NCBI RefSeq assembly: GCF_003987355.1
Contig: NZ_PIPR01000001.1
Location: 1,054,001-1,118,000 of the forward strand
Origin: Pseudidiomarina aestuarii
GTDB lineage: Bacteria; Pseudomonadota; Gammaproteobacteria; Enterobacterales; Alteromonadaceae
Direction of reading: 5' to 3'
Length of the DNA: 64,000 bases
A model generated the notes under the pieces. The model ran no database searches. It worked only from the letters and a program-made list of their open reading frames with translations, and was not told where the DNA came from. Of this stretch, positions 1-64,000 are shown in pieces. The position numbers and the translations under genes were made by a program. The first letter of the stretch is position 1; every line of letters starts with the position of its first letter.

Positions 1-864
1 GCGATAATTCACCAAAACAGCATGTTGGTGGAATGTCTTTTCATCGGTTTCCAGCAGCACTTCAAACAAGGCATGCAGCGCCGCGATACCCGGCAGGTTT
101 TCAGTGCCAGAACGGAGTCCTTGTTCCTGACCACCACCAATAATCAACGGCGTGAAAGCAGCACCCGAGCGCACATATAAAAAACCGATGCCTTTGGGGC
201 CATATAATTTATGACCGCTAAATGGCGCATAATCGATACTGGTCGATGACAATCGCAACGCCTGCTTACCCAGCGCTTGCACGCAATCGACCATCCATGG
301 AATCGTCGGATTGTGTGCGCGAATCACCCGTTCTAGGGTCTCGAGATTTTGTTGAACACCGGTCTCGTTATTCACCGCCATGGTACAAATCATCGCTGCA
401 TCAGCAACGTGCGCAGCAATAAAGTCGTAATCAAGTAAACCATTGGCATCGACCGGGATAGCTTTGAGCTCAGCTTGGACATTGAGCAGTGAACGCCAAT
501 GCTCCAACGCTTGGGGAACCGCCTTGTGTTCGGTGGCACCATAAAGCAACCAACGTTTCGCAGTCACATCCTTCTGACTCGCTTGCAGAGCTGACAGCAC
601 GGCGGTTTGAATCCCTTCGGTAGCACCACTGGTAAAGATCAGATGGCCCTGTCCGGCACCCACGACGTCACGTCCGAGACGTCTCGTATCATCCAAAATA
701 TAACGTGCTTGCAGACCCGTGATATGACTACTGCTGGGGTTACCAAATACATGCGCCATGACATGCTCGACGGCATTCGCAATGCGCGGTAGCACAGGAG
801 TAGTGGCGTTGCAGTCGAGGTAAATCTCGGCCGTCTTGGGACGAATCTGAACGGGGGTAACCAT
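1..864 (-). CDS. Cysteine desulfurase / class V aminotransferase, cut by the window edge
   Basis: PLP enzyme of the NifS/IscS type, which takes sulfur from cysteine for Fe-S clusters or other thio-cofactors. The window holds the first 288 codons; the C-terminal part, with the sulfur-accepting cysteine, lies beyond base 1. The start is ATG at 864. Visible family marks are LDCNATTP near the N-terminus, TSGATEG around residue 80, TEHKA with the PLP-stacking His near 113, VDCVQ with the Asp near 193, SGHK with the Schiff-base Lys at 219, and RSGTEN near the edge. No iscR, iscU or suf gene is visible, so the exact paralogue (IscS, NifS-like or CsdA-like) is open. A heptad-repeat element separates it from nqrM upstream, so it may have its own promoter. 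Confidence 0.9.
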   Translation of the reverse strand, partial: MVTPVQIRPKTAEIYLDCNATTPVLPRIANAVEHVMAHVFGNPSSSHITGLQARYILDDTRRLGRDVVGAGQGHLIFTSGATEGIQTAVLSALQASQKDVTAKRWLLYGATEHKAVPQALEHWRSLLNVQAELKAIPVDANGLLDYDFIAAHVADAAMICTMAVNNETGVQQNLETLERVIRAHNPTIPWMVDCVQALGKQALRLSSTSIDYAPFSGHKLYGPKGIGFLYVRSGAAFTPLIIGGGQEQGLRSGTENLPGIAALHALFEVLLETDEKTFHQHAVLVNYR

Positions 865-898
865 CGCTGAGAGACTGCTCCTTTGTGTCTGTAGTGAC

Positions 899-1042
899 TG
901 GCTACTAGCTATTGGCTACTAGCTATTGGCTATTGGCTATTGGCTATTAGCTATTAGCTATTAGCTATTAGCTACTAGAAAACACAGATCTGCGCCCTTC
1001 TAGTAACCAGTAACCAGTAACTAGTAACTAGTAACTAGTAGC
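899..1042. repeat. Heptad-arm inverted element A1
   Basis: The left arm (900-976) is eleven consecutive 7-base units of the form (A/G)GCTA(C/T)T. The right arm (1001-1042) is six units of the form (T/C)AGTA(A/G)C, close to the inverse of the left. The core between carries GAAAAC at 978-983 and GCGCCCTTCTA at 992-1002. The arms fold best on the minus-strand transcript, where the regular mismatch becomes a G-U pair. The element starts about 8 bases after the nqrM stop codon in the direction of transcription and ends about 35 bases before the cysteine desulfurase start. A role as terminator, 3' stabiliser or repeat-type element is possible; none is shown. Confidence 0.9.
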
Positions 1043-1049
1043 GCCTTCG

Positions 1050-1262
1050 TTATTTGATGCGGTTTTGCTGCCACTGCTCTTCTTTTGCCATCCGAGCTTT
1101 ACGTTCATCGCAGGGTTCATCGCAATCGCAGGCTTTTTCCATGCCCAAGGCACCAATACCACCGCAGCTTCCAGAAATTGATTTACGTTGAACGATAAAG
1201 CCAACCGACATGGCTAACACCACCACCAAAAAGATGGCGAAAACGGCTAAAAATAATCCCAT
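1050..1262 (-). CDS. nqrM: Na+-NQR maturation protein NqrM
   Basis: Small membrane protein (70 aa) of the DUF539/NqrM family, needed for assembly of Na+-translocating NADH:quinone reductase, probably by delivering iron to the cysteine site of NqrD/NqrE. One N-terminal membrane helix (about residues 4-24) is followed by a cysteine-rich tail with CGGIGALG and a CDCDEPC stretch, then a charged end. Length and cysteine pattern are typical. It is the last gene of the nqrABCDEF-apbE-nqrM series, the usual place for it. Its stop codon is followed at once by heptad element A1. Confidence 0.93.
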   Translation of the reverse strand: MGLFLAVFAIFLVVVLAMSVGFIVQRKSISGSCGGIGALGMEKACDCDEPCDERKARMAKEEQWQQNRIK

Positions 1263-1297
1263 GCGGACCTCCTGACTATGATTCGACTTGCGGTTGA

Positions 1298-2323
1298 TTA
1301 CTGGTTCAAAAATGGCTCAAAAGCAGAGCTGGCGACTTCTTTAAAACTACCCTCTTCTCGAGTGACGAGTAACACCGCTAGACTTTTTTCCTCAGCAAAC
1401 GCAAGAGCTTCTTCTGCACCCATAACCGATAGTGCAGTCGCATATGCGTCTGCATCCATCGCCGTACCCGCAATCACTGTCACCGACACTAAATTGTGTT
1501 GGATAGGATACCCAGTGCGCGGATCAATCAAATGCGATAGCCGCCGTCCATCTTCTTCATAATAGTTACGGTAATCACCCGATGTCGCAATACCTGCGTC
1601 ACCTGGTTCGACAATACGTTGTACTGCACGTTCCGTAGAAATCGGCTTTTCGATGGCAATCCGCCACGGCTCGTCACCTGGCTTCTGACCTTTGGTGCGC
1701 ATTTCACCGCCAATTTCGACCAGATAATTATGAATTTCCATTTGCTCTAACAGTAAAGCAACTCGGTCAACGCCGTACCCTTTTGCGATAGTCGACAAGT
1801 CCACATAGAGATCTGGAACATCTTTGCGCAGCTGATGATTATCGACATGAAGGAGTTTATACCCTACTTGGTCTTGGACATCCTTGATTGCAGCTGGAGT
1901 CGGAGTATCAACAGGTCGACCATCTGGACCGAAGCCCCACAGATTAACCAAAGGCCCAACAGTAATGTCCAGCACTCCGCCCGTTTCTTCAGCAATTTCA
2001 ATCGAGCGGCGCACAACGACTTCCAATGCTCGCGAAATGACCACAGGCTCGGTCGTTTGCTTGGCGTTAAATAGTGACAACTCAGACTCAGGATCATAAG
2101 TCGACATTTGGCTATTCACCTGCTCCAGCACACCATCAACCCGCTCCTTGATCCATTCTGGGTCATACTTGGGATTCGCCGTCACATAGCGAATCGAGTA
2201 GGTAGTTCCCATCGTTTCGCCAGTCACTGACAACTGTTGCGGAGCATGAGTGCATGAAACGAAAAAGGCCAGCCCTACGAGGGCTAGCCAAATTCGAGCA
2301 TTCGACAGTAATGTCTTTTGCAT
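1298..2323 (-). CDS. apbE: FAD:protein FMN transferase ApbE
   Basis: Attaches FMN covalently to threonine residues of NqrB and NqrC, using FAD as donor, on the outer face of the inner membrane. The 341 aa protein starts with a lipoprotein-type signal ending in FFVSC, so it is probably lipid-anchored. Family features are GETMGTTYSIRY near the N-terminus, DITVGPLVNLWGFGP in the middle, DLSTIAKGYGVD and a C-terminal HLIDPRTGYPI segment followed by DADAYATALSVMG, which hold the flavin and Mg ion. It lies 6 bases from nqrF, and its targets (SGAT motifs in NqrB and NqrC) are coded in the same operon. Confidence 0.95.
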   Translation of the reverse strand: MQKTLLSNARIWLALVGLAFFVSCTHAPQQLSVTGETMGTTYSIRYVTANPKYDPEWIKERVDGVLEQVNSQMSTYDPESELSLFNAKQTTEPVVISRALEVVVRRSIEIAEETGGVLDITVGPLVNLWGFGPDGRPVDTPTPAAIKDVQDQVGYKLLHVDNHQLRKDVPDLYVDLSTIAKGYGVDRVALLLEQMEIHNYLVEIGGEMRTKGQKPGDEPWRIAIEKPISTERAVQRIVEPGDAGIATSGDYRNYYEEDGRRLSHLIDPRTGYPIQHNLVSVTVIAGTAMDADAYATALSVMGAEEALAFAEEKSLAVLLVTREEGSFKEVASSAFEPFLNQ

Positions 2324-2329
2324 CAGCGA

Positions 2330-3571
2330 TTAACCACCAAAGTCGTCCAACATGATGTTTTCATCTTCAACACCAAGGTCTTTCAATAATTTGATGACTG
2401 CTGCGTTCATCATCGGTGGTCCACACATGTAAAACTCGCAGTCTTCTGGAGCTTCATGATCCTTCAGATAATTCTCGTACAACACATTATGGATGAAGCC
2501 TGTGTCGCCTTCCCAATTATCTTCCGGCTGTGGATCCGATAACGCCACATGCCAGTCGAAATTATCGTTTTCGCGTGCCAACATGTCGAAGTCTTCAACA
2601 TAGAACATTTCTTTCTTCGAGCGTGCACCATACCAGAATGACATTTTCCGGTTGGTATTAATGCGGCGTAACTGATCAAAAATGTGTGACCGCATTGGCG
2701 CCATACCAGCACCACCACCCACGAATACCATCTCAGCTTCCGTTTCTTTGGCGAAGAACTCACCAAATGGACCCGAAATAGTGACCTTATCACCTGGCTT
2801 CAAACTAAAGATGTACGACGACATCTTACCCGCAGGCAGGCTCAAGTTGTTTGGCGGCGGCGTCGCAATCCGCACGTTCAACATAATGATGCCTTTCTCT
2901 TCTGGGTAGTTGGCCATTGAATAGGCGCGAATCACCTCTTCGTCAACTTTTGACTCAACATCAAAGAACCCGAAGCGCTCCCAATCTCCGCGGAAACGAT
3001 CTGCAATATCAAAATCTTTATATTTGACATGATGCGGCGGTGCCTCAATTTGAATATAACCACCTGCACGGAATGGTACATCTTCGCCTTCTGGCAGCTG
3101 TACAACAAATTCCTTAATAAAAGTTGCTACGTTGTCGTTCGACTTGACCGTACAATCCCACTTACGAATACCGAATACCTCTTCTGGTAATTCGATCTTC
3201 ATATTTTGCTTTACGTTCACCTGACAAGATAAACGACAGCCTTCGCGAGCTTCTTTACGGTTAATATGATCGCGCTCAGTAGGCAGGATCTCACCGCCGC
3301 CTTCTTTGATAACTACGCGACATTGGCCGCAAGAACCACCACCGCCACATGCAGAAGATACGAAGATCCCGGCATTCGCGAGTGCGCCCAGAAGTTTCGT
3401 GCCTGGTTGCGTGGTGATTTTCTTATCATCGTCGTCATTAATCAAAATTTCGACGTCACCCTGAGGTACTAATTTCGACTTTGCCACCATGATGACTGCA
3501 ACCAAAATCAATACGATCAAGGTAAACATGCCTACGCCGAGTCCAACGAGTACTAACTCTTGCCCTTGCAT
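2330..3571 (-). CDS. nqrF: Na+-NQR subunit F, NADH-oxidising
   Basis: Electron entry subunit of the Na+ pump: it oxidises NADH through FAD and passes electrons to a 2Fe-2S cluster. An N-terminal membrane helix (about 5-28) is followed by a plant-type ferredoxin domain with cysteines 75, 81, 84 and 116 ([12 protein letters not shown] and GCRLSC). Then comes a ferredoxin-reductase-type FAD domain (RAYSMANYP) and an NADH domain ([14 protein letters not shown], later CGPPMM). It ends in MLDDFGG. The length of 413 aa is normal. It is followed by apbE and preceded by nqrE with a 43-base gap. Confidence 0.97.
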
Positions 3572-3614
3572 CGACTATTACCTCTTGTTAATCCGTTTCA
3601 ACCGTTACCGGTGC

Positions 3615-4223
3615 TTATAGGGATACGCCAGAAAACGACATAAAGCCCAAGCCAATAAGACCCACTGATATAAACGTGATACCTAATCCACGTAAACCAT
3701 CCGGTACGTCTGAATATTTAAGTTTTTCGCGCACCGCAGCAAGGGCTACAATTGCTAGCGCCCAGCCAATACCACTGCCGATACCGTAGACCACACTCTC
3801 ACCGAACGTGTAATCACGCTCAACCATGAACGCAACCCCACCAAAGATGGCGCAGTTCACAGTAATCAACGGTAGGAAGATACCCAACGCGTTGTAGAGA
3901 GCAGGTACATATTTATCCAAGGTCATTTCAAGAATTTGCACCAGTGCTGCGATTACACCGATGAACGTCAAGAAACGTAAAAAGCTCAAGTCGGCATCCG
4001 GGAACCCGGCCCAAGTCAACGCACCTGGCGCCAAAATATTGTGGTATACCAAGTTGTTCACTGGCACTGAAATACCGAGTACCACGATAACCGCAACACC
4101 GAGACCAAAGGCTGTCGTGACTTTCTTCGATACTGCCAGAAACGTACACATACCGAGGAAGAACGATAGAGCCAAGTTCTCAACGAAAATCGCTTTAATA
4201 AATAAACTTACATAAGCTTCCAT
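3615..4223 (-). CDS. nqrE: Na+-NQR subunit E
   Basis: Integral membrane subunit (202 aa, six predicted helices) of the Na+ pump. It is a structural twin of NqrD in opposite topology. The conserved cysteines that hold an iron centre with NqrD are present, Cys26 in FFLGMCTF and a second in [10 protein letters not shown] near residue 124. The start is ATG at 4223, ten bases after the nqrD stop, as expected in a translationally linked operon. Confidence 0.97.
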
Positions 4224-4233
4224 GATCGGCTCC

Positions 4234-4866
4234 TTATTCCTTTGGCTCTACTTGCTCGGTGCGGAAGGTACGCAGTACCCAAATAAAGCCACCGATAATA
4301 AAGAAGGCGCTTGGTGGTAACACCAAGAGTCCGATTGGCTGATACCAGCCGCCCTCTGACGCGAGCGCCAAAATCTGGTAACCGAACAAGCTACCTGAAC
4401 CGAAGAGTTCACGGATAAAACCAACAGTCAGAAGCACCACTGAGTAACCTAAACCGTTGCCAATACCATCTAAAAACGACAGTCCTGGCGTGCTCTTCAT
4501 GGCATAAGCTTCAGCACGACCCATCACGATACAGTTCGTGATAATCAAACCGACAAACACCGACAGTTCTTTAGCGATACTGTAAGCATAAGCTCGCAGA
4601 ATTTCGTCTACGACAATAACCAAACTCGCAATGATGGTCATCTGCACGATAATCCGCACACTGGAAGGAATGTGATTACGAATAATCGAAATAAACAAGT
4701 TCGAAAACGCAGTTACAAAGGTCAGTGCAAGACACATAACCACTGTATTTTCCATTTTCGACGTGACCGCCAACGCTGAACAAATACCGAGGATTTGTAG
4801 CGCAATCGGGTTATTGGCAAAAATCGGTCCAAATAGGACTTCTTTCATTTCTTTTGCACTAGCCAT
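4234..4866 (-). CDS. nqrD: Na+-NQR subunit D
   Basis: Membrane subunit (210 aa) paired with NqrE. Its cysteines, Cys29 in LGICSALAV and Cys112 in [16 protein letters not shown], line the intramembrane iron site. It overlaps the end of nqrC by 8 bases. Order and sequence are typical of gammaproteobacterial nqr operons. Confidence 0.97.
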
Positions 4867-5647
4867 TATTCAGCTCCCCTTTGCGAATTTTTTCCAGTAA
4901 CGGACCGTAGGCCGCATCGCTAAACCAATATTGGAACGTGTTTTCAACACCATTACTGGTCAACGTTGCGCCAGACAGAGCATCCACATCGTGCGCTTCG
5001 CTGGTCACATTCTTAGTCACGTCGATTTTTACAGTCTCCATTTCGTCACCGTACACTTCTTTACCTTGCCAGCTAGCCACCCATTGTGGATTCTGGATTT
5101 CACCACCCAGTCCAGGCGTTTCACTGTGCTGATAGAAGTTGATGCCACGAATGGTGTTCATGTCTGGCTCGAGCGCCAACAATCCAAACATGGTGCCCCA
5201 AAGACCATAGCCACGAATGAACAACACCACAGTTTCCAACTCATCCTGAGCATTGTTGATGAAGTAGACCTTAGTGACATTCTCACGCGATCCAATACCC
5301 GCCACATCATTCGACTTCTCAAGTTTGGTACCCAGACCAGCTTTTTTTGCAGACGCAATCGGATCGTAGTCGGTTGGATTTTTACCATCGACTTCTTCTA
5401 CAAATTCAAGCGTATTGAGATTCACCAAACGCGTGTCGACGCGGTCATTAAAAACTGCAACAACATCTGTCGTCGGCTCTAGTAGACCTGCAGCATCGAG
5501 GACGTTACGTTGCATATCTAAAGCAGCATTTTTCACCTGCAACGGTTTCAAACCAACCGCTGCACCAGCAACGATGATTGAACACACCAGACAGAGCGCA
5601 ACAACGACAAATAACGTTTTGCCGAGCGATTCGTTCTTCTTAGACAT
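4859..5647 (-). CDS. nqrC: Na+-NQR subunit C, covalent FMN carrier
   Basis: Periplasm-facing subunit (262 aa) with one N-terminal membrane helix (about 10-32). FMN is carried through a phosphodiester bond to Thr228 in the motif [13 protein letters not shown], the target of ApbE. The C-terminal [11 protein letters not shown] segment is typical. It overlaps nqrB by 8 bases and nqrD by 8 bases. Confidence 0.97.
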
Positions 5648-6839
5648 TACGTGCTAGCCTCCGCTTGATGTTCGCTTGAACTACAAAGTGGTCGAACAGT
5701 GGCGCAAATACGTTCGCAAATAGAATCGCGAGCATAATACCTTCGGGATATGCTGGGTTTACGACACGAATCAATACCGTCATGGCACCAATCAAAAATC
5801 CGTATGCGAACTTACCTTTGTTGGTGAACGAGGCAGATACCGGATCGGTTGCCATAAACATCATACCGAAGGCGAAACCACCGACGACCAGATGCCAGTA
5901 CCATGGCATGAGGAACATATTGTTGGTCTCGCTGCCAATCGCATTAAACAGCAATGACAAGGCGACCATACCAACAAACACACCACTGACGATGCGCCAT
6001 GAGGCGATGCGGAAGTAAATCAACGCAAGTCCGCCAATCAGAATCATCAGAGTCGACACTTCACCCATAGAACCTTGGATGTTACCGAAAAATGCATCCC
6101 ACCAGAGTGCCGTGTCAGCAAAGTAGTTCGAACCGGTTGCCGCTTGACCTAACAGCGTAGCGCCAGAGAACCCATCAACCGCTGTCCACACTTGGTCGCC
6201 CGAAATAGTCGCTGGGAATGCGAAGTACAGGAATGCGCGACCGGTCAACGCTGGATTCAGGAAGTTACGACCTGTTCCACCGAACACTTCCTTACCAATA
6301 ACCACGCCGAACGTGATACCCAGTGCGACCTGCCATAACGGAATGGTCGCTGGTAGCGTTAACGCGAACAGGACAGAAGTGACAAAGAAACCTTCATTGA
6401 TTTCATGTTTGCGGATAGAAGCAAACAAGACTTCCCAGAAACCGCCGACAATAAAGGTTGTCGCGTATACAGGGACGAAGAAGCAGGCACCGTAGAACAG
6501 CTTTCCAGCCCAGCCAGCAGTGCTTAAGTCGCCGCCAAGCATTTGGAACAGACCGACTTGCCAGATGTCTGCAAGCTCATACCCGTTGACCAATGCCATC
6601 GACGCTTGGTTACCGACATTGTACATGCCCCAGAACATCGCCGGGAATGTCATCATCCACACCAAAATCATAATCCGCTTCAAATCAACGTTGTCGCGAA
6701 CGTGCGTGATGCTCTTCGTTACTTTGCCTGGCGTATAGAGAATTGTGGCAACAGCCTCATAAAGGGCGTACCACTTTTCATACTTCCCGCCTTTCTCAAA
6801 GTTCGGTTCAATGCGCTCAATATAGTTTTTTAAGCTCAT
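5640..6839 (-). CDS. nqrB: Na+-NQR subunit B, sodium channel and quinone site
   Basis: Largest membrane subunit (399 aa), forming the Na+ path and holding riboflavin and covalent FMN. The FMN-bearing Thr228 lies in [10 protein letters not shown]. The stretch [20 protein letters not shown] is a strong family signature. The start ATG at 6839 lies just after the nqrA stop. The cytoplasmic N-terminal segment of about 50 residues precedes the first helix, as in Vibrio NqrB. Confidence 0.97.
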
Positions 6840-6841
6840 GA

Positions 6842-8182
6842 TTAACCCTCTTTCTCTATTTCGGTCAACATGTTACGCAGAACCGGACCGTACTCGTATT
6901 TGCCTGGACAAACATAAGTACACAGGGCCAAATCTTCTTCGTCCAACTCCAAGCAACCTAATTTTTGCGCTTGCTCGGAATCACCGGAGAGAATATCTCG
7001 CAGTAAAACAGTTGGTAAGATATCTAACGGCATAACACGCTCGTAGTTACCAATAGGCACCATGGCGCGATCAGAACCATTGGTTGATGTTGTCATGGCG
7101 TATTTTTTGCTCGGGCTTAAATGACCTGCAAATGCACGAGTAACGGAGTGTTGATTCACACCTGGCTTGATCCAGCCGAGGAATTCTTTGTTATCACCTT
7201 CCGGCAGTACACTAACCTGCACATGGAAGCGACCTAACCATTGGTGGGCATCGTCAACTTTATGACCATTCAAGACCGATCCTGATACGATACGTTGTTT
7301 GCCTTCGGCAAGTTCACCTTGCGTCAATTCACGCAAATTTGCGCCCAATTGGGTGCGCAACAAACGTGGATTTTTGACACCTGGGCCGCCAACCGCAACG
7401 ACTCGGTCGGTAAAAATTTCACCCGTCGTAAATAACTTACCGTAGGCAATCACGTCTTGATAACCGATATGCCAAGCTCGTTTCGTCATGGATACTGGCG
7501 ACAGGAAATGCATATGCGTGCCTACCAGACCTGCTGGATGCACACCTGCAAAACTCTCCAATTGAACCTTCGCATCACCTGTATCAACTTCAGCATCTGC
7601 CGCTTTCACAACAAAAACTTTGCCTTCAGTGAGATTGGTGAGCACGTTCAGTCCGTCTATAAACGCCTGCTTATGCTCTGCAATGATGACCGCTGGGTCG
7701 GCCGCCAATGGATTGGTATCCATCGCGTTGACAAAAATCGCAACCGGTTTTGCATCTAAAGCTGGCGAGCGGCTGAACGGGCGCGTCCGAAGAGCGACCC
7801 ATTGACCCGAGTCGTTGAGTTGCTCAACCACTTGGTCACGGCCTAACGAGGCTAGCTTACTGCTCTCGTGCTGCGCAAACGTCTCTTGCTCTGTGCCATC
7901 GACTTCAATGATGACAGCTTGCAATACTCGTTTAGCACCGCGCATCACGTCTTTGACGACGCCACTGGCTGGTGCTGTGAATTTAACCCCTGGGTTCTTC
8001 TTATCTTCGAACAGTACTTGGCCTTTCTTCACCCGATCATCGGCTTTCACCTGCATGGTCGGACGCATGCCAACATACTCTTCACCCAGTACGGCAACGG
8101 TCTTGACGGCATGGCCGTCTTCGATAGTCTGCTGGGGCGATCCCTGCAGCGGGATATCCAGCCCTTTCTTGATCGTAATCAT
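6842..8182 (-). CDS. nqrA: Na+-NQR subunit A
   Basis: Cytoplasmic quinone-associated subunit, first gene of the operon. I choose ATG at 8182 (protein starting [12 protein letters not shown], 446 aa), because this matches the usual N-terminus and length of the family. An in-frame GTG at 8194 would add only four residues and has no better ribosome site. An N-terminal barrel-sandwich (biotinyl-like) part with [19 protein letters not shown] is followed by the SLBB-like C-terminal region ending [16 protein letters not shown]. The operon runs nqrABCDEF-apbE-nqrM with gaps or overlaps below 45 bases. Confidence 0.96.
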
Positions 8183-8390
8183 ACGCGTTTGCACTACTCG
8201 TTAGGGAAGATTAATCTCAATCAGTGAAGTCACTGAAAACCTGATAAATCAAATAGAAAACTTGCTCGCATTCACCTAGGGCGGGGATTTTAACACTTTT
8301 ATTGACCACCTTGCCACCTGCGAAGGACAAAAATTCCAGCAAATCACTAGGGTTATTGTCTGTTCATAAATTCACTGCAGACCGCATTAA
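8183..8390. promoter_or_regulatory. Leader and probable promoter region of the nqr operon
   Basis: About 200 bases without a gene between nqrA and the fabV terminator. Reading the minus strand, the best promoter-like pair is TGGCAA, 17 bases, then TTAAAA near 8290-8320, giving a leader of about 100 bases. The -35 match is poor, so this is weak. No riboswitch-like fold was recognised. Confidence 0.3.
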
Positions 8391-8391
8391 A

Positions 8392-8421
8392 AAAGCCGAT
8401 GCGTGGTGAGGCATCGGCTTT
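8392..8421 (-). terminator. Intrinsic terminator of fabV
   Basis: A perfect stem, AAAGCCGATGC (8392-8402) against GCATCGGCTTT (8411-8421), encloses an 8-base loop. On the minus strand it is followed by a run of T residues. It lies about 30 bases after the fabV stop codon. On the plus strand the T run is short, so it mainly serves fabV. Confidence 0.9.
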
Positions 8422-8450
8422 GTTCAGTTTGCTTTACGCTGCTGGCGAAT

Positions 8451-9632
8451 TTATGACCAGCTGACAACGGGATCAACGTCGGCGTCATAATCGACACCAG
8501 CGATGCCAAAGCCAAACAATTTCAAGAAATCGCTATGGTAGCCTTCGTAATCAGCTAACTGATGGAAGTTGTCTTGATTCACTTGGTCCCAAAGAGCTTT
8601 AATCTTAGCTTGCGTTGCATCATTGGTTTCTTTGCCGTCCATGCGCAACCGCCCTGCCTCATCCAGCTTCGGGTTGGCCGCGTACAAACCTTCGGTCAAC
8701 AACCGATAAATTTGTTCAATACAACCTTCATGTGTACCTTCCTCTTTCATCACGCCATAAATCAGCGAGATATACAGTGGCATCACCGGAATGGCTGAAC
8801 TCGCCTGGGTCACCAACGCTTTCAATGAGGAGACATAGGCTTCTAAATTCAGATTGGTATAACGCGCGCGCATTGCCGCTGCAGCGCGGTCTAAGTCTTC
8901 TTTCGCTTTGCCGATTGTGGCATGACCATAAATCGGCCAAGTCAGCTCTTTACCAATATAGGTATAAGCCGTGGTTTTACAGTTTGGTGCTAACACACCA
9001 GCTTGATTCAAAGCGTCGAGCCAGAGTTCCCAATCTTCACCGCCCATCACTTTAATGGTTTGCGCAATTTCATCGTCATTGGCAGGTTCGAGCGAAATTT
9101 CTTTGACTTCATCCCGGTCAGTATCGTAAGTCTTGGTTGTATATGCCTGTCCAACTGGTTTTAACGTTGAGCTATACACCTGATCTGAGTTCGGATCTTT
9201 GCGCTTCGGTGATGCCAATGAATACACCACCAAGTCCACTTGGCCAAAATCCGCTTTGATCTGCTCAATCACCTCAGCCTTCATCTCATTTGAGAAAGCA
9301 TCACCGTTGAACGACTTCGCATACAAGCCTGTAGCCTTCGCAGCATCATGAAACGCTGCGGTATTGTACCAGCCAGCAGTTCCCGTGCGCTTTTCAGTGG
9401 GCTCTTTTTCGAAACAAACGCCGATGGTTTTCGCGCCAGCGCCGAACGCTGTCGCGATACGCGTCGCTAATCCATAACCGGTCGAGCAACCAATCACGAG
9501 CACGCGCTGTGGTGCTGCTTCGATTTTGGGTTGTTGCTGAATGAAATCAATTTGTTGTTGAACGTGAGCCGCACAACCGACTGGATGCGCGTTGGTACAA
9601 ATAAAGCCACGAATCTTTGGATGAATAACCAT
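8451..9632 (-). CDS. fabV: Trans-2-enoyl-CoA/ACP reductase FabV
   Basis: NADH-dependent enoyl reductase for the last step of fatty acid elongation, of the large SDR type (393 aa) that can replace FabI and is known to resist triclosan. The N-terminal MVIHPKIRGFICTNAHP is diagnostic. The nucleotide site is GCSTGYG (48-54). The active pair, Tyr235 and Lys244 in IYGHATIGKAK, is spaced eight residues apart, as the family requires. No fabI is visible here. It is a single gene with its own terminator. Confidence 0.96.
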   Translation of the reverse strand: MVIHPKIRGFICTNAHPVGCAAHVQQQIDFIQQQPKIEAAPQRVLVIGCSTGYGLATRIATAFGAGAKTIGVCFEKEPTEKRTGTAGWYNTAAFHDAAKATGLYAKSFNGDAFSNEMKAEVIEQIKADFGQVDLVVYSLASPKRKDPNSDQVYSSTLKPVGQAYTTKTYDTDRDEVKEISLEPANDDEIAQTIKVMGGEDWELWLDALNQAGVLAPNCKTTAYTYIGKELTWPIYGHATIGKAKEDLDRAAAAMRARYTNLNLEAYVSSLKALVTQASSAIPVMPLYISLIYGVMKEEGTHEGCIEQIYRLLTEGLYAANPKLDEAGRLRMDGKETNDATQAKIKALWDQVNQDNFHQLADYEGYHSDFLKLFGFGIAGVDYDADVDPVVSWS

Positions 9633-9722
9633 AATTGTCTCAACCTACCTATTCTTACTTTTATGGAATGCAGCGCAGTGTACCCGACCTCTGCGCAGAA
9701 AGACATCTGAGTAGTTGGCTGA

Positions 9723-10034
9723 CTAAGGCTGTTGACTACCACCACGACACACAGGCGACTCAGGTACTTGCTGCAGTTGCTGCCACTCCGTTGGACTGTA
9801 TAAATGCAACGCCAGCGCATGCAGTTCGCCGGCTAATTCTGCGGCGAGTAATTTGTTCACACGCCGGTGGCGTTGTAATAAGCGTTGACCATCGAACTCG
9901 GCACTGACAATCACGAGCTTGTAGTGGGAATCTGAACTCGCTGTGCCGTGCATGTGACTCTCGTTGATGACCTCTAATACCGAGGGGGCCAATGCTTCCC
10001 GTAATTTGGTTTCGATCTGAACGGCTAGTGTCAT
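9723..10034 (-). CDS. BolA family protein
   Basis: A 103 aa protein of the BolA/IbaG fold, which works with monothiol glutaredoxins in iron-sulfur handling and as a morphology or stress regulator. Visible marks are the N-terminal helix IETKLREALAPSVLEVINES, the HMHG segment, SHYKLVIVSAEFDGQRLLQRHR and VNKLLAAELAGELHALAL. It has the HxH-type cluster ligand candidates of BolA proper rather than the shorter IbaG form. It follows the lipoprotein gene by 3 bases, so the two are probably co-transcribed. Confidence 0.92.
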   Translation of the reverse strand: MTLAVQIETKLREALAPSVLEVINESHMHGTASSDSHYKLVIVSAEFDGQRLLQRHRRVNKLLAAELAGELHALALHLYSPTEWQQLQQVPESPVCRGGSQQP

Positions 10035-10037
10035 GGG

Positions 10038-10502
10038 TTACTCCGGACTCATACTCTGATCAAGACTGCTGAAACAAATCGAGCGGTCACGTCCGATCCG
10101 CGCCAGTGCATTAAATACATTTGGCGCCGATTCATTGGTACGATAAGCAATCCGATACAACTGAGAGCTGACCGTCCCCCACTCTTGATACAAATAAATA
10201 TTGTAGTCACGGGCAAACGTCGCTAACGCTTCAATACCCTCTTGACGTTGCCGTGGGAATGCAGAGGCTTCAGCCACTAACCGCCAACGATTTAACTCTT
10301 CAGATGAGGCCATTAATGCTTCATTGGTTCGACTGCGACAAAAACTCAATTGCAGCGTATCCACGGTTAACTGCCATTGCGCCGTCGGTAGTTGTTGCTG
10401 ATCGAGTTCGGTCAGTTGCGCCTGCGCACTGGTATCGGTAGGTTCTGCCGCAGGCTGACAACCCACCAAGAAAAGAATCGATACAAAGACGAAACAGCGC
10501 AT
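10038..10502 (-). CDS. Small lipoprotein of unknown function
   Basis: The start at ATG 10502 gives a 154 aa protein with a clear lipoprotein signal (MRCFVFVSILFLVGC, lipobox LVGC). An in-frame upstream start at 10553 would add 17 residues before the signal and is less likely. The mature part is mixed and soluble, with two further cysteines (SFCRS and SICFSS). I do not recognise a domain. It sits directly upstream of the bolA-type gene, and heptad element A2 lies just upstream of it. Confidence 0.72.
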   Translation of the reverse strand: MRCFVFVSILFLVGCQPAAEPTDTSAQAQLTELDQQQLPTAQWQLTVDTLQLSFCRSRTNEALMASSEELNRWRLVAEASAFPRQRQEGIEALATFARDYNIYLYQEWGTVSSQLYRIAYRTNESAPNVFNALARIGRDRSICFSSLDQSMSPE

Positions 10503-10564
10503 GTGGCCAACCCAAGAACAATATGAATGAAGTGGGACTAGTATAGAGCCCAAATACAGAAAGT

Positions 10565-10709
10565 GAATAGCTGTTGGCTACTAGGTAATGGCTACTAGTT
10601 ACTGGTTACTAGCTACTAGCTACTAGCTACTAGCAATTAGTGATTGACTTCGGGTTGCTGAAAAGCATAGGTGGCGCACTTCTAGTAACTAATAGCTAGT
10701 AGCCAGTCG
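10565..10709. repeat. Heptad-arm inverted element A2
   Basis: The left arm (about 10565-10634) is imperfect heptads of the TAGCTAC/TGGCTAC type. The right arm (10682-10709) is TAGTAAC, TAATAGC, TAGTAGC and similar units. The core (10635-10681) is longer than in the other copies and retains only GCGC-ACTTCTA at its right end. The first bases, GTGAATAG, match the heptad of the second family (B), so the arm looks mixed. It lies between two divergent genes, unlike most copies, which follow a stop codon. Confidence 0.8.
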
Positions 10710-10722
10710 CGCTTTTGAATTT

Positions 10723-10777
10723 GGAGGTACGAACATCCTTGTTCGTTTGAAGTACTGCAGTCCATATGAGTACTTCC
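10723..10777. repeat. Compound palindrome upstream of the Wzi-like gene
   Basis: Two hairpins lie side by side: ACGAAC (10729-10734) with GTTCGT (10741-10746), and GAAGTACT (10749-10756) with AGTACTTC (10769-10776). In an alternative fold, GGAGGTAC (10723-10730) pairs with GTACTTCC (10770-10777), with one G-U. No T run follows. The function is unknown. Confidence 0.6.
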
Positions 10778-10958
10778 AATTCCTTAAACAGAGTCTATCG
10801 CACAGATTTTAATAGTTCAATTACATTTTATAAACATAAGCCTAAGCTACTAAAGAACAAGTTAATTTTTTGTCTTTTTTTATTCGGAAAAGCTAAGCAT
10901 TTATTTCTCAAGACATTGCAGTATACTCATACGCATTCTTGATAATTGTGGGTTTTGC
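10778..10958. other. AT-rich leader before the Wzi-like gene
   Basis: The remainder of a 400-base gap. It is strongly AT-rich, with no open frame of interest. A TATACT box at 10922-10927 could be a -10 for the plus-strand gene at 10959, but I see no good -35. AT-rich DNA of this kind often precedes surface-protein genes. Confidence 0.35.
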
Positions 10959-12323
10959 ATGACTAATTTTGGCCGTTTCGTCTTCCCCTCCTGCTGCGCT
11001 TTAGCGTTTACTGTTGCATCTGTAGCGACATCCGCGAATGTATGGGTGGAGCGTTCCGACAGCGCTCTATTGGATCGGATCGAACTGCTCGCCAATGCCG
11101 GCAAATTACGTACTTCCACTACCAGCTACCCGCTTTCATGGCGCGCGCTCGCTCGTGATTTGGAATTGCTCGATGTCGAGCGCCTCAATGCTGCCGAACG
11201 CGATGCTGTGTTTTTGCTTCAGGCCCGTTTGCAAACGGCCGCGAGAGATGCTGCCGACACACAATTAAAAATAGTGGTCAACAGTCAGGACGATGAACGG
11301 TATCCGCGGCATCAACGCAGTACCCAGCAGCGGGCCGAATTACAGGTTGCGCATGCATACACAGCTGGTGACTTTGCCGCGCGCATCAGCGTTCAAGCCC
11401 GGTTAGACGCGGTCGATGATGAAGATTACGGACTTGATGAGTCTTATCTTGCGTGGCGTTTTGACGGCCTCACCGTTGGAATCGATACACTATCCACGCA
11501 ATGGGGCGTTGCTGCCGATCACAGCCTGCTGTTATCCGATGCGGCTCGCCCACTCCCCAAGTTCCGTATTAGCTATCAATCGGATCGGATTATCGGTGCG
11601 CTCAGCCAGTTTCATTTTCAGTCTTTTATTGGCGCTCGCAGTAGCTTTGGTGATGATTACAACGAACCGGTTTGGGCCAATCGAGTTTCATTCCAGTCGG
11701 ATGGCTCCCTCCAATTAGGTCTGACCCATGTGATGAGTTCGTTGGATAGCGCGAATAACCCTTATCTTGCATCCGATGAGCGTTGGCATGCGGTGAGTGC
11801 CGATGGTCGACTCGGTCTCGTACTCGGCCCGCAAACCAGTGCCGCTCTGTATGCAGAACTTGGGGCTGATCTAGAAAATAACTCGAGCATGTGGCTGGCT
11901 GGAGTTAGCGCTTACCAACTATGGGCTGGCTATCAACTTCGTGCCTATGCTGAGGTGAGCGCTGGTGATGAGTTAGACCGTGCAGGTTTTTTTCAATTTA
12001 ACCACCACCTGGGTCGACCACTCGGACGTTTAGGCGCTAATGATGCCACTGCAATCAGTGCAGGACTGCGCGCGACTAACTTGCAAGGTGAGCAATGGGA
12101 ACTAACCGTGCGTGATTTTGATGCGAGTGATACACCGTTTACGATCGCTCAACAAACGGATCGTTTTGCGCCGTTAACTGCGGCCACTAGCCAACTCGCT
12201 GTCAAACACCAACGTCCACTCGGAAATGGTTTAGTGGGTTTAACCTTAGAGCGTTGGGAAACGGAATGGAACGGCGGTGATTCTGGGTTTAACGCGCAGC
12301 TCAGCTACGAGCTGCGCTTTTAA
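10959..12323 (+). CDS. Capsule-assembly Wzi family-like outer membrane protein
   Basis: 454 aa, N-terminal signal peptide (cleavage near SVATSA-NVW), alternating beta-strand pattern and a C-terminal aromatic residue (YELRF) typical of outer membrane barrels. The segment GIDTLSTQWG...LLLSDAARPLPKFRISYQ resembles Wzi-family proteins, in which a similar W-G...S-N/D-A-x-P-x-P motif recurs. Wzi proteins help hold capsule or exopolysaccharide on the surface. No capsule genes lie nearby, so the role is tentative; a generic porin-like barrel is the alternative. Confidence 0.7.
   Translation: MTNFGRFVFPSCCALAFTVASVATSANVWVERSDSALLDRIELLANAGKLRTSTTSYPLSWRALARDLELLDVERLNAAERDAVFLLQARLQTAARDAADTQLKIVVNSQDDERYPRHQRSTQQRAELQVAHAYTAGDFAARISVQARLDAVDDEDYGLDESYLAWRFDGLTVGIDTLSTQWGVAADHSLLLSDAARPLPKFRISYQSDRIIGALSQFHFQSFIGARSSFGDDYNEPVWANRVSFQSDGSLQLGLTHVMSSLDSANNPYLASDERWHAVSADGRLGLVLGPQTSAALYAELGADLENNSSMWLAGVSAYQLWAGYQLRAYAEVSAGDELDRAGFFQFNHHLGRPLGRLGANDATAISAGLRATNLQGEQWELTVRDFDASDTPFTIAQQTDRFAPLTAATSQLAVKHQRPLGNGLVGLTLERWETEWNGGDSGFNAQLSYELRF
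12294..12321 (+). terminator. Hairpin inside the end of the Wzi-like gene
   Basis: GCGCAGCTC (12294-12302) and GAGCTGCGC (12309-12317) form a perfect 9-base stem with a 6-base loop, followed by TTTT that runs into the TAA stop. The hairpin encodes the last residues of the protein. It is likely an intrinsic terminator, although the T run is short. The convergent antiporter gene ends 5 bases beyond. Confidence 0.65.
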
Positions 12324-12328
12324 CCGTA

Positions 12329-14161
12329 TCAGCTAGCTGGTTTATCCTCTTCCTCAGCGGCACTGACCGTATCCGGGCCAGCCTCAGAAACGAGCGCAAC
12401 GACTTCCCAGCCCGCTTTGGGGGTAAAGGTTTGGTCGCTCGTAAACACATGACACAGGTCGCGTTCATCAAATGCAAACAACGGAATTGCACGGTTGCCA
12501 TAACGCTCTTGGTAGTCGGTATAGTCGAAGGTATCGGTGAGCGCAGTCGTTTTCACTTGAGCGCCTTGGAACGTCAAGCTTGCTAACTTCGAGAAGGTGA
12601 CCCCTTTACCGAATAGTTTTAACCGCTCGCGATAGCTTTCGGATAACTGATTACGCGCTGACGCATCATGCTCAGTGCTGTTCAAACCGAGAATCTTTGC
12701 ACTCTCAAACCAATCCATAAAATGCAACGCCACTACCGGATTGAGCTGTTTGTATGGCGATAAGATCAACACGCGCCCAATCCCTGTCATATCCATGTGT
12801 GTTTCAGCATGCTCCGAGGTTGGATTACCAAAGTACACGGGTAACCCTTCCATACGCGCCTGTTTGATGTGCTCCCAGTTGGTATCTGCAAGCAGCACCG
12901 GAATGTCGTGCTCTTTAAGTGCCTTCGCAATCAACCGTGAAGTTGGATTGGCGCCAAAAATCAGGAACCCTTTTGCCGGCGGTTCACGCAAAGTCAATGC
13001 GTGAGCCAATGGTTTCGCCGTTAAGCTTTGTAGGACAACTGTACTCAGGATGACAACGAAGACCAATGGCACCAACAAGTCAGCCCCTTCCCACCCCTGC
13101 TGCTGCATTTTTAGGGCGAACAATGCCGAGACGGCAGCTGCAACGATACCGCGCGGCGCAATCCAACTCAGTAAGATTTTTTCTTTAACGTTCAACTGCG
13201 TGCCAATGCTGGAAACCCAGACGGCGATAGGGCGAACCACAAAGATGATCACAGCGAGTAGCAAGACCGCAGGGAGTCCCAATTGGTCAAAGGCATTCGC
13301 GTCAATCCGCGCCGCTAAGATAATAAACAAACCCGAAATGAGCAGCACGCTCAGGGTCTCTTTAAATTCTAGGATATCATCGAGGTTGAGTCCCCGTGTA
13401 TTCGCCATCACCATTCCCATAACGGTTACAGTGAGCAGCCCAGATTCATGCTGCAGAGCGTTGGATAAGGCAAAAACACCCAACACCACCGCCAGGGTAG
13501 CTACGTTACTCAAGTAATGTGGAAACCAGCCTTTCATCAGAGCGCGCGCGAGAATTTTGGCGGCTGCATAGCCAACCGCAAAACCCACCCCTATCGTGAT
13601 ACCGAATGCCTGTAACGCTTGCATCCAACCCGCACCTTGGCTGGCAATAATAAACTCGTAAACGAGTACCGCCAGCAATGCGCCGATTGGGTCAATAATA
13701 ATACCTTCCCATTTCAGGATATTGGCCAACCGAGACAACGGCCGGACGGAGCGCAACATAGGCTGAATAACGGTGGGGCCAGTCACCACGACCAAAGCCC
13801 CAAATAATGCGGATAACTCCCAATTGAATCCCATCAAAAAGTGCGCTGCCACGGCAATCAACACCCAGGTGATAAACATCCCGATGCTGACTAAGTGCGT
13901 CACCATACGCCCATGGCCTCGAATTTCCTCAAAGCGCAAGGTTAAGCTGCCTTCAAACAGGATAATCGCAACCGAAAGGGAAACTAAGGGAAAAAGAATG
14001 TCACCGAACACAGCATCAGGCTGGAGCAGACCCAACCAAGGACCTATCACCAAACCCGTGAGCAAGAGCGGTAAAATTGCGGGAATTTTTAGTCGCCAAG
14101 CCCCCCACTGACACACAATCGACAACACACCAATGAGCGCCAGCGCTGACAAGTTCGACAT
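12329..14161 (-). CDS. Cation:proton antiporter with TrkA-N domain (CPA/NhaP type)
   Basis: 610 aa. The first 400 residues form 12-13 membrane helices with CPA1-family signatures: LPLLLTGLVIGPWLG, LFEGSLTLRFEEI, GPTVIQPML and WEGIIIDPIGALLAVLVYE, where the Asp is the ion-binding residue. RGIVAAAVSALFAL precedes the cytoplasmic half. The C-terminal part has a TrkA-N/RCK nucleotide-binding fold starting FLIFGANPTSRLIAKAL, suggesting gating by NAD(H) or similar. It probably exports Na+ or K+ for pH and salt balance, which fits a halophile. It is convergent with the Wzi-like gene. Confidence 0.88.
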   Translation of the reverse strand: MSNLSALALIGVLSIVCQWGAWRLKIPAILPLLLTGLVIGPWLGLLQPDAVFGDILFPLVSLSVAIILFEGSLTLRFEEIRGHGRMVTHLVSIGMFITWVLIAVAAHFLMGFNWELSALFGALVVVTGPTVIQPMLRSVRPLSRLANILKWEGIIIDPIGALLAVLVYEFIIASQGAGWMQALQAFGITIGVGFAVGYAAAKILARALMKGWFPHYLSNVATLAVVLGVFALSNALQHESGLLTVTVMGMVMANTRGLNLDDILEFKETLSVLLISGLFIILAARIDANAFDQLGLPAVLLLAVIIFVVRPIAVWVSSIGTQLNVKEKILLSWIAPRGIVAAAVSALFALKMQQQGWEGADLLVPLVFVVILSTVVLQSLTAKPLAHALTLREPPAKGFLIFGANPTSRLIAKALKEHDIPVLLADTNWEHIKQARMEGLPVYFGNPTSEHAETHMDMTGIGRVLILSPYKQLNPVVALHFMDWFESAKILGLNSTEHDASARNQLSESYRERLKLFGKGVTFSKLASLTFQGAQVKTTALTDTFDYTDYQERYGNRAIPLFAFDERDLCHVFTSDQTFTPKAGWEVVALVSEAGPDTVSAAEEEDKPAS

Positions 14162-14232
14162 AGAATTTCCACCCTGGATAAGCTAAAAGTTCATACTACG
14201 GTAGCCTACCCAGAGTGGCTTCGTCTAGTTTT

Positions 14233-16410
14233 CTAGAAGCGATAATTATATTGAACAAAGGCTGTGCGCGGCTTTCCGACTTGGATTCCGCCGTTGGTAC
14301 GAGTCACCATATAGGTTTCATCGAAGGCATTATCAATACCCGCCCGAACTTGTTGCCGCTGGTCAATCGCGTAGGTTAACGTCAAATCGACCACGGTGCG
14401 CGCATCAATCCGTTGCGCAGCGTCAGGTTCACCTTGACCGGCTTGCGTACGCATGTCGCCGATATAACGAGCTTGCGCATTGAGCTCCCAGGCGCCAAGC
14501 AAGTAGCGAGCGCTGAGCTGAACCTGTGTGTCTGCTTGATACGGGAGTTCATCACCCACGGCAACGCTGCCCCACGTACCCAGACTTGAGTTGAAACTAT
14601 TCTTAAATTCGCTATCGGTGAAGGTGGCAGAAGCACCTAAAATGAGCTCACTTTGTGCGAATGTCAGACCGTATTCGCCCAACACTTCCAGACCTTGAAC
14701 TCGCACTTCACCGGCGTTGAATTGCGTATCGATAGCATTCAAATCACACCCTTGTGCTGCCGTGCAGTTGCCGTGCATGTTGTCGTAGTCACTGAGGAAA
14801 CCAATGACTTCACCGCTCACAGCGCCTGAACGATAGCGGGCACCCACTTCCCAGTTCACTGACTCTTCATTTTCTTGCTCCGTATTGCCCGGCGCAGCAG
14901 GTGCAAAACCTTTCTGCACACCACCGATCAGTACTAAGGCGTCACTAAGGCGGTAGGTTAGACCCAGCGCTGGTAATACTTCACTCGTGCTATTTGCGCG
15001 TTGAGTTGGGGTTGTATCGCGCCCTGGATTCGTTTTCCCCCAATCACGACGCAAAGTGTCGATATCCTCGTAGCGCAGTCCCATATCAATGTTGAGGTCA
15101 CCAAAATTGAGAAACGCTTGCCCAAAGACTGCTAGTGCCTCAGCACTATCAATTCGATTGGAATCAGTACCCGGCACTCCTGCGCTGAGCAGTTGTGCGC
15201 TGTAGTTCGCATTGAGCTGCCACACATCATTCCACTGGAAACGATCCATTTCGTCTTCATGCACTCGCGCTCCGAACACCAATCGGTGAGCACCAAGCGC
15301 CTGCTCAAATTGAGCTTGAATCCCCTCACTGAGGTAAGCTCGATTATTCGCTTTTACATTCAGCTCAAGGCTGCCCTGAGGGTTGGCGTCAAACGCACTT
15401 GCAATGGCCTCTGCACCGCCACCTAAGCTCTCACCATTTACACTGCTGACCTTATACCAATTCCGGTCAAACTCATTCCGATACGCAGTTGCTCGCAGCG
15501 TCGAGCCAGAACTCAGTGTCCAATCGTAACCCAGTTGATATTGACGGTGTTCAGTCATCATTTGGTCCAACTGCGATGCGCCGTAGCGACGATATGGCGT
15601 CGACTCATAATCGGCCGCGGTTAAGCCGAGATAGGTTTCATCCGACACTTCGTCGGAATACTTTAATTTGACATGCAGCCGATGGTTGCCAGCAGCATCC
15701 AATAACGCGGCTGCCTTCATTAAGAAATCATTCTTATAAAAGCCAGTGTCGGCGCCATTTGGCAGTTCTTTAAAACCATCAGCTTGCTGGCGATAACCTT
15801 CAATGACCGCACCGAAACGATCGCTACTGCCGCCAATCCAGCCGTGCATTTTGCCATAACCATCGCTACCTGCAGCAGCTTGCAGTTGGCCAGCTAGGTC
15901 AGTCGTGGGGATCGAGCGTGAGACTAAATTGAGCACCCCACCTGTGGTTCGTGGTCCATAAGCAACACTGGCACCGCCTTTGATGACCTCCAACGCCTGA
16001 ATGCGACCAAATGTCGGGAAGTAATAAGCTGCCGGTGATGCATAAGGTGCAGGAGCAGCAAGCACGCCGTCTTCCATCACCGTAATTTTATCAGAGCGCG
16101 AGGTTCCGGTGCCGCGCATACCGATGTTAGCCCGCAATCCGTAACCATCTTCTTCCAGAACATAAACGCCTGGTACTTGCGCCAATGCCCGGTGTATATC
16201 GGTAAAATCAAATCGAGCCAGTTCTTCAGCATTCATGTAATAGCCTGACCCAGGCAATTCATCGACCGCAGCAGCGGAGCCAAGAATTGTAATCCGCTCC
16301 AAGCCGCTTAAGTCTGATTCTGCCGTATCTGCTGATGCAGTCTGAGCAATCATCGGTAAAATTCCTGCAAGTGTGAGAGCACTTGCTACTGCAGATAACC
16401 GAAATGTCAT
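14233..16410 (-). CDS. TonB-dependent ferric receptor (FecA-like)
   Basis: 725 aa outer membrane receptor with a signal peptide (cut near AQTASA), a plug domain (IHRALAQVPGVYVLEEDGYG, IGMRGTGTSRSDKITVMEDG, LEVIKGGASVAYGPRTTGGVLN) and a 22-strand barrel ending VQYNYRF. Plug features resemble the FecA-type group for ferric dicitrate or carboxylate siderophores, but the substrate cannot be read from sequence. No fecIR-type regulator is nearby. It is divergent from a ferric ABC importer across a 147-base region with Fur-like boxes, so the two probably form one iron-regulated locus. Confidence 0.9.
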   Translation of the reverse strand: MTFRLSAVASALTLAGILPMIAQTASADTAESDLSGLERITILGSAAAVDELPGSGYYMNAEELARFDFTDIHRALAQVPGVYVLEEDGYGLRANIGMRGTGTSRSDKITVMEDGVLAAPAPYASPAAYYFPTFGRIQALEVIKGGASVAYGPRTTGGVLNLVSRSIPTTDLAGQLQAAAGSDGYGKMHGWIGGSSDRFGAVIEGYRQQADGFKELPNGADTGFYKNDFLMKAAALLDAAGNHRLHVKLKYSDEVSDETYLGLTAADYESTPYRRYGASQLDQMMTEHRQYQLGYDWTLSSGSTLRATAYRNEFDRNWYKVSSVNGESLGGGAEAIASAFDANPQGSLELNVKANNRAYLSEGIQAQFEQALGAHRLVFGARVHEDEMDRFQWNDVWQLNANYSAQLLSAGVPGTDSNRIDSAEALAVFGQAFLNFGDLNIDMGLRYEDIDTLRRDWGKTNPGRDTTPTQRANSTSEVLPALGLTYRLSDALVLIGGVQKGFAPAAPGNTEQENEESVNWEVGARYRSGAVSGEVIGFLSDYDNMHGNCTAAQGCDLNAIDTQFNAGEVRVQGLEVLGEYGLTFAQSELILGASATFTDSEFKNSFNSSLGTWGSVAVGDELPYQADTQVQLSARYLLGAWELNAQARYIGDMRTQAGQGEPDAAQRIDARTVVDLTLTYAIDQRQQVRAGIDNAFDETYMVTRTNGGIQVGKPRTAFVQYNYRF

Positions 16411-16445
16411 AGTGAGACCCTTTCCTGAATTGATTGATTGGTATT

Positions 16446-16464
16446 GATAATGATTCGCATTTAC
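16446..16464. promoter_or_regulatory. Fur box 1
   Basis: GATAATGATTCGCATTTAC matches the 19-base consensus GATAATGATAATCATTATC at 14 positions by my count. It lies 36 bases upstream of the receptor start, on its promoter side. Confidence 0.75.
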
Positions 16465-16484
16465 GGCATAGTATACTCATGATC

Positions 16485-16503
16485 GAATGCGAATCAATAT
16501 CAT
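16485..16503. promoter_or_regulatory. Fur box 2
   Basis: GAATGCGAATCAATATCAT, read on the other strand, matches the Fur consensus at 12 of 19 positions. It sits midway between the divergent receptor and ABC genes, so one protein array could control both. Confidence 0.6.
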
Positions 16504-16517
16504 TTGGTTTTAATCTT

Positions 16518-16536
16518 CGTTATAATTTTCATTATC
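16518..16536. promoter_or_regulatory. Fur box 3
   Basis: A stretch ending in TTTTCATTATC matches the Fur consensus at 13 of 19 positions. It lies 22 bases before the start of the iron-binding protein gene. Confidence 0.6.
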
Positions 16537-16557
16537 AAGCTCAATGAGGTATCGAGA

Positions 16558-17586
16558 ATGCGTTTTTCTGTACTTACCCAAGCCATTGTCGCCTTCGTCG
16601 GCGCAGCAACTTTTGCAAGCGCAGCAGCCAGTGCTGCGGAAGTAAATGTCTATTCAGCGCGCAAAGAAGCGCTCATCAAACCTCTGTTAGATCAGTTCAG
16701 TGCCGAAACGGGTATTGAGGTGCGCCTATTGACCGGCGGTGGTGACGCACTGTTAGCGCGCCTGCAGAATGAAGGTGAGAACACCCCTGCCGATCTATTT
16801 CTGACCGTGGACGCAGGTAACTTGCATCGTGCCGCTGAAGCCGGTGTATTCCAACCCATTACGTCAACAGAATTATTGAACCAAGTACCCGATTATTTGC
16901 ACGGTGCCGACGCCAGTTGGATCGGTTTAAGCTTGCGTGCACGCCCAATTTACTATGCGATTGACCGCGTTGATCCAAGTGAACTGTCTGGCTACGCTGA
17001 CCTCGCTGATCCGAAGTGGGACAATAAAATCTGTATCCGCTCGTCAGATAATATTTACAATCAATCTCTCACTGCAGCGTTGATTAAACACTGGGGTGAA
17101 GAACAAACAGAGAAATGGGCGACTGGTCTCGTAGCTAATTTTGCGAAACCGCCTGTTGGTGGTGACCGTGATCAAATCGCAGCGGTTGCAGCAGGCGTCT
17201 GTGACTTAGCTGTTGCGAATACCTATTATTTTGGCCTCATGCAAACATCGGATGATGATGCGCAGCGTGAAGCCGCTGAAAAAGTAAAAATATTTTGGCC
17301 CGATCAAGGGGGTAACGGTACCCATGTCAATGTCAGCGGCATCGGTATTACCAAGCACGCCAAGAATCGTGAGGCCGCGCAGCAACTTATCGCTTTCTTG
17401 CTCTCACCAGCAGCGCAGGAGTGGTACGCAGCGACCAATAACGAATATCCAGCTGTCGAAGGTGTTGAGTGGAGTGAACGACTGCAGTCGTGGGGAACCT
17501 TCAAAATGGATGATATCTCCATGGAATATCTCGGTAAAAATAATGCCGCAGCGGTGCGTCTAATGAACCGCGCAGGCTGGAGATAA
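16558..17586 (+). CDS. Ferric iron ABC transporter, periplasmic binding protein
   Basis: I place the start at ATG 16558 (342 aa), with GAGG upstream and a clean signal peptide (cut near AAASAA-EVNVYSARKE); the longer frame from 16504 adds unlikely residues over the Fur box. Family marks are VNVYSARKEALIKPLLDQF, a TGGGDALLARLQNEG strand and ANTYYFGLM, where paired tyrosines bind Fe3+ in FbpA/FutA-type proteins. It delivers iron to the permease coded next. No gene symbol is assigned because naming varies (fbpA, futA, afuA). Confidence 0.92.
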   Translation: MRFSVLTQAIVAFVGAATFASAAASAAEVNVYSARKEALIKPLLDQFSAETGIEVRLLTGGGDALLARLQNEGENTPADLFLTVDAGNLHRAAEAGVFQPITSTELLNQVPDYLHGADASWIGLSLRARPIYYAIDRVDPSELSGYADLADPKWDNKICIRSSDNIYNQSLTAALIKHWGEEQTEKWATGLVANFAKPPVGGDRDQIAAVAAGVCDLAVANTYYFGLMQTSDDDAQREAAEKVKIFWPDQGGNGTHVNVSGIGITKHAKNREAAQQLIAFLLSPAAQEWYAATNNEYPAVEGVEWSERLQSWGTFKMDDISMEYLGKNNAAAVRLMNRAGWR

Positions 17587-17587
17587 C

Positions 17588-19273
17588 ATGCAGATGAGTT
17601 CGGCTGGACACTCGCGGTTCAGACAACTCAGCCTATTTATCACGGCAGTCCTGATTGGACTGCCGTTATTCGTTATTGCGTTCAACACGCTTAGCTTGCC
17701 GTGGAGTGGCGACTGGTCCACGCTCAGTCACCTCTGGCAAACCGTAATTCCCGAATATATCAATCACTCAGTTTGGCTGTTAATCGGTGTGGCCATTGGC
17801 GTCATGTCGATAGGCGTGACGACTGCGTGGCTAACAACCTGCTGTGACTTCCCGGGCCGCTCTATACTGACGTGGGCACTCTTATTGCCGCTGGCGATGC
17901 CCGCCTATATCACCGCCTATACCTACACCGGCTTATTTGATTTTGCCGGTCCGGTGCAAACTACCTTGCGTGACCTAACCGGCTGGGGTTATGGCGACTA
18001 TTGGTTTCCGCAAGTGCGCAGTCTCGGCGGCGCGATCACCGTCTTGTCGCTGGTACTGTTTCCCTACGTTTATCTGATCACCCGCGCGACTTTCTTACAA
18101 CAATCTGCAACGACCATCGAAGCCGGCCGTAGTCTCGGCCTCACGCCATGGCAATGCTTTCGTCGTCTCGCACTACCCCTAGCGCGTCCAGCCATTGTGA
18201 CCGGCACCACCCTCGCCTTAATGGAAACGCTCGCCGACTACGGTACGGTGCAATATTTTGGCGTTACCACCTTTACCACGGGTATTTTCCGGACTTGGTA
18301 TGGGCTCGGTGACCTGCCTGGCGCCATTCAATTGGCGGGTTTGCTGTTGTTGGCAGTGGTGGTGTTGATGTTCCTTGAACGTTGGTCACGCAAACAGGCT
18401 CGCTATGACCAGAAACATCATCGCAAAGCGCTGCCTTTTCAGTTACGCGGTTGGCGTGCCTTCGCAGCAGCGGCAGCCTGCTGGCTCCCACTATTGTTGG
18501 GCTTTGCTCTACCGGCTCTGCAGCTTATAGGCTGGTCGATCGAGCGCGCGGAGGTATGGTTGCAACCCGAATTTTGGCAACTGGCATTGAATAGCTTCAT
18601 GCTCGCCGTGGTTGCGGCAGTTATCGTGGTATTGCTGGCCTTATGGTTGGCTTACGGCCGCCGTCAGCTGCCTACCCCGATGGTCCGCTTCAGCGTGCAG
18701 TTTGCTGGCTTGGGGTACGCCATCCCGGGCCTCGTGATTGCCGTAGGTTTGATGGTGCCACTCATTGTGGTGGATCGTTGGGTTATCGGGCTCAGCCAAG
18801 CCTGGTTTAATTACAATCCAGGATTATTGCTCAGTGGCACGCTATTTGCCCTATTATTTGCTTACACCGTGCGCTTCCTGAGTGTATCTCTGCAAACTAT
18901 CCAAGCCGGGCTAACGGAAATTCGCCCGAGCATGGATGAGGCAGCACGTATTCAAGGCTATAGTGGTTGGCAGGTACTGCGGCGTATTCACCTTCCGTTA
19001 CTGCGCCCCAGCGTGCTCACGGCTACGATTCTAGTGGGTGTCGATGTTCTCAAAGAGTTACCGGCGACGCTGGTTCTGCGCCCGTTTGATTTTAATACGC
19101 TTGCGGTACGGGCCTATGAAATGGCCGGTGATGAACGCCTCGCCGATGCGGGACCGCCTGCATTGATGATGGTTGCAGTCGGGCTGATACCCGTTATCCT
19201 GTTGTCGCGTGCCATGTTAAAATCACAGCGACCTGCACTCAAGGAGCCTGAGTTTGTCCCAACTACAGCTTAA
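17588..19273 (+). CDS. Ferric iron ABC transporter permease (fused, two halves)
   Basis: 561 aa with about 12 membrane helices in two homologous halves. Each half carries an EAA loop for docking the ATPase: EAGRSLGLTPWQCFRRLALPL in the first and DEAARIQGYSGWQVLRRIHLPL in the second. This is the FbpB/SfuB arrangement. The start ATG at 17588 follows the binding-protein stop by one base. The end overlaps the ATPase gene by 20 bases. Confidence 0.93.
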   Translation: MQMSSAGHSRFRQLSLFITAVLIGLPLFVIAFNTLSLPWSGDWSTLSHLWQTVIPEYINHSVWLLIGVAIGVMSIGVTTAWLTTCCDFPGRSILTWALLLPLAMPAYITAYTYTGLFDFAGPVQTTLRDLTGWGYGDYWFPQVRSLGGAITVLSLVLFPYVYLITRATFLQQSATTIEAGRSLGLTPWQCFRRLALPLARPAIVTGTTLALMETLADYGTVQYFGVTTFTTGIFRTWYGLGDLPGAIQLAGLLLLAVVVLMFLERWSRKQARYDQKHHRKALPFQLRGWRAFAAAAACWLPLLLGFALPALQLIGWSIERAEVWLQPEFWQLALNSFMLAVVAAVIVVLLALWLAYGRRQLPTPMVRFSVQFAGLGYAIPGLVIAVGLMVPLIVVDRWVIGLSQAWFNYNPGLLLSGTLFALLFAYTVRFLSVSLQTIQAGLTEIRPSMDEAARIQGYSGWQVLRRIHLPLLRPSVLTATILVGVDVLKELPATLVLRPFDFNTLAVRAYEMAGDERLADAGPPALMMVAVGLIPVILLSRAMLKSQRPALKEPEFVPTTA

Positions 19274-20366
19274 TAACATTACCGTGAATATTGGTGAGAC
19301 TGCGATTGTTCGGTCGGTATCGTTGTTGCTGGAAGCCGGCGAAATTGGCTGCTTATTGGGCCCCAGTGGTTGCGGCAAAACAACATTGCTGCGTAGCATT
19401 GCTGGCTTTCAACCGCTGCGCCAAGGCACGATTACCATCGCGGGCAAGGTGATGTCCGCTGCACAAACACTTGTTGCTCCGGAATCACGCGGTATTGGCA
19501 TGGTGTTTCAAGATGTCGCATTGTTCCCTCACCTCACCGTCGCTGAAAATATCGCGTTCGGAATGCGCAAAGCGACCACCGCCGAAAAAAATCAGCGCGT
19601 CGATGAACTTCTCGTCCGTATTGGACTGCCGGGTTATCAAGCGCGCTACCCACACGAATTATCCGGTGGCCAACAACAGCGTATCGCTCTGGCACGTGCA
19701 TTAGCACCGCGCCCGAGCCTACTATTGCTGGATGAACCTTTTTCGAGTCTTGATGCCGAGCTCCGCGAAAAGCTCGCTGTTGAAGTACGCCAACTCCTCA
19801 AACAAGAGGGTATTACAGCGTTACTCGTCACGCATGATCAGCAAGAAGCTTTTGCGATGGCTGACAAAGCGGGTGTCATGTATCAAGGCGAGCTGTTGCA
19901 GTGGGAAACGCCTTACCAACTCTATCACCAACCGCGCCATCAGTTGGTCGCTGACTTCATTGGGCATGGGGTGTTATTGCAAGGTGTCGTGAATACCAGT
20001 GGTTCTCTCGCATCGCCACTGGGGATGCTCGAGCATTCGGCATTGCGTGACATTGTCGGGGGTACTCCGGTCAGCTTTTTAGTGCGCCCAGATGATATCG
20101 TTCCTGATGACAGTAGCCGTTTACGCGGTATCATCAAAGCGAGGGGGTTCCGTGGTGCGCACAACCTCTACAGCGTTGAGCTGAGTCCAGGTATCGAAAT
20201 CCTCACCCTAAGTCCATCCCATGAACAATTGCAGGTCGGTATGGAAATTGGTTTACGACCCGAATTTGATCACCTCGTTGTGTTTGCAGCTGACCATTGT
20301 GAGTTGCCCGGCTTTGAAACCGAGCCCCCAGTTGTAAGCCCCTTACCAGAAGCGCAATCGGCGTAG
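19254..20366 (+). CDS. Ferric iron ABC transporter ATP-binding protein
   Basis: 370 aa. Walker A GPSGCGKTTLLRS, Q-loop MVFQDVALFPHLT, signature LSGGQQQRIALARALA, Walker B LLLLDEPFSSLD and switch His in LLVTHDQQEAF are all present. A C-terminal TOBE-like regulatory domain begins near residue 240. The start is TTG at 19254, supported by AAGGAG at 19241-19246. It is translationally coupled to the permease. Its last 24 bases overlap the convergent zntB gene. Confidence 0.94.
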   Translation: MSQLQLNNITVNIGETAIVRSVSLLLEAGEIGCLLGPSGCGKTTLLRSIAGFQPLRQGTITIAGKVMSAAQTLVAPESRGIGMVFQDVALFPHLTVAENIAFGMRKATTAEKNQRVDELLVRIGLPGYQARYPHELSGGQQQRIALARALAPRPSLLLLDEPFSSLDAELREKLAVEVRQLLKQEGITALLVTHDQQEAFAMADKAGVMYQGELLQWETPYQLYHQPRHQLVADFIGHGVLLQGVVNTSGSLASPLGMLEHSALRDIVGGTPVSFLVRPDDIVPDDSSRLRGIIKARGFRGAHNLYSVELSPGIEILTLSPSHEQLQVGMEIGLRPEFDHLVVFAADHCELPGFETEPPVVSPLPEAQSA

Positions 20367-21320
20367 TAGTAGAAATTCGATAATACCGATCCCGAGCAGA
20401 ACGTAGACAAAAATCCAGAAAGCATTTCCGTCTTCCACTCCGGGCATGCCGCCAATATTGATCCCAAACAAGCCGGTTAAAAAACTGATCGGTAGAAAAA
20501 TACCTGCAATCATGGAGAGCCAATAGGTATTTCTATTCATTTTTTCAGCGACTTGTTGCTGTAAATGCTCTCGTAACATCCACACTTGTTCCAATAACAT
20601 GTCGAGCGATTCCAGTATCCGATGCGTCGAATCGCGCTCATTTTGCAACCACTGAATCAGCTCTGCATCAAACCATTTCGAACCGTCGGCGGCCATGCGC
20701 TCCAGCGCTGTTAATTGTGGCCGGAGAAAGCGCGTCAGCCGCAGCATGCGCCGATGCAGTTTGGTCAGCTGTGCCTGGCGACTGGAAGTCGTTCCTTCAT
20801 CGTCATCTTCGAGTGCCTCCATTTCTTCTTCAATCACATCGATGAACTCTTCGATTCGATTGTTCATTTCCTCTATCAACATTACTAGAAAATCATGGAG
20901 TGATTCTGGGCCTTGCTGTTCTTCCAAACGCTTTTGAACAATTCCAACCGACTTAATCGGGCGTTTACGAAAACTAAAAATGTTGCCGCCATAAAACAAC
21001 ACGCGCAAACTTAGCATATCCTCAGGTTCCGCACCTTCGGCTAAGTTAACAGTCCGTAAAATCAGCAAATAGCCCTCCCCCACTCGCTCGTAGCGCGGCC
21101 GCGTATCTTCCGCTATCACCGCGTCGATTAATGGCTCAGGTATGCCAGATGCAATCAACCATTGCTCTAAGTCGGCAATATCTCGTTGAAAGTGGAACCA
21201 ACTATTTTGCCGACCATGAAAATCTTGATGGATTGGTTCGGCTGGGTGCTGGGAAAAGTCCCACGCATCAATCATAAAACTCGGACGTTGACTGGGGTTT
21301 TGCTCTGAAATTGTTGTCAT
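20343..21320 (-). CDS. zntB: Zinc transporter ZntB (CorA family)
   Basis: 325 aa CorA/MIT-family transporter. A long cytoplasmic funnel with charged helices (IDVIEEEMEALEDDDEG) is followed by two C-terminal membrane helices, with the GIN pore motif in LTGLFGINIGGMPG. The ending LLLRRLRFW and the GMPG-type loop match ZntB better than CorA. The direction of Zn movement is debated in the family. Its end overlaps the ABC ATPase gene. Confidence 0.88.
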   Translation of the reverse strand: MTTISEQNPSQRPSFMIDAWDFSQHPAEPIHQDFHGRQNSWFHFQRDIADLEQWLIASGIPEPLIDAVIAEDTRPRYERVGEGYLLILRTVNLAEGAEPEDMLSLRVLFYGGNIFSFRKRPIKSVGIVQKRLEEQQGPESLHDFLVMLIEEMNNRIEEFIDVIEEEMEALEDDDEGTTSSRQAQLTKLHRRMLRLTRFLRPQLTALERMAADGSKWFDAELIQWLQNERDSTHRILESLDMLLEQVWMLREHLQQQVAEKMNRNTYWLSMIAGIFLPISFLTGLFGINIGGMPGVEDGNAFWIFVYVLLGIGIIEFLLLRRLRFW

Positions 21321-21378
21321 ATCACTCTAAACCTAAACGTTTTTTCGATAAATTCAGTGTAGTCGTATTCAATCTCAT

Positions 21379-21407
21379 TTCACAAGCGCGAACAGTCACC
21401 GTACAAT
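21379..21407 (+). promoter_or_regulatory. Promoter of the Ca/Na antiporter gene
   Basis: TTCACA (21379-21384), a 17-base spacer and TACAAT (21402-21407) make a good sigma-70 promoter 31 bases before the start codon at 21439. Confidence 0.6.
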
Positions 21408-21438
21408 AGGGCTCAGTTTTTAATTCACGGATTATTTT

Positions 21439-22410
21439 ATGTTGTTAGCTATTGGCGCCGTCGTTGTTGGTTTGATTATTTTAGTCTGGAGTGCAGATAA
21501 ATTTGTCGATGGTGCAGCCGCAACCGCTGGCCACTTGGGCATGCCCCCCTTACTGATTGGCATGGTTATTATTGGGTTTGGTACCTCTGCACCTGAACTC
21601 GTGGTTTCTGCCTTAGCATCATCACAGGGAAATCCAGGTCTTGCACTGGGTAACGCCTTTGGCTCCAACATCACGAACATCGCGCTCATTTTAGGTATTA
21701 CCGCAGTGCTCGCACCCATCGCAGTCAGTAGCCAAGTCCTCAAGCGTGAAATGCCGATTTTGTTACTTTTTACGCTGGGCGTTTTGATTCCTATTTGGGA
21801 TGGCAATATTACTTCGGCTGAAAGTTGGATGATGCTCGCTTTCTTCGCGAGTTATTTAGGCTGGAGCATCTATCAGGGCATGCGTGGCAAGGACGATACC
21901 CTAAGCGGTGAATTCGAAGCCGAACTTAAAGAACATGCGTTACCACTGAATAAAGCGATTTTTTGGCTGGTGTTAGGTTTGGTGCTGCTTATCATCAGCT
22001 CGCGCATGTTAGTTTGGGGCGCAGTCGACATCGCCACCGCGCTGGGTGTTAGTGACCTCGTCATCGGTTTAACCGTCGTTGCTATCGGTACCTCATTACC
22101 AGAACTGGCGTCAGCTATAGCTGCCGTGCGCAAGAATGAACATGACCTTGCCATTGGCAACGTCATTGGCTCGAACTTATTTAACACGCTCGCGGTTGTC
22201 GGTTTGGCTGGTGTCATTCACCCCATTAGTCTGGAACCTCTCGTTGTCAGTCGTGACTGGGTCGCCATGTTCATCCTGACCTTCCTACTGGCTGTATTCG
22301 CCTTCCGCGTGGGTCGTCCTAACCGTCTCAACCGCGTGCATGGTGTGATCTTTATTCTGTGTTATGTCAGTTATACCATTTACCTACTGAAAACAGGATT
22401 TGCCGTATGA
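21439..22410 (+). CDS. Calcium/sodium antiporter, YrbG type
   Basis: 323 aa CaCA-family exchanger with ten membrane helices in two inverted halves. Both alpha repeats are clear: GFGTSAPELVVSALAS...GNAFGSNITNIALILG, and AIGTSLPELASAIAAV...GNVIGSNLFNTLAVVG. It exchanges Ca2+ (or another cation) for Na+ or H+ across the inner membrane. Its TGA stop overlaps the ATG of the next gene, so the two are co-translated. Confidence 0.92.
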   Translation: MLLAIGAVVVGLIILVWSADKFVDGAAATAGHLGMPPLLIGMVIIGFGTSAPELVVSALASSQGNPGLALGNAFGSNITNIALILGITAVLAPIAVSSQVLKREMPILLLFTLGVLIPIWDGNITSAESWMMLAFFASYLGWSIYQGMRGKDDTLSGEFEAELKEHALPLNKAIFWLVLGLVLLIISSRMLVWGAVDIATALGVSDLVIGLTVVAIGTSLPELASAIAAVRKNEHDLAIGNVIGSNLFNTLAVVGLAGVIHPISLEPLVVSRDWVAMFILTFLLAVFAFRVGRPNRLNRVHGVIFILCYVSYTIYLLKTGFAV

Positions 22411-22841
22411 ACGAACAACAGCAGCAATTTGCCCAACGGTTAGGCTTCGCAGGCCTCGTCCCATTTTTGCTGCTGGCACTCGCCGGTCTGCTCGATGTTT
22501 ATGGCGCCACGGCCATTCAATGGTTCATTTATTACAGTGTCGCCATTATTAGCTTCCTCGCCGGCGTCCACTGGGGCCTGCAAATGGTCCAACCCAGTGC
22601 GGCGACAAACCGGCGATTAGGTTGGTGCATGGTGCCACCAGTACTAGCCTTCGCGGCGTTAGCAGCATCCGTTTGGTTGTCCTCGCTCGCCATACTCGCT
22701 TGGCTTGCGGTATTACATTTATTCTGGCTCAACTACGAACGTCGCCACCTCGCCGAACACGAGTGGTACCTAGCGATGCGCGGACAGTTAACCTTCACAG
22801 TAGTAGCACTACACATCATCCTGCTGATCATCTCCCTCTAA
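22407..22841 (+). CDS. DUF3429 membrane protein
   Basis: The start at ATG 22407 overlaps the stop of the antiporter gene (ATGA). It gives 144 aa with four to five membrane helices. FLAGVHWGLQM and FLWLNYERRHL are typical of the DUF3429 family, whose function is unknown. Coupling to a Ca/Na antiporter is a hint of a membrane-transport link only. Heptad element A3 begins just after the stop codon. Confidence 0.8.
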   Translation: MNEQQQQFAQRLGFAGLVPFLLLALAGLLDVYGATAIQWFIYYSVAIISFLAGVHWGLQMVQPSAATNRRLGWCMVPPVLAFAALAASVWLSSLAILAWLAVLHLFWLNYERRHLAEHEWYLAMRGQLTFTVVALHIILLIISL

Positions 22842-22844
22842 TAT

Positions 22845-22923
22845 AGCTACTGGCTATTGGCTACTGGCTACTAGAAAACAACGATCGTCGCCGTAGAGTA
22901 ACTAGTAACCAATAGCCAGTAAC
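22845..22923. repeat. Heptad-arm inverted element A3
   Basis: The left arm (22845-22874) has about four TAGCTAC/TGGCTAT units. The right arm (22896-22923) has four GTAACTA/GTAACCA-type units. The core begins with GAAAAC (22874-22879) and continues ACGATCGTCGCCGTAGA, a divergent form of the shared core. It begins 4 bases after the stop of the DUF3429 gene, between it and bfd. Confidence 0.88.
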
Positions 22924-22936
22924 GCTTTTTGCTTTT

Positions 22937-22955
22937 GTTATTGCGAATCATTCCT
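22937..22955. promoter_or_regulatory. Probable Fur box upstream of bfd
   Basis: GTTATTGCGAATCATTCCT matches the Fur consensus at 12 of 19 positions, including the core AATCATT. It lies about 40 bases before bfd. Bfd genes are classic Fur targets. Confidence 0.5.
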
Positions 22956-22996
22956 GTTTGCGTTATCATTTACTCCAGATTTCATTGGAGCATCCC

Positions 22997-23218
22997 ATGT
23001 ACGTATGTTTATGCAAAGGCGTCACAGATAAAACCATTCGCGCGGCAGTCGCAGATGGCGTGAGCTCTATGCGTGAATTGCGCCAGCAGTATGGCGTAGC
23101 AACCCAATGTGGATGCTGTACTAGCTGTGCCAAAGACGTTCTTAAAGAAGCTGTCAGCGAACGCAATGCACGCTTCAAGCAACAACCCCTCTTGCCAATG
23201 ACGGTGTGCTACACTTAA
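22997..23218 (+). CDS. bfd: Bacterioferritin-associated ferredoxin
   Basis: A 73 aa 2Fe-2S protein that binds bacterioferritin and passes in electrons to release stored iron. Start at ATG 22997 with GGAG upstream; a longer frame from 22958 lacks a signal. Cluster ligands are Cys4 and Cys6 (MYVCLCKGVTD) and the CGCCTSC group near residues 38-44. It is immediately followed by two bacterioferritin genes. Confidence 0.94.
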   Translation: MYVCLCKGVTDKTIRAAVADGVSSMRELRQQYGVATQCGCCTSCAKDVLKEAVSERNARFKQQPLLPMTVCYT

Positions 23219-23254
23219 GCTAGATCAATATCTAGTGACAGGAGTAGTACCCCG

Positions 23255-23728
23255 ATGAAAGGCGAACCACGCGTCCTGCAAGGGCTGAATAAAGTCCTTA
23301 CTCATAAACTCACCGCAATTAATCAATATTTTCTGCATGCCCGTATGTATAAAAACTGGGGCTTTGCTGCACTGAATAAAGCTGCCTACAAAGCATCTAT
23401 CGAAGAAATGAAACATGCCGATGATATTATCGAGCGGTTGTTGTTTTTAGGTGGTCTGCCCAACCTACAAGACTTAGGCAAGCTTTATATCGGTGAGGAT
23501 CCACAGGAGATGCTGCAACTCGACTGCAAAGTCCAGCTTGCTGATATTCAGGTCATCCGAAGTGTGATGGCGCAGTGTGAAGAAGCACAAGACTACGTGA
23601 GTCGAGATATGTTGAATGAAATTCTTGAGCAGCAAGAAGAATATTACGACTGGCTAGACACGCAACTCGGCCTGATAGAAAACCTGGGCGTTGCCACCTA
23701 CCTGCAAACCAAATTAGATTCGGAGTAG
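23255..23728 (+). CDS. Bacterioferritin subunit with haem ligand but degraded ferroxidase site
   Basis: 157 aa, closely like E. coli Bfr. The haem-binding Met52 is kept (EEMKHAD), as are Glu51 and His54. The other ferroxidase ligands are changed: Lys18 for Glu, Gln94 for Glu, Gln127 for Glu and Tyr130 for His. The subunit should therefore bind haem between dimers but oxidise iron poorly or not at all. This suggests it forms mixed shells with the next gene product, as described for two-subunit bacterioferritins. RBS: ACAGGAG about 10 bases before the ATG. Confidence 0.95.
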   Translation: MKGEPRVLQGLNKVLTHKLTAINQYFLHARMYKNWGFAALNKAAYKASIEEMKHADDIIERLLFLGGLPNLQDLGKLYIGEDPQEMLQLDCKVQLADIQVIRSVMAQCEEAQDYVSRDMLNEILEQQEEYYDWLDTQLGLIENLGVATYLQTKLDSE

Positions 23729-23732
23729 ACGA

Positions 23733-24206
23733 ATGAATTTAGATAAATCAGCCATTGTCGAACAACTCAATCGCCTGCTTGCTTTCGAGCTTACCTCTAT
23801 TGACCAATACACTTCGCACTCGCGTCAATATGAGGACATGGGGTTAAACAAGCTCTATGAGCGCATCAATCACGAAGTCGATGACGAGCGCGGTCACGCC
23901 GATCTGCTGATTCGGCGGATGCTGTTTTTAGGTGGTAAGCCAAACATGGATGGTCGTGAGCCACACAAAATTGGGCATCAGGTACCTGAAATGTTAAAGA
24001 ATGATCTCGAACTCGAATATGGTAATGCGCGTACCCTCCGTGAAGTCATTGGCTTTTGCGAAAAGACCGGTGATTACGTCACTCGCGATATGCTCATCGG
24101 TATTTTAAGAGATACCGAAGAAGACCATGCCTACTGGTTGCGTCAGCAACTTGAATTGATTGACCGCTTAGGTCTGGAGCTGTATCTACAAGCGCAAATG
24201 GGTTAA
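23733..24206 (+). CDS. Bacterioferritin subunit with ferroxidase site but no haem ligand
   Basis: 157 aa. Ferroxidase ligands are present: Glu19, Glu52, His55, Glu95, Glu129 and His132 by alignment with E. coli Bfr. The haem Met is replaced by Arg53 (DDERGHAD). This is the complement of the gene just upstream, 4 bases away, and points to a hetero-oligomeric iron store. Confidence 0.95.
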   Translation: MNLDKSAIVEQLNRLLAFELTSIDQYTSHSRQYEDMGLNKLYERINHEVDDERGHADLLIRRMLFLGGKPNMDGREPHKIGHQVPEMLKNDLELEYGNARTLREVIGFCEKTGDYVTRDMLIGILRDTEEDHAYWLRQQLELIDRLGLELYLQAQMG

Positions 24207-24212
24207 CAGCAC

Positions 24213-25196
24213 ATGGATACATTTCTACAGAGTGTAAGCGCAGCTTTTTCATGGCTCGATACCGAGCTATTTACAGTCGGCGAAACGGCAGTTACGTACT
24301 CGTCAGTCCTGACCTTTGTTCTCATTATTATTGTGGCTTATGTGGTTTCTCGCCTAGTCCAGAAAGCATTGAGCCGCATCGGTCATTTCCGTAATTCTGT
24401 ATCCGAATCGTCGCTGTATGCGCTTAATCGCATTACCCATTATGTGATTATGCTGATTGGTTTTTTGTTCGCGGTGGCATCCGTTGGTATTGATTTAACC
24501 AAGTTTGCCATTTTCGCCAGTGCACTCGGTGTCGGTATTGGTTTTGGCTTACAAACGTTAGTGAGTAACTTCAGTTCCGGTCTTATTTTACTCTTTGATA
24601 AGACCTTGAAGGTTGGTGACTTCGTCGAACTCGAGTCCGGTGTGACGGGGGAGGTCCGCGAAATTAATATTCGTAGCACGGTGATCACCACCAACGACAA
24701 TATCGATATCATTGTTCCAAACTCTGAGTTTGTTGCCGGCCGCGTGACCAACTGGACCATGCGTGACACGCTTCGTCGAATCAAAATTGACTTCGGTGTT
24801 GCCTATGGCTCCGATAAAGAGTTAGTTCGCAAAGCTGTGCTTGAGGCTGCAGACCGCGTGCCACACACGTTATCTGGGAATGAAAGCTATGGCCCACAAG
24901 TTTGGCTATCCGAATTCGGTGACAGTGCACTGAATTTCGAGCTTGTGGTCTGGTTAAAACCCGAGGCAGTGAAACGTCCCGGCGCCGTCAAAGCTGCATT
25001 TCTATGGGAAATTCATACTTCATTGGCAGAGTATGACATTGAAATTCCATTCCCACAGCGCGACCTGCACGTGAAGTCGTGGACCGCAGAAATGCCGAGT
25101 CAATTCGCGGTAAAAACAACCGAGAATAAGAAAAAAGGCGACACCAAGTCGAAGCCGAACAAACGTCCAGACAACGATGCCGCCGATGAGCTATAA
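24213..25196 (+). CDS. Mechanosensitive channel of the MscS family
   Basis: 327 aa. Three or so membrane helices (first near 25-45) lead to the pore-lining helix with FASALGVGIGFGLQTLVSNFSSGLILLFDKTLKVGDFVEL, a very typical MscS sequence. A beta domain and a C-terminal charged tail (ENKKKGDTKSKPNKRP) follow. It protects against osmotic downshock. It starts 6 bases after the second bacterioferritin gene and may be co-transcribed. Confidence 0.93.
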   Translation: MDTFLQSVSAAFSWLDTELFTVGETAVTYSSVLTFVLIIIVAYVVSRLVQKALSRIGHFRNSVSESSLYALNRITHYVIMLIGFLFAVASVGIDLTKFAIFASALGVGIGFGLQTLVSNFSSGLILLFDKTLKVGDFVELESGVTGEVREINIRSTVITTNDNIDIIVPNSEFVAGRVTNWTMRDTLRRIKIDFGVAYGSDKELVRKAVLEAADRVPHTLSGNESYGPQVWLSEFGDSALNFELVVWLKPEAVKRPGAVKAAFLWEIHTSLAEYDIEIPFPQRDLHVKSWTAEMPSQFAVKTTENKKKGDTKSKPNKRPDNDAADEL

Positions 25197-25212
25197 GCCC
25201 CGACTACCTAGT

Positions 25213-27099
25213 TTAGTGACCAACGAGGTGGCTCAAACGTTCACGTAATTCGTCAATACAACTCGGATCATCAATAGTCGATGGCACTACCACCTCGGTG
25301 CCATCGGCGAGTTGCCGCAACACTCGGCGCAAAATTTTACCTGAGCGCGTTTTCGGTAACCGCGGCACCATCAATACCTGCTTTAAACAAGCCACAGCTC
25401 CTATTTCGGAGCGCACCAGTTGCACCAAGCGTTCTTGTAACGCTTGGGCAGATACCTGCTCACCATCTTTGACGATCACCAGACCCAACGGCACTTGCCC
25501 TTTCAGTTCATCCTGAATGCCAATCACAGCACACTCAGCAACCGCCGAATCCATGGCTAATACCGCCTCCATTTCACCGGTAGACAGCCGATGACCAGCA
25601 ACATTGATCACATCATCTGTACGCCCCATGATAAAAACGTAACCATCATCATCTTTATAGCCGCCATCGCCCGTGCTGTAGTAGCCTGGAAATTCAGTCA
25701 AATATCCCGCAACAAAGCGTTCTTCATTACCCCAAATGGTCGTGAGACACCCCGGCGGTAACGGCAGTTTAATCGCCACAGCACCTTGTTCGTTATCAGC
25801 CACTTCAGAACCATCTGGCGCTAGAATGCGGATGTCATAACCGGGCACAGGTAGGGTTGCAGAGCCCGGCTTGATGGGGTAAGTGGCGACACCAACTGGA
25901 TTTGCACAAATGGGCCAACCACTCTCCGTTTGCCACCAGTGATCATAAACAGGCTTACCGGTAATTGCTTGAGTCCACTCCAATGTTGGCGGGTCGAGAC
26001 GTTCGCCCGCCATGTAGATCCGCTTCAAGCTACTTAAATCGTACTGAGCTAGCTTGTGACCTTGTGGGTCTTCTTTTTTAATCGCACGAAACGCGGTGGG
26101 AGCAGAGAACAACACATTGACTTGATAATCCGCACACACGCGCCAGAATGCGCCAGCATCAGGAGTTCTGACTGGCTTTCCTTCATACAATACCGACGTG
26201 GCACCGCTCAACAATGGCCCATAAACAATATAAGAATGCCCCACTACCCAGCCAACATCAGATGCAGTAAAGAGAACGTCGCTGGGTTGCACGCCATAAA
26301 CCAAATTCATGGAATAGTTGAGTGCAACGGCATAGCCGCCCGTATCACGCACAACGCCCTTCGGTTTGCCAGTGGTCCCCGAGGTGTACAATATATATAG
26401 TGGATCTGTCGCTTGCACGACGGTGCATTCAGCTGGCGTCACAGCACGCACCGCCTCAGCCCAATCGATATCACGCGGCTGTTGGAGTGTTGCGCTGCAT
26501 TGCTCACGCTGCCATACAATCACCTGTTGTGGCTGGTGCGTCGCTTTATCAATCGCTGCATCCACAAGGGGCTTGTATGGCAATACCTTGTCGACCTCAA
26601 TACCGCAGCTCGCCGTGATCAGTAACTTGGGCTGCGCATCATCAATTCGCACCGCCAGTTCATGCGGGGCAAAGCCCCCAAAAACCACGGAATGGACAGC
26701 ACCTAAACGCGCACATGCCAGCATCGCGATAGCTGCCTGCGGTATCATCGGCATGTAGATGACGACACGATCCCCCTTCTTCACATGCTGCTTTTTCAGG
26801 AGTCCCGCAAACTGCGCAACCTGATCCCGCAGTTCACGGTAGGTAAACACTTGCTTCGATTGCGTCACCGGTGAGTCATAAATTAAAGCAGCCTGCTCTC
26901 CACGACCATTATCAACATGATAATCAAGGGCCATAAAGGCTAAGTTGAGTTGTCCATCGGGATACCATGCAGCGGTGCCATTTGTCTTTAATTCATAACC
27001 CACTTGCGGCTCACGAAACCAATGCAAATCGCGCGCCTGCTTTAACCAAAACGCAGCAGCCTTCTGCAATGACGATTCGTACTCCCGCGGATAACTCAT
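25213..27099 (-). CDS. prpE: Propionate/acetate-CoA ligase, PrpE-like
   Basis: 628 aa, the same length as E. coli PrpE, starting at ATG 27099 with GGGGTAGG upstream; an in-frame start at 27207 would add 36 unlikely residues. Adenylation motifs are YTSGTTGKPKGVVRD, YDHWWQTESGWPI and TGDGGYKDDDGYVFIMGRTDDVIN, with the catalytic Lys in TRSGKILRRVLRQ. AVHSVVFGGFAPHELAVRID is PrpE-like. No prpBCD genes lie nearby, so its physiological acid could be propionate or another short-chain acid. Confidence 0.88.
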   Translation of the reverse strand: MSYPREYESSLQKAAAFWLKQARDLHWFREPQVGYELKTNGTAAWYPDGQLNLAFMALDYHVDNGRGEQAALIYDSPVTQSKQVFTYRELRDQVAQFAGLLKKQHVKKGDRVVIYMPMIPQAAIAMLACARLGAVHSVVFGGFAPHELAVRIDDAQPKLLITASCGIEVDKVLPYKPLVDAAIDKATHQPQQVIVWQREQCSATLQQPRDIDWAEAVRAVTPAECTVVQATDPLYILYTSGTTGKPKGVVRDTGGYAVALNYSMNLVYGVQPSDVLFTASDVGWVVGHSYIVYGPLLSGATSVLYEGKPVRTPDAGAFWRVCADYQVNVLFSAPTAFRAIKKEDPQGHKLAQYDLSSLKRIYMAGERLDPPTLEWTQAITGKPVYDHWWQTESGWPICANPVGVATYPIKPGSATLPVPGYDIRILAPDGSEVADNEQGAVAIKLPLPPGCLTTIWGNEERFVAGYLTEFPGYYSTGDGGYKDDDGYVFIMGRTDDVINVAGHRLSTGEMEAVLAMDSAVAECAVIGIQDELKGQVPLGLVIVKDGEQVSAQALQERLVQLVRSEIGAVACLKQVLMVPRLPKTRSGKILRRVLRQLADGTEVVVPSTIDDPSCIDELRERLSHLVGH

Positions 27100-27257
27100 G
27101 CCTACCCCAACTGTCCATGAATGCTCTGTTCTAAGAGTAACCCGAATCACTACATTTCCCATTCGACTTAGGTCGAAACCCCACAACTTTTCACTGCCAT
27201 TCATCACACTTCATGATTGACTTGTGCAACTGAATTACCTAACATTGCGCCCGCATT

Positions 27258-27348
27258 GGAGAGGTGTCCGAGTGGCTGAAGGAGCACGCCTGGAAAGTGT
27301 GTATACGTTAATAGCGTATCGAGGGTTCGAATCCCTCTCTCTCCGCCA
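27258..27348 (+). tRNA. tRNA-Ser (GGA)
   Basis: Complete class II tRNA with a long variable arm, anticodon GGA at 27292-27294, TTCGAAT in the T loop and encoded CCA. Nearly identical to E. coli tRNA-Ser(GGA). The acceptor stem is GGAGAGG against TCTCTCC. Confidence 0.97.
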
Positions 27349-27359
27349 AATACGAAAGG

Positions 27360-27381
27360 ACCGCCCTAGTGGCGGTTTTTT
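27360..27381 (+). terminator. Terminator of tRNA-Ser
   Basis: ACCGCC with GGCGGT around a five-base loop, followed by six T residues, 12 bases after the tRNA end. Confidence 0.9.
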
Positions 27382-27446
27382 AGTATTACCACCACCCATC
27401 GCCCCACACCCCACATTGAACGCGAATGCTATTCAGCGCGTACTGA

Positions 27447-27477
27447 CCTCGTTATAGTAAGAAAAATTCTAACGAGG
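27447..27477 (+). promoter_or_regulatory. Inverted repeat over the -10 and ribosome site of ggt
   Basis: CCTCGTTA (27447-27454) and TAACGAGG (27470-27477) are perfect 8-base arms around 15 bases. The right arm contains the GAGG ribosome site of ggt, and the left overlaps a TATAGT box (27453-27458). It could be an operator or, if transcription starts upstream, an RNA hairpin masking the ribosome site. Confidence 0.5.
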
Positions 27478-27484
27478 ACATGCT

Positions 27485-29185
27485 ATGAAACCTTTCATTG
27501 TTGCGTTAACAGTTACCGCACTGGCGGGTATCAGCACTGTGGTCAGTGCTGCTGATCGTATTACGGGTCACCACTTTGCCACGCGCTCCGAAGCCATGGC
27601 TCCCAATGCAATGGCAGCGACCAGCCAGCCGCTTGCCACTCAGGTTGCCTTAGATATTATGCAGCAAGGTGGCAATGCCATTGATGCTGCCATTGCAGCG
27701 AATGCAGTGCTTGGGTTGGTTGAGCCCACTGGAAATGGTATTGGCGGTGATTTGTTCGCTATTGTTTGGGATGCAGAAACCGAACAGCTCTATGGTCTGA
27801 ATGCGTCAGGACGTTCGCCCAAGAGCCTCACACTCGATTATTTTCAACAGCAAGGTCTCAGCAAAATTCCTCCGCGTGGTGTTCTGCCTCTATCCGTGCC
27901 GGGTGCCGTTGATGGCTGGTTTGAATTGCATGACAAATTTGGCGCACTGCCTATGGAACAGGTGTTAGCTCCTGCTATTGAGTATGCTCGACAAGGCTTC
28001 CCCGTTACTGAGGTCATTGCATACTACTTTGCGCGCAATGCCGATGTGATTGGCGATCAACCCGGATTCGCCGAAGTCTTTCTAAAAGACGGTGAGCCGC
28101 CGCAAAAGGGAGAGCGCTTCCGCAATCCCGATCTTGCCAACACCTACGAACTTATCGCCAAGCAAGGGCGCGATGTCTTCTATAAAGGTGAAATTGCAAA
28201 AACAATTGATGCGTTTGTGAAAACTCACGGTGGCTTTCTGAGTTACGACGACCTCGCTGAACACACATCGACTTGGGTCGATCCCGTATCGACGAATTAT
28301 CGCGGTTACGATTTGTGGGAGCTCCCCCCGAATACTCAAGGCATTGCCGCACAACAGATCCTCAATATCCTTGAGAACTATGACCTTACGGCCATGGGGT
28401 TCGATAGTGCGACCTATATCCACCATTTTGTTGAAGCCAAGAAGCTAGCTTTTGAAGACCGTGCCAAGTACTACGCGGATCCTGAGTTCAGTGCGGCTCC
28501 AGTTACCGGGCTCCTCGACAAGGGCTATGCCAAAGAACGGGCAAAATTAATCGATCCAAATCGAGCTGGGCGCGCGTATGAACCTGGTAACCCGCCCACT
28601 GAGGGCGATACCATTTATCTCACCACCGCGGATCAACAAGGCAATATGGTGTCGTTGATTCAGAGTAATTATCGTGGCATGGGTTCGGGTATCACGCCGA
28701 CAGGACTGGGGTTTGTCATTCAAAATCGTGGGGAGTTGTTTGCCCTAGAGGAAGGACATGCCAATGTCTATGCACCCGGTAAACGTCCGTTTCACACGAT
28801 TATCCCCGCGTTTGTGACGAAAGACGGCAAACCGCTGATGAGTTACGGAGTAATGGGAGGCGCGACGCAGCCACAAATGCATGCGCAGATACTCATTAAC
28901 ATGATTGATTTTGGGATGAATTTGCAGGAAGCCGGCGATGCGCCTCGCATTCTGCACACGGGTTCCAGTCAACCCACCGGCGAGATCATGACCGATGGTG
29001 GTGTGCTGAGTCTTGAGAATGGTTTTTCAGCGGCAACGCGGCGTGAACTGATAAAAATGGGGCACACTTTGCAAGAAGCTGTGGGCCCTTATGGTGGTTA
29101 TCAAGCCATTTGGCGTAATCATGAAGAAGCGGTCTATTACGGCGCTTCGGAAAGCCGCAAGGATGGTCACGCGGCAGGATTTTAA
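27485..29185 (+). CDS. ggt: Gamma-glutamyltransferase
   Basis: 566 aa periplasmic Ntn-hydrolase that cleaves and transfers the gamma-glutamyl group of glutathione. Signal peptide cut near VVSAA-DRIT. Large-subunit marks are ATSQPLATQVALDIMQQGGNAIDAAIAA and EPTGNGIGGDLFAIV. Autocleavage should occur before the Thr in the GDT-IYLTT segment, which becomes the catalytic residue of the small subunit. NYRGMGSGITPTGLGFVIQNRG and SYGVMGGATQPQMHAQ are typical of the small subunit. Confidence 0.93.
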   Translation: MKPFIVALTVTALAGISTVVSAADRITGHHFATRSEAMAPNAMAATSQPLATQVALDIMQQGGNAIDAAIAANAVLGLVEPTGNGIGGDLFAIVWDAETEQLYGLNASGRSPKSLTLDYFQQQGLSKIPPRGVLPLSVPGAVDGWFELHDKFGALPMEQVLAPAIEYARQGFPVTEVIAYYFARNADVIGDQPGFAEVFLKDGEPPQKGERFRNPDLANTYELIAKQGRDVFYKGEIAKTIDAFVKTHGGFLSYDDLAEHTSTWVDPVSTNYRGYDLWELPPNTQGIAAQQILNILENYDLTAMGFDSATYIHHFVEAKKLAFEDRAKYYADPEFSAAPVTGLLDKGYAKERAKLIDPNRAGRAYEPGNPPTEGDTIYLTTADQQGNMVSLIQSNYRGMGSGITPTGLGFVIQNRGELFALEEGHANVYAPGKRPFHTIIPAFVTKDGKPLMSYGVMGGATQPQMHAQILINMIDFGMNLQEAGDAPRILHTGSSQPTGEIMTDGGVLSLENGFSAATRRELIKMGHTLQEAVGPYGGYQAIWRNHEEAVYYGASESRKDGHAAGF

Positions 29186-29199
29186 GACGGAGGTAATGC

Positions 29200-30237
29200 G
29201 TGCGTTGGTGGATTATTATCGTGATAGCTATTGCTGTGCTGGTTACAGCATGCAGCGCTATGAATAACCCAGGCCGTTTTGCCGACCGCAATCCGTATCT
29301 GGAACCGAAAGACACCAACGCCATCGATTTTTTTCAGATGCGCTGGTTTGGCGATGAAGTCTGGGCGGATCAGCAAAGCGAGCTAGCCGCGCAGCCTGAT
29401 TTGGTGCCCCAACAACCGATAGCACTTGCCCTACTGCGATCGCCTGCCACTGCTCCACAGATTACCTGGCTTGGGCATGCCACGTTTTTGTTGCAATACA
29501 AAGGCGTCAATGTGCTCACCGACCCTATTTTGACCGACCGTGCCTCGCCATTTAGTTTTGCTGGACCCGAGCGCTTACAACCAGCTCCTGCCAAAGTCGC
29601 AGAGCTACCGCCCATCGAGATGGTGATTATCAGCCATAATCATTACGACCATCTTGATACAGAGACCATCACTGCACTCGGTCCAGACGTCACTTATTTA
29701 GTTCCATTAGGATTAACCGAGTGGTTCACTGATCTTGGCATCCCGGCTGCAAACGTTCATACGTTTGATTGGTGGCAAGCGCAGCAATTCGGTGCGGTAT
29801 CAGCCACTGCCACGCCGAGTCAGCATTGGTCCGCACGGAGCCTATGGGATAAAAATGATAGCCTCTGGGTCAGTTGGCATCTTGCCATTGGCGACTGGCA
29901 AGTATGGTTTGCCGGTGACACCGGGTATAACGAAGTCCAGTTCAAAGAGATCGGTACTCAATTTCCCGATATTGATGATGCGCTGGTACCCATAGGTGCC
30001 TATTTGCCACGCTGGTTTATGCAGCCTCAACATATCAATCCTGCGGAAGCGGTGCTGATGCACAATGATATCGCTGCGAAGCGCTCCTATGCGATGCATT
30101 GGGGCACCTACCAGCTTGCTGCTGAAAGCCTGGCGCAAACCAAGCAAGACTTAGCCGATGCACGCCGGCACTATCAAGCGAACGAAGACACGCTGCGGTT
30201 ACTGGCCATTGGTGAAACGGTCACAGTCAGACCTTAG
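29200..30237 (+). CDS. Metallo-beta-lactamase-fold lipoprotein (NAPE-PLD/UlaG-like)
   Basis: 345 aa with a lipoprotein signal (lipobox LVTAC). Start is GTG at 29200 with GGAGG 8 bases before; the ATG at 29196 is in another frame. Metal-binding marks are TWLGHATFLLQYKG, TDPILTDRASP, ISHNHYDHLD and FAGDTGYN. The family includes N-acyl-phosphatidylethanolamine hydrolase-like enzymes and others; the substrate is unknown. It follows ggt by 14 bases, so both are likely one transcript. Confidence 0.86.
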   Translation: MRWWIIIVIAIAVLVTACSAMNNPGRFADRNPYLEPKDTNAIDFFQMRWFGDEVWADQQSELAAQPDLVPQQPIALALLRSPATAPQITWLGHATFLLQYKGVNVLTDPILTDRASPFSFAGPERLQPAPAKVAELPPIEMVIISHNHYDHLDTETITALGPDVTYLVPLGLTEWFTDLGIPAANVHTFDWWQAQQFGAVSATATPSQHWSARSLWDKNDSLWVSWHLAIGDWQVWFAGDTGYNEVQFKEIGTQFPDIDDALVPIGAYLPRWFMQPQHINPAEAVLMHNDIAAKRSYAMHWGTYQLAAESLAQTKQDLADARRHYQANEDTLRLLAIGETVTVRP

Positions 30238-30331
30238 AATGATGCGCAAATGATTGGCGAATTCACGATGCCAATTTCACGTCAGCTAAGGTAAGCTGAT
30301 CACATGTTCAATTGCTGCTATTGAGGTCTTC

Positions 30332-31108
30332 ATGGAGCTCGTTCTCACCGCATTTATCGCAAGTGCTATAACCGGTGGCTGTACAGCTGTCGGTGCATTA
30401 CCGGTTCTGTTTGGTCGAAAGCCCTCTGAGACCTTTAACGATACTCTGCTCGGCTTTGCCGCTGGCGTCATGCTTGCTGCGTCATTCTTTTCTTTAATTA
30501 TTCCGTCGCTTGATGTTGCTACCGAAATGTACGGTCCCGGCCCCCTTCCAGCCACCATTGCTGTTGTAGGTATTTTACTCGGTGCATTAGCTATTGCTCT
30601 CGCTGACCGTTTGATTCCACATCAACATTTTGTTACCGGTCAGGAAGGTCCCGACCCGCAAAAAGTTGCTGGTGTTTGGTTATTTGTGCTGGCCATTGCT
30701 ATCCACAACTTCCCTGAGGGTTTAGCCGTCGGGGTCGCCTATGGCAGCGGTCAAGAAGACACCGCCTATGCATTGGCAGTAGGGATCGGCTTACAAAACT
30801 TACCGGAGGGACTTGCTGTAGCAGTGGGCTTAATGAGTGTTGGCTACGACCGCGTGGAAGCATTCCTAGTTGCCGCGTTAACTGGACTAATTGAGCCTAT
30901 TGGTGGTGTCTTTGGCGGCTTTTTCGTCAATATTTCGCAAGTATTGCTCCCATGGGGACTGGTCTTTGCCGCCGGCGCGATGTTGTTCGTCATCAGTCAT
31001 GAAATTATCCCGGAAACCCATCGCCGTGGTCATCACAGACGCGCTACAGCAGGTTTAATGGTCGGTCTGGTAGTGATGTTGTTCCTCGACGTTTGGCTTG
31101 CCGTATGA
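30332..31108 (+). CDS. ZIP family metal transporter (GufA type)
   Basis: 258 aa with about eight helices. The paired metal-binding helices carry HNFPEGLAVGVAYG and LQNLPEGLAVAVGL; a further SHEIIPETHRRGHHRR segment follows. The loop after helix 3 is short and has HQH. It likely imports or exports Zn2+ or another divalent metal. A TGA stop overlaps the next gene's ATG. Confidence 0.9.
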   Translation: MELVLTAFIASAITGGCTAVGALPVLFGRKPSETFNDTLLGFAAGVMLAASFFSLIIPSLDVATEMYGPGPLPATIAVVGILLGALAIALADRLIPHQHFVTGQEGPDPQKVAGVWLFVLAIAIHNFPEGLAVGVAYGSGQEDTAYALAVGIGLQNLPEGLAVAVGLMSVGYDRVEAFLVAALTGLIEPIGGVFGGFFVNISQVLLPWGLVFAAGAMLFVISHEIIPETHRRGHHRRATAGLMVGLVVMLFLDVWLAV

Positions 31109-31925
31109 AGCGCGCATTACTCATTGGTTACGGCGATATCGCGCAGCGGACAGCACGCTTGCTCATAGAATCAGGCTGGCAGGTCACGGGTATTTGCCGA
31201 CATCCGGACCAAAAGCCGACGATGCCGGGCATACAATTGATTGCAGCCGACGCTGGCAATGAGGCCGATTTACGGCGGCTTGGACTCGCTCAGTTCAACG
31301 CGATTGTCATTACATTGACACCATCGGGATATGACCGCGAAGGCTACCATCACGGCTACGTCATCCCCTGCCGGCACATTCAAATGATTTTAGCGAGCGA
31401 ACCACAGCAGGAATCGGGACCGCCGCGCATTCTCTATATCTCCAGCACTGGCGTCTACGCCGAGCGCAATGGCGAATGGATTACTGAAGAAACGCCGACC
31501 GTTCCAGACACCGATAGTGGTGAGATGTTATTACAGGCAGAGCAAGTGATTCAAAGTGCGGCAGCTAGCGTAAGCATCCTGCGTTGTTCAGGTATCTACG
31601 GTCCTGGTCGGATTTATCTGCAGCGCCAAATCGCCTCAGGTGAGGCGGTGATTAATCCCGTTTATAACAACCGGATCCATGCGGATGATGTAGCCGGATT
31701 TATACACTATCTATTACTGCACCCTGAACATCAGGAACCGGTATATCTGGTCAGTGATGACGAGCCTGTGTGGCAAGAAACGTTGTATTTGTGGTACGCC
31801 GATCAGCTCGGCGTCGACGGGAGTAAACTCAAACGGAGCAATACCGTGGGGCCGCGTGGAAACAAACGGATCAACAATGCCCTAATGCGCAGCACCGGCT
31901 ACGCACTGCGACACCCGAACACACT

Positions 31926-31941
<16 letters not shown>
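31105..31941 (+). CDS. SDR-fold protein, YeeZ-like
   Basis: 278 aa, start at ATG 31105 overlapping the ZIP stop codon. An N-terminal Rossmann site (ALLIGYGDIAQRTARLL) and RILYISSTGVYAERNGEWITEETP, with the STGVY motif of epimerase-like SDR proteins, are visible. The C-terminal part resembles the E. coli YeeZ family, whose substrate is not known. Its TAG stop lies inside heptad element B1. Confidence 0.82.
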
Positions 31942-37883
<5,942 letters not shown>

Positions 37884-37974
37884 GCGCGAATCCTTTGAAC
37901 AACGTACTCGAAAAACGTCGGACTCTTCACCTTAGATAAGGCACACGAGGGATGCAAATATAACCAAAATACTG

Positions 37975-38077
37975 ACAGTGAATGTGAACAGTGAATGGTG
38001 GACGGTGAACAGCAAAGCGAAAACGATGCGCTCTTTTTAATCTCTTTTGTTCACGGTTTACAGTTCACTATTTACCA
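37975..38077. repeat. Heptad-arm inverted element B2
   Basis: Left arm about 37975-38012 (CAGTGAA, TGTGAAC, AGTGAAT units and variants), right arm 38050-38077 (GTTCACG, GTTTACA, GTTCACT, ATTTACC). The core holds GAAAAC (38019-38024), a 3-base gap and GCGCTCTTTTTA (38028-38039), in the plus orientation. The nadA stop (TAG, 38070-38068) is in the right arm. The element lies upstream of gltB and downstream of nadA. Confidence 0.88.
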
Positions 38078-39114
38078 AAGGCCAGCATTCGATCGAGGGG
38101 GAGTCGGGCGCGTTCGCCCATCGTTGGATCCACATGAATCTCATGCGCAGCGCCACCACTTTCTAATGCCTCCGCAATAGCTACAAGACCGTTCATTGCC
38201 ATCCATGGACAATGTGCACAACTTCTACAAGTCGCACCGTTACCAGCGGTAGGTGCCTCAATAAAGTGCTTGTTCGGTGACAGTTGCTGCATCTTATAGA
38301 AAATGCCGCGGTCCGTAGCCACAATAAACGTCGAATTGGGTAGGGTTTGACTGGCTTTTAACAACTGTGAGGTTGAACCAACTGCATCGGCCAAATCAAC
38401 AATAGCGGCGGGTGATTCCGGATGCACCAAAACGGCAGCTTCTGGATAAACACGCTTTAAATCTTCGAGCGCTTTGGTTTTGAACTCATCATGAACAATA
38501 CAAGCACCCTGCCACATAATCATGTCGGCGCCCGTTTGTTTCGCTATGTAGTTGCCCAAATGTTTATCCGGGCCCCACAAAATCTTCTCGCCCTGCGCAT
38601 CTAGATGATCGACTAAGTCGAGCGCAATCGAGGACGTCACCACCCAATCCGCTCGAGCTTTTACCGCAGCAGAGGTATTGGCATACACCACCACGGTGCG
38701 GTCAGGATGCTGATCGCAAAACGCTGAAAACTCATCAATCGGACAGCCTAAATCAAGCGAACAAGTCGCTTCCAACGTTGGCATCAACACGCGTTTGTTT
38801 GGCGTCAATATCTTCGCGGTCTCTCCCATAAACTTCACCCCAGCGACAATCAGCGTTTCCGCTTCATGATTAGCGCCAAAGCGAGCCATTTCGAGGGAGT
38901 CAGCCACGCAACCACCGGTCTCTTCGGCCAGTGCTTGGATTTCTGGATCAGTATAGTAATGCGCCACCAGAACGGCGTTCTTGGCTTTCAGCAAATCACG
39001 GATTCTAGCCTTGTACTCTTCCTTTTGCTCAGCAGTCAATGGCTTAGGCTTTGGCGGAAAAGCATAATCAAGAGAATCAATCACACGGGCGTGGATTTCA
39101 GCGGTACTGGTCAT
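38068..39114 (-). CDS. nadA: Quinolinate synthase
   Basis: 348 aa. Condenses iminoaspartate with dihydroxyacetone phosphate to quinolinate in NAD synthesis, using a 4Fe-4S cluster. Conserved segments are [58 protein letters not shown] and [16 protein letters not shown], which supply the cluster cysteines. [21 protein letters not shown] is also typical. The protein ends in LAFGK just inside repeat B2. Confidence 0.96.
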
Positions 39115-39176
39115 GGCGATACTACGGTCTGGTTCACGTCTGGGTAGTATACCAAAGGCCCGAACGCTGCGCTATG

Positions 39177-39308
39177 AGCTATTAGCTATTAGCTACTGGC
39201 TACTGGCTACTGGCTACTGGCTACTGGCTACTGGCTACTGGCTACTGGCTACTGGCTACTGGCAATGATGAGTTTGGTTTTTCTAGTAACCAATAACAAG
39301 TAGCTACT
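39177..39308. repeat. Heptad-arm inverted element A4 with a long perfect tandem array
   Basis: The left arm is twelve consecutive heptads: AGCTATT twice, AGCTACT once, then nine identical GGCTACT units (39198-39260). The right arm (39282-39308) is short: TAGTAAC, CAATAAC, AAGTAGC. The core is reduced, with only TTCTAGTAAC kept. It lies between nadA and a tRNA-Lys gene, both minus strand. Nine perfect units suggest recent slippage or expansion. Confidence 0.9.
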
Positions 39309-39327
39309 AACGTTTTTAAAAGGAGAG

Positions 39328-39403
39328 TGGTGGGTCGTGCAGGATTCGAACCTGCGACCAATTGATTAAAAGTCAACTGCTCTACCAACTGAGCTAACGA
39401 CCC
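39328..39403 (-). tRNA. tRNA-Lys (TTT), copy 1
   Basis: A 76-base tRNA with encoded CCA, anticodon TTT, acceptor stem GGGTCGT, indistinguishable by eye from E. coli tRNA-Lys. Identical to the second copy 114 bases upstream in its direction of transcription. Confidence 0.97.
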
Positions 39404-39459
39404 ACTGGGATAAAACTTTTTGATTGGGGCGAATGGTCATGACAAACATTGCTCTGTCA

Positions 39460-39511
39460 TTTCACTATTCACTAGTCGCTTTTCACTATTAACTGTTTAC
39501 TATTAACAGTG
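39460..39511. repeat. Heptad-type repeat B4 between the tRNA-Lys genes
   Basis: Units of TTCACTA, TTAACTG, TTTACTA and TTAACAG follow one another, with a small internal hairpin ACTGTT-TACTATT-AACAGT. It has the B-family arm sequence but no clear left arm or core, so it looks like a fragment. It lies in the 114-base spacer between the two tRNA-Lys genes. Confidence 0.7.
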
Positions 39512-39517
39512 TTTGAT

Positions 39518-39593
39518 TGGTGGGTCGTGCAGGATTCGAACCTGCGACCAATTGATTAAAAGTCAACTGCTCTACCAACTGAGCTAACGACCC
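39518..39593 (-). tRNA. tRNA-Lys (TTT), copy 2
   Basis: Sequence identical to the copy at 39328-39403, including CCA. First of the pair in transcription. Confidence 0.97.
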
Positions 39594-39664
39594 AACCTGT
39601 ACCGCTACCTTGCTTTGATTTCATACCGTTTGGCATGAACAAGGTTGCATTGCAACGGCGGCAT

Positions 39665-39692
39665 AGTTTACTGAAAATGCTGCTCGTTGCAA
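39665..39692 (-). promoter_or_regulatory. Probable promoter of the tRNA-Lys pair
   Basis: On the minus strand, TTGCAA (39692-39687), 16 bases, then TAAACT (39670-39665), followed by a GC-rich discriminator (GCCGCC), which is usual for stable-RNA promoters under stringent control. It lies about 70 bases before the tRNA. Confidence 0.55.
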
Positions 39693-39761
39693 CTGCAAAT
39701 TACCTAAATCGGGTCTGTTTGCTCAATTTACGAACGTTCGCCCGAAAATAACACAGGATGT

Positions 39762-40505
39762 TTACAACTCAGCTAGGCGCTTGCGTGCCAATCCTGCTTC
39801 GGTGCTGTTCGCATATTCATTGATGACTTGCTGGTAATAATTGCGAGCTGACTGATTTTGTCCTTGCTCTTGAGCAATAATGCCCAGCTTCAAGACGCAA
39901 TCGCCACGTTTGTTACTATCGGGAAATGACTCCACCACAGTCGCAAACTCTTTCTTCGCCTCATCATATTTACCATCAGCAAATAAAAGTTGGCCCAGCC
40001 AATAATGCGCGTTGGCCGCGTAGGTCGAACTCGGGAAACGCTGCAGGAAGCTACGAAATGCCGGAATGGCTGCATCGTAACGTTTGTCCTCAAGCACTAA
40101 TCGAATGGCCTGGTCGTAGGCATCGTTTTCACTCAAATCGGCAGAGTAATTCGATACCGCCGAGTCACCAGCCATCGGATCTAAAGTAGTGACGGAGGTA
40201 CTCGTAGCCGGAGCAGGAGCCGCTAAACGACGGTCAATCTCCTGATAAATTTCACGCTGACGCTGCAAAACTTGTTCCAGTTGATACGCGTGTTCTTCAG
40301 TTCTACCGCGCAATTCAGCGACTTCATTTTGTAACGTTGACATCTGGTCGAGTAAGGCCATTTGCGCCTTATTTCGTGCGTCCATGACGCGTTCCAGCTG
40401 CGCTAAACGTTCCTCAATTGAGCCACTGCCTAGCTTCTGAACCGGCGCTTGCGCGAACGCAGCGCCGGATGCCAGAAGTGCCAGTGCGATGAGAGTCTTT
40501 TGCAT
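39762..40505 (-). CDS. cpoB: Tol-Pal system protein CpoB (YbgF)
   Basis: Periplasmic protein, 247 aa from ATG 40505 (an in-frame TTG at 40517 would add four residues). Signal peptide cut near GAAFA-QAP. A coiled-coil part (about 25-90, ERLAQLERVMDARNK) is followed by TPR repeats (residues about 120-245, with AIPAFRSFLQRFPSSTYAANAHYWLGQ). It links peptidoglycan synthesis with outer membrane constriction by contacting TolA and PBP1B. It is last in the tol-pal operon. Confidence 0.94.
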   Translation of the reverse strand: MQKTLIALALLASGAAFAQAPVQKLGSGSIEERLAQLERVMDARNKAQMALLDQMSTLQNEVAELRGRTEEHAYQLEQVLQRQREIYQEIDRRLAAPAPATSTSVTTLDPMAGDSAVSNYSADLSENDAYDQAIRLVLEDKRYDAAIPAFRSFLQRFPSSTYAANAHYWLGQLLFADGKYDEAKKEFATVVESFPDSNKRGDCVLKLGIIAQEQGQNQSARNYYQQVINEYANSTEAGLARKRLAEL

Positions 40506-40523
40506 TGGCTCTACCAAGTCCTA

Positions 40524-41060
40524 TTAATAAACCAAAACGCCGCGACGGTTCTTCGCGTAAGCGTCTGGATTAGACGCACGAATCATTGGCTTTTCTTCGC
40601 CAAACGATACTGTGCTGATCTGATTTGAGCTCACACCCAAGTTTTGCAAGTACTGAGCTACCGCCTTAGCACGACGTTCGCCCAACGCAATGTTGTACTC
40701 AGGTGTTCCACGCTCGTCGCAATGCCCTTCGATAGTCACGCTAACAGCTGGGTTATTCACCAAGTAATCGGCATGGGCTTGTAGCAATTCAGCGTACTGA
40801 GAAGTGATGCGTGAATCATCAAATTCGAAGAAGACCATATTCTCCATGCGCAATTCAGCCATCCGCTCTTCACGGATTTCTTCAGGCGTCTTTTGACGCT
40901 GAGCAGCATTCACTTCAACACCAGAACCGCTTTGCTGTTGCGATTGTTGGTTGGTTTGCTGATTCGCCGCTTCATCGGCACCTTGATTTGAGCTACAAGC
41001 CGCCAAAGTCAGCATTGGGAATGCGATCAAAAGCGTTTTTAACAGTTTGTTTGCGTTCAT
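40524..41060 (-). CDS. pal: Peptidoglycan-associated lipoprotein Pal
   Basis: 178 aa lipoprotein (lipobox LAAC). A glutamine-rich linker (about 30-50) leads to the OmpA-like domain that binds peptidoglycan, with TIEGHCDERGTPEYNIALGERRAKAV. The segment after the lipobox is low in complexity. Usual place after tolB. Confidence 0.96.
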   Translation of the reverse strand: MNANKLLKTLLIAFPMLTLAACSSNQGADEAANQQTNQQSQQQSGSGVEVNAAQRQKTPEEIREERMAELRMENMVFFEFDDSRITSQYAELLQAHADYLVNNPAVSVTIEGHCDERGTPEYNIALGERRAKAVAQYLQNLGVSSNQISTVSFGEEKPMIRASNPDAYAKNRRGVLVY

Positions 41061-41123
41061 GTCCGCGGTCCTTAATTTTCTAGAAATGTCTGGGTATTCT
41101 GTGTTTTTTATAACATTCAGTTA

Positions 41124-42479
41124 CTAGCGTAAATACGGTGACCAACTCGGCGACTTCACTTCACCCTCGCGAGCTGGTAAACGTGCCTTAAACCGTCCAT
41201 CCACCGAAACCAGAGCTAATACTTGCTGGTTGTTGTGCGTGGTGCTGTAAATCACCATGCTGCCGTTTGGTGCCAAGCTCGGAGACTCATCCAATGCGGT
41301 TTGCGTCAATACTTGCAAAGCACCACTCGGGTAATCTTGTTTCGCAATATGATAATTGCCTTGGGTACGATTCACCATGACGAACTGTTTTCCATCTGGT
41401 GTAAATACGCCACCCAAATTCTGTTCGCCTTCAAACGTAAGACGACGAACCTGTCCTGACTCTAAATTTACGCTATATAGTTGCGGTCTGCCACCCCTTT
41501 CTGACGTAAAAATCAGCGCTTTACCGTCGGGTGACCAACTGGGTTCGGTATCAATACTGTAGTGATTCGTGATTCGCTTGAGCGCTTTGGTCGCCACATT
41601 CATGGTGTAGATTTCAGGATTGCCGTCTTTCGACAACACCATACCTAATGAGCGTCCGTCTGGTGACCACACTGGACTGCTATTTATACCCGGGAAATCG
41701 GTCATCGCTTCACGGCGTGTCGTGTAAATATCCTGGACAAAAATTTGCGGCTTACCGCTTTCGAAACTGACATAAGCCAATTTGTTGCCATCTGGCGACC
41801 AAGCGGGTGACATCAAGGGCTCAGGGCTGCGCAGTAGTACTTTTTCGTTGTAACCGTCGTAATCGGCAACCACTAATTCATAGGGCTTGTCTTGGTTGTA
41901 ATTCACCGTGACATAAGCAATGCGCGTCATAAACGCACCGCGTTGTCCGGTCAAGGTCTCATAAAATACATCCGAGATTCGATGGGAATACTGACGAAAT
42001 TGATTGCCACTAATGACGCTACTGCGCGCGTCTAGAATATGGTCTTCGGCGGTGACCAACTGACCGTTACGTAGCACCTGGGTGCCACTAGTAATTTGTC
42101 CACGCAGAATATCGACAATTTCAAAAGAAACGGTGTAACGATCTACGGCGTAAGGTTCAATGGTACCAATCAAAATGGCTTCCACACCCAAGCTTGCCCA
42201 ACGTGAATAATCAATTTCGCTCGCCGTCGATGGTCGCTGCGGCATCGCATTCACCGGTATCGGATTGAATTTACCGCTGCGCATTAAATCTGCAGCGACG
42301 ACATCGGTCAGCCCCTCCGGTGCGGGTCCAGTGCCCTTCCAACGAAACGGCACCACCGCGATCGGACGCGCGCTATCGATGCCCTCAGTGATCACGATCT
42401 CGAGCGCTGCTTTGGCTGGATTTTGCAATACCATCAAGGTGATTGCTGCGGTCATCAAGGTCACGAATAGTTTTTTCAT
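41124..42479 (-). CDS. tolB: Tol-Pal protein TolB
   Basis: 451 aa periplasmic protein. A signal peptide (cut near PAKA-ALEI), an N-terminal alpha/beta domain and a six-bladed propeller with repeated WSPDG units ([44 protein letters not shown]) are seen. It binds Pal and the C-terminal part of TolA. Confidence 0.97.
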
Positions 42480-42502
42480 TGGCCCTACATCTTTTCGTTA
42501 AG

Positions 42503-43441
42503 TTACAGACTTGGTGCGACCGTTAATCGGATCGTACTCATCTCTTTAAACACTTCTGGATCTTGCGATACTGGCAGTGTACCTGCTTTTAGTACTGCAT
42601 TGCGAGCCGACTGACACACTCGCGCATCACCACTTCCAGTATCCACTGAAATCACGAAACCACTACTGGCTAAGCGAATCGTCAATTCGCAGTTCTTTCC
42701 ACGCATCGATTCATCGACAATCCAATTGCGTTGAATGGTTTGCGTAATCAAACCGGTATAGCGTTCGATCTCACTCTGCATCTGTTGCTGCCGCGCCGTT
42801 CGACGTTCCTGCGCTTCACGCGCTAAACGTTCTTGTAATTGGCGCTCACGCTCCGCTTTTTCGCGTGCTTCTTGTTCGCGTTTCCGCCGTTCCGCCTCTT
42901 CACGCTTCCGACGTTCTTCAGCCTCTTTCGCGGCTTGTTCTTCGCGCTTGCGGCGCTCTGCTGCTGCTTGAGCCGCTGCTTCAGCTTCTTTGCGTTCGCG
43001 TTCAATACGGTCTTTTTCTGCCTCAGCTTGGCGACGCTCTTCCGCCAGCTTTTGACGCTCGCGTTCCTGTTGCTGTGCGAGTTCTCGCTGCCGCTGTTGC
43101 TCCTGTTCGCGGCGTCTTTCGGCCTCGGCAGCTCGACGCTCGAGTTCTTTAATACGGTTCTCTTCAGCCACCCGCTGCTGTCGCTCCCGCTCACGAATGG
43201 CTTCCACTTGCTGCGTTACCTGTGACTGGTCGACAGCTACAGCCTCCACGATTTCCTCAGCTTCTTCCATGTCATCTGTTGGCGGCTCTAAGCCAGACAA
43301 TTGCACTTCAATCGGTTTAATCGGGCTTGGGCTTATAATCATGCCCAACGCTAGTACCGCGACAATACCGCCATGCAAGAGCAGCGACCACACCAACGGC
43401 ATGGTTAAGTCTTTTGGCCACCAAGGTTGCTTCTTTGCCAC
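42503..43441 (-). CDS. tolA: Tol-Pal protein TolA
   Basis: 312 aa. One N-terminal membrane helix (about 13-36) is followed by a long charged helical part (about 75-220) made mostly of Glu, Arg, Ala, Gln and Lys, and a C-terminal globular domain (ERYTGLITQTIQRNWIVDESMRGKNCELTIRL). The helical part spans the periplasm and is low in complexity at the DNA level. It couples the inner membrane motor TolQR to Pal and TolB. Confidence 0.95.
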   Translation of the reverse strand: MAKKQPWWPKDLTMPLVWSLLLHGGIVAVLALGMIISPSPIKPIEVQLSGLEPPTDDMEEAEEIVEAVAVDQSQVTQQVEAIRERERQQRVAEENRIKELERRAAEAERRREQEQQRQRELAQQQERERQKLAEERRQAEAEKDRIERERKEAEAAAQAAAERRKREEQAAKEAEERRKREEAERRKREQEAREKAERERQLQERLAREAQERRTARQQQMQSEIERYTGLITQTIQRNWIVDESMRGKNCELTIRLASSGFVISVDTGSGDARVCQSARNAVLKAGTLPVSQDPEVFKEMSTIRLTVAPSL

Positions 43442-43444
43442 AAC

Positions 43445-43879
43445 TTACCCCTGCTCTCCGCTACCATCGGTCATGAGTCCCACCGTCGGTACACCGGCCT
43501 TTTGCAATAACACCATCAATTGAATCACTTGGTTGTATGACACCGCACCATCGCCTTTCACCACAATTTGGCGCTCAGGATCAATTTGCAATTCAGCGGC
43601 AACTCGAACTGCGAGGTCTTGCGCTGATAACGCTGCATTGGGATCTTCATACGAACTCAAATAGTAACGCCCATCACGATCCACTGAAGCCACAATCGGT
43701 GGCTTCGTATTCGGGTCCATGGGCTCGGCGGTTGCTTTCGGCAAATCCACCGAAACACCCTGCGTAATCAGCGGCGCCGTGACCATAAAAATAATCAATA
43801 GCACCAACATCACGTCGATGTAGGGAACCACGTTAATTTCTGACACCGGCTTACGACGGCGTCGAATGACCGTCATCAT
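43445..43879 (-). CDS. tolR: Tol-Pal protein TolR
   Basis: 144 aa with one helix near the N-terminus that bears the proton-binding Asp in NVVPYIDVMLVLLIIFMVTAP, and a periplasmic domain. ExbD-family proton motor subunit. Overlaps tolQ by 4 bases. Confidence 0.96.
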   Translation of the reverse strand: MMTVIRRRRKPVSEINVVPYIDVMLVLLIIFMVTAPLITQGVSVDLPKATAEPMDPNTKPPIVASVDRDGRYYLSSYEDPNAALSAQDLAVRVAAELQIDPERQIVVKGDGAVSYNQVIQLMVLLQKAGVPTVGLMTDGSGEQG

Positions 43880-44574
43880 GCACTGGTACCTGCTTTTGCT
43901 GGAGCGCTCGTCTGCCGCTGTAAAATAGCGAGCAGCTCATCCATAAAATTCAAATATTGGTTATCGACTTTTTCGACCCGATGAGAGAACCGGTTGTATG
44001 CAATGACCGCCGGAATTGCCGCAAATAGACCCATTGCCGTTGCAATCAAGGCCTCCGCAATACCGGGTGCCACCATAGCTAAAGTCGCCTGTTGCACTGC
44101 GCCTAGACCAATAAAGGCATTCATAATGCCCCAAACCGTACCGAACAAACCCACATAAGGGCTGATAGAACCGATAGTGGCGAGCAAACTTAAATTTGAC
44201 TCGAGCTTGTCGAGTTCACGTGAATGAACCACTCGCATCGCGCGATAGGCAGCATCAAGAATTTGTTGTTGCGGCAAATTCGCATTCGAACGCAGCCGGG
44301 CAAACTCTTTGAAACCAGCATGAAATAATTTTTCCATGCCAGAGGCATTTTGTGCGCGAGCACCAACCTCTTGATACAGCCGTCCTAAATCGACGCCTGA
44401 CCAAAACCGATCCTCAAACGCGAGCGCATTTTGGCTCGCCTGCTGAATCACTTTACGACGCTGGAAAATCATCATCCAGCCACCTACCGAGAACGCTAAC
44501 AACATTAACATCACCAGTTGCACAACCAGACTGGCTTCGAGAATTAACGCGGTAATGGAAAGTTCAGCTTGCAC
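43876..44574 (-). CDS. tolQ: Tol-Pal protein TolQ
   Basis: 232 aa, three membrane helices, ExbB/MotA-type proton channel. Typical segments are LSLLATIGSISPYVGLFGTVWGIMNAF and GIAEALIATAMGLFAAIPAVIAYN. Overlaps ybgC by 11 bases. Confidence 0.96.
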   Translation of the reverse strand: MQAELSITALILEASLVVQLVMLMLLAFSVGGWMMIFQRRKVIQQASQNALAFEDRFWSGVDLGRLYQEVGARAQNASGMEKLFHAGFKEFARLRSNANLPQQQILDAAYRAMRVVHSRELDKLESNLSLLATIGSISPYVGLFGTVWGIMNAFIGLGAVQQATLAMVAPGIAEALIATAMGLFAAIPAVIAYNRFSHRVEKVDNQYLNFMDELLAILQRQTSAPAKAGTSA

Positions 44575-44986
44575 GCTTGAGTCCCTCTAAAATTTCTTGC
44601 GGCATCGGAATCGCTTTGACCCCGCCGTTATGTTTTAAATTCACGCAAGCAGCTTTGATGTCTGCTTGGCATAATACGGTTCCATCGATCGCCAACACTT
44701 GCTGACTGAAAACAACCGAAGCGCGTTTGAGTTGTTCGACCACAACGGTCACGCGCAGTTCATCGTTGAAACGCGCTGGCAGAAATAAATTTAACTGTAC
44801 CGAGCGAACCACAAAGCCAATGCCATTATCTAACCAAGTGTCTTGCTCAATACCTAGTGAGCGTAACCATTCGGTCCGCGCTCGCTCAAGGAATTTGAGA
44901 TAATTGGCATAGTATACGATGCCACCAGCATCTGTATCTTCGTAATAGACGCGAATCGGCCAAATAAATGCAGCTTGTTTATCCAT
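44564..44986 (-). CDS. ybgC: Acyl-CoA thioesterase YbgC
   Basis: 140 aa hot-dog-fold thioesterase acting on short-chain or phospholipid-related acyl-CoA. The signature VYYEDTDAGGIVYYANYLKFLERARTEWLRSLG includes the catalytic Asp. First gene of the tol-pal cluster, as in many gammaproteobacteria. Its leader is AT-rich. Confidence 0.95.
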   Translation of the reverse strand: MDKQAAFIWPIRVYYEDTDAGGIVYYANYLKFLERARTEWLRSLGIEQDTWLDNGIGFVVRSVQLNLFLPARFNDELRVTVVVEQLKRASVVFSQQVLAIDGTVLCQADIKAACVNLKHNGGVKAIPMPQEILEGLKRAS

Positions 44987-45168
44987 AAAATTTTATCTTA
45001 TTGGTTTTTTAGCTAGTAATTTTTTTAAGCCTAAAAATAGACCACAATCAGTAAAGCTATTGTAATTATTGTTTATTTTTGGTCTTACCAATTTCATTTA
45101 GTTTAATTAATAACCAAGTGTTAAAACGTGACATTAGTTTTTCTAATAGATAGCGCAATTTTTCTCGG
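44987..45168. other. AT-rich leader of the tol-pal operon
   Basis: A strongly AT-rich stretch without an open frame. It should contain the promoter for ybgC-tol-pal on the minus strand, but no single -35/-10 pair stands out. Confidence 0.4.
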
Positions 45169-45196
45169 TTGAAGACTGGTCTGTCCTGCCTATAAT
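45169..45196 (+). promoter_or_regulatory. Sigma-70 promoter of a candidate small RNA
   Basis: TTGAAG (45169-45174), 16 bases, TATAAT (45191-45196). A perfect -10 box, facing the plus strand where no protein gene follows. Confidence 0.7.
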
Positions 45197-45202
45197 ACGC
45201 AG

Positions 45203-45309
45203 CATATCAGTTACGAAGAGACCGGTTGTCACTTCTCCTGTTATTGTTCCCTGGATTTAACTTCCTTGTTGTTCTGTATTTTGCCCGCTCCCTGAGCGGG
45301 CTTTTTTTT
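45203..45309 (+). ncRNA. Candidate small RNA with own promoter and terminator
   Basis: The predicted transcript is about 107 bases, beginning 7 bases after the TATAAT box and ending at a strong intrinsic terminator. It has no ATG-initiated open frame. It is pyrimidine-rich and holds CTTCTCCTG and ACTTCCTTG, which could pair with ribosome sites of target mRNAs. A U-rich end and an 8-base stem suit an Hfq-bound RNA. I cannot match it to a known family. It lies opposite to both neighbouring genes. Confidence 0.6.
45283..45309 (+). terminator. Intrinsic terminator of the candidate small RNA
   Basis: GCCCGCTC (45283-45290) and GAGCGGGC (45294-45301), a three-base loop and eight T residues. It points away from ybgC and lies in the plus direction only. 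Confidence 0.92.
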
Positions 45310-45312
45310 GCC

Positions 45313-45387
45313 TGCTAGCTACTAGCTAATGGCTATTCGAAAACACAGATCCACGCTCTTCTAGTAACTAATATCCAATAGCTATTA
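45313..45387. repeat. Heptad-arm inverted element A5 at the end of ruvB
   Basis: The left arm (45313-45338) is GCTAGCT, ACTAGCT, AATGGCT, ATT; the right arm (45361-45387) is CTAGTAA, CTAATAT, CCAATAG, CTATTA. The core has GAAAAC (45339-45344) and ACGCTCTTCTA (45353-45363). The ruvB stop codon (45387-45385) is within the right arm. Confidence 0.88.
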
Positions 45388-46395
45388 ACGCTCTTCGCTT
45401 TTGGTGAGGCCGAAGTGGCGATACGCATGCGGCGTCGCAATCCTGCCCCGCGGTGTTCGTTGCAAAAAACCCTGCTGAATCAAATACGGCTCCAGTACAT
45501 CTTCTATCGTATCTTTTTCCTCACCAATCGCGGCTGCCAGGTTATCTAAGCCCACTGGACCACCCATGAATTTTTCCATAATGGCCAGTAATAACTTGCG
45601 GTCCATATAATCAAAACCAGCTTCATCTACATCCACCATTTTCAGTGCTGCATGTGCAACCGGCTGATCAATGACACCGTTGTTTTTCACTTCCGCAAAG
45701 TCACGGACGCGGCGTAACAAGCGATTCGCAATTCGCGGTGTCCCGCGTGAGCGGCGCGCAATTTCCAGAGCGCCATCTGCACTCAAATTCAAATTCAAGT
45801 AGCGCGCAGACCGCTCGATGATAATGGTCAGTTCCTCAACGCTGTAAAACTCAAGACGTTGCACAATACCAAAACGATCACGCAGTGGTGACGTTAATGC
45901 GCCAGCCCTGGTCGTTGCTCCAATCAAGGTGAACGGCGGCAGATCCAATTTGATTGATCGAGCTGCAGGCCCCTCGCCAATCATGATATCGAGCTGATAG
46001 TCTTCCATTGCTGGGTAGAGAATCTCTTCGACCACCGGACTCAAACGATGAATCTCATCAATAAAAAGTACGTCATGTGACTCCAAGTTCGTCAACAATG
46101 CCGCAAGATCGCCTGCTTTTTCTAGCACCGGCCCCGACGTTTGCCGAATATTTACGTCCAGCTCATTCGCCACAATATTCGCCAACGTCGTTTTTCCGAG
46201 CCCAGGCGGTCCAAAAATCAACACATGGTCGAGCGCTTCCGAACGTTGCCGAGCAGCTTGGATAAAGATCTCCATCTGCTCCACAACATGCTTCTGACCG
46301 GTGTAGTCCCCTAAACGCTTCGGACGAATAGCGCGATCGACAGCCTCATCCTCGGGCTGCTTCTGGGGTTGGTTAATCCGGTCCGGTTCAATCAT
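45385..46395 (-). CDS. ruvB: Holliday junction branch-migration motor RuvB
   Basis: 336 aa AAA+ ATPase. Walker A is in [16 protein letters not shown], Walker B in [10 protein letters not shown], sensor 1 in [19 protein letters not shown] and the arginine finger lies in the [18 protein letters not shown] region. A winged-helix C-terminal domain ends the protein. Last gene of the ruvC-ruvA-ruvB series; repeat B3 separates it from ruvA. Confidence 0.97.
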
Positions 46396-46412
46396 GTAAG
46401 GTCCTGTAACTG

Positions 46413-46493
46413 AGGTGAAAAGTGAACAGTGAACCGATCTGATGTTTTGCTATTCATCGTTCACTATTCCCTATTCACTGTTAACTATTCACT
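46413..46493. repeat. Heptad-arm inverted element B3 between ruvA and ruvB
   Basis: The left arm (46413-46434) is GAGGTGA, AAAGTGA, ACAGTGA, A; the right arm (46452-46493) has ATTCATC, GTTCACT, ATTCCCT, ATTCACT, GTTAACT, ATTCAC. The core, read on the minus strand, has CAAAACATCAGATC, close to GAAAACACAGATC in A1 and A5. It lies in the 104-base gap inside the ruvAB operon, just after the ruvA stop. Confidence 0.85.
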
Positions 46494-46499
46494 TTGTGT

Positions 46500-47123
46500 T
46501 TACGTCATCGACCGCAGTGCTGCTCGGATCAGCTCTTCACTCGGTGCCGACTCATTGCCTTTGTACGCTGCATTTACCGCTTTTTCAGCTTGAGCTGGCT
46601 TATAGCCCAGGCCAAGCAGTGCGCTTAACGCATCTTCGCGTGTACTGCTCGCCTGGATAGTCGGGTTGTCACCGCCGAAGTCAATTGGTGCTGCGTCGGT
46701 TGCAGGTGTATCTGTACCCCATTTCGACAACCGATCACGCATTTCAACCACCAATCGTTCTGCGGTTTTGCGGCCGACTCCCGGCAGCTTTACTAAGCTC
46801 GTCACGTCATCATGCGTCACCGCACGCACAAACTGGGTTGCGGTCATACCAGACATAATCGTTAACGCCAACTTCGGCCCAACCCCTTGCGCTTTAATGA
46901 GTTGCCGAAATAAGGTGCGTTCAGCAAAGGTGTTAAAACCATAGAGCAACTGCGCATCTTCACGGACCACAAAATGAGTAATCACGGTCACCGTTTCACC
47001 CACGTCCGGCACTTCATAAAAACAGGTCATGGGCATTTGCACTTCGTAGCCAATTCCGTTCACATCTATCAATAATTCTGGCGGTTGTTTTGCTACCAAA
47101 GTGCCACGTAATTGTCCTATCAC
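46500..47123 (-). CDS. ruvA: Holliday junction DNA-binding protein RuvA
   Basis: 207 aa. Domain I (OB fold, [28 protein letters not shown]), domain II with helix-hairpin-helix motifs ([19 protein letters not shown] and [19 protein letters not shown]), and a C-terminal domain III that binds RuvB. Starts within the ruvC stop region (ATGA overlap). Confidence 0.97.
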
Positions 47124-47644
47124 CGCCGTCCCCTCGCTTGATGGATTAAATTATTGCGCATATGTGCATGACACAGAGCCACAGCTAACGCATCAGCGGC
47201 ATCGGCCTGTGGTTTATGCGTCAGCTTCAACAACGCCATCACCATGTGCTGTACTTGTGTTTTATCGGCTGCACCTGTGCCGACAACAGCTTGCTTTACC
47301 AAGCGCGCGGCATATTCAGCAACCGGTAAGTCAGCCACAGCTGCGGCAACAATAGCGGCGCCACGTGCCTGTCCTAACTTCAACGCAGAATCTGGATTGC
47401 GTGCCATAAACACTTGTTCAATCGCAAATTCGTCCGGTTGAAACTGCGCAATCAACTCACTGATGCCATCATGAATGACCTTCAGTTTTTGAGCAAGGTC
47501 TAAACTGCCCGGCGCATCGGCTTTTGCGCCTGAGTGCACACGGATACAACCGGATGCCAAATAGGTTAATTGCTTACTCTCTTGACGAATAATGCCATAG
47601 CCGGTGAGACGCGAACCTGGGTCAATGCCCAGAATAATGGTCAT
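47120..47644 (-). CDS. ruvC: Holliday junction resolvase RuvC
   Basis: 174 aa. Acidic catalytic residues are in [14 protein letters not shown] (Asp7), [12 protein letters not shown] (Glu) and [14 protein letters not shown] (two Asp). Cuts junctions with RuvAB. Shares one base with the yebC stop and 4 bases with ruvA. Confidence 0.97.
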
Positions 47645-48390
47645 TAGTGCAGTCGCTCGAGTATCGCGTCGGCAATATCGGCGTTGTGATAAACTTCTTG
47701 CACATCGTCAATATCATCCAAGGCATCAATGAGTTGCATAAACTGCTGTGCATCGGCTTCGCCAATTTCGCTGCGACTCGTGGGCATCAGGCCGCATTCA
47801 TCATGAACCGGTTGTAACCCCGCATCGAGCAATACCTTGCGCACCCGCTCATAGTCCTCTGGCGTGGTGAATACATCCCAAGTACCATCTGAATTTTCCA
47901 CCACATCCTCCGCCTCGGCTGCCAATGCCGCAGCAAGCAGCTCTTCTTCATCTTGTGTGGCCGCGAAACTCAATACCCCGCGTTTCTCGAACAAGTAACT
48001 CACCGAACCGTCAGTACCTAAGTTGCCACCATGACGGCTAAAGGCAAAGCGTAATTCGGAAACGGTGCGATTGCGGTTATCCGTCATTGTTTCGATAAGA
48101 ATCGCAACACCACCCGGGCCGTACCCCTCGTAGGTCAACTCTTCCACGTTATCACCATCCAACTGGCCACTGCCACGCTGAACTGCGGTATCGATGGTAT
48201 CTTTTTTCATGTTCTGCGCGAGTGCTTTATCAATAGCGGTGCGCAAACGCGGGTTGATTGCGGGATCAGCGCCGCCGCTGCGAGCAGCGACGACGATTTC
48301 TCGAATGAGACGGGTAAAGATTTTGCCGCGCTTAGCGTCCTGCGCAGCTTTGCGATGGCGAATATTCGCCCATTTGGAATGACCTGCCAT
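47644..48390 (-). CDS. yebC: YebC/PmpR family protein
   Basis: 248 aa. [25 protein letters not shown] is the family start, and [32 protein letters not shown] and LMPTSRSEI follow. The family is described as DNA-binding regulators and, for some members, as helping ribosomes on proline-rich stretches. It lies between aspS and ruvC, the common order in gammaproteobacteria. Confidence 0.95.
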
Positions 48391-48403
48391 GCAGTCGCTC
48401 CTG

Positions 48404-50170
48404 TTACTCAGTTTCCTTCAAGCTAACAGCGATACTCAATTCTTGCAAAGCATCTGCATTGGCGAGCCCTGGCGCATCGGTTAAGACACAAGCTGCTGTG
48501 GTGGTTTTCGGGAACGCAATTACATCGCGAATTGAGCTTGCGCCAACCATCAACATCACTAAACGGTCCAAACCAAAAGCTAAACCTGCGTGTGGTGGCG
48601 TACCATACTTCAAGGCTTCAAGTAAGAAGCCGAATTTTTCTTGTGCCTCAGCTTTGCTGATACCGAGAATTTCGAATACAGCTTGCTGCATTTCGCTGTC
48701 ATGAATACGTACCGAACCACCGCCGACTTCAACACCATTCAGGACCATATCATAAGCATTCGATAGCGCAGTTGTTGGATTCGCTTTCAATTCTTCAGCA
48801 GTAGTATTGACCGGTGAGGTAAACGGGTGGTGAATCGCATATAACTGGCCGTCATGTTCTTCAAACATCGGAAAGTCAATGACCCACAATGGCTTCCATT
48901 CGTCGCTTACCAGGCCGCAGTCCTGCCCTAACTTCAGGCGTAAAGCGCCCATAGCTTCAGCCACGACCGTTGCAGAATCAGCGCCAAAGAAAATAATGTC
49001 GCCTGTGTTGGCGTCAGTGCGTTCAAGAATACCCTCTAATGCCGCATCAGGGATGAATTTTAGCACCGGTGATTGCACACCATCGCGACCCGCAGCACGG
49101 TCGTTGATCTTCATCCAAGCCAAGCCTTTGGCCCCGTAGATACCCACAAACTGCGTGTACTCATCAATATTTTTGCGTGAAATGGACTCTGCTTGACCCG
49201 GTACCTTCAGCGCCGCGACGCGTCCTTTCGGGTCATTAGCTGGACCGCTGAATACTTTGAACTCAACGTCTGTCAGTAAATCGGCAACGTCGACCAATTC
49301 AAGTGGATTCCGCAGATCGGGCTTATCACTACCGAACCGACGCATAGCCTCATGCCATGTCATTTGTGGGAAAGCACCCAGGTCTACCTCAAGCATTTCA
49401 CGGAACAAGTTTTGTACCATGCGCTCAGTGACTTCCATCACTTGCTCAGCCGACATGAACGACGTTTCAATATCGATCTGAGTAAATTCGGGTTGGCGAT
49501 CCGCACGTAAATCTTCGTCGCGGAAGCACTTCACAATTTGATAGTAACGGTCAAAGCCCGACATCATCAGCAACTGTTTGAACAACTGAGGCGATTGCGG
49601 CAGTGCAAAGAACTTACCTTTGTGAGTCCGACTCGGAACCAGATAATCGCGCGCACCTTCCGGTGTTGCCCGCGTCAGCATAGGCGTTTCAATGTCAAGG
49701 AAACCTGCGCTATCCATAAAGCGGCGCACTGCAGCCGTCACGCGAGCGCGGAACTGTAAGTTGTGGTTCATATTTGGGCGACGGAGGTCCAAATACCGGA
49801 AGCGTAACCGCTGCTCTTCACTCACATGCTGGTTAAAATCGATTGGCAGTGGCGCTGAACGATTCAAAATCGTGAGCTCGGTCGCCATCACTTCCACGGC
49901 ACCCGTTGCCATAGTGGCATTCACTTGGCTGTCTGGTCGAGCTCGAACCACACCCGTTAATTGAATACAGAACTCTTGGCGGAGCGAATTTGCGGTGTCA
50001 AACAAAGCAGCCTGATCTGGATCAAAAACAACTTGCACCAGACCGGTGCGGTCGCGCATGTCGATGAATATCAACCCACCTAAATCACGACGTTTGTTAA
50101 CCCAACCACACAAGGTGATGGTTTCATTGACCAGACTCGTCTCGAGCTGTCCACAATAATGGCTACGCAT
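48404..50170 (-). CDS. aspS: Aspartyl-tRNA synthetase
   Basis: 588 aa class II synthetase from ATG 50170 (GGGAA before it); the open frame from 50233 adds 21 residues without support. An anticodon-binding OB domain (about 1-105, [23 protein letters not shown]), catalytic motifs [25 protein letters not shown] and [20 protein letters not shown], a bacterial GAD insert (about 290-420), and motif 3 [27 protein letters not shown] are present. Confidence 0.97.
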
Positions 50171-50346
50171 GGGCGGTTCCCTACCACAGATGAGAATTCT
50201 ACAAAGCGCAACATTATAACGGACTGCACGCAATTGTCATTAGCTACGCGGCACTTGTCTACAATCATTGGGTTACTGAATCGACGCCGGATTATGCTAA
50301 ACTTCGCGCAATCCATCGACTGAATACGCGAGAGTATACGCGCACC

Positions 50347-51096
50347 ATGACACCGAAACGCGATGCTATTTTTTCCGAACCGCTGACAGCGGTCGCCGAC
50401 TTTGTCTTTGACGCCAACGTAGTCGAAGTCTTTCCCGATATGATCAACCGTTCGGTACCTGGCTATCCAAGTATCCTGCATGGTATCGGGCAACTGACCA
50501 AACGCTACGCACAACCGCAGTCACGACTGTATGACCTTGGTTGTTCATTGGGCGCTGCAACACTCGCCATGCGCAACGTCGTTGCCACTGTCAACGATAT
50601 CGAAATTATTGGCGTCGACAATTCCCCTGCCATGGTCAAACGGTGCCAATTGCATGTGCAAGGTTACAAAAGCCAAGTGCCAGTCACGATTCGCTGTGAA
50701 GACGTGCAAACAACTGAATTAAGCAATGCTTCGGTGATTGTCATGAATTTCACCTTACAGTTCGTGCCACCTGAACAACGCGATGCTCTAATTCAGCGCA
50801 TTTACAGCGCGCTAAAGCCAGGCGGCATTCTGCTCTTGGCCGAGAAATTTCACAGCTCAGACACCGCTATGGACGCTACTCTGATCGATTTACATCATGA
50901 ATTTAAGCGCGCCAATGGCTACAGCGAGTTAGAAATCAGTCAAAAGCGGGCTGCCATCGAGAATGTGATGCGTATTGATACGCTCGAACGCCACCATGAG
51001 CGCCTTCAGCAAGCTGGCTTCGCGCATCACCAAGTGTGGTTTCAATGCTACAACTTTGCCGCCATGCTGGCAGTGAAAGCCGGTACTGAACAATGA
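50347..51096 (+). CDS. cmoA: Carboxy-SAM synthase CmoA
   Basis: 249 aa. Makes carboxy-S-adenosylmethionine from SAM and prephenate. SAM site YDLGCSLGAATLAM, and later MNFTLQFVPPEQRDALIQRIYSALKPGG and LLAEKF. Divergent from aspS. Overlaps cmoB by 4 bases. Confidence 0.96.
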   Translation: MTPKRDAIFSEPLTAVADFVFDANVVEVFPDMINRSVPGYPSILHGIGQLTKRYAQPQSRLYDLGCSLGAATLAMRNVVATVNDIEIIGVDNSPAMVKRCQLHVQGYKSQVPVTIRCEDVQTTELSNASVIVMNFTLQFVPPEQRDALIQRIYSALKPGGILLLAEKFHSSDTAMDATLIDLHHEFKRANGYSELEISQKRAAIENVMRIDTLERHHERLQQAGFAHHQVWFQCYNFAAMLAVKAGTEQ

Positions 51097-52067
51097 ATCT
51101 TGATCATTTCCAAGCCGACCTCGCAGCAGTCGCCCAATCTCCGCTGCATCCCTGGCTGACGCGGTTACCTGCGCAACTTGAGCAGTGGTCACGCGAACAG
51201 CAACATGGTGAACTCAAAGGGTGGCTTTCCGCCGTTAAAGCATTACCGCAGTTGCCTGCGGATGAAGTAGCCTTAACCGACACCGTTAGGGTGAACGCAG
51301 CCGATGTCAGCTCGAGTGCTCAGCAGCAAATTCAAGGCTTACTGCAGCAATTAATGCCATGGCGCAAAGGACCGTTTCATTTTCATGGAGTGGATATTGA
51401 TACGGAGTGGCGCTCAGACTACAAATGGCAGCGGGTCGCCCCACACATAGGTCCATTGTCAGGCCATGTACTCGATGTGGGCTGCGGCAGCGGTTATCAC
51501 CTGTGGCGAATGCTTGAAGCCGGAGCTGAGCATGTTTGGGGCATCGACCCCGGGCAACTATTCATGGCGCAGTTTCTCGCTACCCGTCATTTTATGCCAC
51601 CGGAGTTACAAGCTCGCGCGCATTACTTCCCATTGGGAGTCGATGACTTAGGTCCGTTGCACAGCTTTGATACGGTTTTCAGTATGGGGGTGTTGTATCA
51701 CCGTCGCTCCCCAATTGATTTTCTCACGCAGCTGCATGATTGCTTGAAAGTGGGCGGTCGGCTGGTCCTCGAAACTTTGGTGGTCGATGGCGACCAACAG
51801 CAAGTGCTCGTACCTGGCAGAACCTACGCGAAGATGCGCAATGTTTGGTTTATCCCCAGCACTGCGGCGTTACTGCACTGGTTAGAACGATGCCGCTTTA
51901 AATCCGCGCGAGTGGTTGATGAATCGCTTACCACCGTTGACGAGCAACGTGCTACACCATGGATGCAGGGGCAATCACTGGCAGATTTTCTCGACCCGAA
52001 TGACCCAACCAAAACGATTGAAGGCTATCCAGCACCCCGTCGTGCGGTCATTATTTGTGAAACATGA
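51093..52067 (+). CDS. cmoB: tRNA U34 carboxymethyltransferase CmoB
   Basis: 324 aa. Transfers the carboxymethyl group to 5-hydroxyuridine at the tRNA wobble position, giving cmo5U. Segments WRSDYKWQRVAPHIGPLSG, VLDVGCGSGYHLWRML, FSMGVLYHRRSPIDFLTQL and LETLVVDGD are typical. The TGA stop is part of a 14-base tandem repeat that runs downstream. Confidence 0.96.
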   Translation: MNLDHFQADLAAVAQSPLHPWLTRLPAQLEQWSREQQHGELKGWLSAVKALPQLPADEVALTDTVRVNAADVSSSAQQQIQGLLQQLMPWRKGPFHFHGVDIDTEWRSDYKWQRVAPHIGPLSGHVLDVGCGSGYHLWRMLEAGAEHVWGIDPGQLFMAQFLATRHFMPPELQARAHYFPLGVDDLGPLHSFDTVFSMGVLYHRRSPIDFLTQLHDCLKVGGRLVLETLVVDGDQQQVLVPGRTYAKMRNVWFIPSTAALLHWLERCRFKSARVVDESLTTVDEQRATPWMQGQSLADFLDPNDPTKTIEGYPAPRRAVIICET

Positions 52068-52105
52068 TTTGTGAAACATGAGTTGTGAAACATGAGTTGT
52101 GAAAA
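52056..52105 (+). repeat. 14-base tandem repeat over the cmoB stop
   Basis: Three units of TGTGAAACATGA(G/T)T (52056-52069, 52070-52083, 52084-52097) and a partial fourth. Each unit repeats the ACATGA that ends cmoB. The unit is twice seven bases, like the heptad elements, but its sequence is unrelated. Confidence 0.9.
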
Positions 52106-52121
52106 ATAAAAGGAAGCATTG

Positions 52122-53006
52122 ATGGCATATCGTCCCAAAACAACATTAGAACAATGGCGTGCTTTCCAAGCCGTCATTGATGAGGGAGGCTATGCCCATG
52201 CAGCGGCGACACTCAATAAAAGTCAGTCGTCGTTGAACCATGCGGTGGCGAAATTACAACAGCAACTCGGGGTCGAATTGCTGCGAGTCGTCGGTCGCAA
52301 AGCTGAACTGACTCCACATGGTGAAGTCATGTTGCGGCGCTCACGCCAACTCACCGTGTATGCTCAGGAACTGGAGCAACTAGCCGACAACCTTAAGCAG
52401 GGCTGGGAGCCGCATGTTAACCTGGCCTTGGAGATGGCATTTGATCGCCAGCAGTTGCTCCCTGTGCTGCAAGAGTTTCAGTTGCATAGTCGCGGCAGCC
52501 GATTATCTATTGTCGACACGGTGCTCACCGGCTCTATTGAACATATTCGTGAACAAACGGCTGATATTGTTGTGACGCACCAACTCCCCAAAGGCTATAT
52601 CGGTGAGCCCATACAAGGCTATGTGTTGGAGTTATGGGTTGCAAATACGCATCCGCTGGCACAACTCGAGCAGCCACTCAATCCAGAGGTCTTAAGTCAG
52701 TTCTTACAGATCGTCATTCGTGATACCGCACGGGAACCGATTGAACAAGAAGGTTGGCTCAAAGCTGAGCAGCGCTGGACCGTCGACCACTTTGCAGAGG
52801 CATTGCAGCTGGTCGAGGCTGGTATTGGCTTTTGCTGGTTACCCCCATTTGTGACGCGCGAGCGAACAGGATTGACGCAACTGACTCTTGAGGGCAGTCG
52901 GCGTCGGCAAGGCAGCCTCTATTTAGTGCTCCCCAAAAACGAGAAAACCGGACCTTGCGCCCGGTTACTCTATCAACTGATGCTGACAACACTCGCGTTA
53001 AACTAA
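52122..53006 (+). CDS. LysR family transcriptional regulator
   Basis: 294 aa, start ATG 52122 with AGGAAG upstream. Winged-helix DNA-binding domain at 10-70 ([36 protein letters not shown]), then a substrate-binding-type domain from about 95. Target genes are not evident; it sits between cmoB and galU and overlaps galU by 9 bases at the 3' end. Confidence 0.92.
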
Positions 53007-53882
53007 ATCATGTAGCCAACGTTTTAGGTCTGCACCAATACCGCCATGCCGCAAGGCATGTTCAATAAAGGCTTTGGTATAACCTAGTTTGTTGCCACAG
53101 TCATGACTACGCCCTTTCATATAATAGGCAGACATGGGTTGTTGCTTCAATAACATCGCCATCGCATCCGTCAATTGAATCTCATTACCGGCACCAACTG
53201 GTGTCTTTTCCAATAATGACCACAACTGGGCTGGAAACACATAACGCCCGACCACAGCTAAGTCTGATGGCGCCGACTCTACAGGTGGCTTCTCAACCAG
53301 CTGTTGAATGCCAGCTGTTTGGCCCGCTTGCAACTGCACGCCGCCAATGTCAGCAATACCGTATTGATTGACCATATGTTTAGGTACTTGCTCGACCATG
53401 ACTTGCGCAGCATTGGTGGAGTTAAAATTCGTCACCATCTCCGCTAAATTATCGCGGGTTAAGTCACAGCTCGCCGAGTCCACTAACACGTCTGGCAATA
53501 CAACCGCGAAAGGTTCATCACCAACCAAAGGACGAGCGCATAACACAGCATGCCCCAATCCTTTCGCCACACCTTGGCGAACCGGCATAATGGTCACGCC
53601 GCGAGGACGAAGACTTTGAATTTCGTCCAACAAAGCTTGCTTGTTGCGTTCTGCTAACGTTGCTTCCAGTTCGTAGTAAGTATCGAAATGGTTTTCGATA
53701 GCTCCCTTACTCGAATGCGTCACCAGAATAATATCGGTCAAGCCTGCCGCCGCGCATTCCTCAATGATGTATTGAATCAATGGGCGATCCACCAACGGTA
53801 GCATTTCTTTCGCTATCGCTTTTGTGGCTGGCAGCATGCGGGTCCCAAGACCCGCTACCGGTATGACAACTTTCTTAACCAT
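52998..53882 (-). CDS. galU: UTP-glucose-1-phosphate uridylyltransferase
   Basis: 294 aa from ATG 53882 (AAGGAC before it). Makes UDP-glucose for surface sugars. N-terminal [26 protein letters not shown] is the nucleotide-binding signature; [13 protein letters not shown] and EIQLTDAM follow. Convergent with the LysR gene and overlapping its end. Confidence 0.95.
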
Positions 53883-53892
53883 ACAAAGTCCT

Positions 53893-55383
53893 TTATTTTT
53901 TCGCGTCGCCAATTCCTTCGTGCTCAGCGACCGCTTCCATTTCTTGCTCTAGACCTTCAGCTGTGGTGGTTGGCTCCATGCGCTCAGCGCCATGCATCCA
54001 ACGCACTAACATGCCTGAAATCATCCACAATACCAAGCCAAACGCGACCAAGCCAACCGCAATACCACCGAACACGACCAGCAAGCCAGAATACTCTGGA
54101 TTCAGGCCAATGCTAGCCGCTAACTCTTGTGAGAAAGTCAGTTGATCAGCGGTTTCAGAGAATGCGCCAATCTCACCCGCAATTTTACTTGCAATAGCTG
54201 GCATCAGGAACCAAATACCCATGACCAACGATGCTAGGCGCAGTGGGGCTAGCTTAGTCATCAACGACAAACCAACCGGGGAGATACATAACTCACCCAA
54301 GGTATGGAATAAGTACGCCAGTACCAGCCACATCATATTGGCTTTGCCCGTGGTTTGAATTTCAAATAGACCCAAAATCAGGAATACGAAACCTAGCGCG
54401 GTGAGCAACAAACCAACGAACACTTTAATGGGTGCATCTGGGCTCTTGTCGCGCTTGTTCAAGTACACCCATAGGAAAGAGAAAATGGGCGCAAACAATA
54501 AGATAAAGAGTGGGTTTAATGACTGGAAATAACCAGCTGGAATAATGCTATCACCCCAACTACGGTCGGTGTAACGATCAGCGTAGATGTTCATCAAACC
54601 ACCCGCTTGCTCAAACGCTAACCAGAATACAGTGACGAAAACGAACAAAAATAGGATAACGCGCAAACGGTCAAATTCAATTTTGGTCAGGGGTTGCTTC
54701 TTGCCGCCACTGTTCGCGATGTCTTGCTTCGCACCCGGGATTTTACCCACATCACCCAAATAACGCTGGAAGAAGAATACTTGGGTCAACACCGCTAACG
54801 TCATACCGACGCCGGCAGCGAAATAGCCCCAACGCCAACCGAAGTCAGGGCTCTCACCCAGCGTTGAGGTAATAAATGGCGCAATAAAGGCACCTAAGTT
54901 AATACCCATGTAGAAGATTGAGAAGGCACTATCTCGACGCGCATCACCGCGCGGATACAGATCACCGACAATGGTGGAGATGTTCGGCTTGAACATACCG
55001 TTACCGGCAATCAATAAGCCCAAACCGACGTAAAATAGGTCAATACTGTGCGGCGTTGCCATAAAGAGCACAAACTGACCGGCCGCCATCAAAATACCAC
55101 CGAGTAAAATCGAGAGCCGTTGGCCCAAGAAGTTATCGGCCAACCAACCACCAATAATCGGTGTGAAATAAACCAATCCGGTATAGGTGGCATACAACGA
55201 CAGTGCGTCTGCGTCGCTCATACCAAAACCAGGGTTCAAGCCCTCAGTGGCTGCAACCAAAGTGAGTACTAACAAAGCCCGCATACCATAGTAGGAGAAT
55301 CGCTCCCACATTTCAGAGGTAAACAGAATATAAAGGCCTTTCGGATGACCCCAGAGTGTTGAATTGGATGGCGCTTGGCTCAT
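53893..55383 (-). CDS. POT family peptide:H+ symporter
   Basis: 496 aa MFS transporter from ATG 55383 (GAGGAAG upstream). About 14 helices. The ExxER-type motif is in [17 protein letters not shown] on helix 1; [15 protein letters not shown] (PTR2 signature region) and [12 protein letters not shown] follow. Imports di- and tripeptides. 10 bases upstream of galU in its direction. Confidence 0.93.
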
Positions 55384-55473
55384 ACAACTTCCTCGTTGTG
55401 TAATTGATTTATTATTATCGAGCGGTTGTTTCACAACCGAATCGTTTTCGAGATGACGGGCTTTTATAACGCA

Positions 55474-55498
55474 AGAACCTTGCTAGGTGCAAGGTTCT
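55474..55498 (-). terminator. Hairpin after mlaA
   Basis: AGAACCTTGC (55474-55483) and GCAAGGTTCT (55489-55498), a perfect 10-base stem with a 5-base loop, about 35 bases after the mlaA stop. The T run beyond is poor, so it may be a processed 3' end more than a strict terminator. Confidence 0.5.
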
Positions 55499-55532
55499 CG
55501 CGCTAATTCACGGGATATTAAGGTCAAGGACG

Positions 55533-56285
55533 CTAGAATTGATCGTAAAAGTCGTCGCCTAGGTCCTCTTCATAATCTGGAACGGGTTCTGGAGGTGGGT
55601 TGCCGTCGTAGACTTTGTTACGCCAGTTTTGGAAGTAAGCCTCACGTAAGAAGCTATACGAATCGAGCGAGTTTTCCATTAACCGGTCTTGCTCCATGAG
55701 TCGCAACCGTGTGTCGAGCGCTTTCACGATCCACCGCCCAGCGCTGACGGGTCCGCTCAAATTGTCGAGTGGGAAATATAAGCCATCGACGACATCACCA
55801 CCGCGATCAACTGGGACTGTCGGCCCAACCAAAGGTAGCATCAAGTAAGGCCCGGAGCCGACGCCCCAAGTTGCTAACACCTCACCGAAACCTTCTTGGC
55901 GTTGCGTCAATCCCATGGGTGTTGCCACGTCGAATAGACCTGCCAATCCAATTGTACTGTTGATGGTGAACCGCCATAAGGTCACGCCTGCATCACTAAC
56001 CTTGCCCTGCAGCAAATTGTTGACGAAAGACGCAGGCTCTTCAAGGTTATCCACCACGTTGCGCAAACCTTGGCGACCTGGCTCAGGGATTTTCCCATAC
56101 GCAAGTGCGGCGGGCTTTAAAACAGCTTTATCCAGCGCATCATTAAATTTCCATACACTGCGGTTGGTTTCTTCAAAGGGGTCGCGCGGATCGGCATAAG
56201 GATCATCAGGCGCGGTTGCGCAGCCACCGAGTACTAGGGCGGCACCAAGCACCAACCAACGTCCTAATTGTTTTACATCACGCAC
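55533..56285 (-). CDS. mlaA: Phospholipid-retrograde transport lipoprotein MlaA (VacJ)
   Basis: 250 aa from GTG 56285, with AAGGAG 6 bases before; the longer frame from 56339 is not supported. Lipobox LVLGGC. Typical segments are DPFEETNRSVWKFNDALDKAVLKP, VPEPGRQGLRNVVDNLEEP-like and GEVLATWGVGSGPYLMLPLVGP. Outer membrane part of the Mla system that removes surface phospholipid. It follows ccmI by 16 bases. Confidence 0.94.
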   Translation of the reverse strand: MRDVKQLGRWLVLGAALVLGGCATAPDDPYADPRDPFEETNRSVWKFNDALDKAVLKPAALAYGKIPEPGRQGLRNVVDNLEEPASFVNNLLQGKVSDAGVTLWRFTINSTIGLAGLFDVATPMGLTQRQEGFGEVLATWGVGSGPYLMLPLVGPTVPVDRGGDVVDGLYFPLDNLSGPVSAGRWIVKALDTRLRLMEQDRLMENSLDSYSFLREAYFQNWRNKVYDGNPPPEPVPDYEEDLGDDFYDQF

Positions 56286-56301
56286 AATCGACTCCTTTTG
56301 T

Positions 56302-57537
56302 TTAATTCGTTTTCGCCGCGGCTGGGACCCGTTGGTCAATCACCAACTCCACAGCTTGCCCCGGCTTAGCCTCTATCAAAACCGCTGTCGCGTTTAAGTC
56401 GCCGGGTTGCGCGTCTATTTGTTCATCACTTGAGATACGCGCCATCACCTGCCATTGGTTCAATGTCGACAACCGAATGTCCGGTAACATCGCATTCGCA
56501 TCCGACAAAGTCACCCGCACTGGCCACTGCTCGAGAGACTGCCTGACCACTGCAGCGGGCATGGGTGGACCATTCGGATCACGCACATAAACAAAGATTG
56601 TTGCGTTATTGGGAATTTGGTCGCGCAACGCATCGGTAATAGTGACCGTAACCGATAATTCTAAACTTGCCGCAGCTTGACGCTGCTCTGCATCGGCAAT
56701 CGCTTGCTGCACCGCTTGTGCCTGCTCACTATCTGCCGAGAGCTGTCGCGCCAACAAACGCCAAGCACTCGCCGCTTCCGCCCAATCTTGCTGCTGAAAT
56801 GCGACAAAACCGAGTAAGGACAATCCTTCGGTGTTGGTCGGGTCTTGCGCTAATAGGCGAGCAAGTAAGCGAGCTGCTCGGCCTAAATATTCATCATCGC
56901 CCGTCTGCAACAATAACTGCGCATAGTTTAACAAAGTCGCCGCTCGGTCCGGGTTCAATTGGTAGGATTTTTCGTAAGCATTTATTGCTTCTTCGGTTTG
57001 TTGCATGGCCGTCATCACGCGCCCATAAACTAACCAAGCGACCGGATCATCGGGGGCTACCGCTAGTTTTTGACGCAAGCCGAGCGCGAACGTTTGTAGC
57101 TCTTCGGGGGTCGTTTGCGCAGCCGAGTCGCCGAGTACTTTACGACCGAGTTCAGGCAGTGCTTCAATGGCTTGGTCAGCTTGCTGTTGCTGCTGCCAGC
57201 CACCAAAAAAGGCATATAAAACCACACTCAATATCAGGACTAGCGCGGCTGGAAACCAAATGGATCGTCCCACTTGAATATCTTCCACCTGTTCAAGTTC
57301 GCTATTCTCCGATACAAAACGACGGTCCAAATCGACCAGCGCTTGTCGAGCGGCGTTCTCGGTCAATAATCCATCGGTTTGCTCGTTGGCTATTTCCTGT
57401 TGCCGCTGCTCATAAAGTTCACGATTGACCTGCAAGCGAGTACGTTGTTCTTCATGTTGCCGACGTCCCGACAACAACAACCAAGCCGCACCCACCAAGC
57501 CAGTGCCAACAGCCGCTATCCACAAATAATAACTCAT
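56302..57537 (-). CDS. ccmI: Cytochrome c biogenesis protein CcmI
   Basis: 411 aa. Two membrane helices (about 3-22 and 93-113) with a cytoplasmic loop between, then a periplasmic TPR domain (about 150-280) that holds apocytochrome c, and a C-terminal beta domain (LSVTVTITDALRDQIPNNATIFVYVRDP). Last of the ccm genes. Confidence 0.92.
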   Translation of the reverse strand: MSYYLWIAAVGTGLVGAAWLLLSGRRQHEEQRTRLQVNRELYEQRQQEIANEQTDGLLTENAARQALVDLDRRFVSENSELEQVEDIQVGRSIWFPAALVLILSVVLYAFFGGWQQQQQADQAIEALPELGRKVLGDSAAQTTPEELQTFALGLRQKLAVAPDDPVAWLVYGRVMTAMQQTEEAINAYEKSYQLNPDRAATLLNYAQLLLQTGDDEYLGRAARLLARLLAQDPTNTEGLSLLGFVAFQQQDWAEAASAWRLLARQLSADSEQAQAVQQAIADAEQRQAAASLELSVTVTITDALRDQIPNNATIFVYVRDPNGPPMPAAVVRQSLEQWPVRVTLSDANAMLPDIRLSTLNQWQVMARISSDEQIDAQPGDLNATAVLIEAKPGQAVELVIDQRVPAAAKTN

Positions 57538-57540
57538 GTA

Positions 57541-58008
57541 TTAATCCTGTTTGCGCAAGGCGTCTAACCGCGCTTGCTCCTCAGCGGTTAACTGCTCATC
57601 ATCAACCTGTGTTTGCCGACGGCGCACGCTCACCACAATCACCAAAGCGCCAATAACGACCACTGCTGATGGTAAGACCCACAACACCAAAGTGCTGGTT
57701 TGCACGGGGGGCTGGTAATACGCAAAATCGCCATAACGGGTCACCATATACTCGATGACGTCACGCTTGGAGGCACCCGCTTGCACCATGGCATAGGTAC
57801 GATCCCGAAGGTCCTTCGCGAGCGGCGCATCCGAATCAGCTATGGATTGATTCTGGCACTTCGGGCACCGCAGCTCATCGATGAGTTCGCGAAATAAAGC
57901 TTCTTTTGCTGGATCGTCAAATTGATAGGTTTCCAGATTTGCCGCTGCTATTGAGAACGACAACAATACGGCGCTGATCAACGCACACCGACGGAGTACG
58001 CGCGTCAT
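57541..58008 (-). CDS. ccmH: Cytochrome c maturation protein CcmH
   Basis: 155 aa. Signal or anchor helix, then LIDELRCPKCQNQSIADSDAPLAKDLR with the redox pair CPKC, and a second helix (about 107-127). Reduces apocytochrome thiols. Overlaps ccmG by 4 bases. Confidence 0.94.
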   Translation of the reverse strand: MTRVLRRCALISAVLLSFSIAAANLETYQFDDPAKEALFRELIDELRCPKCQNQSIADSDAPLAKDLRDRTYAMVQAGASKRDVIEYMVTRYGDFAYYQPPVQTSTLVLWVLPSAVVVIGALVIVVSVRRRQTQVDDEQLTAEEQARLDALRKQD

Positions 58009-58574
58009 GATGCACCTCCAGATTGCGCTTCCACGAGAGCCCGATAACGTTGACCGAGCTCACCGGCCCAGACGCGCTCATTGACGTCACCGACATGGCG
58101 GTAATGCACTACGCCATCGGCATCAATCAGGAAAGTCTCTGGAGCACCATAAACCCCAAAGTCGAGCGCAACACTGCCCATTTCATCGAACAAATTGAGT
58201 TGGTATGGGTCACCCAAGGTATTGAGCCAATTCACGGCTTTAGCACGCGAGTCATCTTTATAATTGAGCCCGATAATGGCAACGCCCTTTGCCGCGAGCT
58301 GATTCAGGTACTCGTGTTCAGCGCGGCAGGTTGGACACCAAGTTGCCCAAACATTCAGCAGGACAACCTGACCGGTTAAAACGCTTTGGTCATGCAAAGT
58401 CTCGGGTTGATAAATATCAGGTAGCACAAACTCGGGCACCGGCTTGCCAACCAACGCTGAACTAAGTTCCGTTGGATCTGAGAACAAACCGCGCAGTAAA
58501 AAGCCCACTAGCACGATAAATATCACCAGGGGGATCGCTAGAATCGCGATACGCATCGCCCGTCCTTCTGTCAT
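58005..58574 (-). CDS. ccmG: Thiol:disulfide interchange protein CcmG (DsbE)
   Basis: 189 aa with an N-terminal anchor helix and a thioredoxin domain with NVWATWCPTCRAEH (active CPTC) and GAPETFLIDADGVVHYRHVG. Keeps CcmH reduced. Start overlaps the ccmF stop. Confidence 0.95.
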   Translation of the reverse strand: MTEGRAMRIAILAIPLVIFIVLVGFLLRGLFSDPTELSSALVGKPVPEFVLPDIYQPETLHDQSVLTGQVVLLNVWATWCPTCRAEHEYLNQLAAKGVAIIGLNYKDDSRAKAVNWLNTLGDPYQLNLFDEMGSVALDFGVYGAPETFLIDADGVVHYRHVGDVNERVWAGELGQRYRALVEAQSGGAS

Positions 58575-60532
58575 ACCGACGCCTCCACTGCTACTCTGCG
58601 ACTGGCACGGTAACGCTTATCACTCATAGCTAATGCGCCACCCAACGCCATCAAAATGGCACCGAGCCAGATCCAACGCACCATTGGCTTCACATAAATG
58701 CGCACGGCCCAAGCATCACTATTGTCGAGGGGTTCACCCAAGGCAACATAGAGGTCGCGGGTAAATCCTGCGTCTAAGCCAACTTCCGTCATACTGGTTC
58801 GTTGTACGGTGTAAAAGCGCTTCTCGGTAATCAACTCAGAGACAATGCGGTTGTCCCGACGCACTATGAATTCGGCGTGATCGGCGATGTAATTCGGACC
58901 TTGCACTTGGCTCAGCTCGCGAAACTCAAAGTTATAACCTTGCACTGTAACTGAATCACCGGGCGCTAAACGCACATCGCGCTCAACTTCGTATTGACTC
59001 ACTGCAGCAATACCAATCAAGGTCACAGCAAAACCGAGATGCCCGAGTACCATGCCCCAATGACTACGACCGAGGCGCGTCAAACTCGCTAGCCCCTGCC
59101 CCCGTTGTTGAATCCGCTGCTTCAATTCGGTGACGAGGCACAACACAATCCAAAAGGCTAATAACAAGCCCAAGACCGCCATGCCTTGCACCGTGTCGGC
59201 CAAAATAGACGGCAATAAGAATGCCAAACCAACCGCTAACACCAGCGCCAATACCAATTCGTTGCGCAGCGGCGCGAGTTGCTGACGACGCCAACGAAAC
59301 AACGGCCCCAGCCCCATAAAGAAGACAAATGGAACAATCAGATAGGTAAACATCTGATTAAAGAACGGAACGCCGATGGAGATTGAACCCAAACCCAGTT
59401 CTTTGTGCACCAGCGGTAACAAGGTTCCGACCAGCACCACCACAGTCGCGGCAATCAGCAAAATATTGTTCGACAGCAGTAACACTTCACGTGAAGCGAC
59501 ATCATACTTGGTCTGTGAATTCACTGAGCTCGCGCGCAACGCATATAACAATAGCGAGCCGCCAATCACGATGACTAATAATGCCAAAATGAAGAGTCCG
59601 CGTGCGGGGTCGGTCGCAAAAGCATGCACCGAAACAATAACACCTGAGCGCACCAAAAAGGTGCCCAGCAAACTGAGACTAAACGCGGAAATCGCAAGTA
59701 GTACAGTCCACGCTTTAAAGGTGCCTCGCTTCTCAGTAACCGCCAACGAATGCATCAACGCCGTGCCGACTAGCCAAGGCATAAAGCTTGCATTCTCAAC
59801 CGGATCCCAGAACCACCAGCCACCCCAGCCTAGTTCGTAGTATGCCCACCAACTGCCAATAGCAATGCCGAGCGTCAAAAACGCCCATGCTGCAGTTGCC
59901 CAAGGTCGCGACCAGCGAGCCCAGGCAGCATCCAACTTACCCGTTAACAAAGCTGCTATGGCAAAGGCGAAAGCTACCGAAAACCCGACGTACCCCATAT
60001 ACAATAGAGGCGGATGTATAATCATACCCGGATCTTGCAACAGTGGATTCAAGTCCCGACCATCAACAGGAATAAGTGGCAGCGTGCGTTCAAACGGATT
60101 AGAGACCGAAATCATGAACGAGTAGAAACCTACGCTAATCAATCCCAGAATCGCTAGAACTCGAGCCATCATGCTCACCGGCATGCGTTTGGAGAATATC
60201 GCAACGGCGGCTATCCAACCCGCTTGCATCAGCATCCACAGTAGGAATGAACCCTCATGCGAACCCCAGACTGCGGTAATTCGGTAAGCTAAGGGTAATT
60301 GTGAATTGGAGTTGGCTGCGACGTAATAAATACTGAAATCATTCACGACAAACGCCCAAGTCAGCGCAATATAAGCCAGTAGCGTAAAGATAAACTGGCC
60401 ATAGGCTAACGGGCGTGCCAACAACATCGCGCCACTGTGGCCTTTGTAGGCGCCCCAGAGCGGATAAATACCTAGTATCAATGAAAAGGCTAGCGCTACG
60501 GCTAGCGTCATTTGTCCAAATTCAGCTAGCAT
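58571..60532 (-). CDS. ccmF: Haem lyase subunit CcmF
   Basis: 653 aa with about 15 helices. The tryptophan-rich haem motif is in YELGWGGWWFWDPVENASFMPWLVGTALMHS; conserved histidines flank it. Transfers haem from CcmE to apocytochrome c. Confidence 0.96.
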   Translation of the reverse strand: MLAEFGQMTLAVALAFSLILGIYPLWGAYKGHSGAMLLARPLAYGQFIFTLLAYIALTWAFVVNDFSIYYVAANSNSQLPLAYRITAVWGSHEGSFLLWMLMQAGWIAAVAIFSKRMPVSMMARVLAILGLISVGFYSFMISVSNPFERTLPLIPVDGRDLNPLLQDPGMIIHPPLLYMGYVGFSVAFAFAIAALLTGKLDAAWARWSRPWATAAWAFLTLGIAIGSWWAYYELGWGGWWFWDPVENASFMPWLVGTALMHSLAVTEKRGTFKAWTVLLAISAFSLSLLGTFLVRSGVIVSVHAFATDPARGLFILALLVIVIGGSLLLYALRASSVNSQTKYDVASREVLLLSNNILLIAATVVVLVGTLLPLVHKELGLGSISIGVPFFNQMFTYLIVPFVFFMGLGPLFRWRRQQLAPLRNELVLALVLAVGLAFLLPSILADTVQGMAVLGLLLAFWIVLCLVTELKQRIQQRGQGLASLTRLGRSHWGMVLGHLGFAVTLIGIAAVSQYEVERDVRLAPGDSVTVQGYNFEFRELSQVQGPNYIADHAEFIVRRDNRIVSELITEKRFYTVQRTSMTEVGLDAGFTRDLYVALGEPLDNSDAWAVRIYVKPMVRWIWLGAILMALGGALAMSDKRYRASRRVAVEASV

Positions 60533-60534
60533 GC

Positions 60535-61062
60535 TTAATACCCGCCTTCGCTATCATTCGCGCTATCTTGCTCGGCCTCGCTCGAACGAGGAAATGCCTC
60601 TGCCGAGTTTGGATCCACGTGCTTGATACCTTTCATTGCTTCGGCAATCTCGGGCGGTAAATATTCTTCATCGTGCTTGGCGAGTACTTCGGTGGCTTGT
60701 AGAACGGTTGGCTCGATTAGCACCCCTTGTGCCACAATACCTTGTCCCTCGCGGAATAAATCTGGCAGGATACCCGTATAATTCACCGTCACTTCAGGTC
60801 CAATGTCGGTTACTCGGAAGCTCACCTCGAGCGTTTCGGGATCCCGTCGTACCGAACCTTCAACCACCATGCCACCTAACCGTAACCGCTGACCGACTTC
60901 GGGTTTACGCAAGTCTTTGCCTTTACCCTCAACCAGCTCACTTGGTGTATAGAACAAATCGATATTTTCATTGAGCGCCGTCAAAATCAGTCCCGCTGAC
61001 AAAGCAACACCGGTAATCAAGACCAACACCCAAACTAATCGTTTCTTTCGACGTGGTATCAT
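60535..61062 (-). CDS. ccmE: Haem chaperone CcmE
   Basis: 175 aa. One membrane helix (about 9-27) and an OB-fold domain. The haem-binding His is in the [13 protein letters not shown] segment (HxxxY type). The tail is acidic. Its start shares bases with the ccmD stop. Confidence 0.95.
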
Positions 61063-61268
61063 CAGCGACTGCGCTCCTGCTTTTGACGGCGTGCCAAGCG
61101 CTCTTGGCGACGCATGTGATCAGCACAGGCTTTTTCAAGGTGCCGGCGCGCAACGACGCTGCGTAACACCAATAAGCCAAGGCCGAGAAAAGTGCCTCCG
61201 AAGGCAAGCCAGACAAAGAAGCCATAGCCGCCCATCACAATAAATTCTTGGAACGAAGAAAAGGCCAT
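61062..61268 (-). CDS. ccmD: Cytochrome c maturation protein CcmD
   Basis: 68 aa from ATG 61268 (the longer frame from 61310 lies inside ccmC). One membrane helix (about 11-33) and a basic tail rich in Arg and Lys. Helps release CcmE from the ABC complex. TAATG overlap with ccmC. Confidence 0.9.
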
Positions 61269-62017
61269 CAGTTCAATTTCTCCTGTCCGATTAACTCCTG
61301 TTGAACCCACGGCCGATGCAATTCTTGGCGCAATATTTCATGCCGCAAACGCCAGCAAATCATTGCCGCTGTGAACAACGCAAATCCTAACAAGCAAATC
61401 AGTAGTGGAATGAGCATGCTGGTTGCCATCGATGGCTTCTCAAATTTGGTGATGGTCGCGCCTTGATGCAAAGTATTCCACCAGTACACCGAGTAATGAA
61501 TAATGGGTACGTTCACAACACCCACGAGCGCCAAAATACCAGCCGCTTTAGCGCCGGTGCGCTTATCATCAAACGCATAATAAAGCGCCAAAACGCCCAA
61601 ATATAGAAACAGTAAAATAAGTTGCGACGTTAAGCGCGCATCCCATTCCCACCAGGTGCCCCACATCGGTTTGCCCCATACGGCACCGGTAAACAACGAG
61701 ACTGCTGTGAGCACCGCGCCCACTGGCGCGATGGCGGCAATCGCCCACTCTGCCGTACGTATTTGCCACACCAGAGCTATCAGTGCAGTGATGGCCATGC
61801 CCGTATAGGCACCCATCGAGAAAATGGCGGCAGGAACATGAATATAAATGATGCGATAGCTGTCGCCCTGTTGATAGTCTGGCGGTGCAAAGGCAAGTCC
61901 CCAGACAATGCCCACCAACAAACTCAGCGCGGCACTTATGGCCAACCAAGGTAGCCAATGCCCGAGTAACCGATAGGTCGCTTCGCCTTTTGCGTAGGGG
62001 TGTAACCATCGCCACAT
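61268..62017 (-). CDS. ccmC: Haem exporter subunit CcmC
   Basis: 249 aa with six helices. WWD motif in WGKPMWGTWWEWDARLTSQLILLFLYLG; conserved HVP in YIHVPAAIFSMGAY. Loads haem onto CcmE. Confidence 0.96.
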   Translation of the reverse strand: MWRWLHPYAKGEATYRLLGHWLPWLAISAALSLLVGIVWGLAFAPPDYQQGDSYRIIYIHVPAAIFSMGAYTGMAITALIALVWQIRTAEWAIAAIAPVGAVLTAVSLFTGAVWGKPMWGTWWEWDARLTSQLILLFLYLGVLALYYAFDDKRTGAKAAGILALVGVVNVPIIHYSVYWWNTLHQGATITKFEKPSMATSMLIPLLICLLGFALFTAAMICWRLRHEILRQELHRPWVQQELIGQEKLN

Positions 62018-62018
62018 A

Positions 62019-62702
62019 TTAATTCACACTCACTCGAATCGCAGCCGCTACAGCCAGCGGTGCTAAAGTTAGGGTTAATACCATCAAACCAGCCAATAAT
62101 AACACTTGTCCCAGTATCGGAGCACCCACTAATGCACCTTCTACGGCTGCGCTCGCAAAGATAATTAGTGGAATAAATAGTGGCAACAGCAACAGACTCA
62201 ACAGCGCGCCACCCCGACCTAAACTTACGGTCAGCGCTGCTCCTATAGCAGTTAAAGCACTTAAGATGGGGGTTCCTAACAACAAGGTCAGCATTAGGGT
62301 TGCCCAGCCGTCCATAGGTAACTTTAATAATAACGCGCAAACCGGCGTTAAGATCACTAGTGGCAGGCCACTCAGTAACCAATGAATGATAATTTTTGCC
62401 AGCGCCGTTACCGCCAATGGCGTCGGCAACAGCACCAACTGCTCCAAGGTACCGTCGAGGTAGTCATCACGGAATAAACGCTCAGAGCCGAGTAAAGATG
62501 ATAGCAACGCCACGACCCAAATCACGCCTGCGGCAATACGACCTAACACATCAGGCCCGGGACCAACCGCCAAGGGGAATAGGGTCACTACCATTAAGAC
62601 GAACAATAATGGATTGAGAATATCGCTGCGGCGGCGCATCGCCACCCGCCAATCGCGAGCAATGATCGTTGAAATGACTTGCCAGGTGGTCACATTATTC
62701 AT
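62019..62702 (-). CDS. ccmB: Haem exporter subunit CcmB
   Basis: 227 aa from ATG 62702, which lies inside the ccmA end; the longer frame from 62711 starts at an unlikely GTG. Six helices; FRDDYLDGTLEQLVLLPTPL is typical. Membrane partner of CcmA. Confidence 0.93.
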   Translation of the reverse strand: MNNVTTWQVISTIIARDWRVAMRRRSDILNPLLFVLMVVTLFPLAVGPGPDVLGRIAAGVIWVVALLSSLLGSERLFRDDYLDGTLEQLVLLPTPLAVTALAKIIIHWLLSGLPLVILTPVCALLLKLPMDGWATLMLTLLLGTPILSALTAIGAALTVSLGRGGALLSLLLLPLFIPLIIFASAAVEGALVGAPILGQVLLLAGLMVLTLTLAPLAVAAAIRVSVN

Positions 62703-63366
62703 GTCCACCACCCAACGTTAGCGTCTGTAACTGCTGAGGTTGCCAGGTCAGTGGTTGATGCGAGGTGAGTACCAAAGCACCGCCGTTTGCGCAGTGTTCA
62801 GCAAAACGTTCTTGCAACAAGTTAATACCTGCTTGATCCAGCGCAGTGAATGGTTCATCCAGAATCCACAGTCGAGCACGACTATACCAAAGCCGTGTTA
62901 ATGCAATGCGGCGTTGTTGACCTGCCGATAATTGTTGTGCAGGGATATCTTCCAAACCGAGCAAACCAACAGTCTCGAGTAGTTGCCAAGGATCGTCGAT
63001 CTGAGCACCGTCGAGTTGCGCTTGTAACTGCAGATTATCCAGCGCGGTTAATGCTTGTTTAACGGCTGGTTTATGACCGATGAATAATGTTTGGCGTTGC
63101 CAAGTTTCATTGTCATCCGTGGCAAATCGAGAGACTGTGCCAGAGCTCGGCGCGTATAGCCCCGCCAACATTCGCAAGAGCGTCGATTTACCGGAGCCGT
63201 TGGGACCAGCCACATAGAGCACTGAACTGGCGGGAATACTGAGCTCGAGATCACGAAATAGCAGTCGATTCGCACGAGTCGAGCTCAGATGCTGCGCGTG
63301 CAGCAAAATTTCGGTCCCTTGTTGTTGGGCAACCGGATGAGATGTGACACTGTCAAGACTGGTCAT
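62695..63366 (-). CDS. ccmA: Haem exporter ATP-binding protein CcmA
   Basis: 223 aa ABC ATPase. Walker A GPNGSGKSTLLRML, signature LSAGQQRRIALTRL, Walker B LWILDEPFTALD, His in LVLTSHQPL. Drives release of holo-CcmE. First gene of the ccm operon. Confidence 0.96.
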   Translation of the reverse strand: MTSLDSVTSHPVAQQQGTEILLHAQHLSSTRANRLLFRDLELSIPASSVLYVAGPNGSGKSTLLRMLAGLYAPSSGTVSRFATDDNETWQRQTLFIGHKPAVKQALTALDNLQLQAQLDGAQIDDPWQLLETVGLLGLEDIPAQQLSAGQQRRIALTRLWYSRARLWILDEPFTALDQAGINLLQERFAEHCANGGALVLTSHQPLTWQPQQLQTLTLGGGHE

Positions 63367-63414
63367 TCAATCGCTAGGCTCGTGCTACGGCAAAGACCTA
63401 GCAATCCTACCACA

Positions 63415-63999
63415 TTAATCCACTGTCATCAGCACGTTGTATTGCTCGTTTTGCTGCAAATCGGACACTGTAATTGTGCTCGGTTGGAACACCCCGCCGG
63501 CGTCACTACTAAACGAGATAGTAAAGCTGGTTCCAGCCGGTATTCCCGAGCATGAATAGGAGCCTGTATCCGCATTACCTTGCTTCGAATAGGTGCAATT
63601 AATGTTGAGGTCACTGGTGGTAATACTCACACTGTTGTAGTAACGGGTGGTGCAGGACCGATAACTACCATTTTGCATTAACAAACAGTTCACTTCTCCG
63701 GTAACGGAGAATAATGAGGTACCATCGCCATCACCGATTTGTGCTTCACTATCGACGGTCACCGTCAGGCTACTCGACTTCGCGGTCGACGACTCTATTG
63801 GGTGCAATGCAGCACTACCCAACACACCAGCATTGCCGCCTCTTACATCAATCTCGACTATCGACTGTCCACTCACCTGTGCTTGAACACGGCCACGTGA
63901 GTACGTGCCGTAATAATTATTATCAGGGTCAACAATGGTTTCAATAGGCTGATTGGTGACGCTCGCCACAGCAGGTTGCGACGCATCCCACTCACCCAA
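63415..63999 (-). CDS. C-terminal part of an unrecognised secreted-looking protein
   Basis: About 194 residues before the stop at 63415; the frame runs off the right edge and the first codon (TTG) is probably internal. The sequence is rich in Ser, Thr, Gly and Val with a beta-strand pattern and has four cysteines (VNCLL, RSCTT, INCTY, YSCSG) that could form two disulfides. The last 50 residues look like a small beta-sandwich. No domain was recognised; a pilus-related or surface protein is possible but not shown. Confidence 0.7.
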   Translation of the reverse strand: MGEWDASQPAVASVTNQPIETIVDPDNNYYGTYSRGRVQAQVSGQSIVEIDVRGGNAGVLGSAALHPIESSTAKSSSLTVTVDSEAQIGDGDGTSLFSVTGEVNCLLMQNGSYRSCTTRYYNSVSITTSDLNINCTYSKQGNADTGSYSCSGIPAGTSFTISFSSDAGGVFQPSTITVSDLQQNEQYNVLMTVD

Positions 64000-64000
64000 T

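Follow-up and report, generated by a model that had tools for sequence, protein, structure and literature searches.

GcvB (RF00022), the small RNA of enterics, vibrios and Pasteurellaceae that represses mRNAs for amino-acid and peptide transport with the help of Hfq, is the described system that comes closest to the locus reported here. For the gcvA-gcvB region, PMC5002191 gives ATTAG-n5-CTAAT as the inverted repeat of GcvA and places the centres of the GcvA sites at -65 and -43 relative to the start of gcvB, the second site being less conserved. In addition, Csr sRNAs Pf1-Pf3 are described from Pseudoalteromonas, Pf1 having about 21 GGA motifs (PMC9927453, PMC11882849), and hundreds of sRNAs were predicted in a Pseudoalteromonas (PMC11882849) as well as 209 in a Shewanella (PMC5471319). 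In the open-licence PMC literature no description of the RNA considered below was found, nor anything on gcvB in Alteromonadales, on a small RNA of Pseudidiomarina or on an intergenic sRNA between ruvB and tolQ, and the RNA may be contained without a name in the sRNA supplements for Pseudoalteromonas or Shewanella.

The window, i.e. the whole stretch of 64,000 nt of the Pseudidiomarina aestuarii genome that was analysed, holds between ybgC and ruvB, on its plus strand, a predicted sRNA of about 107 nt. As far as can be judged from sequence, we consider it likely that this is a trans-acting, probably Hfq-dependent sRNA which is activated by GcvA, pairs with ribosome-binding sites (RBS) and takes the place of GcvB in its circuit. 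The sigma-70 promoter (TTGAAG-16-TATAAT, 45169-45196) and the terminator with an 8-base stem and eight T (45283-45309), which had been pointed out in an earlier note on this DNA, are present exactly as described, and both ybgC and ruvB run, as stated there, on the minus strand and thus opposite to the RNA. The features of the locus are the following:

45133..45147, plus strand: putative GcvA-type operator ATTAG-N5-CTAAT (IR1), its centre near -63 relative to the predicted start
45157..45172, plus strand: AATTTTTCTCGGTTGA, where the second and degenerate GcvA site would lie, overlapping the -35 box; conserved in the genus
45169..45174, plus strand: -35 box TTGAAG, a match to the consensus
45191..45196, plus strand: -10 box TATAAT, a match to the consensus and invariant in 25 genus sequences
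45203..45309, plus strand: predicted small RNA of about 107 nt, its start placed from the -10 box and its end from the T-run
45215..45235, plus strand: possible 5' hairpin GAAG-A-GACCGGTTGTC-A-CTTC, weakly indicated by an RNAalifold consensus
45246..45255, plus strand: conserved segment GTTCCCTGGA, nearly invariant in genus and family
45261..45273, plus strand: candidate seed CTTCCTTGTTGTT, complementary to ribosome-binding sites and exact in 25 of 26 genus sequences
45283..45309, plus strand: intrinsic terminator, stem plus T8, the 8-pair stem covarying in the family
44564..44986, minus strand: ybgC, first gene of the ybgC-tolQRAB side and divergent from the RNA (name read from the translation)
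45385..46395, minus strand: ruvB, convergent with the RNA (name read from the translation)

The terminator stem (45283-45301) consists of 8 pairs, 7 of them G-C, and a loop of 3, followed by T8, and the predicted RNA folds better than its shuffles (z -2.5). In the 5' hairpin of the RNAalifold consensus, three outer pairs are double-changed in one or two of 24 sequences. Counting bare consensus matches in the same 1.5 kb yields three promoter-like sites where 2.5 are expected and two terminator-like sites where 1.7 are expected; promoter and terminator taken alone are therefore at chance level, and it is conservation that makes the unit real.

A sequence search found a copy of the RNA in all 25 other Pseudidiomarina genomes searched (73-92% identity, one copy being truncated by a contig end), and among 33 genomes from outside the genus three had matches, consisting only of short pieces over the terminator. 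In an alignment of 25 genus sequences, which includes that of the source genome and excludes the copy cut by the contig end (L021), the mean pairwise identity is 0.98 in the core, where 27 of 33 columns are invariant, 1.00 in the -10 box and 0.93 in the -35 element (45156-45174; 15 of 19 columns invariant), followed by 0.84 in the 5' half of the RNA, 0.81 in the terminator and 0.64 in the spacer between -35 and -10. The corresponding values are 0.54 and 0.20 for the spacers towards ybgC and ruvB, and 0.59 and 0.74 for the start of ybgC and the end of ruvB, respectively. The core thus lies far above both the spacers and the ends of the flanking genes, which is the opposite of the pattern, flanks conserved and interval not, that the earlier note had named as speaking against a small RNA. 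In named genomes the exact core pattern was found at 25 loci, 21 of them in Pseudidiomarina, three in Idiomarina and one in a gammaproteobacterial MAG.

Several further elements were seen in the window. Between the -35 and -10 boxes (45175-45190), many Pseudidiomarina sequences read TGGTC-N-G-N-CC or nearly so, a form that is absent from L022 and from the best-scoring other genus. Between ybgC and the RNA there is a palindrome TTGGT-N3-ACCAA (45079-45091), which occurs just once in the window and not at all within the contig's first 800 kb; in the stretch 45082-45096, which overlaps it, genus identity is 0.80, as against 0.54 and 0.49 in the spacers on either side. The palindrome resembles operators of the PdhR/FadR type of GntR regulators and may regulate the ybgC-tol side. 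On the minus strand, two tRNA genes (39331-39403 and 39521-39593) lie 117 bases apart, both score 79.2 bits (Rfam) and are perhaps duplicates.

For searches beyond the genus two covariance models were used: R1, based on 24 genus sequences and on the RNAalifold consensus structure, in which the terminator is mispaired because the alignment shifts, and R2, comprising core and terminator of 30 sequences with the terminator specified by hand. At E up to 0.1, with chance matches being possible near that limit, R1 matches 254 of 395 family genomes from 37 of 52 genera. Forty of the stronger matches outside the genus, hand-picked for spread, were read for 2 kb on each side, and TolQ was found next to all 40, RuvB next to 37 and YbgC next to 33. 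In the order, R2 matches 101 of 394 genomes at E up to 0.01, including 34 of the 35 genomes of the source family f1 in that sample (two of them weakly); 44 genomes, only part of which were read at the locus, reach at least 40 bits, namely 32 from f1, five from f15, six from f20 and one from f6. YbgC is kept at all six f20 loci and RuvB at four, neither gene is found within 2 kb of the five f15 loci and of L157, and at an f6 locus scoring 37.7 bits (L160) TolQ and YbgC adjoin. Judged from these sequences, the presence of relatives is supported for f1, f15 and f20 and probable for f6, and in most of the carrying families the RNA lies at the ruvB-tol junction. Five matches of 34-37 bits (L158, L159, L161, L162, L163), the five that were read among those of 29-37 bits, were discarded, as the core is absent and they have the look of plain terminators. 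The source genome itself has a second, weaker R2 match of 39.9 bits (L164, G000:C1:1770326-1770382, minus strand), in which CTCTCCCTGGATTG precedes a terminator; it may represent a further sRNA or have arisen by chance.

Covariation of the terminator was assessed in 30 family sequences, using an alignment that had been built without the terminator structure. Compensatory double changes occur in five of the eight stem pairs, a number reached by 2 of 500 shuffles, while the fraction of stem cells paired (97.5%) and the covariation score (0.333) were reached by none of the 500; the count of further pair types in the terminator was no higher than in shuffles (339 of 500). By prediction, the unit therefore has the general traits of a trans-acting sRNA, i.e. 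a promoter of its own, an intrinsic terminator, conservation and no coding capacity. The earlier claim of a small RNA is in this way strongly supported by conservation in genus and family, by synteny and by terminator covariation, and the locus very probably encodes a small regulatory RNA shared by relatives across the family.

With respect to its control, an exact copy of ATTAG-N5-CTAAT occurs only once in the 2.64-Mb source genome, upstream of the predicted RNA, as against three copies per strand of the reversed control motif. At gcvB of E. coli K-12 (L237) the centre of the box was measured at -65, with one mismatch, and the spacing from ATTAG to GTTG is 36 nt there and 35 nt at the RNA locus. 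In the 230 nt before the core, with up to two mismatches allowed and 7 of the 20 order loci (L158, L159, L161-L165) left out as non-homologous, the box is present at 78 of the 79 loci counted and has no or one mismatch at 61 of them; it was found at all 26 genus loci (13 with none, 11 with one and 2 with two mismatches), at 39 of 40 family loci (13, 14 and 12, respectively) and at all 13 order loci (3, 7 and 3), L101 being the locus without a box. Shuffles of the same composition equal boxes with no or one mismatch in 0-6% and boxes with two mismatches in 7-46% of cases. The spacing from the box to a AATTTTTCT(C/T)GNTTGA-like element is near constant except in L077, L080 and L103, and the element AATTTTTCTYGNTTGA has one perfect copy in the source genome, at the RNA locus, and one more with a single mismatch.

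The same motif was looked for at gcvB and gcvA genes of relatives. Elsewhere in the order seven GcvB loci were read (L166-L172), and all except L166 carry the box with no more than two mismatches. Thirteen gcvA loci were read, nine outside Pseudidiomarina and four within it. Six of the nine have an exact box directly before gcvA (five from the same family and one from f6), the remaining three having a one-mismatch box, a two-mismatch box and no box; for the same family outside Pseudidiomarina this amounts to five of six genomes, and it follows that the motif marks gcvA in the family independently of the RNA. At the four Pseudidiomarina loci no box was found before gcvA, which in the source genome lies 9 bases after another gene on the same strand. 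The word orphan, which the earlier note had applied to the RNA, was accordingly not borne out, given a promoter with the GcvA operator architecture of gcvB and relatives in f1, f15, f20 and probably f6.

It might be argued that the RNA, although a genuine base-pairing sRNA and conserved, is activated by another LysR-type protein or has no link to amino-acid control, given that ATTAG-N5-CTAAT has the general T-N11-A shape of LysR-type sites, that the second GcvA half-site of the RNA promoter is degenerate, that the box is missing before gcvA at the four Pseudidiomarina loci read and that no class of targets was established. We regard this as unlikely, since the box equals the GcvA motif given in PMC5002191 and is found both before gcvA in the same family and at most of the GcvB loci of the order.

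Activation by GcvA would agree with the gene content of the source genome, where one strong match to E. coli GcvA (62% identity, E 4e-124) represents the ortholog and an hfq gene is present. The gcvA gene (G000:C1:723531-724430) is on the same contig as the RNA (at about position 1099203). Matches to GcvA at E 1e-40 or better, not every one of them necessarily an ortholog, were obtained in 52 of 59 genomes. With the Rfam model, no GcvB over the cut-off was found in the source genome, and in the order GcvB exceeds the cut-off in 103 of 394 genomes, none of which belongs to the 44 that have R2 at 40 bits or more (0/44 versus 103/350 of the others; Fisher's exact test, p 8e-7, kinship being ignored). 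As this mutual exclusion follows family lines, it represents few independent events. Sub-threshold GcvB matches occur in three of the 44 genomes (G048, 38.2 bits; G106, 30.9 bits; G147, 28.6 bits; cut-off 42 bits). The first of them (L173, G048:C3:266092-266235) comes from an f15 genome in which the new RNA occurs as well; some 119 kb separate this match from gcvA, and the best box upstream of it shows three mismatches. Upstream of gcvA in the same genome (L261), a two-mismatch box and a promoter-like sequence pointing away from gcvA were seen by eye; both point into a short spacer followed by a small reading frame, and the arrangement may be what is left of a gcvB that was lost.

Conservation, synteny, the operator motif, the presence of gcvA and hfq and the lack of GcvB over its cut-off were shown by the sequences and support the preferred reading, i.e. 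a GcvA-activated, RBS-pairing sRNA in the place of GcvB. In the mechanism proposed, the LysR-type regulator GcvA would bind the operator and activate transcription from the promoter, presumably in response to glycine. Hfq might then bind the U-rich linker and the U8 tail, and the pyrimidine-rich core (GTTCCCTGGA and CTTCCTTGTTGTT) would pair with ribosome-binding sites and block translation of the targets; by analogy with GcvB, the physiological role might be amino-acid control. In Alteromonadaceae and some related families the RNA would thereby occupy the same position in the GcvA circuit as GcvB does in enterics, vibrios and Pasteurellaceae. Only tentatively we would go further and suggest that GcvA has swapped its partner in Alteromonadaceae and several neighbouring families, GcvB having been lost and an unrelated, shorter RNA now controlling, under GcvA, how amino acids are taken up and used.

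The RNA might also be truly homologous to GcvB but strongly diverged, having moved away from gcvA and lost the R1 part, with a 3' R2-like segment and the terminator retained. Such a descent is favoured by the promoter architecture common to both RNAs, by their mutually exclusive distribution and by alignments of the full-length model R2 to the 3' portion of several GcvB genes, the best one (L169) reaching 26 bits (E 4e-4 over 30 kb) with UUCCUGUAUUUAU opposite UUCCCUGGAUUUAU. However, these 26 bits are below the 29-37 bits of whole-genome matches of the terminator type, of which the five read had no core, E. coli gcvB scores only 13 bits against R2, the GcvB model has no match in 45100-45400 even at E up to 10, and the order of segments and the neighbouring genes differ, all of which makes a common origin with GcvB rather improbable.

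The mode of action of the preferred GcvA-controlled RNA is suggested by its pairing segments, two of which the earlier note had described as complementary to ribosome-binding sites. CTTCCTT (45261-45267) holds up as part of the segment CTTCCTTGTTGTT, whereas CTTCTCC (45232-45238) shares bases with the 3' arm of the 5' hairpin and occurs in only one of 26 genus sequences, that of the window itself, 15 others having CTTCTTCC and 10 yet other sequences. A scan for duplexes restricted to the RBS was based on 581 ortholog pairs (of 609 reciprocal ones, 28 without a usable start having been dropped) from the first 800 kb of one contig in two species. CTTCCTTGTTGTT forms duplexes of -12 kcal/mol or below in both species for 46 genes, whereas 20 shuffles average 18.6 and do not exceed 32; at -9 to -11 kcal/mol one or two of the 20 shuffles equal its count. 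Because it contains an anti-SD string, this signal indicates complementarity to ribosome-binding sites and supports the mode of action, but not particular targets; moreover, its predicted probability of being unpaired is only moderate (mean 0.56). GTTCCCTGGA was not outstanding in the same scan (7 genes versus 4.0, a count reached by four of 20 shuffles).

No class of targets was established by this restricted scan, by an unrestricted duplex scan or by 15-mer seed matches. The unrestricted scan of the 581 pairs was not discriminating, with 344 versus 290 at -18 kcal/mol and two of ten controls reaching 335 and 339. Complements of the 15-mer seed with up to two mismatches were, the RNA locus itself apart, not more frequent in the 26 genomes than those of the reversed control. 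Seed complements followed by ATG were found in all 26 genus genomes and above the reversed control, an excess also expected from ordinary ribosome-binding sites. Starts were readable in only 30 of the seed-complement loci, and for one of these loci, L200, putatively hisIE by reading, similar strings were seen in three other genomes.

That the locus is a non-regulatory element, be it a promoter paired by chance with a terminator, a short open reading frame or a signal that ends ruvB or tol transcripts, is very improbable indeed: the consensus elements alone are at chance level and a frame of 30 codons from TTG, the longest on the plus strand over the RNA, spans 45226-45318, but the core is 98% identical next to a spacer of 20%, the frame stops only past the T-run, one additional base shifts it in those genus sequences that have CTTCTTCC (15 of 26), core lengths vary by 1-2 nt between genera (e.g. 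GGATTTAACTTCC, GGATTTATTTCC, GGATTACTTCC), and a terminator for ruvB is rejected because no T-run follows the stem on the minus strand. The RNA is therefore read as non-coding.

If the preferred reading of a GcvA-activated sRNA is true, marine bacteria would have a family-wide sRNA absent from Rfam 15, providing a clear case for asking how regulatory RNAs get replaced while the protein switch remains; on the more tentative reading of a swapped partner, one regulatory RNA would have been displaced by another under a conserved switch. Since a candidate activator can be named and glycine is predicted as the inducer, the function would be directly testable.

In comparison with known RNAs, the earlier statement that no known family matches agrees with the Rfam check, as no curated cut-off of Rfam 15 is reached over the RNA of the window, and in 12 homologous loci no family exceeds its cut-off at E up to 0.5. 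The best sub-threshold scores are those of anti-hemB (RF02837) and the Betaproteobacteria toxic sRNA (RF02278), which likewise have a pyrimidine-rich segment of the UCCCUG type followed by a strong terminator; they match mainly the terminator and UUCCCUG. Unlike true members, the window scores 24.3 bits for anti-hemB (cut-off 49.5) and 25.2 bits for RF02278 (cut-off 50), and the homologous loci also stay below the cut-offs, with anti-hemB scoring in 8 of 12 up to 38.7 bits (E 1e-5) and RF02278 at 26.2 bits in L099. These and other sub-threshold families (BTS, anti-hemB, RprA, suhB and others) were set aside, their scores being carried largely by the terminator. The Csr sRNAs Pf1-Pf3 are likewise small RNAs from a related marine genus, and a CsrB/C-type RNA was rejected because the predicted 107 nt contain one GGA, as opposed to about 21 in Pf1. 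By membership the RNA is not GcvB, since it has no match to the covariance model and no gcvA neighbour, a GcvB gene being adjacent to gcvA and divergent from it; it was filed as an RNA new to Rfam 15, an sRNA that differs from GcvB but has a promoter of the GcvA type. In contrast to GcvB, which lies beside gcvA, it resides between ybgC-tol and ruvB, has about half the length and no clear copy of the GcvB R1 sequence, and carries its conserved segments, including TTGTTGTT and CTTCC, in a different order. It shares with GcvB, in turn, a GcvA-type promoter with a box near -65 and a second-site position near -43, a near-equal spacing from the box to the -35 element, an intrinsic terminator, a CUUCC and a U/G-rich segment, and a genome that has both gcvA and hfq.
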